Assembly: GCA_021818905.1 (NCBI GenBank)
Contig: JAKASS010000009.1
Coordinates: 1-48,764 of the forward strand
Source of the DNA: Nanobdellota archaeon
GTDB taxonomy: Archaea > Nanobdellota > Nanobdellia > Parvarchaeales > Parvarchaeaceae
Length of the DNA stretch: 48,764 nucleotides
Direction: 5' to 3'
The notes under the pieces were generated by a model that was not told where the DNA came from, did not search any database, and saw only the letters and a program-made list of their open reading frames with translations. Shown here one piece after another: positions 1 through 48,764 of this stretch. The position numbers were made by a program, and so were the translations under genes. How positions within the stretch are numbered: position 1 is the first letter of the stretch; every line of letters starts with the position of its first letter.

Positions 1-1315
1 TTTCAGGATCCCTTGAACCTACTACCGCTATAAGGGAGAGATAAGGCAGCTTACCGTGATCTATCCTCAAGGAACGGTCTTCCGTATCGTTCATAGTGAT
101 CGAATACGTCTTCCTGTCCTTCTCGCTCGAAGCGTTTACAAGGGCAGCCAATCCTTTACGGTCTTCCTTCTTCACTGAGAACAGCATAAGTATCTGGTTC
201 ATGCCCAGTCCTTTGCTTATGCCATATTCAACGGAAACATATTCATTCGCTATCCTCCGATAATCGGCGATATTTTCCCGTGTGGGGATAGGCAGTCCTT
301 CCCCTGACTTGACGTAAGCGGTCACCGCATCGAGGCTTTCCTTTCCTTCTATAAGCGTATCCAGCCCTTTCTTATGGATGGCTACAAAGTCCTTCGTATC
401 CAATAGATCGAATATATTGCTTCCGGCTCTGTTTACGATGTCGCATACTGAAATGATAGTGCCTTTATCCTTAGTATCCCGAGCAATATCCCCCAATTTA
501 TAAGCAACAGCTATGGCAGCTTCTCCCCCATATCTCCCGATGGTCCTCGCGCATTCGACAGCAGCATCTTTATCTTTAGTATCCAAAGCGATATCCCCAA
601 ATTTATAAGCAACAGCCCCGGCAGCTGCTTCTTCATATCTCCCGATGGTATTCACTATCTCCTCAAGCGACATTATCTTAGCGACATTTATCACAGTGCC
701 TTCATCCTTAGTATTCGCAGCGATATTCTCCAATCCATAAGCAACAGCTATGGCAGCTTCTCCCCCATATCTCCCGATGGTCCTTGCACATTCGACAGCG
801 GCATCTTTATCCTTAGTATCCCGAGCGATTGCCCGCAATCCCTCAGCAACAGTCTCAGCAGCTTCTCCCCCATATCTCCCGATGGTCCTTGCACATTCGA
901 CAGCGGCATCTTTATCTTTAGTATCCCAAGCGATCGCCCCCAATCTATAGGCGACAGCCCTAGCGGCTTCTCCCCTATATCTCCCAACGATATTCACTAT
1001 CTCATCAAGCGACATCATCTTAGCGAAATTTATCACAGTGCCTTTATCCTTAGTATCCCAAGCGATCGCCCCCAATCTATAGGCGACAGCCCTAGCGGCT
1101 TCTCCCCCATATCTCCCGATGGTCCTTGCACATTCGACAGCAGCATCTTTATCCTTAGTATACCGAGCGATCGCCCCCAATCTATAGGCGACAGCCCTAG
1201 CGGCTTCTCCCCCATATCTCCCGAGGGTTTTTTCTACTGCAAGCCGGACACTCGGTCCAAGCCGGTCTATAGCGGCTATCCCGACGGGATCTTGCAATAC
1301 CTCTTCGAGTCTCAT
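1..1315 (-). CDS. Repeat protein, copy 1 (N-terminal ~438 aa; 3' end runs off window). Seven tandem ~35/44-aa helical (HEAT-like) repeats
   Basis: Continuous reading on - strand from ATG at 1315 (MRLEEVLQDPVGIAAIDRLGPSVRLAVEKTLGRYGGEAARAVAYRLGAIARYTKDKDAAVECARTIG...); absent from ORF track because it is open at the edge; colinear with the complete 636-aa paralog at 9118-11028. Confidence 0.85.
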   Translation of the reverse strand, partial: MRLEEVLQDPVGIAAIDRLGPSVRLAVEKTLGRYGGEAARAVAYRLGAIARYTKDKDAAVECARTIGRYGGEAARAVAYRLGAIAWDTKDKGTVINFAKMMSLDEIVNIVGRYRGEAARAVAYRLGAIAWDTKDKDAAVECARTIGRYGGEAAETVAEGLRAIARDTKDKDAAVECARTIGRYGGEAAIAVAYGLENIAANTKDEGTVINVAKIMSLEEIVNTIGRYEEAAAGAVAYKFGDIALDTKDKDAAVECARTIGRYGGEAAIAVAYKLGDIARDTKDKGTIISVCDIVNRAGSNIFDLLDTKDFVAIHKKGLDTLIEGKESLDAVTAYVKSGEGLPIPTRENIADYRRIANEYVSVEYGISKGLGMNQILMLFSVKKEDRKGLAALVNASSEKDRKTYSITMNDTEDRSLRIDHGKLPYLSLIAVVGSRDPE

Positions 1316-1409
1316 GCATATCCATGAATATAACTATTATATAAACCCCCATTTTATAGCAGTTACTTATTATAACAATCCTCGAAAGTAATCCTACACT
1401 CCGCCCCTT

Positions 1410-1765
1410 AATGTCTTTCTGAGAGGATCGAGCGAGCACATGCTCATCACTTCTTCCGAAGACACGGACTTGACGAACCTCGCCATAGCAAAGGCCATCC
1501 GCCTTGCGGATCGGAAGAAGCGGCCGTCCGACAGCTTCCCGCGAAGATAGTCCCGCTAGTATTCCTGCGGGTCCAGCCATGGAGAATGGGGAGAAAAGGG
1601 CCTTACTTTGAGGTCGGGATGCCGCTTCAGGAAGCGCTTTGCCTTCTTCGGACTATGCGCGCGGGGATCTGTGAAGATTTACCGTCAGAAGTCCCGATCA
1701 GCAGTTTTACAAAAACGCCAACGACAATCCGCCTTTGATCCCGCTTCGGCCACTGCTTCTTGTAG
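1410..1765 (-). pseudogene. Degenerate IS630-family transposase, C-terminal part
   Basis: - strand reads DPRAHSPKKAKRFLKRHPDLKVRPFSPHSPWLDPQEY*RDYLRGKLSDGRFFRSARRMAFAMARFVKSVSSEEVMSMCSLDPLRKT, with IS630 DDE-like H.KKAK.FL..HPDL...PF.P.SP.L.P.E spacing; in-frame stop and frameshift. Confidence 0.65.
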
Positions 1766-2003
1766 ATGAAAAAATACTACGAAGGGATAAAACAAGAAGC
1801 CAGAAAGCTTGTAATATCTGAATTGATAAGAGAGGAAGCTGCAAGAAGATTGCATTTAGACGCCGGGTGGCGGGTCATGTCAAACATAACACTAAGCGCG
1901 GTATGAATGCTATAGTATGCGAAGAATGCGGTTTTATAGTATATTTAAACCGCAGTGCAAATAAGACCTAAAGGTATTAATACCTTGATTTACTAATATT
2001 AGC

Positions 2004-2516
2004 ATGGCAAATATAAGAGTCTACCTCCCAGAAGAAACGCTTGCAAAGTTCAGAAAGGCCGCGATGTCGCGCTTTGGCTATGGAAAAGGCTCGTTAAGCA
2101 CGGCGGCGGAAGTCGCAATAAGCGGTTGGTTGGCACAGGAGGATTACGTAGAGTTATGGCTTAAAAAGATAAAGACCAACGCAGAAGACGACAAAAATGT
2201 GCTCGCAGTTTTCCTTTTTGGCAGTTATGTCAAGAATAAGACCAGTTATGGCGATGTCGATATAGCCATACTGCTTCGGAAGGATGACGTAGATTCACCG
2301 ACATTGTTAGCTGGCTATTCCGATCCGAAGGGGCTGTTTGATACTTCAATAATGAACCGCCTCCCCATGAATATACAGTCGAGAGTCATATCGGAAGGCG
2401 CTTTGCTTTACTGCGCGGATAAAGCGAAAATCTATGATTATTGCATTGACTTGATGGAGAAGTGGGGAGATTTTAAACCACGTTTCAGCAGGATACTTGC
2501 AAGAAGGGCACGATGA
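2004..2516 (+). CDS. MNT-type nucleotidyltransferase (MntA-like antitoxin) with N-terminal ribbon-helix-helix-like segment
   Basis: LFGSYVKNKTSYGDVDIAIL = GS-x9-DxD minimal nucleotidyltransferase motif; N-terminus MANIRVYLPEETLAKFRKAAMSRFGYGKGSLSTAAEVAISGWL resembles RHH/CopG-type domain; stop overlaps start of HEPN ORF. Confidence 0.8.
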   Translation: MANIRVYLPEETLAKFRKAAMSRFGYGKGSLSTAAEVAISGWLAQEDYVELWLKKIKTNAEDDKNVLAVFLFGSYVKNKTSYGDVDIAILLRKDDVDSPTLLAGYSDPKGLFDTSIMNRLPMNIQSRVISEGALLYCADKAKIYDYCIDLMEKWGDFKPRFSRILARRAR

Positions 2517-2920
2517 TAGACAAAGAGCGGGTCATAAGCTTGATTGCGGCACTTCAGGATTATCTCTCAGAACTAGAACAAAAAACCGGCACGACTATAA
2601 AAGAGTATCTTTCTGATAGGGATAAACAAAGAATAACAGAGAGGTTGCTTCAGCTAATAAGCGAGGTAGAACTCGATATAGCAGAAGAACTTTACAAGGG
2701 CTTGGAATTGAAACTCTCTTCAGAAGAAGACTCCATGCTAGAGGCACTGTCGCAGACGCTATCAAAAGATACGCTGTCAAAATTGTCAATTAGAAGAAAC
2801 CTGCGTAATCAACTTGTTCACGCATATGAATCTTACAAAAAAGAGGAGGCGTTCAGGCAGGCAAAGGACCTATCAGACGTAAGAACGTTCATATCAGCTG
2901 TAAAGAAAGTCCTGAAATAA
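2513..2920 (+). CDS. HEPN-domain protein (HepT-like toxin)
   Basis: All-helical 135 aa with RNQLVHAY = R-x4-H-x-Y motif; ATGA overlap with upstream MNT ORF. Confidence 0.8.
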   Translation: MIDKERVISLIAALQDYLSELEQKTGTTIKEYLSDRDKQRITERLLQLISEVELDIAEELYKGLELKLSSEEDSMLEALSQTLSKDTLSKLSIRRNLRNQLVHAYESYKKEEAFRQAKDLSDVRTFISAVKKVLK

Positions 2921-2998
2921 CTTGCGCAACAGATCGGCGTAATCGAGACGATAGATACAGCGAAGAAATAAGACTCGAAGTCAGTTCTGAAATCGATG

Positions 2999-3073
2999 GG
3001 CCCTGTAGAAATCCTCTAAAGTAAGCACCTCCTTGGTTATTATAGAAAACAAACAAAAAAAGAGGTGCCCATG
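2999..3073 (+). repeat. Orphan left end of the IS5-like element seen at 11272 and 18336
   Basis: ggccctgtagaaatcctctaaagtaagcacctccttggttattatagaaaacaaacaaaaaaagaggtgcccatg is nearly colinear with ggctctgtagaaatcctctaaagtaagcacctctttaattattatagtaaataaacaaaaaaagaggtgcttatg; no transposase body follows. Confidence 0.8.
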
Positions 3074-3168
3074 CTCAAAGAATGGAGGGCAAGGTACCTG
3101 ACCTTCGCATTGGGATCCCCCCACTCCTTTGCCCTTCCCCTCAATAGTCCTTCGTCTTCTTCTAACAT
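3074..3168 (-). pseudogene. Possible N-terminal fragment of an IS630-like transposase
   Basis: - strand from ATG 3168: MLEEDEGLLRGRAKEWGDPNAKVRYLALHSLSMG, then truncated by the IS5-like end; weak similarity by eye only. Confidence 0.3.
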
Positions 3169-3316
3169 CTGGAAAGCCCCTTTCCCTTCGACTGCGGCTT
3201 TCCTCCCCCCTCTTATGCTATTATTAAGAACGTTACTTCCCCGAATACTTTTCGGTCCGGCATCGGGTTACTTTTGTGGAGAGCTATAACTGGTATATAA
3301 TAAACCAAGATCCGCT

Positions 3317-3841
3317 TCAACTTGTCTTGTTTTCTCCCTGCGTTTGGGCGGGTGGCTGCGGGTTGGCGGATAGCGGCGCCTGTTTGGCATCGGCGATCTT
3401 GGCTGTCTCGTGCTTCTCATATTCCTCCGGGTTTTTTGCCACAAGCTCCAGAAAGACATCTTTTAGCTGGAATGGCGAAAACATCAACTCAGCGCGGTTT
3501 TTCGTGGAAATATCGTACTTATGGGTGTGATGCAATACCTGTGGAGGACAGATTTCGCTGCAAAGCCCGCAAAATATGCATTTATTGAAGTCTATAGTCG
3601 GCGCCTCATCCCTGGCATTATGGGCGAAATGAACGTCCAATTTCTGCATCCGTATGGCATCGGCGGGGCATATCTTGTAGCACAGCTCGCAACCTATACA
3701 GTCGTCGAGGTCCAAGCTTAGCATCCCGCGGCTTCTTTTTGATATGGGCATCGGGACGTCGGGATACATTTTCGTGACGGGCTTTTTGATTACGTTCCCT
3801 ACAGAATAGGAGATCGCTTTCAAAGTTTCTTTGACGCTCAT
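3317..3841 (-). CDS. nuoI: NADH-quinone oxidoreductase subunit I (2x[4Fe-4S])
   Basis: Two CxxCxxCxxxCP motifs: CIGCELCYKICP and CIFCGLCSEICP; adjacent to nuoH. Confidence 0.92.
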   Translation of the reverse strand: MSVKETLKAISYSVGNVIKKPVTKMYPDVPMPISKRSRGMLSLDLDDCIGCELCYKICPADAIRMQKLDVHFAHNARDEAPTIDFNKCIFCGLCSEICPPQVLHHTHKYDISTKNRAELMFSPFQLKDVFLELVAKNPEEYEKHETAKIADAKQAPLSANPQPPAQTQGENKTS

Positions 3842-5070
3842 CAGTAGCTCCGAAAGCGACCAACCGGTCTCTTTTCGTTCTTTCTTGCTTCTACGACAAG
3901 ACGCGCTTTAGTTTTCTCCAAAACGGAGGTCTCATCTCCACAAGCGTTAATTTCCCTCCTGCCGAGGGTATTTAATCCTGTTTTCAAAATGTTTCTGGCC
4001 GCGTTTATATCCCTATCCAACTCAAGACCACAATTTTCGCATTTGAACATTCTATCTGCGAGCGTTTGGTCTTCGTCTTTCCAGCCACACTTGCTGCACT
4101 TCTTGGAGGTGTTTCTTGGGTCTACCTGTAAGATTATACTACCAGCTTCTTCCGCTTTATAGATTAACTGTCTTACAAATTCACTCCAGCGCACGTCTAA
4201 TATCTGCTTTGATAGGCGATGGTTCTTTGCTAGTCCCACTACGTTGAGTTTCTCTAGCGCTATAATTTTATATTCACTTATTAACTTGCTAGTCAAGTTG
4301 TGCAAAAAGGTTTCCCTTCGCCTTGTCGTTTTGCGGTACGCCTTAGCCAATTTAAGTATTGCTTTATACCTATTCTTTGAGCGCTTCATTTTCTTTGATA
4401 ATTGTTTATCCCTTCTTATGAGTATAGTTTCCGCTTTTTTAAGAAAATGTGGATTATTTACCACGGTCCCCTCAGAAGTGGTTATAAGTGAAGTCAAGCC
4501 AACGTCTATTCCAATTGCTTTATCTTCCGTTGGAGCTTTTCGTTTTCCCGTTATACCGTCACAAATTATTACAGCATACCAGTTTCCAGTTGGTTCTTTT
4601 TTTAACGTAAGCGTCTTTATCTTTCCATTGATATCTTTTAGGTATTTTATCCTGGATATCCCTACATTCCAAATTGATAAAGTATCTTCATCAAGTAGTT
4701 TGAAACAGTGCGGATATTGTGGAAAAGTAATGCTTTCATATCTCCGATTTGCTTTGAATCGTGGATAGCCTAAAGAATTACCACGTTTTCCTTCGTTTAA
4801 CCTTCTAAAGAAGTTCTTGAAGGCTTTGGTTATTCTTCCCGCTATTTCTTGCGAGGACTGAGCCGAGATGGATAAACCTTTTTCTTTGCGTAGCCTTAAA
4901 GATAATTCATTAAGTTTGTATCCTAATAGACTTTTATTATCTTCTTTATACGCTTTTATCGAAGCTTCTAGCAATAGATTATAAAGCGCCCTTGCTTCTT
5001 CAAGCTGTTTATCAAGGACAATGTCTTGCTCTTTTGTTACATATAGTCTGTATTTGAATGATCTTATCAT
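3841..5070 (-). CDS. tnpB: TnpB / IS605 OrfB RNA-guided nuclease-type protein
   Basis: RuvC-like AIGIDVGLTS, ALEKLNV, LDRDINAARNI; zinc ribbon CSKCG...CENCG; N-terminal MIRSFKYRLY. Confidence 0.93.
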   Translation of the reverse strand: MIRSFKYRLYVTKEQDIVLDKQLEEARALYNLLLEASIKAYKEDNKSLLGYKLNELSLRLRKEKGLSISAQSSQEIAGRITKAFKNFFRRLNEGKRGNSLGYPRFKANRRYESITFPQYPHCFKLLDEDTLSIWNVGISRIKYLKDINGKIKTLTLKKEPTGNWYAVIICDGITGKRKAPTEDKAIGIDVGLTSLITTSEGTVVNNPHFLKKAETILIRRDKQLSKKMKRSKNRYKAILKLAKAYRKTTRRRETFLHNLTSKLISEYKIIALEKLNVVGLAKNHRLSKQILDVRWSEFVRQLIYKAEEAGSIILQVDPRNTSKKCSKCGWKDEDQTLADRMFKCENCGLELDRDINAARNILKTGLNTLGRREINACGDETSVLEKTKARLVVEARKNEKRPVGRFRSY

Positions 5071-5072
5071 AT

Positions 5073-5201
5073 CTATTTTCGTGGTTTATTCCAGTACGGG
5101 CTCTTACATTTAGGACAAACAATTGGCTTCGTTACCTTGTCCGGGATCCACTCATGCGCACAACGCTCACATTTGTACCCCCTTTTTATTATTTCTGACA
5201 T
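5073..5201 (-). CDS. Small zinc-ribbon protein (42 aa) upstream of TnpB
   Basis: - strand MSEIIKRGYKCERCAHEWIPDKVTKPIVCPKCKSPYWNKPRK*; two CxxC pairs; junction TAG-AT-ATG to tnpB; not in ORF track (short). Confidence 0.75.
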   Translation of the reverse strand: MSEIIKRGYKCERCAHEWIPDKVTKPIVCPKCKSPYWNKPRK

Positions 5202-5277
5202 ATCTACGGTATATTATCTATAGTAATATAAGTCTTTATTAACCTACTTTTTTAACCTACTTTTAACCGCAAGCGTA

Positions 5278-6279
5278 TCAGAAAAACATCACCGCCCCCA
5301 CAATCAATAGGTTGACGACGGCAAGGGGGAGGAGCCAGTTGAAACCTATGTTTATCAGCTGATCTATCCTAGGCCTGTTGAAAACCCATCTAAGCGACAT
5401 CATGAAGATAGTCACTATCGACGTCTTTATCCAGAACCATAAGTAATTCGGAAGGAAAAGACCATTACCCCCTCCAAAGAACAGATATACTATCAGCATC
5501 GATATTACCAAAAGTCTTACGTATTCGGCTATGAAGAAAAGCCCATATCTTATGCCACTATATTCTATTTTCCAACCCGCCTGCAACTCCTGGGTAGCTT
5601 CTGGTATGTCAAATGGCCCGCGTTCTATGACTGCGAGAGATGATATCCCAAAGACCACAAGAGTTATCGGAAGGTAGAGTACGTACCAGACACTGCTTTG
5701 TGCGGCGGCTATCGTAGTTATATCATAGCTTCCGGACAACAATGCGACGCTTATGAAGACGATAAGCAAAGAAAGTTCGTAGGTAGTTATCTGTGCAGCT
5801 CCGCGAAAACCGCCGAGCATAGCGTATTTATTATTCTCCCCCCAGCCAGCCAAAAGCACGAGCAACGGAGAAACGGCAAGCGCAATGTAAATGAACAGCA
5901 GATTGAAAGGGACGTACAATAAGACAAGGTTTGCGTTGCCCCAAGGTATTATGAATACCATAAAGAAACCCAGAAGTGCGATGGCGATAGGCACGATATT
6001 GTAGATCAGAGGATCGATGACCTGGTTTGTAAGAAATCGCTTGCCCATTAATTTTATTACGTCCGCTACATTCTGAAGAAGCCCAAATGGACCGGTGTAT
6101 ACAGGTCCATACCTGGCCTGTATCCTTCCGGAAAGTTTCCTGTCTACCCAACCAAGGAATATCGGCACGTTTAGCGTTATCAATCCGCCTATTATGAAAA
6201 CGATAAGCCATGAACCTATCGTAGAAAGCAAAGGTGAGAAGTGTGCGGCCAAAAAATCATAGAAAAAATCGTATATCAT
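5278..6279 (-). CDS. nuoH: NADH-quinone oxidoreductase subunit H
   Basis: Multi-TM; DRKLSGRIQARYGPVYTGPFGLLQNVADVIKLMGKR and ERGPFDIPEATQELQAGWKIEYSG. Confidence 0.95.
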   Translation of the reverse strand: MIYDFFYDFLAAHFSPLLSTIGSWLIVFIIGGLITLNVPIFLGWVDRKLSGRIQARYGPVYTGPFGLLQNVADVIKLMGKRFLTNQVIDPLIYNIVPIAIALLGFFMVFIIPWGNANLVLLYVPFNLLFIYIALAVSPLLVLLAGWGENNKYAMLGGFRGAAQITTYELSLLIVFISVALLSGSYDITTIAAAQSSVWYVLYLPITLVVFGISSLAVIERGPFDIPEATQELQAGWKIEYSGIRYGLFFIAEYVRLLVISMLIVYLFFGGGNGLFLPNYLWFWIKTSIVTIFMMSLRWVFNRPRIDQLINIGFNWLLPLAVVNLLIVGAVMFF

Positions 6280-6294
6280 GTTCGTATCCTAAGA

Positions 6295-7401
6295 TTACCT
6301 GTCTATTTCTCCAGGCACCGGGTCAAGGCTCCCTAGTATTGCCACTAGGTCGGCTACTTTGCTCCCAACGAAAAGCTCTTTTACAGCCTGGATTGTATAA
6401 AATGACGGCGCCCTTATTTTTAGTCTGTAAGGTTTTTGATCGCCGTTTGTGACCATGTACATCGCAGCTTCCCCACGAGGGGTCTCTTGCCTTACAAAAG
6501 TGTATTTAGGCGGGATTTTGAATATCCACGGCACCTTTACTTTTACTTCGCCGGAAGGGATGTCTTTTATTATTTGTCTTATTATTTTTATCGACTCTAA
6601 GATCTCGTTTACTCTCACCATGAATCTCGCGTAACAATCTCCGGCAGTTTCGGTCATCACGTCAAAGTCGACTTTATCGTAGGCAAGATATGGGTCGTCT
6701 TTGCGGATGTCTCTTTTTACCCCCGATGCCCTTATGTTGGGGCCGGTGATCCCATATTTTACTATCTGTTCCTTGCTTATCACTCCCACTCCCACCATTC
6801 GCATCTTGAAAAGGCCATTTTCGTATGAGAGCGCTTTGTATTCGTTTTTTACTTTGCTTTCAATGATATTCAGAGTCGACAATAGTCTTTCAGAGAATCC
6901 TTCTGGTAGATCATAATAGAGCCCGCCTATGGAAACATACATCGGCGCAAGCCGACCTCCGCTGACTTCTTCCGTGAGGTCCATCAAAAGTTCTCGCTCC
7001 CTGAATCCCCACATAAACAAAGTAGTATTGCCAAGGTCTTCGCCCATATGAGCGAGGAAAAGCAGATGGCTCATCATCCTCTGCATTTCGCACATAAGCG
7101 TCCTTATGTAGATCGCCCGCGGCGGCACAGTTATGCCGAGGGCATTTTCGACTGTCGTGGCATAAAGCACTTCCCAATTTAGGGCGGATATGTAGTCGAG
7201 CTTGTCAGCTATCGGCATGAAGCTGTTAAAATATTTCATCTCAGCCATCTTCTCTACGCCGCGATGCACGAAACCTATTTCAGGTTCGACTTTCTTTATC
7301 GTGTCCTGGTCTATTTCGACTACGAATTTTAAGACCCCGTGTGTAGAAGGATGCACCGGCCCGATGTTTATCGTTATCTTGTTCCTGTTTTTATTTTCCA
7401 T
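6295..7401 (-). CDS. nuoD: NADH-quinone oxidoreductase subunit D
   Basis: NIGPVHPSTHGVLKFVVEIDQD, RGVEKMAE, C-terminal DPVPGEIDR. Confidence 0.95.
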   Translation of the reverse strand: MENKNRNKITINIGPVHPSTHGVLKFVVEIDQDTIKKVEPEIGFVHRGVEKMAEMKYFNSFMPIADKLDYISALNWEVLYATTVENALGITVPPRAIYIRTLMCEMQRMMSHLLFLAHMGEDLGNTTLFMWGFRERELLMDLTEEVSGGRLAPMYVSIGGLYYDLPEGFSERLLSTLNIIESKVKNEYKALSYENGLFKMRMVGVGVISKEQIVKYGITGPNIRASGVKRDIRKDDPYLAYDKVDFDVMTETAGDCYARFMVRVNEILESIKIIRQIIKDIPSGEVKVKVPWIFKIPPKYTFVRQETPRGEAAMYMVTNGDQKPYRLKIRAPSFYTIQAVKELFVGSKVADLVAILGSLDPVPGEIDR

Positions 7402-7402
7402 T

Positions 7403-7873
7403 TTAGAATTTAAGATCGAGGCCGGTCCAGTTCCTTACTTCGTCCGTGACTTCGAAGTCCTTTCTAAGGGGTCTGCCTGGCCAGTCTTCCGGCAAAAGCA
7501 CCCTTCTCAGGTCCTTATGGCCTTTGAAGTCTATCCCGAACATATCATAGGCTTCTCTTTCCTCCCAGTCGGCGGATCCGAGTAAATTAGAGATGGAGTC
7601 CACACTAGGATCATCATGTTCGATGTCGACGCGAAGAGTAAGTATGTCATTCTTTGAATAGCTTGTAAATATGTAATTCATCTCGAAGACTTTAGGCGGT
7701 CTGTCTACTACCATCAGCATAAAAAGGATATCAAAATGATTTTTTATCTCGCTCACAATAGTCTTTAGTTTCGTTTTATCGCTAAGCAGGATTATAGTTT
7801 CGTTCCTATTTGTGCTCACGACGTCACTTAGAAGCGTCGGAAACCTACCCTTTATTGTGTCCGAAGATTCCAT
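7403..7873 (-). CDS. nuoC: NADH-quinone oxidoreductase subunit C
   Basis: ADWEEREAYDMFGIDFKGHKDLRRVLLPEDWPGRPLRKDF signature. Confidence 0.95.
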   Translation of the reverse strand: MESSDTIKGRFPTLLSDVVSTNRNETIILLSDKTKLKTIVSEIKNHFDILFMLMVVDRPPKVFEMNYIFTSYSKNDILTLRVDIEHDDPSVDSISNLLGSADWEEREAYDMFGIDFKGHKDLRRVLLPEDWPGRPLRKDFEVTDEVRNWTGLDLKF

Positions 7874-8387
7874 CTTGGTACCTTTTTATCTTATTTTCTT
7901 TTATCAGTTTCTGGAGGACCAGCACCGCATCCATAAACATTTCTGGTCTCGGCGGGCAGCCGGGTATGTAAACATCTACGGGCATTATCCTGTCTATTCC
8001 TTCTATGCTGTTGTAACTATCATGGAAAAGACCGCCACTGATATTACAGGCTCCGACCGCGATCACGTATTTTGGCGAGGCCATCTGTTCATAAGCATTC
8101 AAAAGTCTTCGAGCCATCTTTTTTGATATCGTTCCGCTGCACAAGACGAGGTCTGCCTGTCGAGGCGAGTCGCCTACGAAAAGGGTACCAGTCCTATCTG
8201 CATCGATCTTCGTAGCGCCAAATGGGATCATCTCCATTGCGCAGCACTTTGTGCCGAACGTCAATGGCCAGAGAGAACGGCTTCTCCCCCAGTTCATTAC
8301 GCTTTGTATGAAATTCTCTGACTTCATGAATATCATTTCTCCTAGACCGGGATAGGAAAAGTCATTCGCGCCGATTTCTTCTGTCAT
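7845..8387 (-). CDS. nuoB: NADH-quinone oxidoreductase subunit B
   Basis: GTKCCAMEM, VGACNISGG, PGCPPRPE. Confidence 0.95.
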   Translation of the reverse strand: MTEEIGANDFSYPGLGEMIFMKSENFIQSVMNWGRSRSLWPLTFGTKCCAMEMIPFGATKIDADRTGTLFVGDSPRQADLVLCSGTISKKMARRLLNAYEQMASPKYVIAVGACNISGGLFHDSYNSIEGIDRIMPVDVYIPGCPPRPEMFMDAVLVLQKLIKENKIKRYQDGIFGHNKG

Positions 8388-8389
8388 AA

Positions 8390-8749
8390 CTATTGTATAA
8401 CCTCTCTAGAACGGTCTATTATGTATCTGACTAGGAGGACCATGTAAACGAGGCCTATCCCGACACCGACGAAAACGACGATGCCAAGTCGCTGGGCACT
8501 TTGTCCCCATAAGAAAAGAAATACGAGAAGCGCCTCGATTATTACGAAGATTATTGCGTAAAGGTAGTACTGAAAACCGACCAGTCTAGAGCCAGCAAAA
8601 GGCCTTTCTGCCGATTCTACTAGTGCTTTGCCCATCCCAGTTGGTTTTATCTTAGGGCTTAGTAAGTCCTCCGCGTATACAAGAGCTATCAGTCCAATGC
8701 CGCTAATGACTAGAAATACAAATAGCACAATAAAATTATTTATAGCCAT
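8390..8749 (-). CDS. nuoA: NADH-quinone oxidoreductase subunit A
   Basis: Three-TM small protein; first gene of the nuo run; SRLVGFQYYLYAIIFVIIEALLVFLFLW. Confidence 0.9.
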   Translation of the reverse strand: MAINNFIVLFVFLVISGIGLIALVYAEDLLSPKIKPTGMGKALVESAERPFAGSRLVGFQYYLYAIIFVIIEALLVFLFLWGQSAQRLGIVVFVGVGIGLVYMVLLVRYIIDRSREVIQ

Positions 8750-8807
8750 ATCAAGGTATACTAATCCTAAGAATTAAAACTTAATCCAGGACTGCGATAA
8801 AACGCAA

Positions 8808-8855
8808 GAGATTTAACGAGTCCGCCGAGAATCCCCTTTCGGAAGACAGGGGATA
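8808..8855. other. Short hairpin tcccct-N10-agggga, possible IS605-type right-end remnant
   Basis: gagaatcccctttcggaagacaggggataaaag. Confidence 0.35.
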
Positions 8856-8900
8856 AAAGGCGGTAAATAATGGCATTTATAATAATTATCGTATAATACT

Positions 8901-9017
8901 ATGAGAATAATAAGAAAGATATGGAAAGACGAGGCTACAAACCGATTGATCACGACTATCCCGAATGATCAAGGACTAAAAGAAGGAGACTATATGGAAG
9001 TCAAGAGGGTAAAATAA
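8901..9017 (+). CDS. Small AbrB/SpoVT-like protein (38 aa)
   Basis: MRIIRKIWKDEATNRLITTIPNDQGLKEGDYMEVKRVK*; TIP..qGLkeGDy.eV pattern; not in ORF track (short). Confidence 0.55.
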   Translation: MRIIRKIWKDEATNRLITTIPNDQGLKEGDYMEVKRVK

Positions 9018-9117
9018 TATGCGCGATCACAGATTTAAATCGTATCCGACAGGCCACGTAGTCAAAACGCACTATTACTGAGCGAACCGCGGAGCCGACA
9101 TCTAGGAAGAAAGTAGT

Positions 9118-11028
9118 TTATTGTGGGAGTCCGTGCACATACCCTTCCACCATGTCCTCATCGGCTTCCAGATATCCTTCAGTATCGAGTCTCATCTTGG
9201 CTTTCCCTTTTCTGCATCCGAGGCTTTTAAGGTAGGCCATGAACTCCCTCGGGGTCTCGTTCACCCCGTCGGCGCTGAATATTATCTCCTTTGCGCCTTT
9301 CTCCCCGGCTCTTGCGATAAGGTCCCTGTAAACGGCATCGAATATCTGGGGTTTCCTGAAGGTGCGGTGCCCTTCTACGGAATCGACCAGGAGTCTGTCG
9401 TCTTCCATGTAGCATATGGCGCTCCCTAACGATCTGCCGCCTATACTATACCTTATAAGGCTGAATCTCTTGTCTTTACAGTAATCGTATATCCCTTCTT
9501 CATATCCTCTGGGAAGATAAACGCAGGCGATCTGTACCCTGCCGTCATAATCCAGTGGATCATTGCTTTCCACCGCTTCAAGGACGTTCTTTCCCGTGAT
9601 ACCGATCTCCCTGTGATCTGCGGCTGCGAGTACGTCGTTTATGGCCTCGTCTTTGGTGTCTTTAAGCTCTTTGATGGCTTGGTCCACGCGTCCCTCTTTT
9701 ACGTAGCCGGCTATCTTCCCGATCATGGACTTATAGCCGGAATCGAAGGCGTTCCTTGCGCGTCTGATAGCCTTTTCACCCACTATCTTGCCCAGGACGC
9801 CTCTGGCTTCCGTCTCCTTCTCTGCGTCCCTGGAGCCCACTACCGCTATAAGGGAGAGATAAGGCAGCTTACCGTGATCTATCCTCAATGAACGGTCTTC
9901 CGTATCGTTCATAGTGATCGAATACGTCTTCCTGTCCTTCTCGCTTGAAGCGTTTACAAGGGCAGCCAATCCTTTACGGTCTTCCTTCTTAACCGAAAAC
10001 AGCATAAGTATCTGGTTCATGCCCAGTCCTTTGCTTATGCCATATTCAACGGAAACATATCCGTTCGCCATCCTCCGATAATCGGCGATATTCTCTTGGG
10101 TCGGGATGGGCAGTCCTTCCCCGGACTTGACGTAAGCGGCCACCGCATCGAGGCTTTCCTTTCCTTCTATAAGCGTATCCAGCCCCTTCTTATGGATGGT
10201 TATGAAGTCTTGCGCACACAATAAATCGAGTACATTGTTTCCGGCCCTGTTTACGATGTCGCATGCAGAAACGACGGTACCTTTATCCTTGGTATTCCAA
10301 GCGATTATTCCCAACCCATAAGCGACAGCTATGGCAGCTTCTCCCCCATATCTCCCGATCGTCCTTGCACATTCGGCAGCAGCATCTTTATCTTTAATAT
10401 TCGCAGCAATCTCCCCTAATCCATAAGCAACAGCCCCGGCAGCCTTTTCTTCATATCTCCCAATGGCATTCACTATCTCCTCAAGCGACATTATCTTAGC
10501 GACATTCATCACAGTGTCGTTATCTTTAGTATTCGCAGCGATATTCTCCAATCCATAAGCAACAGCCCTCGCAGCTTCTTCTCTGCATCTCCCTATGGTC
10601 TTTGCACATTCAACAACCGCATCTTTATCCGTAGTATACCAAGCGATATTCCCCAATCTATAAGCAATGTCCCCAGCAGCTTCTCCTCCATATCTCCCGA
10701 TCGTCCTTGCGCATTCGGCAGCGGCATCTTTATCTTTAGTATCCAAAGCGATATTCCCCAATCTATAAGCAATGGCCCCAGCAGCTTCTCCTTCGTATCT
10801 CCCAATGGTATTCACTATCTCCTCAAGCGACATAATGTTAGCGACATTCATCACAGTGTCTTTATCCTTAATATTCGCAGCAATCCCCCACAACCTATTA
10901 GCAACAGCCCCAGCAGCTTCTCCCCCATATCTATCAATGGTTTTTTCTACTGCAAGCCGGACACTTAGTTCAAGTCGGTCTATGGCGGCTATCCTAACGG
11001 GGTCTTGCAGTACCTCTTCAAGCTTCAT
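9118..11028 (-). CDS. Repeat protein, copy 2 (complete, 636 aa): six 35/44-aa helical repeats, a middle domain and a possibly GNAT-like C-terminal domain
   Basis: Tandem RYGGEAAGAVAYRLGNIAxxTKDKDAAAECARTIG units; C-terminus GRSLGSAICYMEDDRLLVDSVEGHRTFRKPQIFDAVYRDLIARAGEKGAKEIIFS. Confidence 0.88.
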   Translation of the reverse strand: MKLEEVLQDPVRIAAIDRLELSVRLAVEKTIDRYGGEAAGAVANRLWGIAANIKDKDTVMNVANIMSLEEIVNTIGRYEGEAAGAIAYRLGNIALDTKDKDAAAECARTIGRYGGEAAGDIAYRLGNIAWYTTDKDAVVECAKTIGRCREEAARAVAYGLENIAANTKDNDTVMNVAKIMSLEEIVNAIGRYEEKAAGAVAYGLGEIAANIKDKDAAAECARTIGRYGGEAAIAVAYGLGIIAWNTKDKGTVVSACDIVNRAGNNVLDLLCAQDFITIHKKGLDTLIEGKESLDAVAAYVKSGEGLPIPTQENIADYRRMANGYVSVEYGISKGLGMNQILMLFSVKKEDRKGLAALVNASSEKDRKTYSITMNDTEDRSLRIDHGKLPYLSLIAVVGSRDAEKETEARGVLGKIVGEKAIRRARNAFDSGYKSMIGKIAGYVKEGRVDQAIKELKDTKDEAINDVLAAADHREIGITGKNVLEAVESNDPLDYDGRVQIACVYLPRGYEEGIYDYCKDKRFSLIRYSIGGRSLGSAICYMEDDRLLVDSVEGHRTFRKPQIFDAVYRDLIARAGEKGAKEIIFSADGVNETPREFMAYLKSLGCRKGKAKMRLDTEGYLEADEDMVEGYVHGLPQ

Positions 11029-11094
11029 GCATATTCATGGATATAACTATTATATAAATCCTCCATTTTATAGTGGTTACTTATTAAATCAATG

Positions 11095-11172
11095 TCTTTC
11101 ACTATCGCATCCGGCTTAAAGTGCTTTCCAGCAGGACGTTGAAACAAGAAGCCCCATGCAGAAGCCCTAGGT
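11095..11172 (+). pseudogene. Probable TnpB C-terminal remnant
   Basis: + strand frame NVFHYRIRLKVLSSRTLKQEAPCRSPR*, resembling the terminal '(EAG)TLKQEA' tail of archaeal TnpB; no catalytic core left. Confidence 0.4.
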
Positions 11173-11271
11173 AGTTCACAATGCGTGCTAGCCAGGTGTC
11201 TTTAGCCGCTGGGATTAAAACTTAATCTAGGATGACGCGATTACATGTTTAAATATCATTTGAAGTCTTAC

Positions 11272-12238
11272 GGCTCTGTAGAAATCCTCTAAAGTAAGCA
11301 CCTCTTTAATTATTATAGTAAATAAACAAAAAAAGAGGTGCTTATGAATAAAAATGGGAGTCCTTACTATAAAAGATTTGCGTCCATCGTATTGGGCATA
11401 GCGCGGAGGGCGTTGTCGCCCTTCTCGAACAAGTTCTCCAAGAAGACGTACACGCAGCCGCAGCTTGCTGCGTGCATCTGCCTGATGAAACACGAGAGAA
11501 AGCCTTATCGGGACGTCGTAGACGAGCTGGAAGAGCTCAAGGGATTGTTTGACTTCGATAAAGTCCCTCATTATACGACACTGCAGAAATTCTTCAAACG
11601 GATACCGCTGCGAGTATGGGATGCGATGCTGTCCTTCGCGTTTAGACTGTTCGGGATAAGAAGAATGGACGCCGCCATAGACTCCACTGGATACGATGAA
11701 CGAAACGCTTCCTATCACTACCTGTGGAGGATAGGAGAAGAACTGCGTAGAAAGGTGTTTACCAAGCATTCCATCGTCGTAGACCCGAAGACAAAAGCGA
11801 TAGCGGCTTCTTCCTCCAACCGAAGGTATGAAAGCGACAATAAGACTTTCACACCGCTCATGAAGAAAGCCGCCGAGATAGTGAAGATCGATAAGATACT
11901 GGCTGACAAAGGATACGATTCGGAGAGAAATCATAGGTTCGCAAGAGAGCGTCTTCACGCAGAATCGATCATTCCTGCAAGGAATGAAGACGTTCCCGTA
12001 TGGAAAACGAAAGGCAGATGGAGGAAGCTGATGAAGACGGACTTTCCACTCGACGAGTACCACAAACGAAGCATCGTGGAGACCGTCGACTCCGTGGAGA
12101 AGAGGAAGTTCGGCTCCACCTTGAGCAGCAAGCTGCATCCGGACAAGCTGAAGGAGGTGAAGGTGATCGACGTAATCTACGACATCCGGCGATGCATACA
12201 GCTTGCTTATATTGTTATCATAGGATTTCTACAGAGCC
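11272..12238 (+). mobile_element. IS5-like insertion sequence, copy A (967 bp)
   Basis: TIR GGCTCTGTAGAAATCCT at 11272 and inverted ...aggatttctacagagcc ending 12238; perfect 9-bp TSD aagtcttac at 11263-11271 and 12239-12247. Confidence 0.95.
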
Positions 12239-12276
12239 AAGTCTTACTATTCAAATGTCCAATGGTCTCAATGTAG
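11344..12276 (+). CDS. IS5-like DDE transposase, copy A (alternative GTG start 11338); stop lies outside the IS
   Basis: AAIDSTGYDERN, LADKGYDSERN, HKRSIVETVDSVEKRKFGS; ORF reads through the right TIR (IIGFLQS). Confidence 0.9.
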   Translation: MNKNGSPYYKRFASIVLGIARRALSPFSNKFSKKTYTQPQLAACICLMKHERKPYRDVVDELEELKGLFDFDKVPHYTTLQKFFKRIPLRVWDAMLSFAFRLFGIRRMDAAIDSTGYDERNASYHYLWRIGEELRRKVFTKHSIVVDPKTKAIAASSSNRRYESDNKTFTPLMKKAAEIVKIDKILADKGYDSERNHRFARERLHAESIIPARNEDVPVWKTKGRWRKLMKTDFPLDEYHKRSIVETVDSVEKRKFGSTLSSKLHPDKLKEVKVIDVIYDIRRCIQLAYIVIIGFLQSQVLLFKCPMVSM

Positions 12277-13244
12277 TGGTCGTAAGCGGAACTCCTACAA
12301 AGGAAGAGCAGAAGATTATAGAGACTTTTAAAAAAGAAGATGAGGTCGAGTATCGGCACGCTATAAAGCAAAAAGGCACAAAGAGAGCCAAGATATGCTT
12401 AGAAACTATATTGGATAATTATCCAGGCTTTCAGTCAAGCCAGTTTGGAAAGTCTCTACTTGATGTCGCAAAAGGCTATGGCAACAGCCTGCAGAGAGAA
12501 TACTTCAATAAAGTAAAACCGGGGCTTAAAAAAGGATGGAAAATCTGGCACGTTTTGAGGGGCGGCTATAATCGTTTATATTACCCGAATCAGGTTAAAG
12601 CTGGAGACCTGTGTTTTGCAGGAGGATACGGGGTCTTACTGCCAAAAGGCCGCAGGTTTGACAATTTAATCACAGATTTGTCATATGGGCACGAAATTAC
12701 AAACTTAGACGAACTCCTGCTCCAGCTAGGTTACGTTCACAAGAGGATAAGACACTATCTTCATACTTTTGCTACCAAATATAGAAACGAATTTTTTATG
12801 GCAGCGCCGGTATTTACAAGATATCAAGGCAGGGTAATGCGATTAGATGACTTTGTATCCGGAGAATTACCGGCGGTATGTTTTGAAAAGGCCCTGTCGC
12901 TGGCTATAGTCCTGTCTAGAGATCCTGCCCTTGAGCGTCTTAAAATAAAATCCTATCTAACTATAGGATATATGCTGGCTAAAGACAAACGTGACAAAAA
13001 TAGGTGGTCCAGACAAGAATCCGGTAGTCACGCATGGGTGAGGATAGATGTTCCGATGTCCGCCGAGGGATTCGGTCTGAGAGCCGGAAGCTATGTATTG
13101 GATCCCTCCGGCAATGGATTCTATTCTCTAAGCAACGAGACAAGACACAAATCCAAAAAATACATACCGTTTGAAAAGCAGAACTTATGGGGTAGTTTGT
13201 ACACCACTTTAAGACCAAAAAATACGCCTCCAAAATACAGGTAA
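12255..13244 (+). CDS. Transglutaminase-like / papain-fold domain protein (~329 aa)
   Basis: Start trimmed from ORF 12000; Cys-His-Asp arrangement PAVCFEKALSLAIVLSR...SGSHAWVRI...YVLDPSGNG. Confidence 0.6.
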   Translation: MSNGLNVVVVSGTPTKEEQKIIETFKKEDEVEYRHAIKQKGTKRAKICLETILDNYPGFQSSQFGKSLLDVAKGYGNSLQREYFNKVKPGLKKGWKIWHVLRGGYNRLYYPNQVKAGDLCFAGGYGVLLPKGRRFDNLITDLSYGHEITNLDELLLQLGYVHKRIRHYLHTFATKYRNEFFMAAPVFTRYQGRVMRLDDFVSGELPAVCFEKALSLAIVLSRDPALERLKIKSYLTIGYMLAKDKRDKNRWSRQESGSHAWVRIDVPMSAEGFGLRAGSYVLDPSGNGFYSLSNETRHKSKKYIPFEKQNLWGSLYTTLRPKNTPPKYR

Positions 13245-13282
13245 CCATACAGGTTTATATCTTGAAGGAATGATTAAATCAA

Positions 13283-14362
13283 ATGAAAAGACTTTTGTCT
13301 GTGCCAATCGCATTAGTAAGTCTGTTTCTGCTACTTATGGCGTTAAATTCTGTAAATGCAGTTTCCATAGGGGCGTCCTTTACTGCCATGAACAGCACGC
13401 TCGGGATAAACCAGAACCTTTTTTTTAACATTTCGGCCACGTTCCCTGAGAATATAACCTACAATATATACTTGAACAACGTATCCGTAAAGACGGGGTC
13501 CATACCGGCGAATGATCAACATTACGAGGCGGTAAAATACAATATAACGAACAGCTTAGCTGGGGATTACGCCTCGAGCATCAAGTTCTCCACTCTTTTC
13601 TCTAGGATAAATTCAAATACCACGACTTTGATACTTCCACACCCGGCCTTTGATTTTCCGACCTATTCGAACCGTACGTTTATAGTCAACGATTCCGCCA
13701 CGCTGTCCTTGGAGGTACTAGACAGCGGGAACACCCCGCTTAATCTTAGTTGGGCTTTGCCGGTCGTAACGGGAGTATACTTTAACATCACCCACTATAC
13801 TCAGCTTTTTTCGCTTGCGCCCGGCCAGGCGTTTGAAATACCGATGAACATCGCGCTTAAAAGCGGCTTCAGTCATCTGCTTAATCTTTCTTTTGTCGCC
13901 ACATATGATAATCATACGATGAGTGATGATTATATCACGACCTTGTTTGCGCCCGTTATAAATCTGTCATTTTCTGCGAATAACGTCGTGGCGGGCAAGG
14001 GAAACACCAGCGTATATTCTGTGGATATAAAGAACGGGGACAACCTTGCGGTCAATGTGACTTTTCGATTCATTGTCGGTATAGATGGAAATGACTTTTA
14101 TTACAATAAATCTTATATCGTCGAGCCAAATACGACAAAGGTGCAGATAGACATACCGAACAGCCAGCTCCTTCAGGTAAACGTTTTCTATTTGGGACAG
14201 ACCGATAAACCCGTAGACGAACAGATATTTTACCAGCCACAGCCCAATCCAAACGCGATTCCTGACTTTCTTGCGGATATCGGGTACATAGCAATACTCG
14301 GCGGTGCGATAGCGTTGCTGGTTTACTTGCACCACAGGTTTAGCAAGAACAAGAGACCGTAG
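13283..14362 (+). CDS. Secreted/membrane-anchored extracellular protein with CARDB/NEW3-like beta-rich body
   Basis: N-terminal signal MKRLLSVPIALVSLFLLLMALNSVNA, Asn/Thr-rich body with many NxS/T sites, C-terminal TM IAILGGAIALLVYLHHRFSKNKRP. Confidence 0.7.
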   Translation: MKRLLSVPIALVSLFLLLMALNSVNAVSIGASFTAMNSTLGINQNLFFNISATFPENITYNIYLNNVSVKTGSIPANDQHYEAVKYNITNSLAGDYASSIKFSTLFSRINSNTTTLILPHPAFDFPTYSNRTFIVNDSATLSLEVLDSGNTPLNLSWALPVVTGVYFNITHYTQLFSLAPGQAFEIPMNIALKSGFSHLLNLSFVATYDNHTMSDDYITTLFAPVINLSFSANNVVAGKGNTSVYSVDIKNGDNLAVNVTFRFIVGIDGNDFYYNKSYIVEPNTTKVQIDIPNSQLLQVNVFYLGQTDKPVDEQIFYQPQPNPNAIPDFLADIGYIAILGGAIALLVYLHHRFSKNKRP

Positions 14363-14364
14363 AT

Positions 14365-15090
14365 ATGCCGACCAAAGCAAAAGATCCTAAGCCGACGTCA
14401 AAAGTGGCGATGATCAAGAAAGAGGATCGCGGCCAGGCAGAGCAGTTTATTTTTCTTCTAGTTTTCGTCGCGGTCTTATTTGTGCTAGCCTCGATATTTT
14501 ATGCCTATAGACCGGATTATACCCTATATGCTGTCTCCATACTAGCCGTCACCTCGACGATGTTTTTTGTAAAAAGATTGGTCGCAGAGAGATACGATGT
14601 AGATCTGGATAGCAAGATTTGGCTAAGCGGTCTGATATTTTCCGCGGTAGCTACTTTGTTCATATCCGCATTCGGAGTCCCATTTGTAGTGCCTATACTG
14701 AATACGCAGGAGTATACTCGGGCCAAGACCCTTGGCGGCTTAAAGAAAGGCGAGGTCACGGTAAAAGAAAAATGGCATATAACCATGTTTTCATCGATGT
14801 CGTTCTTGGCCATAGCGATGGCGTTCCTTTATTTAGGTTCGTCTTATTCATCACAGCCGCTTTTAATTGGCGGCGCGTTCCTGGTGACTTATACGTTTAT
14901 CAACCTTATTCCCTACCACAAATTTGACGGCGTGTTCCTAGCTTATCACAACTCTATACTGTCGATAATCTTTCTGATACTGGCTTTCGCCACATTGGTC
15001 GCCGTGTACGCCAGTTTTGTGGCAGGTTTGTCTATGGCGGTAGTGTTCATCCTGTTTAGCTTGGTCTCGTATAGGCTCAAACTCTGGTAG
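14365..15090 (+). CDS. Multi-TM protein resembling M50/site-2-protease fold
   Basis: NLIPYHKFDGVFLAYHN resembles the NxxPxxxxDG M50 motif; no HExxH seen. Confidence 0.45.
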   Translation: MPTKAKDPKPTSKVAMIKKEDRGQAEQFIFLLVFVAVLFVLASIFYAYRPDYTLYAVSILAVTSTMFFVKRLVAERYDVDLDSKIWLSGLIFSAVATLFISAFGVPFVVPILNTQEYTRAKTLGGLKKGEVTVKEKWHITMFSSMSFLAIAMAFLYLGSSYSSQPLLIGGAFLVTYTFINLIPYHKFDGVFLAYHNSILSIIFLILAFATLVAVYASFVAGLSMAVVFILFSLVSYRLKLW

Positions 15091-15302
15091 ACGGACCAAA
15101 CGCCCCCCGCTATGAGGACTACATACTGGCTCTTCCATGTTAAAACTGGATATATCCGACGGATTCAATATGACGCAAGTCTACAACGACATCAGATCGG
15201 ACTCTTCTGCGAGTCCATACTTCAATGACAGCATGTCTTTTGTCGACGGGAAGTACATCTAGTTTGATAAATCTTTATTCTGCAACGCGTAGCCGTCATC
15301 AT

Positions 15303-15338
15303 ATGCACACGCCTACAAGCAAAATAAAAGCTTAAATA
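15303..15338 (+). promoter_or_regulatory. 15-bp motif atgcacacgcctaca plus box A cttaaata upstream of the ATPase
   Basis: Motif 15303-15317, box A 15331-15338, ATG 15363; same layout as 16955-16990. Confidence 0.6.
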
Positions 15339-15362
15339 CATTTAGAAATAACATAGTTATAT

Positions 15363-16652
15363 ATGAATTATATCGACAGAGAATTATTGGATGAGATCAA
15401 AAAGTGGATCGATCGCAAGGAGATAATAGCCATAAGGGGCCCAAGGCAATCGGGGAAGACTACTTTGCTAAAAATGCTGATCCCCTGGCTAAAGACTGAA
15501 AAAGGCGCCGACGAAAAACACATAATCTATGTCTCATTTGAAGATAGAGAACGGCTAGAAGAGTTCTATATCAATCCAAAGGATTTTATAAGCAGGTACG
15601 TTTTAGACGATGATAAGCATTTTTTTCTGCTGGACGAGGCACAATATTGCCTTGGTTTAGGCCAAAAGTTAAAACTTTTGTACGACCTGTTTGAAAACGT
15701 CAAGTTTATCATAACCGGCTCCTCCTCACTCGAATTAAAAAACCAAACTGGCAAATTCCTTGTAGGGAGAATATTGGAATTCGAGCTTTCTCCACTAAAT
15801 TTTTATGAGTTTTTAGCGTTTAAGGACGAAGGCCTATCAAAAACATATAGACCATGGAAACGAAAGTTGGATCTGTTGATCGCTGGAAAACGCAATGGCT
15901 TCGAGATAAAAAAGAGCGGGGAAATATTCACAGATGAGCTGTCGGGATACCTAGACGAATTTATCCTTTTTGGCGGCTTCCCAGCGGTGGTTTTGGCAAA
16001 GACAAAAGAAGAAAAGATTCTAGTCCTCAAAAATTTGATAAATACGTATATAGACCGAGACATAGCGACTTTCCTCCAGATAACGGATACGATAAAGTTC
16101 AGAAGGTTAATAACGACTCTGGCTTCGTTAAATGGGTCAATGTTACGATTAGACAGATTATCGAACGAGGTAGGGAGCTATTTTAAGGAGATGTCAAAAC
16201 TTTTAGACGCGCTGGAGCAAACTTACATCATTAGGCGAATAAGTCCGTATCACAAAAATCTCGTGACAGAGCTGAAAAAGGAGCAGAAAGTTTATTTTGT
16301 CGATACCGGATTAAGAAATATGCTTATTGAAAATTTTTCTGCTATGGACAAAAGACCGGATGCAGGGATTCTAGCGGAAAACTTCGTGTTAAATGAAGTG
16401 CATTTGAAAGCCAAATTGCATTTCTGGAGGACGACTTCAAAAACTGAAGTTGATTTCATTGCCACCGGCGTAAAATTGCTTCCGATAGAAATAAAATTCC
16501 AGCGCTTTTGGAAGCCGGAGGGGACCCGCAGTTTATATGGATTTTTAGACGAATATGGCCCAAGAACATGTCTTGTAATAACAAAGGATTTCTGGGGCAA
16601 AAAGGTTTTCAAAAAATCGAATATTATCTTCCTGCCAATAGTTTATGTGTAA
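15363..16652 (+). CDS. ATPase with C-terminal DUF4143-like domain
   Basis: Walker A GPRQSGKTTLL, Walker B HFFLLDEAQ, sensor FIITGSSSLEL; VDFIATGVKLLPIEIKF C-terminal nuclease-like strand. Confidence 0.88.
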   Translation: MNYIDRELLDEIKKWIDRKEIIAIRGPRQSGKTTLLKMLIPWLKTEKGADEKHIIYVSFEDRERLEEFYINPKDFISRYVLDDDKHFFLLDEAQYCLGLGQKLKLLYDLFENVKFIITGSSSLELKNQTGKFLVGRILEFELSPLNFYEFLAFKDEGLSKTYRPWKRKLDLLIAGKRNGFEIKKSGEIFTDELSGYLDEFILFGGFPAVVLAKTKEEKILVLKNLINTYIDRDIATFLQITDTIKFRRLITTLASLNGSMLRLDRLSNEVGSYFKEMSKLLDALEQTYIIRRISPYHKNLVTELKKEQKVYFVDTGLRNMLIENFSAMDKRPDAGILAENFVLNEVHLKAKLHFWRTTSKTEVDFIATGVKLLPIEIKFQRFWKPEGTRSLYGFLDEYGPRTCLVITKDFWGKKVFKKSNIIFLPIVYV

Positions 16653-16690
16653 TCCTATAATATCAATTTTTATACGCATAAATTATTTCT

Positions 16691-16873
16691 TTAGTTAGGC
16701 ACGAAGTCCGTCCCTCTGTGGAAATGGCCCCCGAACTTGTCTTCGTTCATTGAAAGCAGCGCATGTCGCTCCTTTGGCTTCCAGTCGACTATATTACCTA
16801 TCACTGCCCCACATTTCTGGAGGCGACGATCCCTTGCCATATGGTCCACTCCGTTTGTCAAGGCAGCCTCCAC
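16691..16873 (-). pseudogene. Short ORF fragment, possibly mobile-element derived
   Basis: MEAALTNGVDHMARDRRLQKCGAVIGNIVDWKPKERHALLSMNEDKFGGHFHRGTDFVPN; no start context, family not recognised. Confidence 0.2.
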
Positions 16874-16954
16874 TCCTTTCTACCCTGTTTTTAGCGATAT
16901 TAGACGCCATAACTCTACCATATCGCCGTCTAATAAGGGTTTACTGGTCGAGTC

Positions 16955-16990
16955 ATGCACACGCCTACACGTTACAAAAAGGCTTATATA
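16955..16990 (+). promoter_or_regulatory. 15-bp motif atgcacacgcctaca plus box A cttatata
   Basis: Motif 16955-16969, box A 16983-16990, ATG 17015. Confidence 0.6.
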
Positions 16991-17014
16991 TCATCCGAAT
17001 CTAATAATCTTTTT

Positions 17015-17347
17015 ATGACGGAAAAGTCTTGGTCGATATTGGAAGCATCGCTCGATGATGCGAAGAAAGTACTTTCAAGAGTATTGATGAACGGCTATGC
17101 TACTGACATAAGCGCAGTTAGGGCTAAATTCAAGTCGACGCTTTACAAGTCTTTGGAAAAACGGCTTAGCACAGAAAACCTACCCTACAACGAAATGTGC
17201 AAATACCTTAACAGTGCACTTATAAGAAAAGTGAGTTCAGAACCTAAATATTCTGCTTACATAAATCTTTTCAGAATAAATTTTAACGTTGACGTAATTG
17301 AAACGATCCAGACAGTGGCGGAGAAGCAAGGCATTTTAGAATGCTAG
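17015..17347 (+). CDS. Uncharacterised 110-aa helical protein
   Basis: Start trimmed to MTEKSWSILEASLDD by box A spacing; followed by nucleoside hydrolase. Confidence 0.6.
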   Translation: MTEKSWSILEASLDDAKKVLSRVLMNGYATDISAVRAKFKSTLYKSLEKRLSTENLPYNEMCKYLNSALIRKVSSEPKYSAYINLFRINFNVDVIETIQTVAEKQGILEC

Positions 17348-17383
17348 TCGATATTTTTTTTATCTAAATAACAAAGTGATTGC

Positions 17384-18304
17384 ATGAAATCAGTTATAAT
17401 AAATTGTGACCCAGGCATCGACGATTCCTTGGCCATAATGCTGGCCGTTAAATCTAAAAAATTGGACATCGCGGGGATAACAACGACCTTCGGCAATACC
17501 TCGGTAGAAAAAACTACAGATAATGCTCTGGCGTTGCTTGAATATCTCGGTGCTAACATACCGGTAGCGGAAGGGGCAGGCAAACCGACCGAAGGCAAGC
17601 GGGTAAAAGCAGATTATGTACATGGAGAAAACGGTTTTGCAGACATAGTGCTTCCACATAGATCGCTGTCAGTGCCGGAAAGCGCAGAAGACTTTATAAT
17701 CAACAACCTAGAATCTGGCAGGATCGACACGATAATAAACACCGGCCCATTGACAAACATAATACTTGCTTTCAAAAAGAAACCGGAGATAATGAAGAAG
17801 CTGAAGACTTTGATAATAATGGGCGCGGCCATAACCGAGCCGGGGAGCATAACGCGGGTAGCCGAGTTCAATTTTTTCTGCGATCCCTATGCGGCGGAAG
17901 CGGTCTTGCACACCGATGTGAAGAAAGTGATCATACCCAGGGACATCACCCAGCGCGCCATACTAAAGCCATCCGACCTGTCTCGTTTTGGAGACAGCAA
18001 GACCGCTAGACTAGCCGTAAGGCTTATAAAATACTACCAAAAATTTTACATAAACGTTTTAGGCCTGGAAGGCAACCCATTGCCAGATGCGTTGACCGTA
18101 GGATATGCAATAAACAACGATTTTGTCGAGACAAGAGAGATGGACATAGTGGTAGAAACGGACGGCGTCCATACCCACGGCATGTCTATAGCAGAAAGAA
18201 GGGGCGGCATACACGAGAAAGAAGCGAAACCGAACGCGTCCGTCGGGATAAAAGTGAAGGCAGAAGAGTTCATAGACTATTTTATAGAGACTTTATCGCG
18301 ATAA
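17384..18304 (+). CDS. Inosine-uridine preferring nucleoside hydrolase family protein
   Basis: IINCDPGIDDSLAIMLAVKS, ITTTFGNTSVEKTTDNALALLE, NTGPLTNIILAF. Confidence 0.9.
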   Translation: MKSVIINCDPGIDDSLAIMLAVKSKKLDIAGITTTFGNTSVEKTTDNALALLEYLGANIPVAEGAGKPTEGKRVKADYVHGENGFADIVLPHRSLSVPESAEDFIINNLESGRIDTIINTGPLTNIILAFKKKPEIMKKLKTLIIMGAAITEPGSITRVAEFNFFCDPYAAEAVLHTDVKKVIIPRDITQRAILKPSDLSRFGDSKTARLAVRLIKYYQKFYINVLGLEGNPLPDALTVGYAINNDFVETREMDIVVETDGVHTHGMSIAERRGGIHEKEAKPNASVGIKVKAEEFIDYFIETLSR

Positions 18305-18335
18305 ACGACAGGATATCATTTCTTTATCTTAGTTT

Positions 18336-19302
18336 GGCTCTGTAGAAATCCTCTAAAGTAAGCACCTCTTTAATTATTATAGTAAATAAACAAAAAAAGA
18401 GGTGCTTATGAATAAAAATGGGAGTCCTTACTATAAAAGATTTGCGTCCATCGTATTGGGCATAGCGCGGAGGGCGTTGTCGCCCTTCTCGAACAAGTTC
18501 TCCAAGAAGACGTACACGCAGCCGCAGCTTGCTGCGTGCATCTGCCTGATGAAACACGAGAGAAAGCCTTATCGGGACGTCGTAGACGAGCTGGAAGAGC
18601 TCAAGGGATTGTTTGACTTCGATAAAGTCCCTCATTATACGACACTGCAGAAATTCTTCAAACGGATACCGCTGCGAGTATGGGACGCGATGCTGTCCTT
18701 CGCATTCGGACTGTTCGGGATAAGAAGAATGGATGCAGCGATAGACTCCACTGGATACGATGAACGAAACGCTTCCTATCACTACCTGTGGAGGATAGGA
18801 GAAGAACTGCGTAGAAAGGTGTTTACCAAGCATTCCATCGTCGTAGACCCGAAGACGGAAGCGATAGCCGTTTCCTCCTCTAACCGAAGGTATGAAAGCG
18901 ACAATAAGACCTTCAGACCGCTCATGAAGAAAGCCGCTGAAATAGTAAAGATCGATAAGATACTGGCTGATAAAGGATACGATTCGGAGAGAAACCACAG
19001 GTTTTCGAGGGAGAGACTCCATGCAGAATCGATCATTCCTGCAAGGAATGAAGGCGTTCCGATATGGAAGACCAGGGGAAGATGGAGGAAGCTGATGAAA
19101 GCATCTTTTCCACTTGACGAGTACCATAAACGAAGCATCGTGGAGACTGTCAACTCCGTGGAGAAGAGGAAGTTCGGCTCCACCCTGGGCAGCAAACTGC
19201 ATTTGAACAAGCTGAAGGAGGTGAAGGTGATCGATGTGGTCTACGACATCCGGCGATTCATACAGCTTGCTTATATTATTATCATAGGATTTCTACAGAG
19301 CC
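18336..19302 (+). mobile_element. IS5-like insertion sequence, copy B (967 bp), no TSD
   Basis: Same TIRs and length as copy A; flanks tcttagttt / catttgatg do not match. Confidence 0.95.
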
Positions 19303-19517
19303 CATTTGATGATGCCAGTCTTTTCTTTACCGTAATAGGCGTTACTTATGGCGTCATGTCCGCATTTGCTATAAATGATACAGATAAAGCGCTAGATCAA
19401 CTAAGGGACGCATTTGGAAAAGAAGTGAGTTCATTAAAGTCAATCTATCTCCTTTCAAAAAGTTTATCAGATAAAATAGCATTCAAAAATCTGCAACAGC
19501 ATAGTAGAATATTGTAA
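18408..19517 (+). CDS. IS5-like DDE transposase, copy B, read in-frame into flanking host sequence (alternative start 18402)
   Basis: Colinear with copy A up to GFLQS, then PFDDASLFFTVIGVTYGVMSAFAINDT... from host DNA. Confidence 0.88.
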   Translation: MNKNGSPYYKRFASIVLGIARRALSPFSNKFSKKTYTQPQLAACICLMKHERKPYRDVVDELEELKGLFDFDKVPHYTTLQKFFKRIPLRVWDAMLSFAFGLFGIRRMDAAIDSTGYDERNASYHYLWRIGEELRRKVFTKHSIVVDPKTEAIAVSSSNRRYESDNKTFRPLMKKAAEIVKIDKILADKGYDSERNHRFSRERLHAESIIPARNEGVPIWKTRGRWRKLMKASFPLDEYHKRSIVETVNSVEKRKFGSTLGSKLHLNKLKEVKVIDVVYDIRRFIQLAYIIIIGFLQSPFDDASLFFTVIGVTYGVMSAFAINDTDKALDQLRDAFGKEVSSLKSIYLLSKSLSDKIAFKNLQQHSRIL

Positions 19518-19652
19518 AGAAACGATAGACTTAGATTTAGCCGCATACTGGCAAGGCACAAAAGCGCACATCAAGCACTTCCAGATTATTTAATCTCTGC
19601 GGTAAAGATAAGGGATGATAGAGACAGAGCGCTTTTTTCTTCTGCTATGTAG
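19303..19652 (+). pseudogene. DUF4239/bestrophin-like membrane protein remnant, 5' end removed at IS copy B
   Basis: SLFFTVIGVTYGVMSAFAINDTDKALDQLRDAFGKEVSSLKSIYLLSKSL, then frameshifted NSIVEYCKETIDLDLAAYWQGT and LPDYLISAVKIRDDRDRALFSSAM*. Confidence 0.6.
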
Positions 19653-19720
19653 AAAGATTTATTGGTATTCGTGAACTTTAGAGTGGACAGTATTTATATT
19701 TAGATTGATTTATACACAAA

Positions 19721-19924
19721 ATGAGAAAAAGATATCCAGAAGGACTTTACTCGTGGGTTAGGAGGGCATCATTATTTGCAGGTGTAATAGCAGTGCTAGT
19801 TGGTATAGTAATAATACTTTTTCCAGGCCTCGCATTACTAGTAGTAGTTTACCTAGTTGGTGTAGTATTGGTCCTTATAGGAATAGACCGCATAATCTTT
19901 GCGCTTTCTGGTAGGCATAGATAG
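19721..19924 (+). CDS. Small two-TM membrane protein
   Basis: SLFAGVIAVLVGIVIILFPGLALLVVVYLVGVVLVLIGIDRIIFAL; box-A-like tttatattta upstream. Confidence 0.65.
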   Translation: MRKRYPEGLYSWVRRASLFAGVIAVLVGIVIILFPGLALLVVVYLVGVVLVLIGIDRIIFALSGRHR

Positions 19925-19926
19925 AT

Positions 19927-20313
19927 ATGCTCTACAAACCGGGCGTTTGCAATATAGGTAAGAACGAGATAAGGAAACGCTATGCACTTGCCGTTTTAAG
20001 TTTTATTATAACCGCCGTGCTTTTCTGTCTATTTTATTTATATAGCTTTACCACGATATGGTTCGTCGTATTAGTATTTCCACTATTATTTGGTTTTGAA
20101 GGATTTTACCAAGGCTATCTGCATTTCTGTGCTGGCTTTGGCATGAGTAGAAGGTACGATTTTAGCGGCACAAGAAACGAACATGGAGTTGTAAATGACA
20201 AAAAACAGCATCTTAAGGACTTGATAAGGTCTATGCAGATAAATGCTTATTCAATTTGGTCTGCAGTGTTGGTAACAATCCTGCTGGTACTTTTGCAGGC
20301 AATTTTGCATTAA
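19927..20313 (+). CDS. Multi-TM membrane protein of unknown function
   Basis: Hydrophobic ORF coupled to previous gene by TAG-AT-ATG. Confidence 0.6.
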   Translation: MLYKPGVCNIGKNEIRKRYALAVLSFIITAVLFCLFYLYSFTTIWFVVLVFPLLFGFEGFYQGYLHFCAGFGMSRRYDFSGTRNEHGVVNDKKQHLKDLIRSMQINAYSIWSAVLVTILLVLLQAILH

Positions 20314-20359
20314 TTTCGGAAAAATTCTATCAAATTTATTAATTATCCAATACAAATTT

Positions 20360-21454
20360 TATAGATAATTGCGTAGTTTATAGCTCATATTTATATAGTC
20401 CATACTGTAATACTATATTATGGAACACGGTATCGGGCGTCAATTACCACATGAAGTCCTGGAACGCTATCGTTTCAGGGCGATTGAACTACGAAAAAAA
20501 GACTGGAAAGTCTCAGAGATCGCCGAGGCATTTGGCGTAAATAGGAGGGCAGTAACGAGATGGTCCACGAATTATAGAAGAGGGGGCCGAGAATCATTGA
20601 AAAGCAAGAAGGCGCCCGGACCCCGGCTGAGACTCTCGGCAAAAGAAATGACAAGGGTCCTAGCCAGCCTTAAACTTCCGGCCACTGATTTTGGCTTTGA
20701 AACGCCGCTTTGGACGTGCAAAAGAGTCGGATATCTGATCCAGAAACTAACGGGGAAAGATCTGGACAACTCAAATGTGTGGAGACTGCTCAAAAGACTG
20801 GGCCTTACGAATCAAAAAGGAGAACGTAGGGCATCGGAACAAGATCCAAAAGAAACGAAAAGGTGGTCGAAGGAGGGATGGCCTAAGATCCTCGCCAAGG
20901 CAAAACGTTGGCGGGCTATGATATATTTTCAGGATGAAGCGGGGGTCTCAGTAAATGCCGTGATGGGCAAAACATGGGCGCCAAAAGGGAAGACTCCGAT
21001 AGTAAGATTATCCGGTAACCGCGGCGGCATCTGCGTCTCCTCAGCAATAAGCCCGGCGGGCCGATTGGTCTTTAGGGTGGAAAGGAAAACGGTCGATCCC
21101 ACTACGTTTATCGACTTCTTGGATAAGATCAGGAAGCATCACAAAAGCCGCAAGGTCATCGTCATAGCCGATAGGGCCCCGCCGCATATCGCGGGCAAAG
21201 TCAAAGAGTATGCAGAGAAGAACAAAAAGTCGTTTGCGATATACTACCTGCCGCCGTACTCGCCGGAATTGAATCCCGACGAAAGCGTTTGGGGCTATCT
21301 GAAGAAGAACAAACTGAAGGCGCATCAGGCAAAATCAAAAGCGGAATTGAAGGACATTACGATTTCTGCTATGAAAAGCATACAAAGACAACCTACACTT
21401 TTGACGTCCTTTTTTTATAATATTAATGGGCTATAAGTAGCGCAATTATCTATA
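20360..21454 (+). mobile_element. IS630-family insertion sequence, apparently intact
   Basis: Imperfect TIR TATAGATAATTGCG(TAG/CTA)(T/C)TTATAGC(T/C)CAT at both ends, flanked by TA. Confidence 0.85.
20420..21436 (+). CDS. IS630-family transposase
   Basis: N-terminal HTH KVSEIAEAFGVNRRAVTRW; DDE region YFQDEAGVSV, VIADRAPPH, YLPPYSPELNPDESVWGYLKKNKL. Confidence 0.95.
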   Translation: MEHGIGRQLPHEVLERYRFRAIELRKKDWKVSEIAEAFGVNRRAVTRWSTNYRRGGRESLKSKKAPGPRLRLSAKEMTRVLASLKLPATDFGFETPLWTCKRVGYLIQKLTGKDLDNSNVWRLLKRLGLTNQKGERRASEQDPKETKRWSKEGWPKILAKAKRWRAMIYFQDEAGVSVNAVMGKTWAPKGKTPIVRLSGNRGGICVSSAISPAGRLVFRVERKTVDPTTFIDFLDKIRKHHKSRKVIVIADRAPPHIAGKVKEYAEKNKKSFAIYYLPPYSPELNPDESVWGYLKKNKLKAHQAKSKAELKDITISAMKSIQRQPTLLTSFFYNINGL

Positions 21455-21490
21455 AGTCTTAAATATCGAATGTCTTCTACATATATAATG

Positions 21491-22027
21491 ACAGAAAAAC
21501 TAGAAAACGAGCTTACCAATGCAGAAGTATCTGAATATCTAGTGAAAATTGGCGTCTTATACGATAGGCAGTTTTCTTATACTAAGGTTGAACAGCTTGA
21601 ACGGCTGCTTTCCGATAACCTCTCAAAAGTGAAAGAGAGGATTTCTACCAATCCAACGGCGCATCAATACATACCCTATATGCATTTGAACATGGATAAA
21701 TACCGAGTAAAGATAATATCGCCCCCATGGATCCATGCAGAATACAATTATAGAGAGGATACTATAGATTTTAGCGTTCTGCAGCTTCTTACCAGCGAAA
21801 AAGGAGAGACGCAGGAAACGATACTACACGAAGAGGCGCACAGAGTTGACTTTACGAGTCACAATATAAAAGTTACCGACGACACACCAGACAGCGAGCT
21901 GCACGGCCCTAGATGGTTTAAGATATACAAGGCTTTAGGCGGAAAGTCGCGTACTTTTTATGGTACACCTAGCTACGGGCCTGGTTCTAATTTGTGGGAA
22001 AAAGAAGGATTAAAAGAAGAGACGTGA
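21491..22027 (+). CDS. SprT-like zinc metallopeptidase
   Basis: TILHEEAHRVDF HExxH-type motif followed by HGPRWFKIYKALGG. Confidence 0.65.
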   Translation, partial: TEKLENELTNAEVSEYLVKIGVLYDRQFSYTKVEQLERLLSDNLSKVKERISTNPTAHQYIPYMHLNMDKYRVKIISPPWIHAEYNYREDTIDFSVLQLLTSEKGETQETILHEEAHRVDFTSHNIKVTDDTPDSELHGPRWFKIYKALGGKSRTFYGTPSYGPGSNLWEKEGLKEET

Positions 22028-22047
22028 GATAAGTCAATAAGATTTTA

Positions 22048-23121
22048 TTAAAATATCTTCTTAACAGTCTCAAGATAAGAAGCCGCATTCCAAAGTTGTT
22101 CTTTGCTCCCCAGGGGCTTTCCAGATGAAGGATCGTACCATTCGTTGAATCCTTCTAGGTTTTCTAGTTTCTCGAACTCTTCTCTAGCAAAGTCTCTGTA
22201 TCCCATCTTATCTAATGCTAATACGGCGTGGTAGGCTGCGAAAGGCCATATGGTGCCATACTGGTCGCACTCAGGGACCTTTGTCTTTTGGTTTGCAGAT
22301 CGTTTATCAATAAGTAACATGTTTCTGATTCCATATTTTGTCGTCGATTTCCTGAACATCTCAGCAAGTTTGCCGTAAGTATCTTTCTTAGCAATGTCCC
22401 ATTCGATTGCGAGCGCATTGCCAAGCATGTCAAAGTCCTTCCTACCTCTACTAGAAACGTAATATTCGCCGTTCCAAAATTCGTTGTTTATTCTATTTTT
22501 CAAATCTTCAGCCTTTCTTTCTTCCCCCGCTAAGCGATATATACGATAAAGCAAGCATTGGTTTGAAAGAAGCGCGTCCCCTCTAAGTTCTGGCATAAGA
22601 TCCCTCCAGTCACAACCTACAATAAAACCATCCCTGCAGTTTTTCTCTATATATTCCAAAGCACTTTTCAGGTTAATTGAAAAGTTAGAAATAAAATTTT
22701 CATCTTTTGAACTGCGTGCGAGTTCATATGTTGTAATTACTGCATGCGGCGTTGGATCAGATACATGAAAGATGCTATTCAAAACCGCCTCTAATCCCGT
22801 AAAGCTCTTTGGTATAGATTTTGCTCTTCCGCGTCTTATAGAATTACGAAGCCAGGACGTAAAATTGTCGAAAAAAAGAGTCGGAACCCTGCCACTCGAT
22901 TTTTGTTTTTCCCAGAGGGTTTTTAAAGCCTTTTTAACGTCATTTTCATAGCCTGCCGCCAAGAGACCTTCTAAGCAATAGGAAAGGTCTCTGGTCCAGC
23001 ATTCGTGCTTATAAAGATCAGCGCTCGCATAAAATCCCAGGTCGCTTTTACAAGAATCTATTACGGACTTGGCAGCGTAAAGTTTGTCGTAATGACTCTT
23101 TTTTAAAGATAAGTTTGTCAT
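22048..23121 (-). CDS. (alpha/alpha)6 glycoside hydrolase-like protein (GDE/GH100/GH15-like)
   Basis: YKHECWTRDLSYCLEGLLAAG, VGCDWRDLMPELRG, QYGTIWPFAAYHAVLALDKMG. Confidence 0.65.
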   Translation of the reverse strand: MTNLSLKKSHYDKLYAAKSVIDSCKSDLGFYASADLYKHECWTRDLSYCLEGLLAAGYENDVKKALKTLWEKQKSSGRVPTLFFDNFTSWLRNSIRRGRAKSIPKSFTGLEAVLNSIFHVSDPTPHAVITTYELARSSKDENFISNFSINLKSALEYIEKNCRDGFIVGCDWRDLMPELRGDALLSNQCLLYRIYRLAGEERKAEDLKNRINNEFWNGEYYVSSRGRKDFDMLGNALAIEWDIAKKDTYGKLAEMFRKSTTKYGIRNMLLIDKRSANQKTKVPECDQYGTIWPFAAYHAVLALDKMGYRDFAREEFEKLENLEGFNEWYDPSSGKPLGSKEQLWNAASYLETVKKIF

Positions 23122-23242
23122 ACTCTTAAGTTCTACGTTATAATCTTATGAGGGGGCGACCTGTATAAATAACTGCAAATTGCAAGTTTTTAATCTATAT
23201 GCGCAATAGAAAGATATTAATTGACAGACTCTAAGAATTATT

Positions 23243-23416
23243 ATGGAGAAGAAGACTTCAAAGAAGACAAAGGCAAAAAAAGAAAAAGTAGAGGTCGAAG
23301 ACGAAGTAGAAGTCTCAGATGAGCCAACGGATGATGAATCATTAGATGAGGAAGAGGAAGAAGAAGAAGAAGGAATGAGCGATAATACCGAATCTGATGA
23401 CAATTATATCGCGTGA
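23243..23416 (+). CDS. 57-aa highly charged low-complexity protein (Lys-rich N-half, Glu/Asp-rich C-half)
   Basis: MEKKTSKKTKAKKEKVEVEDEVEVSDEPTDDESLDEEEEEEEEGMSDNTESDDNYIA*. Confidence 0.45.
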   Translation: MEKKTSKKTKAKKEKVEVEDEVEVSDEPTDDESLDEEEEEEEEGMSDNTESDDNYIA

Positions 23417-23419
23417 TTA

Positions 23420-23687
23420 TATGTCTGTGATAAACAAGCAAGCTGGTAGGATGTCCCTTAAAACCGAACATGGTGAAGCAGAACTCCTTTACAGAATAAG
23501 AGGAAAGGTTATGGTAATCTATCACACATTTATGCCCGTAGAAGATAGGGGTTATGGAAAAGCCGCCAAACTGGCGAAAGAGGCGTTCGCTTTCGCAAAA
23601 AAGAACGGGCTTAAAGTAAGGCCGGACTGTCCGTATATAGGACATTTTGTTGAAGAACACAAGGAATACGCAGCCGAGTTGGTTTAA
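23420..23687 (+). CDS. Small GNAT-like N-acetyltransferase (NATD1/YjdJ type)
   Basis: MVIYHTFMPVEDRGYGKAAKLAKEAFAFAKKNGLKVRPDCPYIGHFVEEH. Confidence 0.8.
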
Positions 23688-23730
23688 TTTTCTAAGATTT
23701 ATATTGTTAAAAAACATCCAGTAAAAATAG

Positions 23731-23942
23731 ATGAGTATCACCCCCCCAAGCTAATTCTAAAAAACTTGTTTATAAATTCTGTCAGAAATTTTGGGAATAG
23801 AGAGATACTTTATGCAAACAAGGATACATATTCATATGAAAAATTCTTTAAGCGCGTCAAGGGACTCGCAGCAGGACCAGAAAAATTAGCCGAAGAAGCA
23901 GGTATAGCAAAAGATTGGAGTTGCTACTCTCTGTGTTGGTAG
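23731..23942 (+). pseudogene. N-terminal remnant of an acyl-CoA synthetase
   Basis: After a C7 run the frame reads PKLILKNLFINSVRNFGNREILYANKDTYSYEKFFKRVKGLAAGPEKLAEEAGIAKDWSCYSLCW*, resembling the start of fatty-acyl-CoA ligases. Confidence 0.55.
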
Positions 23943-23989
23943 TGGACAAGACTTCGCTGTAGTATTCGAGAGAGCTTGATATTTTTGTA

Positions 23990-24430
23990 TCAAATAACTT
24001 TCATTTTTAGGGCGCTTATAATTTCCTGAATTTTCGAGTTGCTAAGTTCTCTCAGAATCGTTTCTCCTAAGCCGCTTACTAGTCCATTTATTTCTGTGTC
24101 TGCTTTCCAAGTAACGCTAGTCGCCTTTTCTGTCTTTTTGGATAACTTAAGTGACAGCACTAAGTTCATCGAACTTGCTGTACCAGACCCATTAATAGTT
24201 ATTGTAATTGAATCGGGGGGCACTTGTGCTATCTTGCATTTTGCGTCGAAATTACCGTTTACCGGCCCAATCCTAAGTGTCAAGATAGTTTCGAACGTCG
24301 AGTCATCTAAAAATTTTGCCTCTTTTAATCCCGCTACACAACCGCTTAATTTTTTAGGGTCAGTTAAGAAAGCGAAACTGTTTTGTAAGTCAGCCGTAAG
24401 GTCGAAAGAACCACTCAGATTTATTCTCAT
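23990..24430 (-). CDS. CoxG/SRPBCC family protein
   Basis: MRINLSGSFDLTADLQNSFAFLTDPKKLSGCVAGL...VTWKADTEINGLVSGLGETIL. Confidence 0.8.
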   Translation of the reverse strand: MRINLSGSFDLTADLQNSFAFLTDPKKLSGCVAGLKEAKFLDDSTFETILTLRIGPVNGNFDAKCKIAQVPPDSITITINGSGTASSMNLVLSLKLSKKTEKATSVTWKADTEINGLVSGLGETILRELSNSKIQEIISALKMKVI

Positions 24431-24434
24431 ATAC

Positions 24435-25652
24435 CTAGAAAGCTCTAAACTCCTTCCCTAATATATGTTGTGCTATCTTTAGCTCCATTATCTCGTCCGT
24501 GCCTTCGTATATCCTTGTAACTCTAGAATCACAGTAATGTCTTCCGACCGGCGATAAAAGTGAGTATCCAAATCCGCCGAATACCTGCACGGCTCTATCG
24601 GCAGATTCCCAAGCCGCTCTCGATGCTATCTTTTTAGCCATAGCGCTTCTATGGCTTAGTTCTCTTACTAAGTCACTATTCTGAGTTTTGTTATATTCTA
24701 TCGCTCTTAGAGCAGTTATATAAGTTGGCCACCTCGCTTTCTCGAAGTTTTGTGCGATTTCAGCTATATGCTCTTGTATAAGTTGGTGCTTGCCTATTTC
24801 CTTGCCGAATTGTATTCGTTCTCTCGCTCGAGCAGACGCCTGATTAAGACAGTCCTGCACAACACCAGTGCAAGCCGAAGCGACACCTAACCTTCCGTTA
24901 AGTATAGACGAGTAAGCCACGTACATTCCACCGCCCAAAGTTCCCAAAACATTTTCTTCTGGTACTTCTAAATCTTTAAAGCTTAGCATAGCAGTGTCCG
25001 AAGTGAAAAGTCCTATCTTTTCCTTTAGTCTCATGTCTACGTTGAAGCCGTTTTTGTTTGTGTCTACTAGAAAAGCAGATATCTCGGTCGGAGTCTCCTT
25101 TGATCTTGCAAAGACTATCATTGCATTAGCAATCGAGCCATTAGATATAAAATACTTTGAGCCGTTTATTACAAAATTGTTTCCTTTTTTTTCATATTGC
25201 GTCTTCAATGACATCGGGTCGCTGCCCGCCTCTGGTTCTGTAAGGCCGAAAGCCATTATTATATCGCCAGCCGTTGCGCGCCTAAGATAACGTTCTTTCT
25301 GGTCATCGCTCCCCCACATCTGAATCGCCATCTGTGCGAGGCCTAAGTTAGCGCCAAAAAAAGTAGAAAAGCCAAGGCCTACTTGACCGAATCTTTCGCC
25401 GGCAAGTACGCTTATCATAGGGTTCGCGCCTAGTCCGCCGTATTTTTTGTCTACGGTAAGACCCAGAATTCCGTGTTTTTTGGCTATTTTTGGCGCATCT
25501 TCATTTACTTCCCTCTTGAGGTAGTGATCAAACTCTGAGACAACCAATTCTTCCGAGGCAGCATCAATCTTTTCAAGTATCTGTAATTCCTCTTTAGAAA
25601 AATCATAAATAGTTTTTACTGTTTCTATGGATTCAGAAAATGACTTCTCCAT
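24435..25652 (-). CDS. Acyl-CoA dehydrogenase
   Basis: MAFGLTEPEAGSDPMSLKT, RIQFGKEIGKHQLIQ, AVQVFGGFGYSLLSPVGRHYCDSRVTRIYEGTDEI. Confidence 0.95.
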   Translation of the reverse strand: MEKSFSESIETVKTIYDFSKEELQILEKIDAASEELVVSEFDHYLKREVNEDAPKIAKKHGILGLTVDKKYGGLGANPMISVLAGERFGQVGLGFSTFFGANLGLAQMAIQMWGSDDQKERYLRRATAGDIIMAFGLTEPEAGSDPMSLKTQYEKKGNNFVINGSKYFISNGSIANAMIVFARSKETPTEISAFLVDTNKNGFNVDMRLKEKIGLFTSDTAMLSFKDLEVPEENVLGTLGGGMYVAYSSILNGRLGVASACTGVVQDCLNQASARARERIQFGKEIGKHQLIQEHIAEIAQNFEKARWPTYITALRAIEYNKTQNSDLVRELSHRSAMAKKIASRAAWESADRAVQVFGGFGYSLLSPVGRHYCDSRVTRIYEGTDEIMELKIAQHILGKEFRAF

Positions 25653-25771
25653 AAAATTATTTACGCGCCGCTATTATTTAACCATTTAACGCTTATTGTT
25701 TGATTGCGGTCATCAAACAAAGATTTGTTGTGTTCTACTTTGAATTGAACTGTAATATTCACAGAAATTTA

Positions 25772-26170
25772 TCAGAAAGGAACGAAGAACCAGGTACCCT
25801 TTGCGACTGCGCACTTTGCTCCTTCTCCATCGAATATCTGCATATCTGCGAAAGATAAGGATTTACCCACTTTTGTGACCCGCCCTTCTACGGTTACAGG
25901 ACCATTTTTTATTGGTCTCAAGAACGAAACATTTAAATCAATTGTTACCTGATTTTTGCCTTGGTCTAAAGTCAGTACCGCGCACCCGCCCGCAGCATCT
26001 GCAAGAGACGAAATCGCACCACCATTCAATATCCCGCCGGATCTAGTAAGTTCGCGTTTGAAATCGACAGACAACTTGCAATAGCCTTCCTTTAGTTCAA
26101 GTATCTTTATGCCGAGATATTTTAAAAAAGGATCATTTTCTATGATCTGCTTTATAATGTCTTTCTCCAT
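25772..26170 (-). CDS. PaaI-type hotdog thioesterase
   Basis: RSGGILNGGAISSLADAAGGCAVLT, VTIDLNVSFLRP; start trimmed to MEKDIIKQII. Confidence 0.85.
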   Translation of the reverse strand: MEKDIIKQIIENDPFLKYLGIKILELKEGYCKLSVDFKRELTRSGGILNGGAISSLADAAGGCAVLTLDQGKNQVTIDLNVSFLRPIKNGPVTVEGRVTKVGKSLSFADMQIFDGEGAKCAVAKGTWFFVPF

Positions 26171-26246
26171 AAGAATTATTGATGCAAATGCTAATAAACC
26201 CTCGTTTCGCAAAAAGCTTTAAATTTAAGGCAGGGCACCAATATCT

Positions 26247-26807
26247 ATGAAAAACAGGGGCAAAGAGCTTAGAATTGCCGGTCTTCTGATAGGATTAAGC
26301 ATAATATACTTCATAATTGCAATGATGCTGGCCGAAGCACTTTATCCCGGCTATAGTATTTCAAATAACTACATAAGTGACCTTGGAGTAGGTCCTTCTG
26401 CACTTCTTTTCAATGCTTCAATTATTTTCTTAGGAGTGCTCTTGCTGATAGGTGCGTATTTCTATGAACGTGGCTCAAAACAAAAGGTCTTCTCAACTTT
26501 ACTAGCAATTGCAGCAGTTGCAGCTATCTGCGTGGGCGTATTCAATGAAAACTTCGGCGCAATACACGAGATAGTCTCAGCGATCGTATTTATTTCCGGC
26601 GGAGTCGCAGCGCTCTACTTCGCTGTCAGAGAGAAAAGTGTTATAAGGTACCCATCTCTTGTTTTGGGGCTTACTGGTCTTTCTGCGACTGTACTTTCAG
26701 AAGCTAGCGTCTATCTCGGTATTGGTCCGGGCGGAATGGAAAGGATGATAGTCTACCCAATTCTCTTGTGGGGGGTTCTTTTTGCTGGAAGATTGTTAGC
26801 AATGTAA
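26247..26807 (+). CDS. DUF998-like six-TM membrane protein
   Basis: YPGYSISNNYISDLGVGPSALLFNASIIFLGVLLLIGAYF. Confidence 0.75.
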   Translation: MKNRGKELRIAGLLIGLSIIYFIIAMMLAEALYPGYSISNNYISDLGVGPSALLFNASIIFLGVLLLIGAYFYERGSKQKVFSTLLAIAAVAAICVGVFNENFGAIHEIVSAIVFISGGVAALYFAVREKSVIRYPSLVLGLTGLSATVLSEASVYLGIGPGGMERMIVYPILLWGVLFAGRLLAM

Positions 26808-26814
26808 AACACAT

Positions 26815-27333
26815 ATGCTGCAGGAATTCCAACGTAAGAAACCAGCTATTCCTTCCTCTGTTTACGTATCCGATAGTGCTGAATTAATAGGCGATGTGAA
26901 AATGGGTGAAGATTCTAGCGTCTGGAATCATGCAGTTCTTAGGGGAGACATGCATTATATAAAGATAGGAAAGAACACAAGCGTGCAGGACGGCTGCGTA
27001 ATACACGGTACAATGTTAAAATATCCGACAATAGTGGGAGACAATGTGTCTATAGGCCACGGCGCCATAGTCCACGGGTGCATGGTCGGAAACAACTGCA
27101 TAATAGGCATGGGGTCTATCGTGCTAGAAGGCGCTGAAATTGGGAATTGGTGCATAATCGGAGCTGGGGCAGTCGTTACAGAAGGCACGAAAATACCCGA
27201 CGGAAGTCTCGTTCTTGGCGTACCAGGAAGGGTGGTAAAGAAGATCAGCGAAGACCAGAAGAAAAGAATAACACAGAACTGGCAGAACTATGTAGAATTA
27301 AAGAACGCCTATTTAGATAAAGCAAAGAAATAA
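26815..27333 (+). CDS. Gamma-carbonic anhydrase-like hexapeptide-repeat protein
   Basis: SVWNHAVLRGDMHYIKIGKNTSVQDGCVIHG...VSIGHGAIVHGCMVGNNCIIGMGSIVLEGAEIG. Confidence 0.9.
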   Translation: MLQEFQRKKPAIPSSVYVSDSAELIGDVKMGEDSSVWNHAVLRGDMHYIKIGKNTSVQDGCVIHGTMLKYPTIVGDNVSIGHGAIVHGCMVGNNCIIGMGSIVLEGAEIGNWCIIGAGAVVTEGTKIPDGSLVLGVPGRVVKKISEDQKKRITQNWQNYVELKNAYLDKAKK

Positions 27334-27397
27334 AATTAAAATTAGTCATTCCCTCACCCTTTCAAAGCTTTATAATCGTAAGTTTCATCAGACTTAG

Positions 27398-27616
27398 ATG
27401 ATAACCGAGAAACTAACTAAGAGACAGAAAATTACCCTGCTTTCTTCGGTAGTGCTGTATTTTGTCGTAGGCTTTTTTCTAATTGTTTTCTTTATGGCTT
27501 ATTTAATAGGCGCTAATGCAGCAGGTCTGTTGGCTCTTGCTTACATCGGCTTAGGGTGGTATTTTCTAATAAAGCGTAACGGTTTATTTGGCCTCATAAA
27601 AGTAAAGCATGACTGA
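27398..27616 (+). CDS. Small two-TM membrane protein
   Basis: Hydrophobic 72 aa, overlaps start of MFS gene. Confidence 0.55.
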   Translation: MITEKLTKRQKITLLSSVVLYFVVGFFLIVFFMAYLIGANAAGLLALAYIGLGWYFLIKRNGLFGLIKVKHD

Positions 27617-29090
27617 TATGGGGGATATAACTAAAGAAGCCAAAGAGGCATTTGTACCTGCGAAGAAGTACGATATAAAATACGCCTATAGAGTCCTGAT
27701 ACTACTTGCAATCTTGGCAGCTTTTGTAATGTACGTTGATATAATGTTGACCCCTTCCCTGCCAACAATAGGTGAACAGTATGGAGTAGACAGCGCGACT
27801 ACTAGCCTGATAATTTCGCTATATCTTGTTTTTGGTACAGCTATAATGCCGGTAATAGGAAAACTTGGCGATATTTACGGTAAAAAAAGAATAATCGTAT
27901 ACGTCCTAATCGCATATTCCGTAATGGTTGGAATAACTTCGTTTACATCTAACTTTACTGCGTTGCTCGTTTCAAGAACATTTCAGGGAATAGGTCTTAG
28001 CATATTTCCACTAGCGTTTAGCATGGTGAGAGAGGAATTTCCAAAAGACCTTATCCCACGCGCACAGGGACTTCTTGCTGGAATGTTCGGTGGTGGTATC
28101 GCCCTAGGGCTTCCTCTTGGAGCTTACATAGCAAATTCATATGGATGGCAGGCGAATTATCACATAGCTTTGCCTTTCATAGTCGCCTTAACTATACTTA
28201 TATTCTTCGTTGCTAGAGAATCAATATACAAGAATCTAAAAGCAAAACTTGATTATATCGGCGCGATATGGTTGGGGACTGCATTGTCAATGATAGTTTT
28301 CGGCGTATCTGAAGGAGCTAATTGGGGGTGGACTTCACTTTTGGTGTTGTTTCTGATGTTGGGCGGTGCGTTACTGATAGTGCCGTTGATTTTTATAGAA
28401 AAGAATAGGGCACAGCCAATACTGAATACTAAATTACTAAGCAAAAAGAATGTTCTTATAGCAAACATAATCGCCATAATGTCAAGCATCTCGATGTATC
28501 TCGCTTTTATAGCTATATCATATCGTTTGGAAACACCCGCGCCAGGCGGCTTCGGATTTGATATATTGACCACAGGCATCTATCTCGTTCCTCTGGCCAT
28601 AGCAATGTTAGCCGTTGGATATCCGATAGGCGTACTAATATCTAGGTACGGGGTGAAACGTTTCTTGTTTTTGGGTTCTGTAGTAGCGGTGGCCGGTTTC
28701 TTCCTTCTTGCTAGCTCCACACAAGCCATCCAGATAGCCGAATATCTGACAATAGCTGCAGCGGGACTAGGTATAATGATGGTATCAGCACAGAATCTTC
28801 TTGTGCTTTCAGTCGATCCACATGAGATGGGTCTCGCTACATCTCTCAACAGTGTTTTCAGAAATCTTGGAGCCAGTCTAGGCGTGCCGATAGCTGGATC
28901 TTTAATCTCAACATTTGTAGTCGTAATAAGCGGGGTCGCTTTTCCGACAGCAGCTGCGTTTGAATACTGTTATTTTATCGCGGCGGTTGGCTTTATCGCG
29001 GTCTTCTTCATCTCATTTCTAGCAGACGAAGTGATTAAAAGAACGGATGGAATGAGACTTACAAACCCGGAAAAGACGCCCAAAAATTAA
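27609..29090 (+). CDS. Major facilitator superfamily transporter (DHA2-like)
   Basis: 12-14 TM; GKLGDIYGKKRIIVYVLIAYSVMVGITSFTSNFTALLVSRTFQGIG. Confidence 0.88.
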   Translation: MTDMGDITKEAKEAFVPAKKYDIKYAYRVLILLAILAAFVMYVDIMLTPSLPTIGEQYGVDSATTSLIISLYLVFGTAIMPVIGKLGDIYGKKRIIVYVLIAYSVMVGITSFTSNFTALLVSRTFQGIGLSIFPLAFSMVREEFPKDLIPRAQGLLAGMFGGGIALGLPLGAYIANSYGWQANYHIALPFIVALTILIFFVARESIYKNLKAKLDYIGAIWLGTALSMIVFGVSEGANWGWTSLLVLFLMLGGALLIVPLIFIEKNRAQPILNTKLLSKKNVLIANIIAIMSSISMYLAFIAISYRLETPAPGGFGFDILTTGIYLVPLAIAMLAVGYPIGVLISRYGVKRFLFLGSVVAVAGFFLLASSTQAIQIAEYLTIAAAGLGIMMVSAQNLLVLSVDPHEMGLATSLNSVFRNLGASLGVPIAGSLISTFVVVISGVAFPTAAAFEYCYFIAAVGFIAVFFISFLADEVIKRTDGMRLTNPEKTPKN

Positions 29091-29149
29091 TATAGTCTTG
29101 CATGTTTTAATTATAAAGTAATTATATAGATGAAAATATTTAGAGAACT

Positions 29150-29905
29150 ATGAACGAGTTAGATATAAATAAGATAGTTGATCATGAAGATAAGATTTGG
29201 TTTACCCCGTGGGTAGAAGAAACAGAGATTAGAGATATTCTAAAGAAAGAAAATAAACAATTTGTAAAAGAACTGGGTAGAACCCCAGTCCCTTCGGAAT
29301 ACGGTGGTCTTACTTATTTGGTTTTTGGCGACTACACAAGTGGAAAAGAACACGATGTTGTTGTCTTTGGCAGACTTGAAGAGAATAAGCTTTTGGATTA
29401 TGACAAACCATTGGTCAGAGTCCATTCATCTTGCAGGAGCAGCGAACTTTTCCATGCTTCAAATTGCGAATGCCGAGAAGAATTGGACATTGCAATGAGA
29501 ACTATGGCTAAAGAGAAAATAGGAGTGATCATATATCTTAATCAGGAAGGGGCTGGAAATGGCATCACAGCTAAACTTTCCGCTTATAAAAATAGTTTTG
29601 ATTGGAATGGCAATAAGGTCGTTTCAAAGATTGACAATAAAACAAATAGACCAACAGACGTTTATCAAGAATACGTCGCTCTTGGATACAAGCCAGAGAA
29701 TAGAGACTTTACGATTGCAGCCGAAATTTTAAAACGCATCGGAGTAAAATCCATAAGACTTATGACCAATAACCCGGCAAAAATACAAGGACTAAAATCA
29801 CAGGGGATAGATGTAGAACCGGTAAGTATACACGTTAAGCCAACAAATGAAATTATTAAACGGCATCTAAAGGCTAAGAAAGCGAAATTAGGACATAATA
29901 TATAA
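29150..29905 (+). CDS. GTP cyclohydrolase II-family protein
   Basis: PLVRVHSSCRSSELFHASNCECREEL (three Zn-type Cys), IYLNQEGAGNGITAKLSAY, RLMTNNPAKI. Confidence 0.88.
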   Translation: MNELDINKIVDHEDKIWFTPWVEETEIRDILKKENKQFVKELGRTPVPSEYGGLTYLVFGDYTSGKEHDVVVFGRLEENKLLDYDKPLVRVHSSCRSSELFHASNCECREELDIAMRTMAKEKIGVIIYLNQEGAGNGITAKLSAYKNSFDWNGNKVVSKIDNKTNRPTDVYQEYVALGYKPENRDFTIAAEILKRIGVKSIRLMTNNPAKIQGLKSQGIDVEPVSIHVKPTNEIIKRHLKAKKAKLGHNI

Positions 29906-29925
29906 CTATAACTTATTGCCTTAGT

Positions 29926-30879
29926 TTATAATTTCTCATCGCTTTCGATTCTTTTTATTATTTTTTCTGCGGCAGAGTAAGGATCAGTAGCTTCGGAAAG
30001 AGAAGTTTCTAGCCATTTCGGCCTTTCTTTTTTTAGATGGTCGATATGCTCTGAGAATATCTCCGTAGCTATTCGTAGTGTTTCCATATAAAAACGGTAT
30101 TTTATGAATTCATTTTTATCTACACTTTTTTCATGCTCAATTATTGCCTGTGCTAATTCATCTATTCCTTCCCTTGATACGGTGCTGGTTTTTACTATAT
30201 TTTGTTGCCTTTTTTCTGCAGGTCCGGTCGAAATAAAATATCTTATATCTCTTTCGGCTTTATCTGCGCCGGGAAGGTCTACTTTGTTTATTACAAAGAT
30301 ATTACCTATCTCCATAAGACCCGCCTTAGCTGCTTGTATTTCATCTCCAAGCCCAGGAGCAAGGACTAGGACTATGGTCGACGCTATATCTAGTATGTCT
30401 ACATCAGCTTGCCCAGAGCCAACAGGTTCAACTATTATGTAATCATATCCGGCACTCGACAGAACAAGTATCGCGTTCATTACAGCAGCCGCCAAGCCGC
30501 CCTTTGCACCGCGACTCGCCATACTCCTCATGAATATTTTATTGTTGCTTAAAGAGTCCTGCATTCTTATTCTATTGCCTAAAAAAGAACCGCCGGTAAA
30601 TGGACTAGACGCGTCGATTGCTATCACACCCAATTTATTTCCCATCGCCGTTAGTTTTGGTGCTATCATAGCTATCAAAGAACTTTTTCCACAGCCTGGC
30701 GGGCCAACTATCCCGATTACCCTCGCTTCCTTCTTTGGATTGTATAGCGGCTTTATTAAGCTAGCGAACATTTCCGGCGCGCTTTCTGCGATTGTTATTG
30801 CACGCGAGATACTTTGCCGATCGCCCTTTTTTATACCGGAAATCACTCTGCCTATTTCGTTTTTTTGCTCTTTCCCCAT
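29926..30879 (-). CDS. meaB: Methylmalonyl-CoA mutase-associated GTPase MeaB
   Basis: GIVGPPGCGKSSLIAMIAPKL, AIDASSPFTGGSFLGNRIRMQ, FVINKVDLPGADKAERDI. Confidence 0.95.
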   Translation of the reverse strand: MGKEQKNEIGRVISGIKKGDRQSISRAITIAESAPEMFASLIKPLYNPKKEARVIGIVGPPGCGKSSLIAMIAPKLTAMGNKLGVIAIDASSPFTGGSFLGNRIRMQDSLSNNKIFMRSMASRGAKGGLAAAVMNAILVLSSAGYDYIIVEPVGSGQADVDILDIASTIVLVLAPGLGDEIQAAKAGLMEIGNIFVINKVDLPGADKAERDIRYFISTGPAEKRQQNIVKTSTVSREGIDELAQAIIEHEKSVDKNEFIKYRFYMETLRIATEIFSEHIDHLKKERPKWLETSLSEATDPYSAAEKIIKRIESDEKL

Positions 30880-31313
30880 TTTTCTTCGCGCGCCCCGTAA
30901 GCTCTTTTCTTTATGTGTTCTATTATGATATTAAGCGAGGTCCCAGGACCATAATTTCCTGTTACGCCCATCTTCTCAAGCTTAGACTTGTCTTCGTCCG
31001 GTATTATCCCGCCGCCGACTACGGCTATGCCGTTGGCTTTTTTCTCTTTTAGTAAATTCATTACTTTGGTGAAGACTGCCATGTGTGCGCCGTTCAAAAG
31101 ACTTATCGCTATGACATCAACATCCTCATCTATCGCAGTTTCTATTATGCTTTCGGGAGTGGGCAGCAAACCGGGATAAATCACTTCCATACCGGCATCT
31201 CTGAATGCTCTGGCTAGAACATAGACTCCCCTGTCATGGCCATCTATTCCAGGTTTCGCTATCAATATCCTTATTGGCTTATCATAATATTTTTGGTTCT
31301 TTCCATTCGCCAT
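30852..31313 (-). CDS. mcmA2: Methylmalonyl-CoA mutase small subunit (B12-binding)
   Basis: ILIAKPGIDGHDRGVYVLARAFRDAGMEVIYPGL (DxHxxG), VVGGGIIPDED. Confidence 0.95.
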   Translation of the reverse strand: MANGKNQKYYDKPIRILIAKPGIDGHDRGVYVLARAFRDAGMEVIYPGLLPTPESIIETAIDEDVDVIAISLLNGAHMAVFTKVMNLLKEKKANGIAVVGGGIIPDEDKSKLEKMGVTGNYGPGTSLNIIIEHIKKRAYGAREEKWGKSKKTK

Positions 31314-32961
31314 AGACTTCCCTCCCTACGTTTATTATATCGCTTATAGTAGCATAACATTCTACAGCATTTATTACATGTGGGACTAAATTCACGTTAT
31401 CGGATGACATAGCACCCCTCAGCTTATCAAGACAGGTTTTCAGTTTATTTTCATCTCTTGATTTTTTAACTTCTTCTAGTCGTTTTTTCTGCACCAGCTC
31501 AGGCTTACGGTTTATATGCAATATATTTATCGGTTTTTCATTTTCTTCCCTGTATTTGTTTACTCCAACCATTATTTCTTCACCAGTTTCTAATTTTCCC
31601 TGCCTTTCATAAGAAGAATTTGCTATCTCTTTTTGTGGATAACCTTCCTTTACTGCTTGAAGTATGCCGCCCATGTGATCTATTTTTTCGAAATACTTGT
31701 AAGCTTCTAACTCCATCCGTTTCGTAAGATCCTCTATATAGTATGAACCACCTAAGGGATCAACAACGTCTGTGATCCCAGTTTCTTCGGCTATTATCTG
31801 CTGTGTTCTAAGAGCTACTTTGGCAGCTTCTTCAGTTGGCAATGCAAGTGCTTCATCATAAGAGTTTGTGTGGAGGCTCTGCGTGCCGCCCAATGCTGCA
31901 GATAACGCTTCTGTTGTGGTCCTGACTATATTATTTAGTGGTTGTTGCCAAGTCAGAGTGTAGCCTGAAGTCTGTGTGTGGAACCTAAGTTTTAAGGAAC
32001 GAAGATCATTAGCTCCGTATTTTTCTTTCATAACCATAGCCCAAATCCTTCTTGCGGCCCTAAACTTTGCTATTTCTTCAAAGAAGTTTATGGAAGAATC
32101 AAAAAAGAAGGATATCCTCGGCACGAATTCCCCAATCTTAAGACCGGCTTTTATTCCCATGTCTACATAATAAAAACCGTCCGCCAAAGTAAAGGCGAGT
32201 TCCTGAGCCGCAGTCGCGCCGGCCTCTCTTATGTGGTAACCGGAAACGCTGATATAATTCCATTTCGGTATTTTTTCGGTGCAGAACAACATCATGTCCC
32301 TTATCATGCGAAGGTGAGCTTCTGGCGGATAAACCCACTCCTTCTGCGCGATGTACTCTTTCAGCATATCCGCTTGCAGCGTTCCTGTCAGTAAATTGAG
32401 AGGTATCCCTTTCTTTTTTGCTACGGCTATAAACATTGCAAAGATGATTATAGAAGGCGCATTTATAGTCATTGATGTGCTGACTTTATCTAAGGGAATC
32501 CCGTCAAAAATCACCTCCATGTCCTTAAGCGTCGTTACATTTACTCCGCATCTGCCGACTTCCCCTTCGGCCCGTTTATCGTCGCAATCTATTCCATAAA
32601 GTGTAGGCTCATCGAACGCTATGCTTAATCCAGTTTCTCCATGTTGAAGTAGGTACTTTAGCCTAGTGTTTGTATCTTCTGGCGTGCCGAAACCGGAAAA
32701 CATTCTCATAGACCAGGTCTTACCATTATACATGTCTGGGTATATACCGCGAGTAAAGGGATAGACGCCAGGCATTTCATCTTCTGTGCCCGCGGTGTCT
32801 TCTACAGAATAAGTTAATCGGCCGCTTCTTGTTTTAAGTTTGCTCTCAGAAATCCAATCCTTAAGCACGGTCTTCTCCCAGTGTTCGTACTTATTATTCT
32901 TATGATTCAAGTCTTTTGAGAGTTCATCAATTTTTTTCTGCCAAAAGTTAACTTTTTCCAT
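31282..32961 (-). CDS. mcmA1: Methylmalonyl-CoA mutase large subunit
   Basis: PFTRGIYPDMYNGKTWSMRMFSGFGTPEDTN, RFHTQTSGYTLTWQQPLNNIVRTTTEALSAALGGTQSLHTNSYDEAL. Confidence 0.95.
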   Translation of the reverse strand: MEKVNFWQKKIDELSKDLNHKNNKYEHWEKTVLKDWISESKLKTRSGRLTYSVEDTAGTEDEMPGVYPFTRGIYPDMYNGKTWSMRMFSGFGTPEDTNTRLKYLLQHGETGLSIAFDEPTLYGIDCDDKRAEGEVGRCGVNVTTLKDMEVIFDGIPLDKVSTSMTINAPSIIIFAMFIAVAKKKGIPLNLLTGTLQADMLKEYIAQKEWVYPPEAHLRMIRDMMLFCTEKIPKWNYISVSGYHIREAGATAAQELAFTLADGFYYVDMGIKAGLKIGEFVPRISFFFDSSINFFEEIAKFRAARRIWAMVMKEKYGANDLRSLKLRFHTQTSGYTLTWQQPLNNIVRTTTEALSAALGGTQSLHTNSYDEALALPTEEAAKVALRTQQIIAEETGITDVVDPLGGSYYIEDLTKRMELEAYKYFEKIDHMGGILQAVKEGYPQKEIANSSYERQGKLETGEEIMVGVNKYREENEKPINILHINRKPELVQKKRLEEVKKSRDENKLKTCLDKLRGAMSSDNVNLVPHVINAVECYATISDIINVGREVYGEWKEPKIL

Positions 32962-32976
32962 TTTTATCTAAAGTCT

Positions 32977-34209
32977 TCATCTGTATGCTTCAAAGTCTTT
33001 ACCTAACAAATCTGAAACAAGCTTTAGTTCAAGGACATCATTAGAGCCTTCGTATATTCTTGATGCACGCACATCAATGTAATGTCTGCCAGGCGGGGCA
33101 AGGATTGAGTATCCAAATCCTCCAAATAGTTGAACAGCGTTATCAGCAGCTTTGGAAGCAGCATTCGAAGCTATAACTTTAGCCATTGTAATATTGTGAT
33201 CAGCTTCTTTTCGAAGTTCTTGATCGTCTGGATTACGATCGTGTTTTTGTTTCCAATAAGCTGCCCTATCGACCGATAATCTCGCACTTTCAAGGTTCTC
33301 TTCTATTACCGCTATCCTGTGCTGGACCAACTGATGTTTTCCTATTAGCTTTCCAAATTGAATCCTCTCTCTCGCCCTAGAAACTGCGGAATTTAAACAA
33401 TCTTCTATTGCACCGACACAGCCGGATGCTATGCCTAAGCGTCCGCTAAGCAGCCCGGTGTATGCTACCGATAAGCCTTTTCCAAATTCTCCAAGTAAGT
33501 TTTCTTTTGGTACAAAGGCGTCTTCAAACTTCAAGAAAGTAGTATCCGAAGTAAATAGACCCATCTTCTGATTTATTTCTGTTTCCAGCTTTACGTGTTC
33601 GTCACGGTCAACGATTATTGCAGATATACCCTTTGATTTATTTCTAGTGAACACTATAAATGAATCTGCAACAGAGCCGTTGGTAATAAGATATTTCTCA
33701 CCATTTATTCTAAATCCGTTCTTCTCCTCTACAAAGTTAGCTTGTAAAGAGCTTGGGTCACTACCGAATTCAGGTTCGGTAAGGCAGAACGACATGGTTT
33801 TATCTCCTTTTGCAAGAGGGACCAGATATTTTTCTTTTTGTTTTTCATTTGCCCATCGCATTAGGGTAGATTCCGTTAAGCAGTTCTGGACATCCAAGAA
33901 CGTAAGCGGGCCCATTCCGACCTGACCAATTCGCTCAAAGACCAATGCTAACGAATAAGCATCACCACCGGCACCGCCATACTTTTTTGGTACCTGTATA
34001 CCCATAAGGCCATGTTTTTTGAAAATCTTTATATGATTTTTTATGTTTACTTCACGCTTGAGGTAAGCGTCCATCTCTTGGTAATAAAGTTCTTCCGCAG
34101 CCTTATCAGCACTTTCGGCAATCTTGACGTGGTCTTCGGTAATTCGGCCAAGTTCTTTAAGCTCTCTAACGTGTCGCTGGAACAATTGTTCCATTCCTAA
34201 GTAAAGCAC
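32977..34209 (-). CDS. Acyl-CoA dehydrogenase
   Basis: MSFCLTEPEFGSDPSSLQ, RIQFGKLIGKHQLVQ, QLFGGFGYSILAPPGRHYIDVRASRIYEGSNDV; alternative start within first residues. Confidence 0.94.
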   Translation of the reverse strand: MLYLGMEQLFQRHVRELKELGRITEDHVKIAESADKAAEELYYQEMDAYLKREVNIKNHIKIFKKHGLMGIQVPKKYGGAGGDAYSLALVFERIGQVGMGPLTFLDVQNCLTESTLMRWANEKQKEKYLVPLAKGDKTMSFCLTEPEFGSDPSSLQANFVEEKNGFRINGEKYLITNGSVADSFIVFTRNKSKGISAIIVDRDEHVKLETEINQKMGLFTSDTTFLKFEDAFVPKENLLGEFGKGLSVAYTGLLSGRLGIASGCVGAIEDCLNSAVSRARERIQFGKLIGKHQLVQHRIAVIEENLESARLSVDRAAYWKQKHDRNPDDQELRKEADHNITMAKVIASNAASKAADNAVQLFGGFGYSILAPPGRHYIDVRASRIYEGSNDVLELKLVSDLLGKDFEAYR

Positions 34210-34256
34210 TAACGATTAAAAAACTTGTCTATTAGATGAAAAGCTCTAAAACAAAC

Positions 34257-34784
34257 TTATTTTGTAGGCACAAAATAAACATCAGAAACTAAATATCTTG
34301 GTGTCTTTTTGAACTCTGCTCTTACATCCATGCCTATGTAGATATCTTCTGTTTTAGCACCGACAAGTCTAGATAGAAATGGTGTATCTACACCATCGAA
34401 CTCTACAAGGGCGAGATTGAAAGGAGTTTCTTTTAAGAATTCTTCGCTTCCGAAGTAACATGTAGTCCATGAATGCACTTTACCTTTCAATGGCAATTCC
34501 ATCCAGTCCGTTGCGCTACCGCATTCCATACAGTGACTTCTCGGGGTTCCGTATTTGTAGCCGCATTTTCTGCATTTGCTCCCAAAAAGTTTGCCTTCTG
34601 TTAAGCCGACGAAAAACTTTGAGTCCTCTGCGTAGCTGTGTATATAATTTATTTTGTATGGATATGATATTACTAAGTCTTCTGTTCCTGACTGATCCTT
34701 ATATAATGCGGCGCCATTCTTTTTAATCTCATCCATTACGTCCTTAAACCTGTCGAATTTTTTAATCATGTTTAACCGCCTCAA
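34257..34784 (-). CDS. DUF35-type OB-fold zinc-ribbon acyl-CoA-associated protein
   Basis: GSKCRKCGYKYGTPRSHCMECGSATDWMELPLKGKVHSWTT; overlaps thiolase gene. Confidence 0.88.
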   Translation of the reverse strand: MRRLNMIKKFDRFKDVMDEIKKNGAALYKDQSGTEDLVISYPYKINYIHSYAEDSKFFVGLTEGKLFGSKCRKCGYKYGTPRSHCMECGSATDWMELPLKGKVHSWTTCYFGSEEFLKETPFNLALVEFDGVDTPFLSRLVGAKTEDIYIGMDVRAEFKKTPRYLVSDVYFVPTK

Positions 34785-36123
34785 GTATGCTGGCCGTCAC
34801 TGAGCTGCCAGTCCCAGCGTGGCTATGTATGAGGCCGCGCTTTGCATCCTTTATCTGGAGCGTGTCATTTCCGAAGTGTTTCTTTATCGTATTCTGGAGC
34901 TGCCAAAATGCAAATACGCCCTGCATTATACCGGTAGCACCAACGGGATGTCCACATGCTATTAGGCCCCCAGAAGGATTTACAGGTATTACTCCTTTGC
35001 TCTTAAGATCCAACTTATAATCTATGTTTTTTAGAAATGGTCGCCCACTCTCTACGAAGTTATAGCCTTCTCCGTATTTGCATAACCCAATGTCCTCATA
35101 AGTTTGTATTTCAGAGCTGGCATAAGCATCGTGAAGTTCAACGAAGCTCAATTCTTTTTTAGGATTTTTTATACCAGCATGCTTATATGCTTCCAAAGCG
35201 GCCGTCCTACCAGCCCTAAAAGAATGGACCCCAGGGTAATCAAGATTCTCATAGTCACTTTTTTTCTCCCAAGGAAAAAGTGGCACCTCCGCGTAAGGCC
35301 TGTCTGCGAGCCTCATTGTATCTGTTCCGCAGCCAACCCCCTTTATGAGAACCGGTTTGTCGGTATATTTGAAAGCTACGTCTTCTGAGGCTAGCAGTAA
35401 TACCGCAGCACCGTCACTCATAGTGCAAATAGATTCTCTATTAATAGGATAAGAAATCATTTCGCTTTTTAGCACATCATCTACGGTTATTTTCTTTGGA
35501 TATTGCGAATAAGGATTTGCTATCGCGTTTACGTGGTTTTTTACAGACACCATCGCCATTATTCTCATCGCTTCTTTAGTCGCCATTTGCTGTGCCTTCT
35601 TTTCGTCTTTAATTCCAGAAAAGCGCGTTTTCCTAAGGAATTCATATACGTGCCTTTGTACCATCAACGCGTAATAGCCCGTGTAAAAACCACCGACGGG
35701 ATAATCAAAGTTGGTGTCCGAAGCAAGGGCTATGAATTCATTTCCCTTCCACGTCTCTACCCTAGACATTGTTTCGAAACCAGCTACAAGACAAACATCG
35801 CTGCGCCCACTAGCTATAGTTTCCCAGCCCGCCTGTATACATTGGCCGCCGGTCGCCCCGCCCCATTCGATTCTTCTTGAGTCTTTAGGATTCAAGCCCA
35901 AATAATCTTGGACCATAGAAGCAGCTTTTAATTGACGCGTAAAATGGTCGGAAAAATAAGAGATTCTGCTGCTGTCTATATCACGGGTCTTGATGGATGG
36001 AATGTCAGCCATGGCATAGTCATAAGCCTTTTTGACCATCAGCCTGAAATCCATATCGGGGTGAGCTTTTGCAAATTTAGTTACTCCGCCAGAAATTATA
36101 TAGACTTTTCGTGAGTTTTTCAT
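34762..36123 (-). CDS. Thiolase / lipid-transfer-type acetyl-CoA acetyltransferase
   Basis: ATGGQCIQAGWETIASGRSDVCLVAGFETMS, VNPSGGLIACGHPVGATGIMQ, SHAGTGSS. Confidence 0.9.
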   Translation of the reverse strand: MKNSRKVYIISGGVTKFAKAHPDMDFRLMVKKAYDYAMADIPSIKTRDIDSSRISYFSDHFTRQLKAASMVQDYLGLNPKDSRRIEWGGATGGQCIQAGWETIASGRSDVCLVAGFETMSRVETWKGNEFIALASDTNFDYPVGGFYTGYYALMVQRHVYEFLRKTRFSGIKDEKKAQQMATKEAMRIMAMVSVKNHVNAIANPYSQYPKKITVDDVLKSEMISYPINRESICTMSDGAAVLLLASEDVAFKYTDKPVLIKGVGCGTDTMRLADRPYAEVPLFPWEKKSDYENLDYPGVHSFRAGRTAALEAYKHAGIKNPKKELSFVELHDAYASSEIQTYEDIGLCKYGEGYNFVESGRPFLKNIDYKLDLKSKGVIPVNPSGGLIACGHPVGATGIMQGVFAFWQLQNTIKKHFGNDTLQIKDAKRGLIHSHAGTGSSVTASILEAVKHD

Positions 36124-36161
36124 ACTCTAACAAGACATAAACATCGGCCGAGTTAATAAAT

Positions 36162-38195
36162 TTATTCATTAGTCTTTTTCTCAAAGAAAGCCTTTCCTAT
36201 AGAAGAGAAGCTTTTTAGGCCTTCTTTATTCTTTATAGTTGAAGTATCCCCAACCGTCTTTCCTACAAATGCATCTCGTATAAGTCTGAATGCGGGTTTA
36301 TTGTTTATAGTGTAGGGTATACTTTCTACGAAGAAAACTGCACATGGTTTAGCAAGCCTGTTAACTCTATTCTTAACGCTGTCCTTTATTCTGTCTGAAA
36401 GCAGGTGTAAACTATCGTGCGAAGCATTCTTAAATTCTGATTTTAAGACGGCAAATAACAGCAGTTCGCCTCCATCTCCATCCTTTATAGATAACGATAT
36501 CGGTGCTATGTCGGAAACCTCTTTATTCTCACTTAATACCGCATCCTGAACATCGCTAGGACTTAGTTTGTTTCCATGCACCACAAGCAGATCGTCTGCT
36601 CTTCCATGCACTATCAGTCGCCTTTTTTTGTCGAATGACGCAAGATCGCCGTGTATCCAAAAATGTGTCTCGCTTCCAAGCAGATTTCTTATGCTATTAT
36701 TGTAATTGAAATAAGCGTTTCTAAACACAGTTCTATTTTCATCGTCATTTATTAAGCCAATATTCATCGAGGGAAATGGACTTTTTATTGTAAGTTCTCC
36801 CAGTTCTTCCGGTTTAGCTTCACGCCATTGTCCATTTATATTGACGGCTACATGGACGTCTACACCTAGACTTGGCATCATAGTTGAACCCTCTCTTTTG
36901 GTTATTGGGTTTCCACTGGCATAGGCGAAGCAGCCGTCGGTGCCCCCACAAACTCCTCCGGGGGGATAACCAAACCTTGCAAGTTTATCGGCCATGTTTT
37001 TGGCAAGGGGCGATGACGTATACATTATTTCCCTAAGCGAGCTAAGCCGTTTTTTGTAACCTTTCGTTGTTTTTAGGGATTCTATCAGGTCTGCAATCAG
37101 CGGGGGCGAAAGACCCAAATGTGTTAATTTTAGCGTTTCTACCAAATCTAGCATTGTTTCTTTTCCTTTTATCGAAGGAGAACCATCGTATAGAACGGCT
37201 GTGGCGCCCAAACCATTTGTACCCATCACCAACCAAGGAAACATCATCCAGCCCGGGCTAGTATACCAAAGAAATCTATCTCCGGCATCCACGCCAGAAG
37301 CGTAGGCATTCTCTATAATGTCTTCTATCAACGCACAATAAGTGTGCATAGTGCCTTTGGGCGTCCCAGTTGTGCCAGAAGTGAACAATATCATGGTCAC
37401 ATCTTCGCTCGATAACCTTTGTGTCTGTATTAAGCCGCTCGCCGGCTGCGCTATCCAGGAATGATAATAGATAGAATCGGGTGGCAATATAGCTGCGCCG
37501 CTCATAGTATTTTCTATATAATCTATTACTATCAATTTAGGGGCGTATTTTTCTGCTGCGTTAAGTTTTTCTAATACTGAATATAAATTCTTGGTATACT
37601 CTATATCTTTATGATTGTAAATGAAGCTTTTAGTTGCAAATATCAGCTTTGGCCGCGTCATTGCCAATCTTTTACTCAAGGCCAGGTCCATTATCTCGGT
37701 AGGAATAGGGATAAAAATCGCGCCAATTTTTTGTATCGCGTAGAAAAGAAGATATGCAAACTGTGAAGAAGGGACTATGACCGCAATCTTATCACCTTGT
37801 CTTATACCCTCCTCTTTTAGGTGGCTAGCAATAATTTCTACTTTTTCTTTAACTTCGCGGAAAGTAAGCTGCAGACCCGCCCCATCTTCTCGTCGCCATA
37901 TCAGTGCTATTGAATTTTCTCTGCCACGTCTTATTTGCTCTTCTACGCATACATCGTATACGTTCGCTTCCCCGTTGACGAACCACTTAGCCTTCCATAT
38001 GGGATCTGAGTTATCATATACAAGTATTTTATCCGGCTTTTTCATCCATCTAAAGCGAAGATCTTCCAATGCCGCAGAATAGAATTCAGATTGATTCTTT
38101 ACGGTCCAATCATGGAAAGCATTGTAATAACTTGGGTCGTTGCCAGACCTAAAACCGAGCTTTTTCATTAATTTTTTAAGCCTGCTGATGGTCAT
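36162..38195 (-). CDS. AMP-dependent acyl-CoA synthetase (acetoacetyl-CoA synthetase-like)
   Basis: MILFTSGTTGTPKGTMHTY, SPGWMMFPWLVMG, WIHGDLASFDKKRRLIVHGRADDLL. Confidence 0.9.
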   Translation of the reverse strand: MTISRLKKLMKKLGFRSGNDPSYYNAFHDWTVKNQSEFYSAALEDLRFRWMKKPDKILVYDNSDPIWKAKWFVNGEANVYDVCVEEQIRRGRENSIALIWRREDGAGLQLTFREVKEKVEIIASHLKEEGIRQGDKIAVIVPSSQFAYLLFYAIQKIGAIFIPIPTEIMDLALSKRLAMTRPKLIFATKSFIYNHKDIEYTKNLYSVLEKLNAAEKYAPKLIVIDYIENTMSGAAILPPDSIYYHSWIAQPASGLIQTQRLSSEDVTMILFTSGTTGTPKGTMHTYCALIEDIIENAYASGVDAGDRFLWYTSPGWMMFPWLVMGTNGLGATAVLYDGSPSIKGKETMLDLVETLKLTHLGLSPPLIADLIESLKTTKGYKKRLSSLREIMYTSSPLAKNMADKLARFGYPPGGVCGGTDGCFAYASGNPITKREGSTMMPSLGVDVHVAVNINGQWREAKPEELGELTIKSPFPSMNIGLINDDENRTVFRNAYFNYNNSIRNLLGSETHFWIHGDLASFDKKRRLIVHGRADDLLVVHGNKLSPSDVQDAVLSENKEVSDIAPISLSIKDGDGGELLLFAVLKSEFKNASHDSLHLLSDRIKDSVKNRVNRLAKPCAVFFVESIPYTINNKPAFRLIRDAFVGKTVGDTSTIKNKEGLKSFSSIGKAFFEKKTNE

Positions 38196-38231
38196 AGAAT
38201 TATAGCTAGTATAATTGTCCGATTAATTTAA

Positions 38232-39356
38232 ATGTATTTAACTAAAAAACTGCAACTAAAAATTATCGAGGATATAATGATAAAGAAGGTGTACGAAGAT
38301 TCTGTAAATTATTTCCAGGTAATGGACGAAAACGGTGTAATCGATAAGTCGCAGATGTCGAATTATATAGACGACTCTAAAATAACAGAAATGTATAAGT
38401 GGATGTCCCTCACTCGAGCTGCAGATTCCAAGGTAATCAGTCTACAAAGACAGGGGCGAGCAGTAACGTACGGACCATCCGTAGGCGAGGAGGCCACTCA
38501 GGTCGGAAGTGCTATGGCTATGGCACCGAAAGATATATTGGTGCCAAATTTTAGACAACATGGATCTTATTTTGTGAGGGGATTACCATTATATAATTTT
38601 TTCCTTTACTGGAAAGGATATGAGGAGGGAATGGACGGCACCAAGGCAATAAACGCTACTCCTTATACAGTGCCGGTTGCCACGCAGTTGCTCCATGCAG
38701 TCGGTTTAGCATTTGGACAAAAGTACCTAAAAACTGATGCAAACGTTTTGACTTATGTCGGGGATGGCGGTACTTCCGAAGGAAACTTCTACGAAGCGCT
38801 AAATTTTGCAGGGGAACTAAAGTTGCCTATCGTCTTTATAATCGAGAATAATCAATGGGCAATTTCTACGCCGGTGAGCAAGCAAACCGCCGCTTCTACG
38901 CTCGCGCAAAAAGCCATCGCTGCAGGGTTCAAAGGCGTACAAGTCGATGGTAATGATCCCTTAGCAGTCTTCAAGGCAACCCATGACGCTCTAGAAAACG
39001 CAGATGAAGGACCAATGTTGATAGAATCAATAACGTATAGGCTCAGTTTTCACACCACATCTGACGATCCTACAAAGTATAGAACCGAGGCTGAAGTCGA
39101 TGAATGGCTAAAAAAAGACCCATTAAAAAGAGTAAGGACTTATCTGGAAAAGAAAGGTCTGTGGAACGAATCTAGACAAGAAGTGATGGACGCTGAAAAT
39201 GCTAAGCGCATAAATGAGGCCGTTGAAAAATCTGAACAGTTCAAGCCTAATCCTAAGACTATATTCGAAAATATTTATAGTTTTATGCCAGACACGCTGA
39301 AAGATGAGGAAGATGCTGCAATAAATTCCGGATTCTGGCAGCAGGGAAGCTATTGA
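38232..39356 (+). CDS. Branched-chain 2-oxoacid dehydrogenase E1 alpha (alternative start 38277)
   Basis: TYVGDGGTSEGNFYEALNFAGELKLPIVFIIENNQWAIS; YRLSFHTTSDDPTKYR. Confidence 0.93.
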   Translation: MYLTKKLQLKIIEDIMIKKVYEDSVNYFQVMDENGVIDKSQMSNYIDDSKITEMYKWMSLTRAADSKVISLQRQGRAVTYGPSVGEEATQVGSAMAMAPKDILVPNFRQHGSYFVRGLPLYNFFLYWKGYEEGMDGTKAINATPYTVPVATQLLHAVGLAFGQKYLKTDANVLTYVGDGGTSEGNFYEALNFAGELKLPIVFIIENNQWAISTPVSKQTAASTLAQKAIAAGFKGVQVDGNDPLAVFKATHDALENADEGPMLIESITYRLSFHTTSDDPTKYRTEAEVDEWLKKDPLKRVRTYLEKKGLWNESRQEVMDAENAKRINEAVEKSEQFKPNPKTIFENIYSFMPDTLKDEEDAAINSGFWQQGSY

Positions 39357-39357
39357 T

Positions 39358-40323
39358 ATGATGGCTAACATGAATAGCGCGATAAATAGTGCACTGAACA
39401 TAGTAATGCGCGACGACGAGAAAGCGATCATACTAGGCGAAGATGTCGGAAAAGATGGTGGAGTTTTCAGGGTAACCGAAGGGCTACTCGCCAAATATGG
39501 TGAACAAAGAGTCATTGATACCCCACTTTCTGAAGCAGGAATAGTCGGCACATCGATAGGCATGGCATTATCTGGTTTGCATCCAGTTGCCGAAATACAA
39601 TTCGCAGGCTTCATGTACCTTGCATTTGACCAGCTTGTAAGTCATGCAGCTAGGTACAGAAGTAGAACAAGATCAACTTGGAAAGTTCCCATGGTAGTAA
39701 GAACGCCAGTCAGCGGAGGAGTAAGAACTCTTGAACACCACGCAGAGAGTCCTGAAGCTTATTATGCGCATAGCGGCGGCTTGATAATCCTAGAACCATC
39801 AAATCCATACGATGCTAAAGGACTACTGATAAAAGCTATGCACATGGAAGATCCGGTACTATTCCTGGAGCCAACGCGATTATATCGACTTTTCAGACAG
39901 GAGATACCCGAAGGAAGTTATGAAGTCCCGATAGGAAAGGCGAACATCATACGGGAGGGGACGGATTTGACGATTGTAACCTATGGAACTATGGTACCTA
40001 TAGTAAATAATGTTGTTTCCAAAAAAGGCATAAACGCTGAAATTATAGACCTTCGTACTATAAATCCTCTGGATGAAAAGACCATACTTCAAAGCGTAGA
40101 AAAGACCGGCCGTGTAATGATAGTTCACGAAGCGGAACTGTCTTTTGGAGTGGGCGCGGAGATAGCCGCTAGAATATCGGAGAAAGCCCTTTTCAAACTC
40201 AATGCGCCAATAATGCGGGTCGCATCTCCTAGCCTGCCATACCCATTCCCAAGTTATGAGCAATTTTATCTTCCAAATGAGAGAAAAGTATCAGAAGCTA
40301 TAGATAAGATAATGTCAAGTTAG
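39358..40323 (+). CDS. 2-oxoacid dehydrogenase E1 beta
   Basis: GEDVGKDGGVFRVTEGLLAKYGEQRVIDTPLSEAGIVGTSIGMA. Confidence 0.95.
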   Translation: MMANMNSAINSALNIVMRDDEKAIILGEDVGKDGGVFRVTEGLLAKYGEQRVIDTPLSEAGIVGTSIGMALSGLHPVAEIQFAGFMYLAFDQLVSHAARYRSRTRSTWKVPMVVRTPVSGGVRTLEHHAESPEAYYAHSGGLIILEPSNPYDAKGLLIKAMHMEDPVLFLEPTRLYRLFRQEIPEGSYEVPIGKANIIREGTDLTIVTYGTMVPIVNNVVSKKGINAEIIDLRTINPLDEKTILQSVEKTGRVMIVHEAELSFGVGAEIAARISEKALFKLNAPIMRVASPSLPYPFPSYEQFYLPNERKVSEAIDKIMSS

Positions 40324-40325
40324 AT

Positions 40326-41549
40326 ATGAAAGAATTAAAGTTTGTAGATGTCGGAGAAGGAATAACAGAAGGCCATGTCAGAAAGTGGCTTGTACTCGAT
40401 GGTGCAAACGTTAAGGAAGACCAAGCGATAGTAAAAATAGAAACAGATAAAGCAATAGTAGACGTCCCCGCACCTATCGAGGGCATAGTAAAGATAAACG
40501 CAAAAGAGAATACAACGGTACACCTAGGCGATGTAATAGCCTATATTGGCACTTCTGCCGAACTTAATAACTTAAATGTCTCGGGCGTCAAAATCGAAGT
40601 AGTTGCGCAACGAAATGTCCCTGTGGAAAACCCGCCGACTCAGACCAAAACTGGACCAAGCACTACTACCAATGAGACACTAGCCACGCCATCGGTAAGG
40701 AAAGCAATACGCGAGCTTCATCTAGATATAAATACAATAGTGGGCAGCGGACCCGGTGGGAGAATAATGGAAAGCGATGTCATGCTGGCCGCTAATAAGC
40801 CTAAAAGCACCACACAAATCCAACCTCCATCTACCAAACCATCGATTTCTGGCGAAGTAGAAAGAGTATCTTTGACCCAGATTAGAAAAGCGATCGCAAA
40901 GAACATGGAAGAATCTGCCAAGATACCGCGAGCCGTGCATATGGACATTGTCGATGCAAACGCTCTATTTTCCGCTGTGAACAACATGAAAAAAGACACA
41001 GAACAGAAAACTGGCGTTAAGCTCACTTTCATGCCGTTCATAATAAAAGCGGTAATAGACGCGCTTAAAGAGAATCCACGTTTTAATTCGAGTTACGACG
41101 GGCTGGTCGGTGAGATAATAATAAAAAAATATTATAATTTGGGAGTAGCCGTTGATTCTCCCGATGGGCTTAGAGTCGTGGTTATAAAGAACGCGGACAA
41201 AAAAAGCATAATTGATATAGCTAAAGACCTGCAAGATCTTCATAACAAAGTATCGAATGGTACCATAAGCATAGACGAAATGCGGGACAGCACATTCACA
41301 ATAACAAATATCGGGAGCTTAGGCGGCGGTTATCTATCTGTTCCGATGATAAATCCTCCAGAGGTCGCTATTTTAGGCGTGCACTTAATAAGAGACGCAC
41401 CAGTAGCGGATAACGGGCAAGTCAAGGTCGGGAAAATATTGCCGATTTCATTGTCATTTGATCATAGGGTTGTTGATGGAGCCGATGCGGTAAGGTTCAC
41501 AAACGCAATAATAAAACGATTGCAAGATCCCGGATTTTTGAAACTTTAG
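40326..41549 (+). CDS. 2-oxoacid dehydrogenase E2 acyltransferase
   Basis: Lipoyl KIETDKAIVDVPAP, PSBD ATPSVRKAIRELHLDINTIVGSGPGGRI, catalytic SFDHRVVDGADAV. Confidence 0.95.
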   Translation: MKELKFVDVGEGITEGHVRKWLVLDGANVKEDQAIVKIETDKAIVDVPAPIEGIVKINAKENTTVHLGDVIAYIGTSAELNNLNVSGVKIEVVAQRNVPVENPPTQTKTGPSTTTNETLATPSVRKAIRELHLDINTIVGSGPGGRIMESDVMLAANKPKSTTQIQPPSTKPSISGEVERVSLTQIRKAIAKNMEESAKIPRAVHMDIVDANALFSAVNNMKKDTEQKTGVKLTFMPFIIKAVIDALKENPRFNSSYDGLVGEIIIKKYYNLGVAVDSPDGLRVVVIKNADKKSIIDIAKDLQDLHNKVSNGTISIDEMRDSTFTITNIGSLGGGYLSVPMINPPEVAILGVHLIRDAPVADNGQVKVGKILPISLSFDHRVVDGADAVRFTNAIIKRLQDPGFLKL

Positions 41550-41571
41550 ATATGAATATGGGGGAACATCA

Positions 41572-42936
41572 ATGGTAGTAGGCTCTCTTCCGGAACAAAC
41601 AGATTTGGTGGTGATAGGCGGAGGAGTTGGAGGTTATATCGCTGCAATACGCGCCGCCGAACTCGGGCTTAGCGTAATACTTGTAGAGAAGGATAGGCTT
41701 GGCGGCCACTGTCTTAATTATGCCTGTATACCATCTAAGACCTTGATACACATAGCGGATATGTTTTACGATATAAAAAATGCTAGTAAGTTCGGGATAA
41801 ACGTTGGTTCGATTTCCTTGGACGCTAAAAAAATGCTCCAGTGGAGGATGGATACTTCCAGAAAATTAGAAAGTGGTGTCGCTTTTTTATGTAATTCTCA
41901 TGAAGTAGAGGTAGTAAAGGGAACGGCTACCTTCACATCTTCAAATTCTTTGAGACTCGGCACAGGAAATACGATAGAATTCAAAAAAGCTATAATAGCT
42001 ACCGGCTCAGAGCCTACCGTCTTAAAAGGTTTTGAATTCGGAGAAGACATACTTGATTATAAACGGGCATTAATGCTGGATAGAGTGCCGTCTACGATGC
42101 TGATAATAGGCGGCGGATATGTCGGCGTAGAAATAGCCACACTATACGCGAAACTAGGCACGAAGGTTACTATAGCAGAAAAATTCGATATTCTCTTCAA
42201 TTTCGACAAGGACGCAGCAAATTTGGTTAAGAAAAGACTCGCCGAACTCGATGTAAGTCTAAAGATAGGAGTAACTCCTGTTTCAAAGGCGGGTAAAATC
42301 GTAAAATTAAGCGACGGTGCAAGCTCTGCATTTGATATTGTTGTAGTCTCTATAGGCCTTTCTCCTTATACCGCCGAGCTCGGCTTAGAAAATACTAAAG
42401 TAAAGCTAGACGAGAACGGATTTGTGACGGTAGATGACAGATTGGTTACTATGGACCCAAACATCCTTGCAGTCGGAGATGTAAATGGCGGCCCCCTTCT
42501 TGCTCACAGAGCTATGAGACAAGGTGTTGTAGCCGCAGAAGTTGTGGCCGGTCTTCCTTCTGGTTATGACAATGTCGTGGTGCCTGCCGCGGTATTCTCA
42601 GACCCGGAGATAGCGATAGCTGGCAGCATAGAAGAAAAGCTAGGGATAAAAGTAACCAGATTCCCATTAAGCGCATTGGGAATCGCAATAGCTCTTGATA
42701 AGACGAACGGTTTTGTAAAGGTCGCATCAGACTCACAAAATATAGTAAAAGGCATCGAGATAGTCGGGCAATCCGCTGCCACTATGATCTCAGAAGCGGC
42801 TTTGGCGATCGAAATGGGCGCTACCCTAGAAGACATCGCAGACACCATACACGTTCATCCAACTTTTAGCGAGTCAATAGAAGAAGTTACAGAAGGCGGT
42901 CTTGGCCGAGGGCTGCATTTTTTCTACGGCAAATAG
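41572..42936 (+). CDS. lpdA: Dihydrolipoamide dehydrogenase (E3)
   Basis: GGHCLNYACIPSKTLIH redox disulfide, VVIGGGVGGYIAAIRAAELG, C-terminal HVHPTFSES. Confidence 0.95.
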   Translation: MVVGSLPEQTDLVVIGGGVGGYIAAIRAAELGLSVILVEKDRLGGHCLNYACIPSKTLIHIADMFYDIKNASKFGINVGSISLDAKKMLQWRMDTSRKLESGVAFLCNSHEVEVVKGTATFTSSNSLRLGTGNTIEFKKAIIATGSEPTVLKGFEFGEDILDYKRALMLDRVPSTMLIIGGGYVGVEIATLYAKLGTKVTIAEKFDILFNFDKDAANLVKKRLAELDVSLKIGVTPVSKAGKIVKLSDGASSAFDIVVVSIGLSPYTAELGLENTKVKLDENGFVTVDDRLVTMDPNILAVGDVNGGPLLAHRAMRQGVVAAEVVAGLPSGYDNVVVPAAVFSDPEIAIAGSIEEKLGIKVTRFPLSALGIAIALDKTNGFVKVASDSQNIVKGIEIVGQSAATMISEAALAIEMGATLEDIADTIHVHPTFSESIEEVTEGGLGRGLHFFYGK

Positions 42937-42939
42937 AGA

Positions 42940-43869
42940 TTAATCCGACGGCTCAGCCATTTTTGCAAAGTCTTTGTCTGGGACCTGTATATACAGACAA
43001 TATCCCAAACCGCTCTTTAAATCGCCGTTGAGCTCCTCGCCAGGTATAGTTTCTACTTCTTTTTCTGTATAAGGCGGAGTACGTTCTTCTAGCCACGATT
43101 CCCCTAAATGCCTTGTTCCCAATATTTTTTGTGCTTCTCCAGAAACAGCGAGGGTAGTTTTCTTTTTCTCGTAAACGCTACCGGCTATCTTTTTTAATAT
43201 CTTTTTAGAAAGGATCTTCTTGACATATTCCCTTCTCAAAACTTTATTCAGGTATTCGTCTTTTTCTTTTACGATCCCCGAAAGAGCAGGTATCTGTTTT
43301 AGAGCTTCATATTCCGTGTATAAGTTTTTACCGATCTTTCTTTTGCCTAAGAGCATTCTCCTTGCTATTTTGTCTACGTCATACGGGTCTATTACGACTA
43401 AGCCGTGCATGAGCGCACTTTTTATGCCCCAAAATATTGCATGGCTAGCTACCACCTTCTTGTCTACATTTATTGTGGAAGCTTTGTTGTCGGTTTTTAT
43501 CGCTTCTATGCCCAATTCTACAAGAGATTCCTCGATCTTGCTGGCGAAGTAGTTCCGCATCTCGTCAAAATGCATAAATTTGGCATCTCTTGGAATAGTA
43601 AATGAATAAGCTAGACAGTTTTCATCGAATTCTACGTGAGATCCGCCGGTTATGCGTCTAGCAATGTCAAATGTTTTGTCCTTTTCCTTTATTGCGCTTC
43701 CTGATTCGGCGTATCCAAGGACTACCCCATCCTTTTTAACGTTCCAAAATCTTATGGTCGCCTTCTTTTTCTTCTCAGCACGCGCTAGTAGGTACTCATC
43801 CATAGCCATATTTTGCTTTATAGAAGAAGTACCATACCCCCAGAATTCATAATCGAATAAACGTTCCAT
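42940..43869 (-). CDS. Lipoate-protein ligase A family protein
   Basis: IARRITGGSHVEFDENCLAYSF; KKVVASHAIFWGIKSALMHG; next to lipoyl-dependent complex. Confidence 0.8.
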   Translation of the reverse strand: MERLFDYEFWGYGTSSIKQNMAMDEYLLARAEKKKKATIRFWNVKKDGVVLGYAESGSAIKEKDKTFDIARRITGGSHVEFDENCLAYSFTIPRDAKFMHFDEMRNYFASKIEESLVELGIEAIKTDNKASTINVDKKVVASHAIFWGIKSALMHGLVVIDPYDVDKIARRMLLGKRKIGKNLYTEYEALKQIPALSGIVKEKDEYLNKVLRREYVKKILSKKILKKIAGSVYEKKKTTLAVSGEAQKILGTRHLGESWLEERTPPYTEKEVETIPGEELNGDLKSGLGYCLYIQVPDKDFAKMAEPSD

Positions 43870-43917
43870 ACCTAGTCTTTACCTATTTATTTAAATCCGG
43901 TGTGATATTTATTCAAT

Positions 43918-45141
43918 ATGGAGAGGGTTTTCATCATAGATGCCAGACGAAGCGCAGTCGGAAAATTCTTAGGTTCCCTTTCTTCTTTAAGTGCACCTCA
44001 AATAGCATCTGAAGTAGTAAAGGATCTACTGTCAAGAAATAAAATCGATAAAAATTCTGTTGAAGCTTTGAACAGTGGAATAGTACTGTCTGCTGGGGTG
44101 GGTCAAAACCCTGCAAAACAAGTCATTAGAGGATCTGGCCTCCCCGACAGCGTTTCTACCTGCAACATAAACATGCTATGCGCATCTGGCTTAAGAGCGA
44201 TAGCTCTAAGCACAGCGGAAATAGAATCAGGAAATTCTAACGTCATAATAGCCGGTGGGATGGAAAGCATGAGCAATGCTCCTTATACGCTTAAAGGAGT
44301 TAGAGCTATAAACAAGCTAGGGAATATATCTATAAAAGACCTTTCAGAAAAAGCTAAAACTACTGGAAAGGACGCTGGAAACATGACCCTAGTGGATGAC
44401 ATGCTAAATGATGGACTCATGGATTGTTACGATGATATCCATATGGGCGCAATCGCGGAGAAAATAGGTACGAAGTATAATATCTCCAGAGAGGAACAAG
44501 ACAGGTTCGCATTGGAAAGTCACATGAAGGCAGCTAAAGCCACCGACAGCAAAAAATTCAGCAAGGAGATAGTACCTATAAGGACCGCAAATGACACATT
44601 TGAGGTAGATGAAGGAATACGAAAAGACACCACTCTCGAGAAGCTTGGGGCGTTAAAGCCTGCTTTTTCAAGCAACGGAACGGTAACGGCTGGAAATTCG
44701 TCTCAATTAAGCGATGGAGCATCCTTTTTGTTACTCATATCAGAATCTAAATCGAAGGAACTCGGCTTGAAACCGATGGCGGTGATCGAATCTTATTCTA
44801 ATATCGGCAATGATCCTGCTTGGTACGGCTTAGCGCCTACCAGCGCCATAAAAAACGCGCTTTCGAAGAGCGGATATAAACTTGAAGATGTCGACCTTAT
44901 AGAACTTAATGAAGCTTTTTGTGTACAGAGTCTTGGCGTCGTAAAAGAACTGGGCATAAAAACAGAACGACTTAACGTTAATGGTGGCGCTACCGCCCTT
45001 GGACATCCGATAGGCGCAAGCGGCGCTAAAATCTTAACTACTCTTTTATACGCTCTTGCGGATAGGAACAAGAAAATAGGTCTTGCGGCCCTTTGCCATG
45101 GGGGGGGTGGCGCCGCCGCGATGGTGGTAAGACGTTTATGA
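43918..45141 (+). CDS. Acetyl-CoA C-acetyltransferase (thiolase)
   Basis: CNINMLCASGLRAIALSTAEIESGNSNVIIAGGMESMSNAPY, NVNGGATALGHPIGASGAKIL, ALCHGGGGAAAMVVRRL. Confidence 0.95.
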   Translation: MERVFIIDARRSAVGKFLGSLSSLSAPQIASEVVKDLLSRNKIDKNSVEALNSGIVLSAGVGQNPAKQVIRGSGLPDSVSTCNINMLCASGLRAIALSTAEIESGNSNVIIAGGMESMSNAPYTLKGVRAINKLGNISIKDLSEKAKTTGKDAGNMTLVDDMLNDGLMDCYDDIHMGAIAEKIGTKYNISREEQDRFALESHMKAAKATDSKKFSKEIVPIRTANDTFEVDEGIRKDTTLEKLGALKPAFSSNGTVTAGNSSQLSDGASFLLLISESKSKELGLKPMAVIESYSNIGNDPAWYGLAPTSAIKNALSKSGYKLEDVDLIELNEAFCVQSLGVVKELGIKTERLNVNGGATALGHPIGASGAKILTTLLYALADRNKKIGLAALCHGGGGAAAMVVRRL

Positions 45142-45578
45142 AAATGAGTTTAAATGGTGCGTTTGAGCTTAAGATACCTCTTGATAAAACTTTTAAATTT
45201 CTTACAGATTCGGATAACATCAGCCGCTGCATCCCAGATTCAAACGATACAAATATAGTCAACAAAACCGTTTTTAATACTTCATTGAATATGGGCATCG
45301 GCTTCATAAAAGGAAGTTTTGGAGTCCACTGCGAAATAAAACCACGGCCACCAAACCTGGTTCTTCTAGTGATTGAAGGGGGCGGTGTCGGCAGCAAGAT
45401 GAAAGTCCAGTTAAACCTGCAGCTGACAAAAAAATCTCAAAATCTTACCAGTGTAAGCTGGACAGCGGATGCCGAAATGAGCGGGCTGATAAGCGGGGTC
45501 GGAGAAAACCTGCTTAAAAATATAAGCGGATCTAGGATAGAAGAAATCGTAAAAAGATTAAAAGAAAGCGCAAAGTGA
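45138..45578 (+). CDS. CoxG/SRPBCC family protein (paralog of 23990-24430)
   Basis: MKMSLNGAFELKIPLDKTFKFLTDSDNISRCIPDSN...VSWTADAEMSGLISGVGENLL; ATGA overlap with thiolase stop. Confidence 0.82.
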   Translation: MKMSLNGAFELKIPLDKTFKFLTDSDNISRCIPDSNDTNIVNKTVFNTSLNMGIGFIKGSFGVHCEIKPRPPNLVLLVIEGGGVGSKMKVQLNLQLTKKSQNLTSVSWTADAEMSGLISGVGENLLKNISGSRIEEIVKRLKESAK

Positions 45579-45579
45579 G

Positions 45580-46491
45580 CTATATCTTATCTAGCCAGCT
45601 ATCGAATCCTGTCTTTTCTCCGGAAACGATGCCAAAGTAGAAATTTTTCAGTTCGTTTGAAATAGAGGCTTCATTCATCTGGAAGTCCTTATCGTCGATT
45701 CTGGAGATCTGGTGGACGCCAGCCGCGGTACCCGTAAGGAATGCTTCATCAGCGTCTAATAGCTCGTCCTTTGTGATGTTTCCTTCCGTAACTGAAAAGC
45801 CTAGTTTTTTTGCTATGGAGATTACACTGTCTCGCGTTATCCCTTCCAGTATGCCCACCGAAACTGCAGGAGTCGTTATTTTTCCGTCTTTTACCATAAA
45901 TATATTCTCGCCAGAGCATTCGGTGACTAAACCATTTTTGTTTAGAAGTATTGATTCGTCGTATCCGTTGTTCGTAGCCTCAAGCTTTGCCAGGCGGGAA
46001 TTTGCATAATTTGCTACCCCCTTTGCGTATTGCGGCAAGCTTTCGTTGGGGATTTTCATCCAAGACGAGATCATACATTTTACCCCCCTTTCTTCCGTTT
46101 CTTTGCTTAGATAGCTTGGCCACGTCCATACGACGATCGCCGAGTCTACTGGGTTTTTGGATGAACCTACACCCATCTCGCCAGCGCCGTAATATATCAA
46201 AGGCCTTATGTAGAAGTCTTTCGACCCGTTTACTTTGACAACGTGTTTACATGCTTCTGTGATCTGATCTTGGGTGTATTGCATTTTTATGCTGTATGCT
46301 TCTGCGCTCTTAAAAAGACGGGATATATGATCTTTTAACCTGAAAGCGACCAGGTTTCCTTTAATATTAAAACAGCGTATGCCTTCGAAAACCCCCGTTC
46401 CATAGTGCAAAGTATGCGTAAGTATAGAGATCTTATCTTTGTCGACATCCGCTATTTCGCCATTTAACCAAAATTTTTGGCCAAGTTCCAT
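45580..46491 (-). CDS. ilvE: Branched-chain amino acid aminotransferase
   Basis: HTLHYGTGVFEGIRCFN, GYDESILLNKNGLVTECSGENIFMVKDGKITTP. Confidence 0.93.
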   Translation of the reverse strand: MELGQKFWLNGEIADVDKDKISILTHTLHYGTGVFEGIRCFNIKGNLVAFRLKDHISRLFKSAEAYSIKMQYTQDQITEACKHVVKVNGSKDFYIRPLIYYGAGEMGVGSSKNPVDSAIVVWTWPSYLSKETEERGVKCMISSWMKIPNESLPQYAKGVANYANSRLAKLEATNNGYDESILLNKNGLVTECSGENIFMVKDGKITTPAVSVGILEGITRDSVISIAKKLGFSVTEGNITKDELLDADEAFLTGTAAGVHQISRIDDKDFQMNEASISNELKNFYFGIVSGEKTGFDSWLDKI

Positions 46492-46542
46492 ACCTATAAA
46501 AACAGTTGTTACAATTTATATTATTGCAGTCGACATAAACTT

Positions 46543-47031
46543 ATGATAGAAATAAAAAAACTTCCAATCAGCAGGTGGAAAGATTATAAGGCCTTGAGAT
46601 TAGAAGCGCTCAAAAGCGAGCCGGCCGCTTTCGGAAGTTCGTACTCTGAAGAGAAAAACCTCGGAGTGGGCGAGTGGAAAAGGAGAGTAAACAATGTCGT
46701 GTTTGCCTTGATAGATAACAAACCTATTGGAATGGTCGGATATTCATTTAACAAGAGAGCTAAAACCGGACATATCGCAGATATTTTTGGGGTTTATTTA
46801 AATAAAAAATACCGGGGGCAGGGCCTTGGCAGAGAACTATTAAGATCAGCGTTAGAAATCATATCAAAAAACAAGAGAATAATTAAAGTCGAACTTGGCG
46901 TGAATACGGAACAGACGGCGGCGATAAGATTGTACGAGAAAAACAGGTTTGTCGTAGTTGGCAGGTTCAGAAAAGAAATGAAGCTTAATGGTCGATTTTT
47001 TGACGAATTTGTAATGGAAAAGCTTCTTTGA
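46543..47031 (+). CDS. GNAT-family N-acetyltransferase
   Basis: ADIFGVYLNKKYRGQGLGRELLRSALEI; start trimmed to MIEIKKLPISRW. Confidence 0.88.
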   Translation: MIEIKKLPISRWKDYKALRLEALKSEPAAFGSSYSEEKNLGVGEWKRRVNNVVFALIDNKPIGMVGYSFNKRAKTGHIADIFGVYLNKKYRGQGLGRELLRSALEIISKNKRIIKVELGVNTEQTAAIRLYEKNRFVVVGRFRKEMKLNGRFFDEFVMEKLL

Positions 47032-47144
47032 TCTGCAACATAGATCTATCTTTATACGCTTGTGCATAGGTCAAGAGATATTCTAATGCTGATTGCGACT
47101 TATGATCGTGGGGCATAATAAAGAGAGAGAATAAATAGTTTACG

Positions 47145-47177
47145 GAAAGCGACGACAAGCCGAAGGTCGTCGCTTTC
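47145..47177 (+). ncRNA. Perfect 12-bp stem-loop upstream of IS110 ORF (candidate part of a bridge-RNA/left-end structure)
   Basis: gaaagcgacgac (47145-47156) - aagccgaag - gtcgtcgctttc (47166-47177). Confidence 0.4.
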
Positions 47178-47192
47178 GGGGGCAAAAGGAAT

Positions 47193-48000
47193 ATGGGAGA
47201 AACGGAAAAGACGGCAGGGAGGGTAGTGTCGATAGACACGGGAAAGAGGCAGAGCTATGCAGTGGTGGAAGAACATGGAAAAATAATAAAAGAGGGATAC
47301 ACGGAGACCTCGAAGGAAGGATTTGGCAGATTCCTGACGAATGGGGATACGATGATCATCGAGACCTCATCTTGCTTCAACGGGATACTTGACATGATAG
47401 AGAATTACGGAGAATTACGGGAAAGTCGTGGCGGCTTATCCCTATAAGGTAAGGCTGATAGCCGAATCGGTGAAGAAGACGGACAAAATAGACGCACATA
47501 CGCTGCTTTCTCTTTACAAAGCGGGATTCCTGCCCGGCTCCTACGTTCCTCCAAAACGAATAAGGGAACTGCGCGAATCATGCCGCGACAGGGCTTCGCT
47601 CGTGGAAGAAGCCACCGCGCTCAAAAACAGACTGAGATACAAGATGTTCTCCCATGGATCTTCGGTGAAGGCGTTTTCCAGGACGGACATGGAGCTCCTC
47701 AAGTCGAACGTCTTCACTTCGGTGATGGCTTTTGGACTGGAAGACGTAAGCAAGAGGATCTACCAGTCTGGGGATACGGAGATAAGGGGGCACATCGTGA
47801 AGGGGAACAAGTTCCTTAAGACCCTTCTTGTGGAATGCGTGCGGATACACGTGATGCACTGCCCAGACTCCTGGATCACCACGGCTTACCACAGGATAAC
47901 CCTTGATGCCGGAAAGAAGAAGGCTACGATAGCCGCTGCTAAAAGACTGCTTCACACGATCTATCTCATGCTCATAGAAGACAGGAGGTACCGTCCTTAG
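47193..48000 (+). pseudogene. IS110-family DEDD transposase, frameshifted and internally deleted
   Basis: GRVVSIDTGKRQSYAVV and KKTDKIDAHTLLSL (DEDD part) joined to QSGDTEIRGHIVKGNKFLKTLLVECV (Tnp_20-like part); frameshift at tandem agaattacgg. Confidence 0.85.
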
Positions 48001-48010
48001 GATGGATCTA

Positions 48011-48087
48011 TGGGAGTACTTGGGCGGAGCGGTTTAATGGATCTCCTTTTAGGGAGGCGCATAGGTTTCGCTCGCCCAACGTACCCA
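48011..48087 (+). other. Long GC-rich imperfect inverted repeat downstream of IS110 ORF
   Basis: tgggagtacttgggcggagc (48011-48030) pairs with gctcgcccaacgtaccca (48070-48087), ~17 bp with small bulges, plus internal ctcc-ggag. Confidence 0.5.
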
Positions 48088-48276
48088 AGATGTAAGTCTT
48101 GTTACGGGAAAGCCGTGAATAGCCGTTTATTGAAAGACGTAAAATATAAAGGTTTAAATTTATGGGGGACGATGATGAGCTAAGGATTTCTCATTAAAAG
48201 ACCGCAATCAACATAGCAGTCCCTTAAATAAGCCTAAGTCTGTCCGATTCGTTCGGATCTTCTCTCTGCTGGCGCT

Positions 48277-48385
48277 TCAGCCGATCAGTCTATTGTAAAG
48301 CATCGCCTTCAGCTTGAGCTCGTTCTGCACGGACTTCCACCTTCTGGAGCATACGTGCTCCCCGAACCTCCGCTTAAAGACGATA
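48277..48385 (-). pseudogene. C-terminal fragment of an IS5/IS1182-like transposase
   Basis: - strand VFKRRFGEHVCSRRWKSVQNELKLKAMLYNRLIG*. Confidence 0.5.
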
Positions 48386-48639
48386 TTAGAGCTAGTATAC
48401 GGGAATCATCCGAAAAGCGTAAAACTCTACCAAAAGGCAGGCCGTATGATAAATTATATCGGTGATAAAAATGAGGTAAATAGGAACGAACTCACAGTAT
48501 TCTTGGGCATAGACTTAAACGCGCCGCGCGGCAAAAAACACTTTTATAATCTCATTTCACCGATATTCAAGAAGATTCTAGTATCAGAACGCAGGGATGA
48601 TGATCGACGGGAAGGTCACGGCTTTCGAAGCTCACCGGA

Positions 48640-48764
48640 TCATGCGAGGCTGCGCACATACCCTTCCACCATGTCCTCATCGGCTTCCAGATATCCTTCA
48701 GTATCGAGTCTCATCTTGGCTTTCCCTTTTCTGCATCCGAGGCTTTTAAGGTAGGCCATGAATC
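48640..48764 (-). CDS. Repeat protein, copy 3 (C-terminal ~40 aa; 5' end runs off window)
   Basis: acccttccaccatgtcctcatcggcttccagatatccttcagtatcgagtctcatcttggctttcccttttctgcatccgaggcttttaaggtaggccatgaa is identical to the 3' end of copy 2 at ~9140-9243; alternative C-terminus VRSLA*. Confidence 0.85.
   Translation of the reverse strand, partial: FMAYLKSLGCRKGKAKMRLDTEGYLEADEDMVEGYVRSLA

What the first reader, a model, noticed from the sequence alone, without database searches (positions are those of the whole stretch)
3841..5201. TnpB cassette embedded in the nuo operon and translationally coupled to nuoI
Seen: the TnpB stop and nuoI start share a base (TGATG), leaving no room for a normal IS605 right end between them. 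The RuvC-type residues (GIDVGL, ALEKL, DRDIN) and both zinc ribbons look intact. No TnpA is present. The cassette has its own box-A-like ttatatta ahead of the zinc-ribbon gene. Inference: a fixed, possibly domesticated TnpB. If its omega RNA still derives from the 3' end of tnpB, the guide would run into nuoI sequence.
Basis: partly seen in the sequence, partly recalled or inferred. Interest (0 to 1): 0.7.

Follow-up and report, generated by a model that had tools for sequence, protein, structure and literature searches.

The report
TnpB nuclease captured by DDE transposon
In a small-genome archaeon related to Parvarchaeota, the gene for a guide-RNA DNA cutter (TnpB) sits between two respiratory genes as the right-hand remnant of a cut-and-paste transposon with inverted-repeat ends, a kind of carrier described for its eukaryotic cousins (Fanzor) but not, in the papers I could search, for prokaryotic TnpB.

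Summary
In detail: an intact TnpB (409 aa) and a 42-aa zinc-ribbon gene lie between nuoH and nuoI, and the TnpB stop overlaps the nuoI start (TGATG). Domestication is not supported: all 21 relatives with this locus lack the insertion, including one with 90% identical NuoI. In place of an IS605 right end, TnpB runs into a 15-bp inverted-repeat end, CTTTCGGAGCTACTG; its stop TGA is the element's terminal TG plus the first target base, here the A of nuoI's ATG. The closest TnpB (62%) has this repeat at both ends. It and two deleted derivatives have 5-bp target duplications, two of the three checked against empty sites in relatives. The same ends and 5-bp duplications bound 7.6-7.7-kb transposons of the genus with an ISH3-like DDE transposase, and the zinc-ribbon gene has homologues beside such transposases. 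The window copy has lost its left repeat and transposase. About 60 of 68 TnpB loci compared have ordinary IS605 right ends. So this is an archaeal TnpB taken up by a DDE transposon family, parallel to eukaryotic Fanzors. Its guide RNA, cutting activity and mobilisation are inferred, not shown.

The parts
3317..3841 (-). nuoI (host), downstream flank; its ATG forms the first bases of the expected target duplication
   Evidence: Pfam Fer4; orthologues in 21 relatives directly follow nuoH
3837..3841 (-). right copy of the inferred 5-bp target duplication, ATGAG (left copy not found)
   Evidence: directly after the right repeat; 5-bp duplications shown for L037, L178, L181/L164
3842..3856 (-). right terminal inverted repeat CTTTCGGAGCTACTG, coding for the TnpB C-terminus; its last TG plus target A make the stop codon
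   Evidence: 0-1 mismatch to ends of DDE transposons in the same genome and genus
3841..5070 (-). tnpB, RNA-guided nuclease of the OMEGA type, RuvC residues D189/E273/D354 intact
3842..3990 (-). candidate omega RNA scaffold (3' part of tnpB, ending in a hairpin whose 3' arm is the repeat's CUUUC)
   Evidence: fold z=-2.4; analogous hairpin GAAAGUG/CACUUUC in L037; expression not tested
5073..5201 (-). 42-aa zinc-ribbon gene; homologues beside DDE transposases of the genus; family widespread in the class
5209..5261 (-). upstream region matching the transposase/zinc-ribbon intergenic region of the G028 transposase locus
   Evidence: local alignment score 44 vs 24.7 +/- 4.7 in shuffles, 1 of 500 as high
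5277..5278 (.). left junction: nuoH stop joined to transposon-derived DNA; left repeat, left duplication and transposase absent
   Evidence: comparison with the G028 empty site; no left repeat found
5278..6279 (-). nuoH (host), upstream flank, full length
   Evidence: Pfam NADHdh; 333 aa aligned to its end in G028

Best explanation
The cassette is the right part of a non-autonomous DDE (ISH3-like) transposon that carries TnpB. The transposon family has 15-bp inverted repeats (CAGTAGTTCCGAAAG...CTTTCGGAACTACTG) and makes 5-bp target duplications. It inserted so that its right repeat abuts nuoI's ATG; its left repeat and transposase region were later lost, leaving zinc ribbon + TnpB + right repeat. 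Inferred: the omega RNA is made from the 3' end of tnpB through the repeat, with the guide read from the flank (the nuoI start), so TnpB would cut uninserted nuoH-nuoI alleles and favour retention of the element by repair from the inserted copy, as known for IS605 TnpB. Shown: the ends, the duplications in relatives, the ends shared with DDE transposons, the intact catalytic residues. Inferred: RNA, guide, cleavage, retention, the order of events at the left end, and mobilisation in trans by the ISH3-like transposase.
For: (1) 21 relatives have nuoH-nuoI without the insert; G028 empty site TTTTTCTGACATGAG. (2) G004 TnpB element (62% identity): both repeats (left 2 mismatches, right none), duplication AAGAC/AAGAT, 1282 bp, between pyrH and topA; relatives empty there. 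(3) G018 deleted derivative: both ends (left one lacks a base), duplication ATGTA/ATGTA at a DUF211 start codon; relatives empty. (4) G023 74-bp derivative: duplication AAATA/AAATA. (5) Same ends on DDE transposons: own genome 7573 bp, CTTCA/CTTCA, and G014 7693 bp, ACTCA/ACTCA; transposase ISH3-like, E=2e-46. (6) Zinc-ribbon homologues beside such transposases and matching upstream DNA. (7) In 318,128 positions of the TnpB loci of the class only two match the transposon right end with at most 1 mismatch: the window and G004 TnpB ends. (8) Control: 60 of 68 assessable TnpB loci have an IS605-type TTCAC/GTCAC right end; the window and G004 do not. (9) These two TnpBs form one clade, 100/100, among IS605 TnpBs.
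Against: The window copy itself has no recognisable left repeat and no left duplication. Only one full-length TnpB element with both repeats is in the data (G004), with one mismatch in its duplication; the others are internally deleted. No single element holds both TnpB and the DDE transposase. The transposase scores below NCBIfam's ISH3 cut-off (158.6 vs 225 bits). The zinc-ribbon family is widespread in the class (98 of 378 genomes), so its presence alone is weak evidence. Omega RNA, TAM and cleavage are untested.
Confidence: 0.8

Rival explanations
1. Ordinary IS605/IS1341-type TnpB insertion whose right end has decayed or been trimmed at the stop codon.
For: TnpB is nested among IS605 TnpBs in the tree; IS605-type TnpB copies are common in the genus.
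Against: Three relatives' elements have inverted ends and 5-bp duplications, which IS605 elements do not make; the end sequence equals DDE transposon ends; no Y1 TnpA in the genome.
Confidence: 0.07
2. Domesticated TnpB kept in the nuo operon and translationally coupled to nuoI for a host function.
For: Intact RuvC residues and TGATG overlap; left end lost, so probably immobile.
Against: Absent at this site in 21 relatives; the same TGATG junction occurs in an independent, degraded copy at another gene.
Confidence: 0.05
3. The TnpB cassette fused by chance with a pre-existing short repeat element (MITE) and merely reads into its end; TnpB is a passenger with no functional tie to the transposon.
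For: The same ends exist without TnpB on many elements in the genus.
Against: Five loci share the tnpB 3' end joined directly to the repeat, including small derivatives with their own duplications; the fused unit itself moved.
Confidence: 0.08

Closest known systems
Fanzor1 and Fanzor2* nucleases in eukaryotic DDE transposons (PMC3627910, PMC10711439)
   Same: TnpB-type nuclease carried by a cut-and-paste transposon with inverted repeats and short target duplications; often non-autonomous; guide RNA scaffold predicted to include the terminal repeat
   Different: Those are eukaryotic or viral and phylogenetically Fanzor; this is an archaeal TnpB nested among IS605 TnpBs, on an ISH3-like transposon
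IS200/IS605 (IS1341 group) TnpB elements, e.g. ISDra2 TnpB (PDB 8bf8, 8exa)
   Same: Protein family and motifs (E=4e-52 to ISDra2 TnpB); omega RNA expected at the 3' end of tnpB
   Different: No Y1 TnpA, no hairpin plus TTCAC right end; inverted repeats and 5-bp duplications instead
ISH3 family DDE transposons
   Same: Transposase similarity (NF033541, E=2e-46); repeat length and duplication length agree with that family as I know it
   Different: Score below the family cut-off; full elements here are 7.6-7.7 kb with cargo; TnpB elements lack the transposase
TldR, nuclease-dead TnpB regulators (own knowledge)
   Same: TnpB homologue next to a host operon gene
   Different: All three RuvC acidic residues are present here

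Membership tests
TnpB (OMEGA RNA-guided nuclease) | TnpB domains with RuvC D/E/D residues and zinc ribbon | tested here: met
TnpB (OMEGA RNA-guided nuclease) | omega RNA from the 3' end of tnpB and guided cleavage | not testable with these tools
   only folds; no Rfam match
IS200/IS605 element | Y1 transposase TnpA in the element or elsewhere in the genome | tested here: not met
   none in the own genome; TnpB-only members of the family exist, so this alone does not exclude it
IS200/IS605 element | subterminal hairpin plus TTCAC/GTCAC-type right end | tested here: not met
   absent here, present in 60 of 68 TnpB loci
IS200/IS605 element | no terminal inverted repeats and no target duplication | tested here: not met
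   relatives of this TnpB subfamily have both
ISH3-like DDE transposon of this genus | 15-bp terminal inverted repeats at both ends | tested here: inconclusive
   right repeat present in the window, left missing; both present in G004
ISH3-like DDE transposon of this genus | 5-bp target duplication | tested here: inconclusive
   present in L037 (1 mismatch), L178, L181/L164, L184, L299; left copy absent in the window
ISH3-like DDE transposon of this genus | own DDE transposase | tested here: not met
   TnpB elements lack it; related transposases lie elsewhere in the same genome
TldR (nuclease-dead TnpB) | loss of RuvC catalytic residues | tested here: not met
   D189, E273, D354 present

The most novel reading that the evidence does not exclude
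An archaeal DDE (ISH3-like) transposon family has taken over a TnpB/omega-RNA module and made its terminal repeat serve as the end of both the tnpB reading frame and the omega-RNA scaffold, using guided cutting of the empty site to keep its copies: a prokaryotic counterpart of Fanzor-carrying DDE transposons, reached independently from an IS605 TnpB.
Probability: 0.45. Interest if true: 0.75.

Novelty: new variant of a known kind. Interest (0 to 1): 0.58.

Why it matters
TnpB in prokaryotes is described as part of elements moved by HUH (IS605) or serine (IS607) transposases, while eukaryotic Fanzors were captured by DDE transposons. A TnpB bounded by the repeats and target duplications of an archaeal DDE transposon shows that such a capture also happened in prokaryotes. 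It gives a direct test of whether guided cutting helps a cut-and-paste transposon persist, apart from the IS605 peel-and-paste mechanism. It also shows that a TnpB gene overlapping a host start codon need not mean domestication.

Tried and rejected
Domestication: rejected by empty sites in all relatives with the locus. Standard IS605 end: looked for after TnpB, absent. Rfam search of 3500-5400: no match. Relatives in viral contigs: none; plasmid records: none. A de novo repeat-plus-duplication scan around all TnpB loci gave noise scores of 16-17, similar to G004's 17, so the case rests on the shared end sequence, the repeated duplications and the empty sites, not on that scan. A pattern search for further left ends gave mostly chance matches. 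The window's left end aligned to the left ends of TnpB elements no better than shuffles. A TAM could not be derived: the bases before the duplications show no clear common motif. dN/dS between window and G004 TnpB is saturated (dN 0.28; third codon positions 60% different, second 20%), in line with purifying selection since divergence but without a date. Novelty was checked only in the open PMC library; preprints and most subscription journals are not in it.

Full report
What is there. On the minus strand the order is nuoH (6279-5278), a 42-aa zinc-ribbon gene (5201-5073), tnpB (5070-3841) and nuoI (3841-3317). TnpB is a full-length, uninterrupted 409-aa member of the guided_TnpB family with the RuvC residues D189, E273 and D354 and both CxxC pairs of the zinc ribbon; it matches ISDra2 TnpB at E=4e-52. 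The genome (944,665 bases, 25 contigs) has only this complete TnpB plus weaker fragments and no Y1 transposase. The genus includes 'Candidatus Parvarchaeota archaeon UBA573' (G004 has the same TnpB at the same contig position as DAPE01000011.1).

The site in relatives. In 21 genomes of the family with a nuoI orthologue, nuoH is followed directly by nuoI with no insertion. The nearest relative, G028 (NuoI 90%, NuoH 89% identical), reads TTTTTCTGA-C-ATGAGTGCG at the junction. The insertion is therefore specific to the window's lineage, not a conserved operon member.

The end of the element. TnpB of G004 (62% identical) lies between pyrH and topA. Both TnpB genes end in the same DNA, CTTTCGGARCTACTG followed by A, and the stop codon TGA is that TG plus the A. 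A search for this end found it repeatedly in the genus, about twice as often as its reversed control, in many cases next to what looks like the 3' end of a tRNA gene (ARAGORN confirms one, a tRNA-Leu beside L174). In G004 the mirror image, CATTAGTTCCAAAAG, begins 44 bp before the tnpB start, and the two ends are flanked by AAGAC and AAGAT. Relatives have pyrH-topA without the element. In G018 an internally deleted copy has both ends and a perfect ATGTA duplication; relatives carry a single ATGTA there, at the start codon of a DUF211-like gene. In G023 a 74-bp derivative has AAATA on both sides. G022 has a further right end with tnpB 3' sequence. Inverted repeats with 5-bp target duplications are the mark of a DDE transposase and not of IS605.

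Which transposon. The same ends bound a 7573-bp transposon in the window's own genome (contig C3, 15154-22726; duplication CTTCA/CTTCA) and a 7693-bp one in G014 (ACTCA/ACTCA). They carry a DDE_Tnp_1 transposase whose best NCBIfam match is the ISH3 family (E=2e-46, below that model's cut-off), an HTH protein and, judged from sequence only, adenine-methyltransferase-like genes. The window's zinc-ribbon gene has homologues directly beside such transposases, in divergent orientation, in the own genome and in G028, and the DNA before it matches the G028 transposase/zinc-ribbon intergenic region better than 499 of 500 shuffles. The zinc-ribbon family is widespread in the class and often precedes DNA methyltransferases, so it is a general companion of mobile genes and only supporting evidence.

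The window copy. Its right repeat differs from the transposon end by one base. After it comes ATGAG, the start of nuoI. On the left, the nuoH stop is followed by DNA that belongs upstream of the zinc ribbon; neither the left repeat nor a left ATGAG is found. The simplest reading is an insertion at the nuoI start followed by loss of the left duplication, left repeat and transposase region. This copy is probably immobile.

Controls. Among 68 TnpB loci with an assessable 3' flank, 60 have a TTCAC/GTCAC-type IS605 end and several of the rest show a variant of it, whereas the window and G004 copies have none. The motif and 330-nt stretch used would hit by chance in roughly a fifth of loci (my estimate), so 60 of 68 is far above chance. 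Of 318,128 positions in the TnpB loci of the class, two match the transposon end with at most one mismatch, and these are the window and G004 TnpB ends. The window and G004 TnpBs are sisters (100/100) in a tree of IS605-type TnpBs, so an IS605 TnpB was probably taken over once.

How it probably works (inference). As in IS605, the 3' part of the tnpB transcript would be the omega RNA and the guide would be the flanking DNA, here the start of nuoI. A TnpB loaded with it could cut uninserted nuoH-nuoI alleles and so favour the inserted one. The 3' end folds into a hairpin whose 3' arm is the repeat's CTTTC in both the window and G004; support is modest (z -2.4 and -1.1). In Fanzor1 and Fanzor2* elements of eukaryotes the terminal repeat and the duplication are predicted to be part of the RNA scaffold (PMC10711439), and the same may hold here.

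The sequence observations hold. The TGATG overlap is a by-product of insertion: the G018 copy has the same TGATG at an unrelated gene. 'Fixed' may be right in the plain sense that the left end is gone; 'domesticated' is not supported.

Limits. One full-length two-ended TnpB element, one one-ended copy and three deleted derivatives are a small sample. The genomes are fragmented assemblies. RNA, cutting and mobilisation are untested. That prokaryotic TnpB on DDE transposons has not been reported rests on an open-access library without preprints.

Noticed in passing
L184 6155-13727 (G000:C3 15154-22726); L299 334-8026 (G014:C22); L174 1020-7391 (G000:C7): 6.4-7.7-kb ISH3-like transposons with 15-bp repeats, ending beside tRNA-like sequences (one tRNA-Leu confirmed), carrying methyltransferase-like genes or a helicase with PD-(D/E)XK nuclease, and HTH proteins (one with a weak TnsD match). 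They look like tRNA-adjacent, defence-carrying DDE transposons.
   Followed up: partly
L299 314-340 (G014:C22): Another transposon right end stands directly before the left end with the same ACTCA between them: apparent tandem insertion reusing one target.
   Followed up: no
window 5073-5201; L248-L276: A small zinc-ribbon protein family (about 42-90 aa) is present in 98 of 378 genomes of the class, often just upstream of DNA methyltransferases or near transposases; the window member matched no Pfam family.
   Followed up: partly
window 2004-2920 (+): Nucleotidyltransferase (MNT-like) and HepT-like pair, a probable toxin-antitoxin module.
   Followed up: no
window 11338-12276 and 18402-19517; L184 18163-19092: Near-identical copies of a DDE_Tnp_1 insertion sequence, at least three in this genome.
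   Followed up: no
window 20420-21436 (+): ORF resembling an IS630-type transposase (judged by eye from its sequence).
   Followed up: no
window 748-1580 and 9118-11028 (-): Protein with tandem repeats (IGRYGGEAAGAVAYRLG...) and related, apparently frame-broken stretches at the start of the window.
   Followed up: no
L037, L178, L179, L181 and window right ends: All five TnpB-type right ends are followed by A, which completes the TGA stop; whether this is target preference or selection for a stop codon is open.
   Followed up: no
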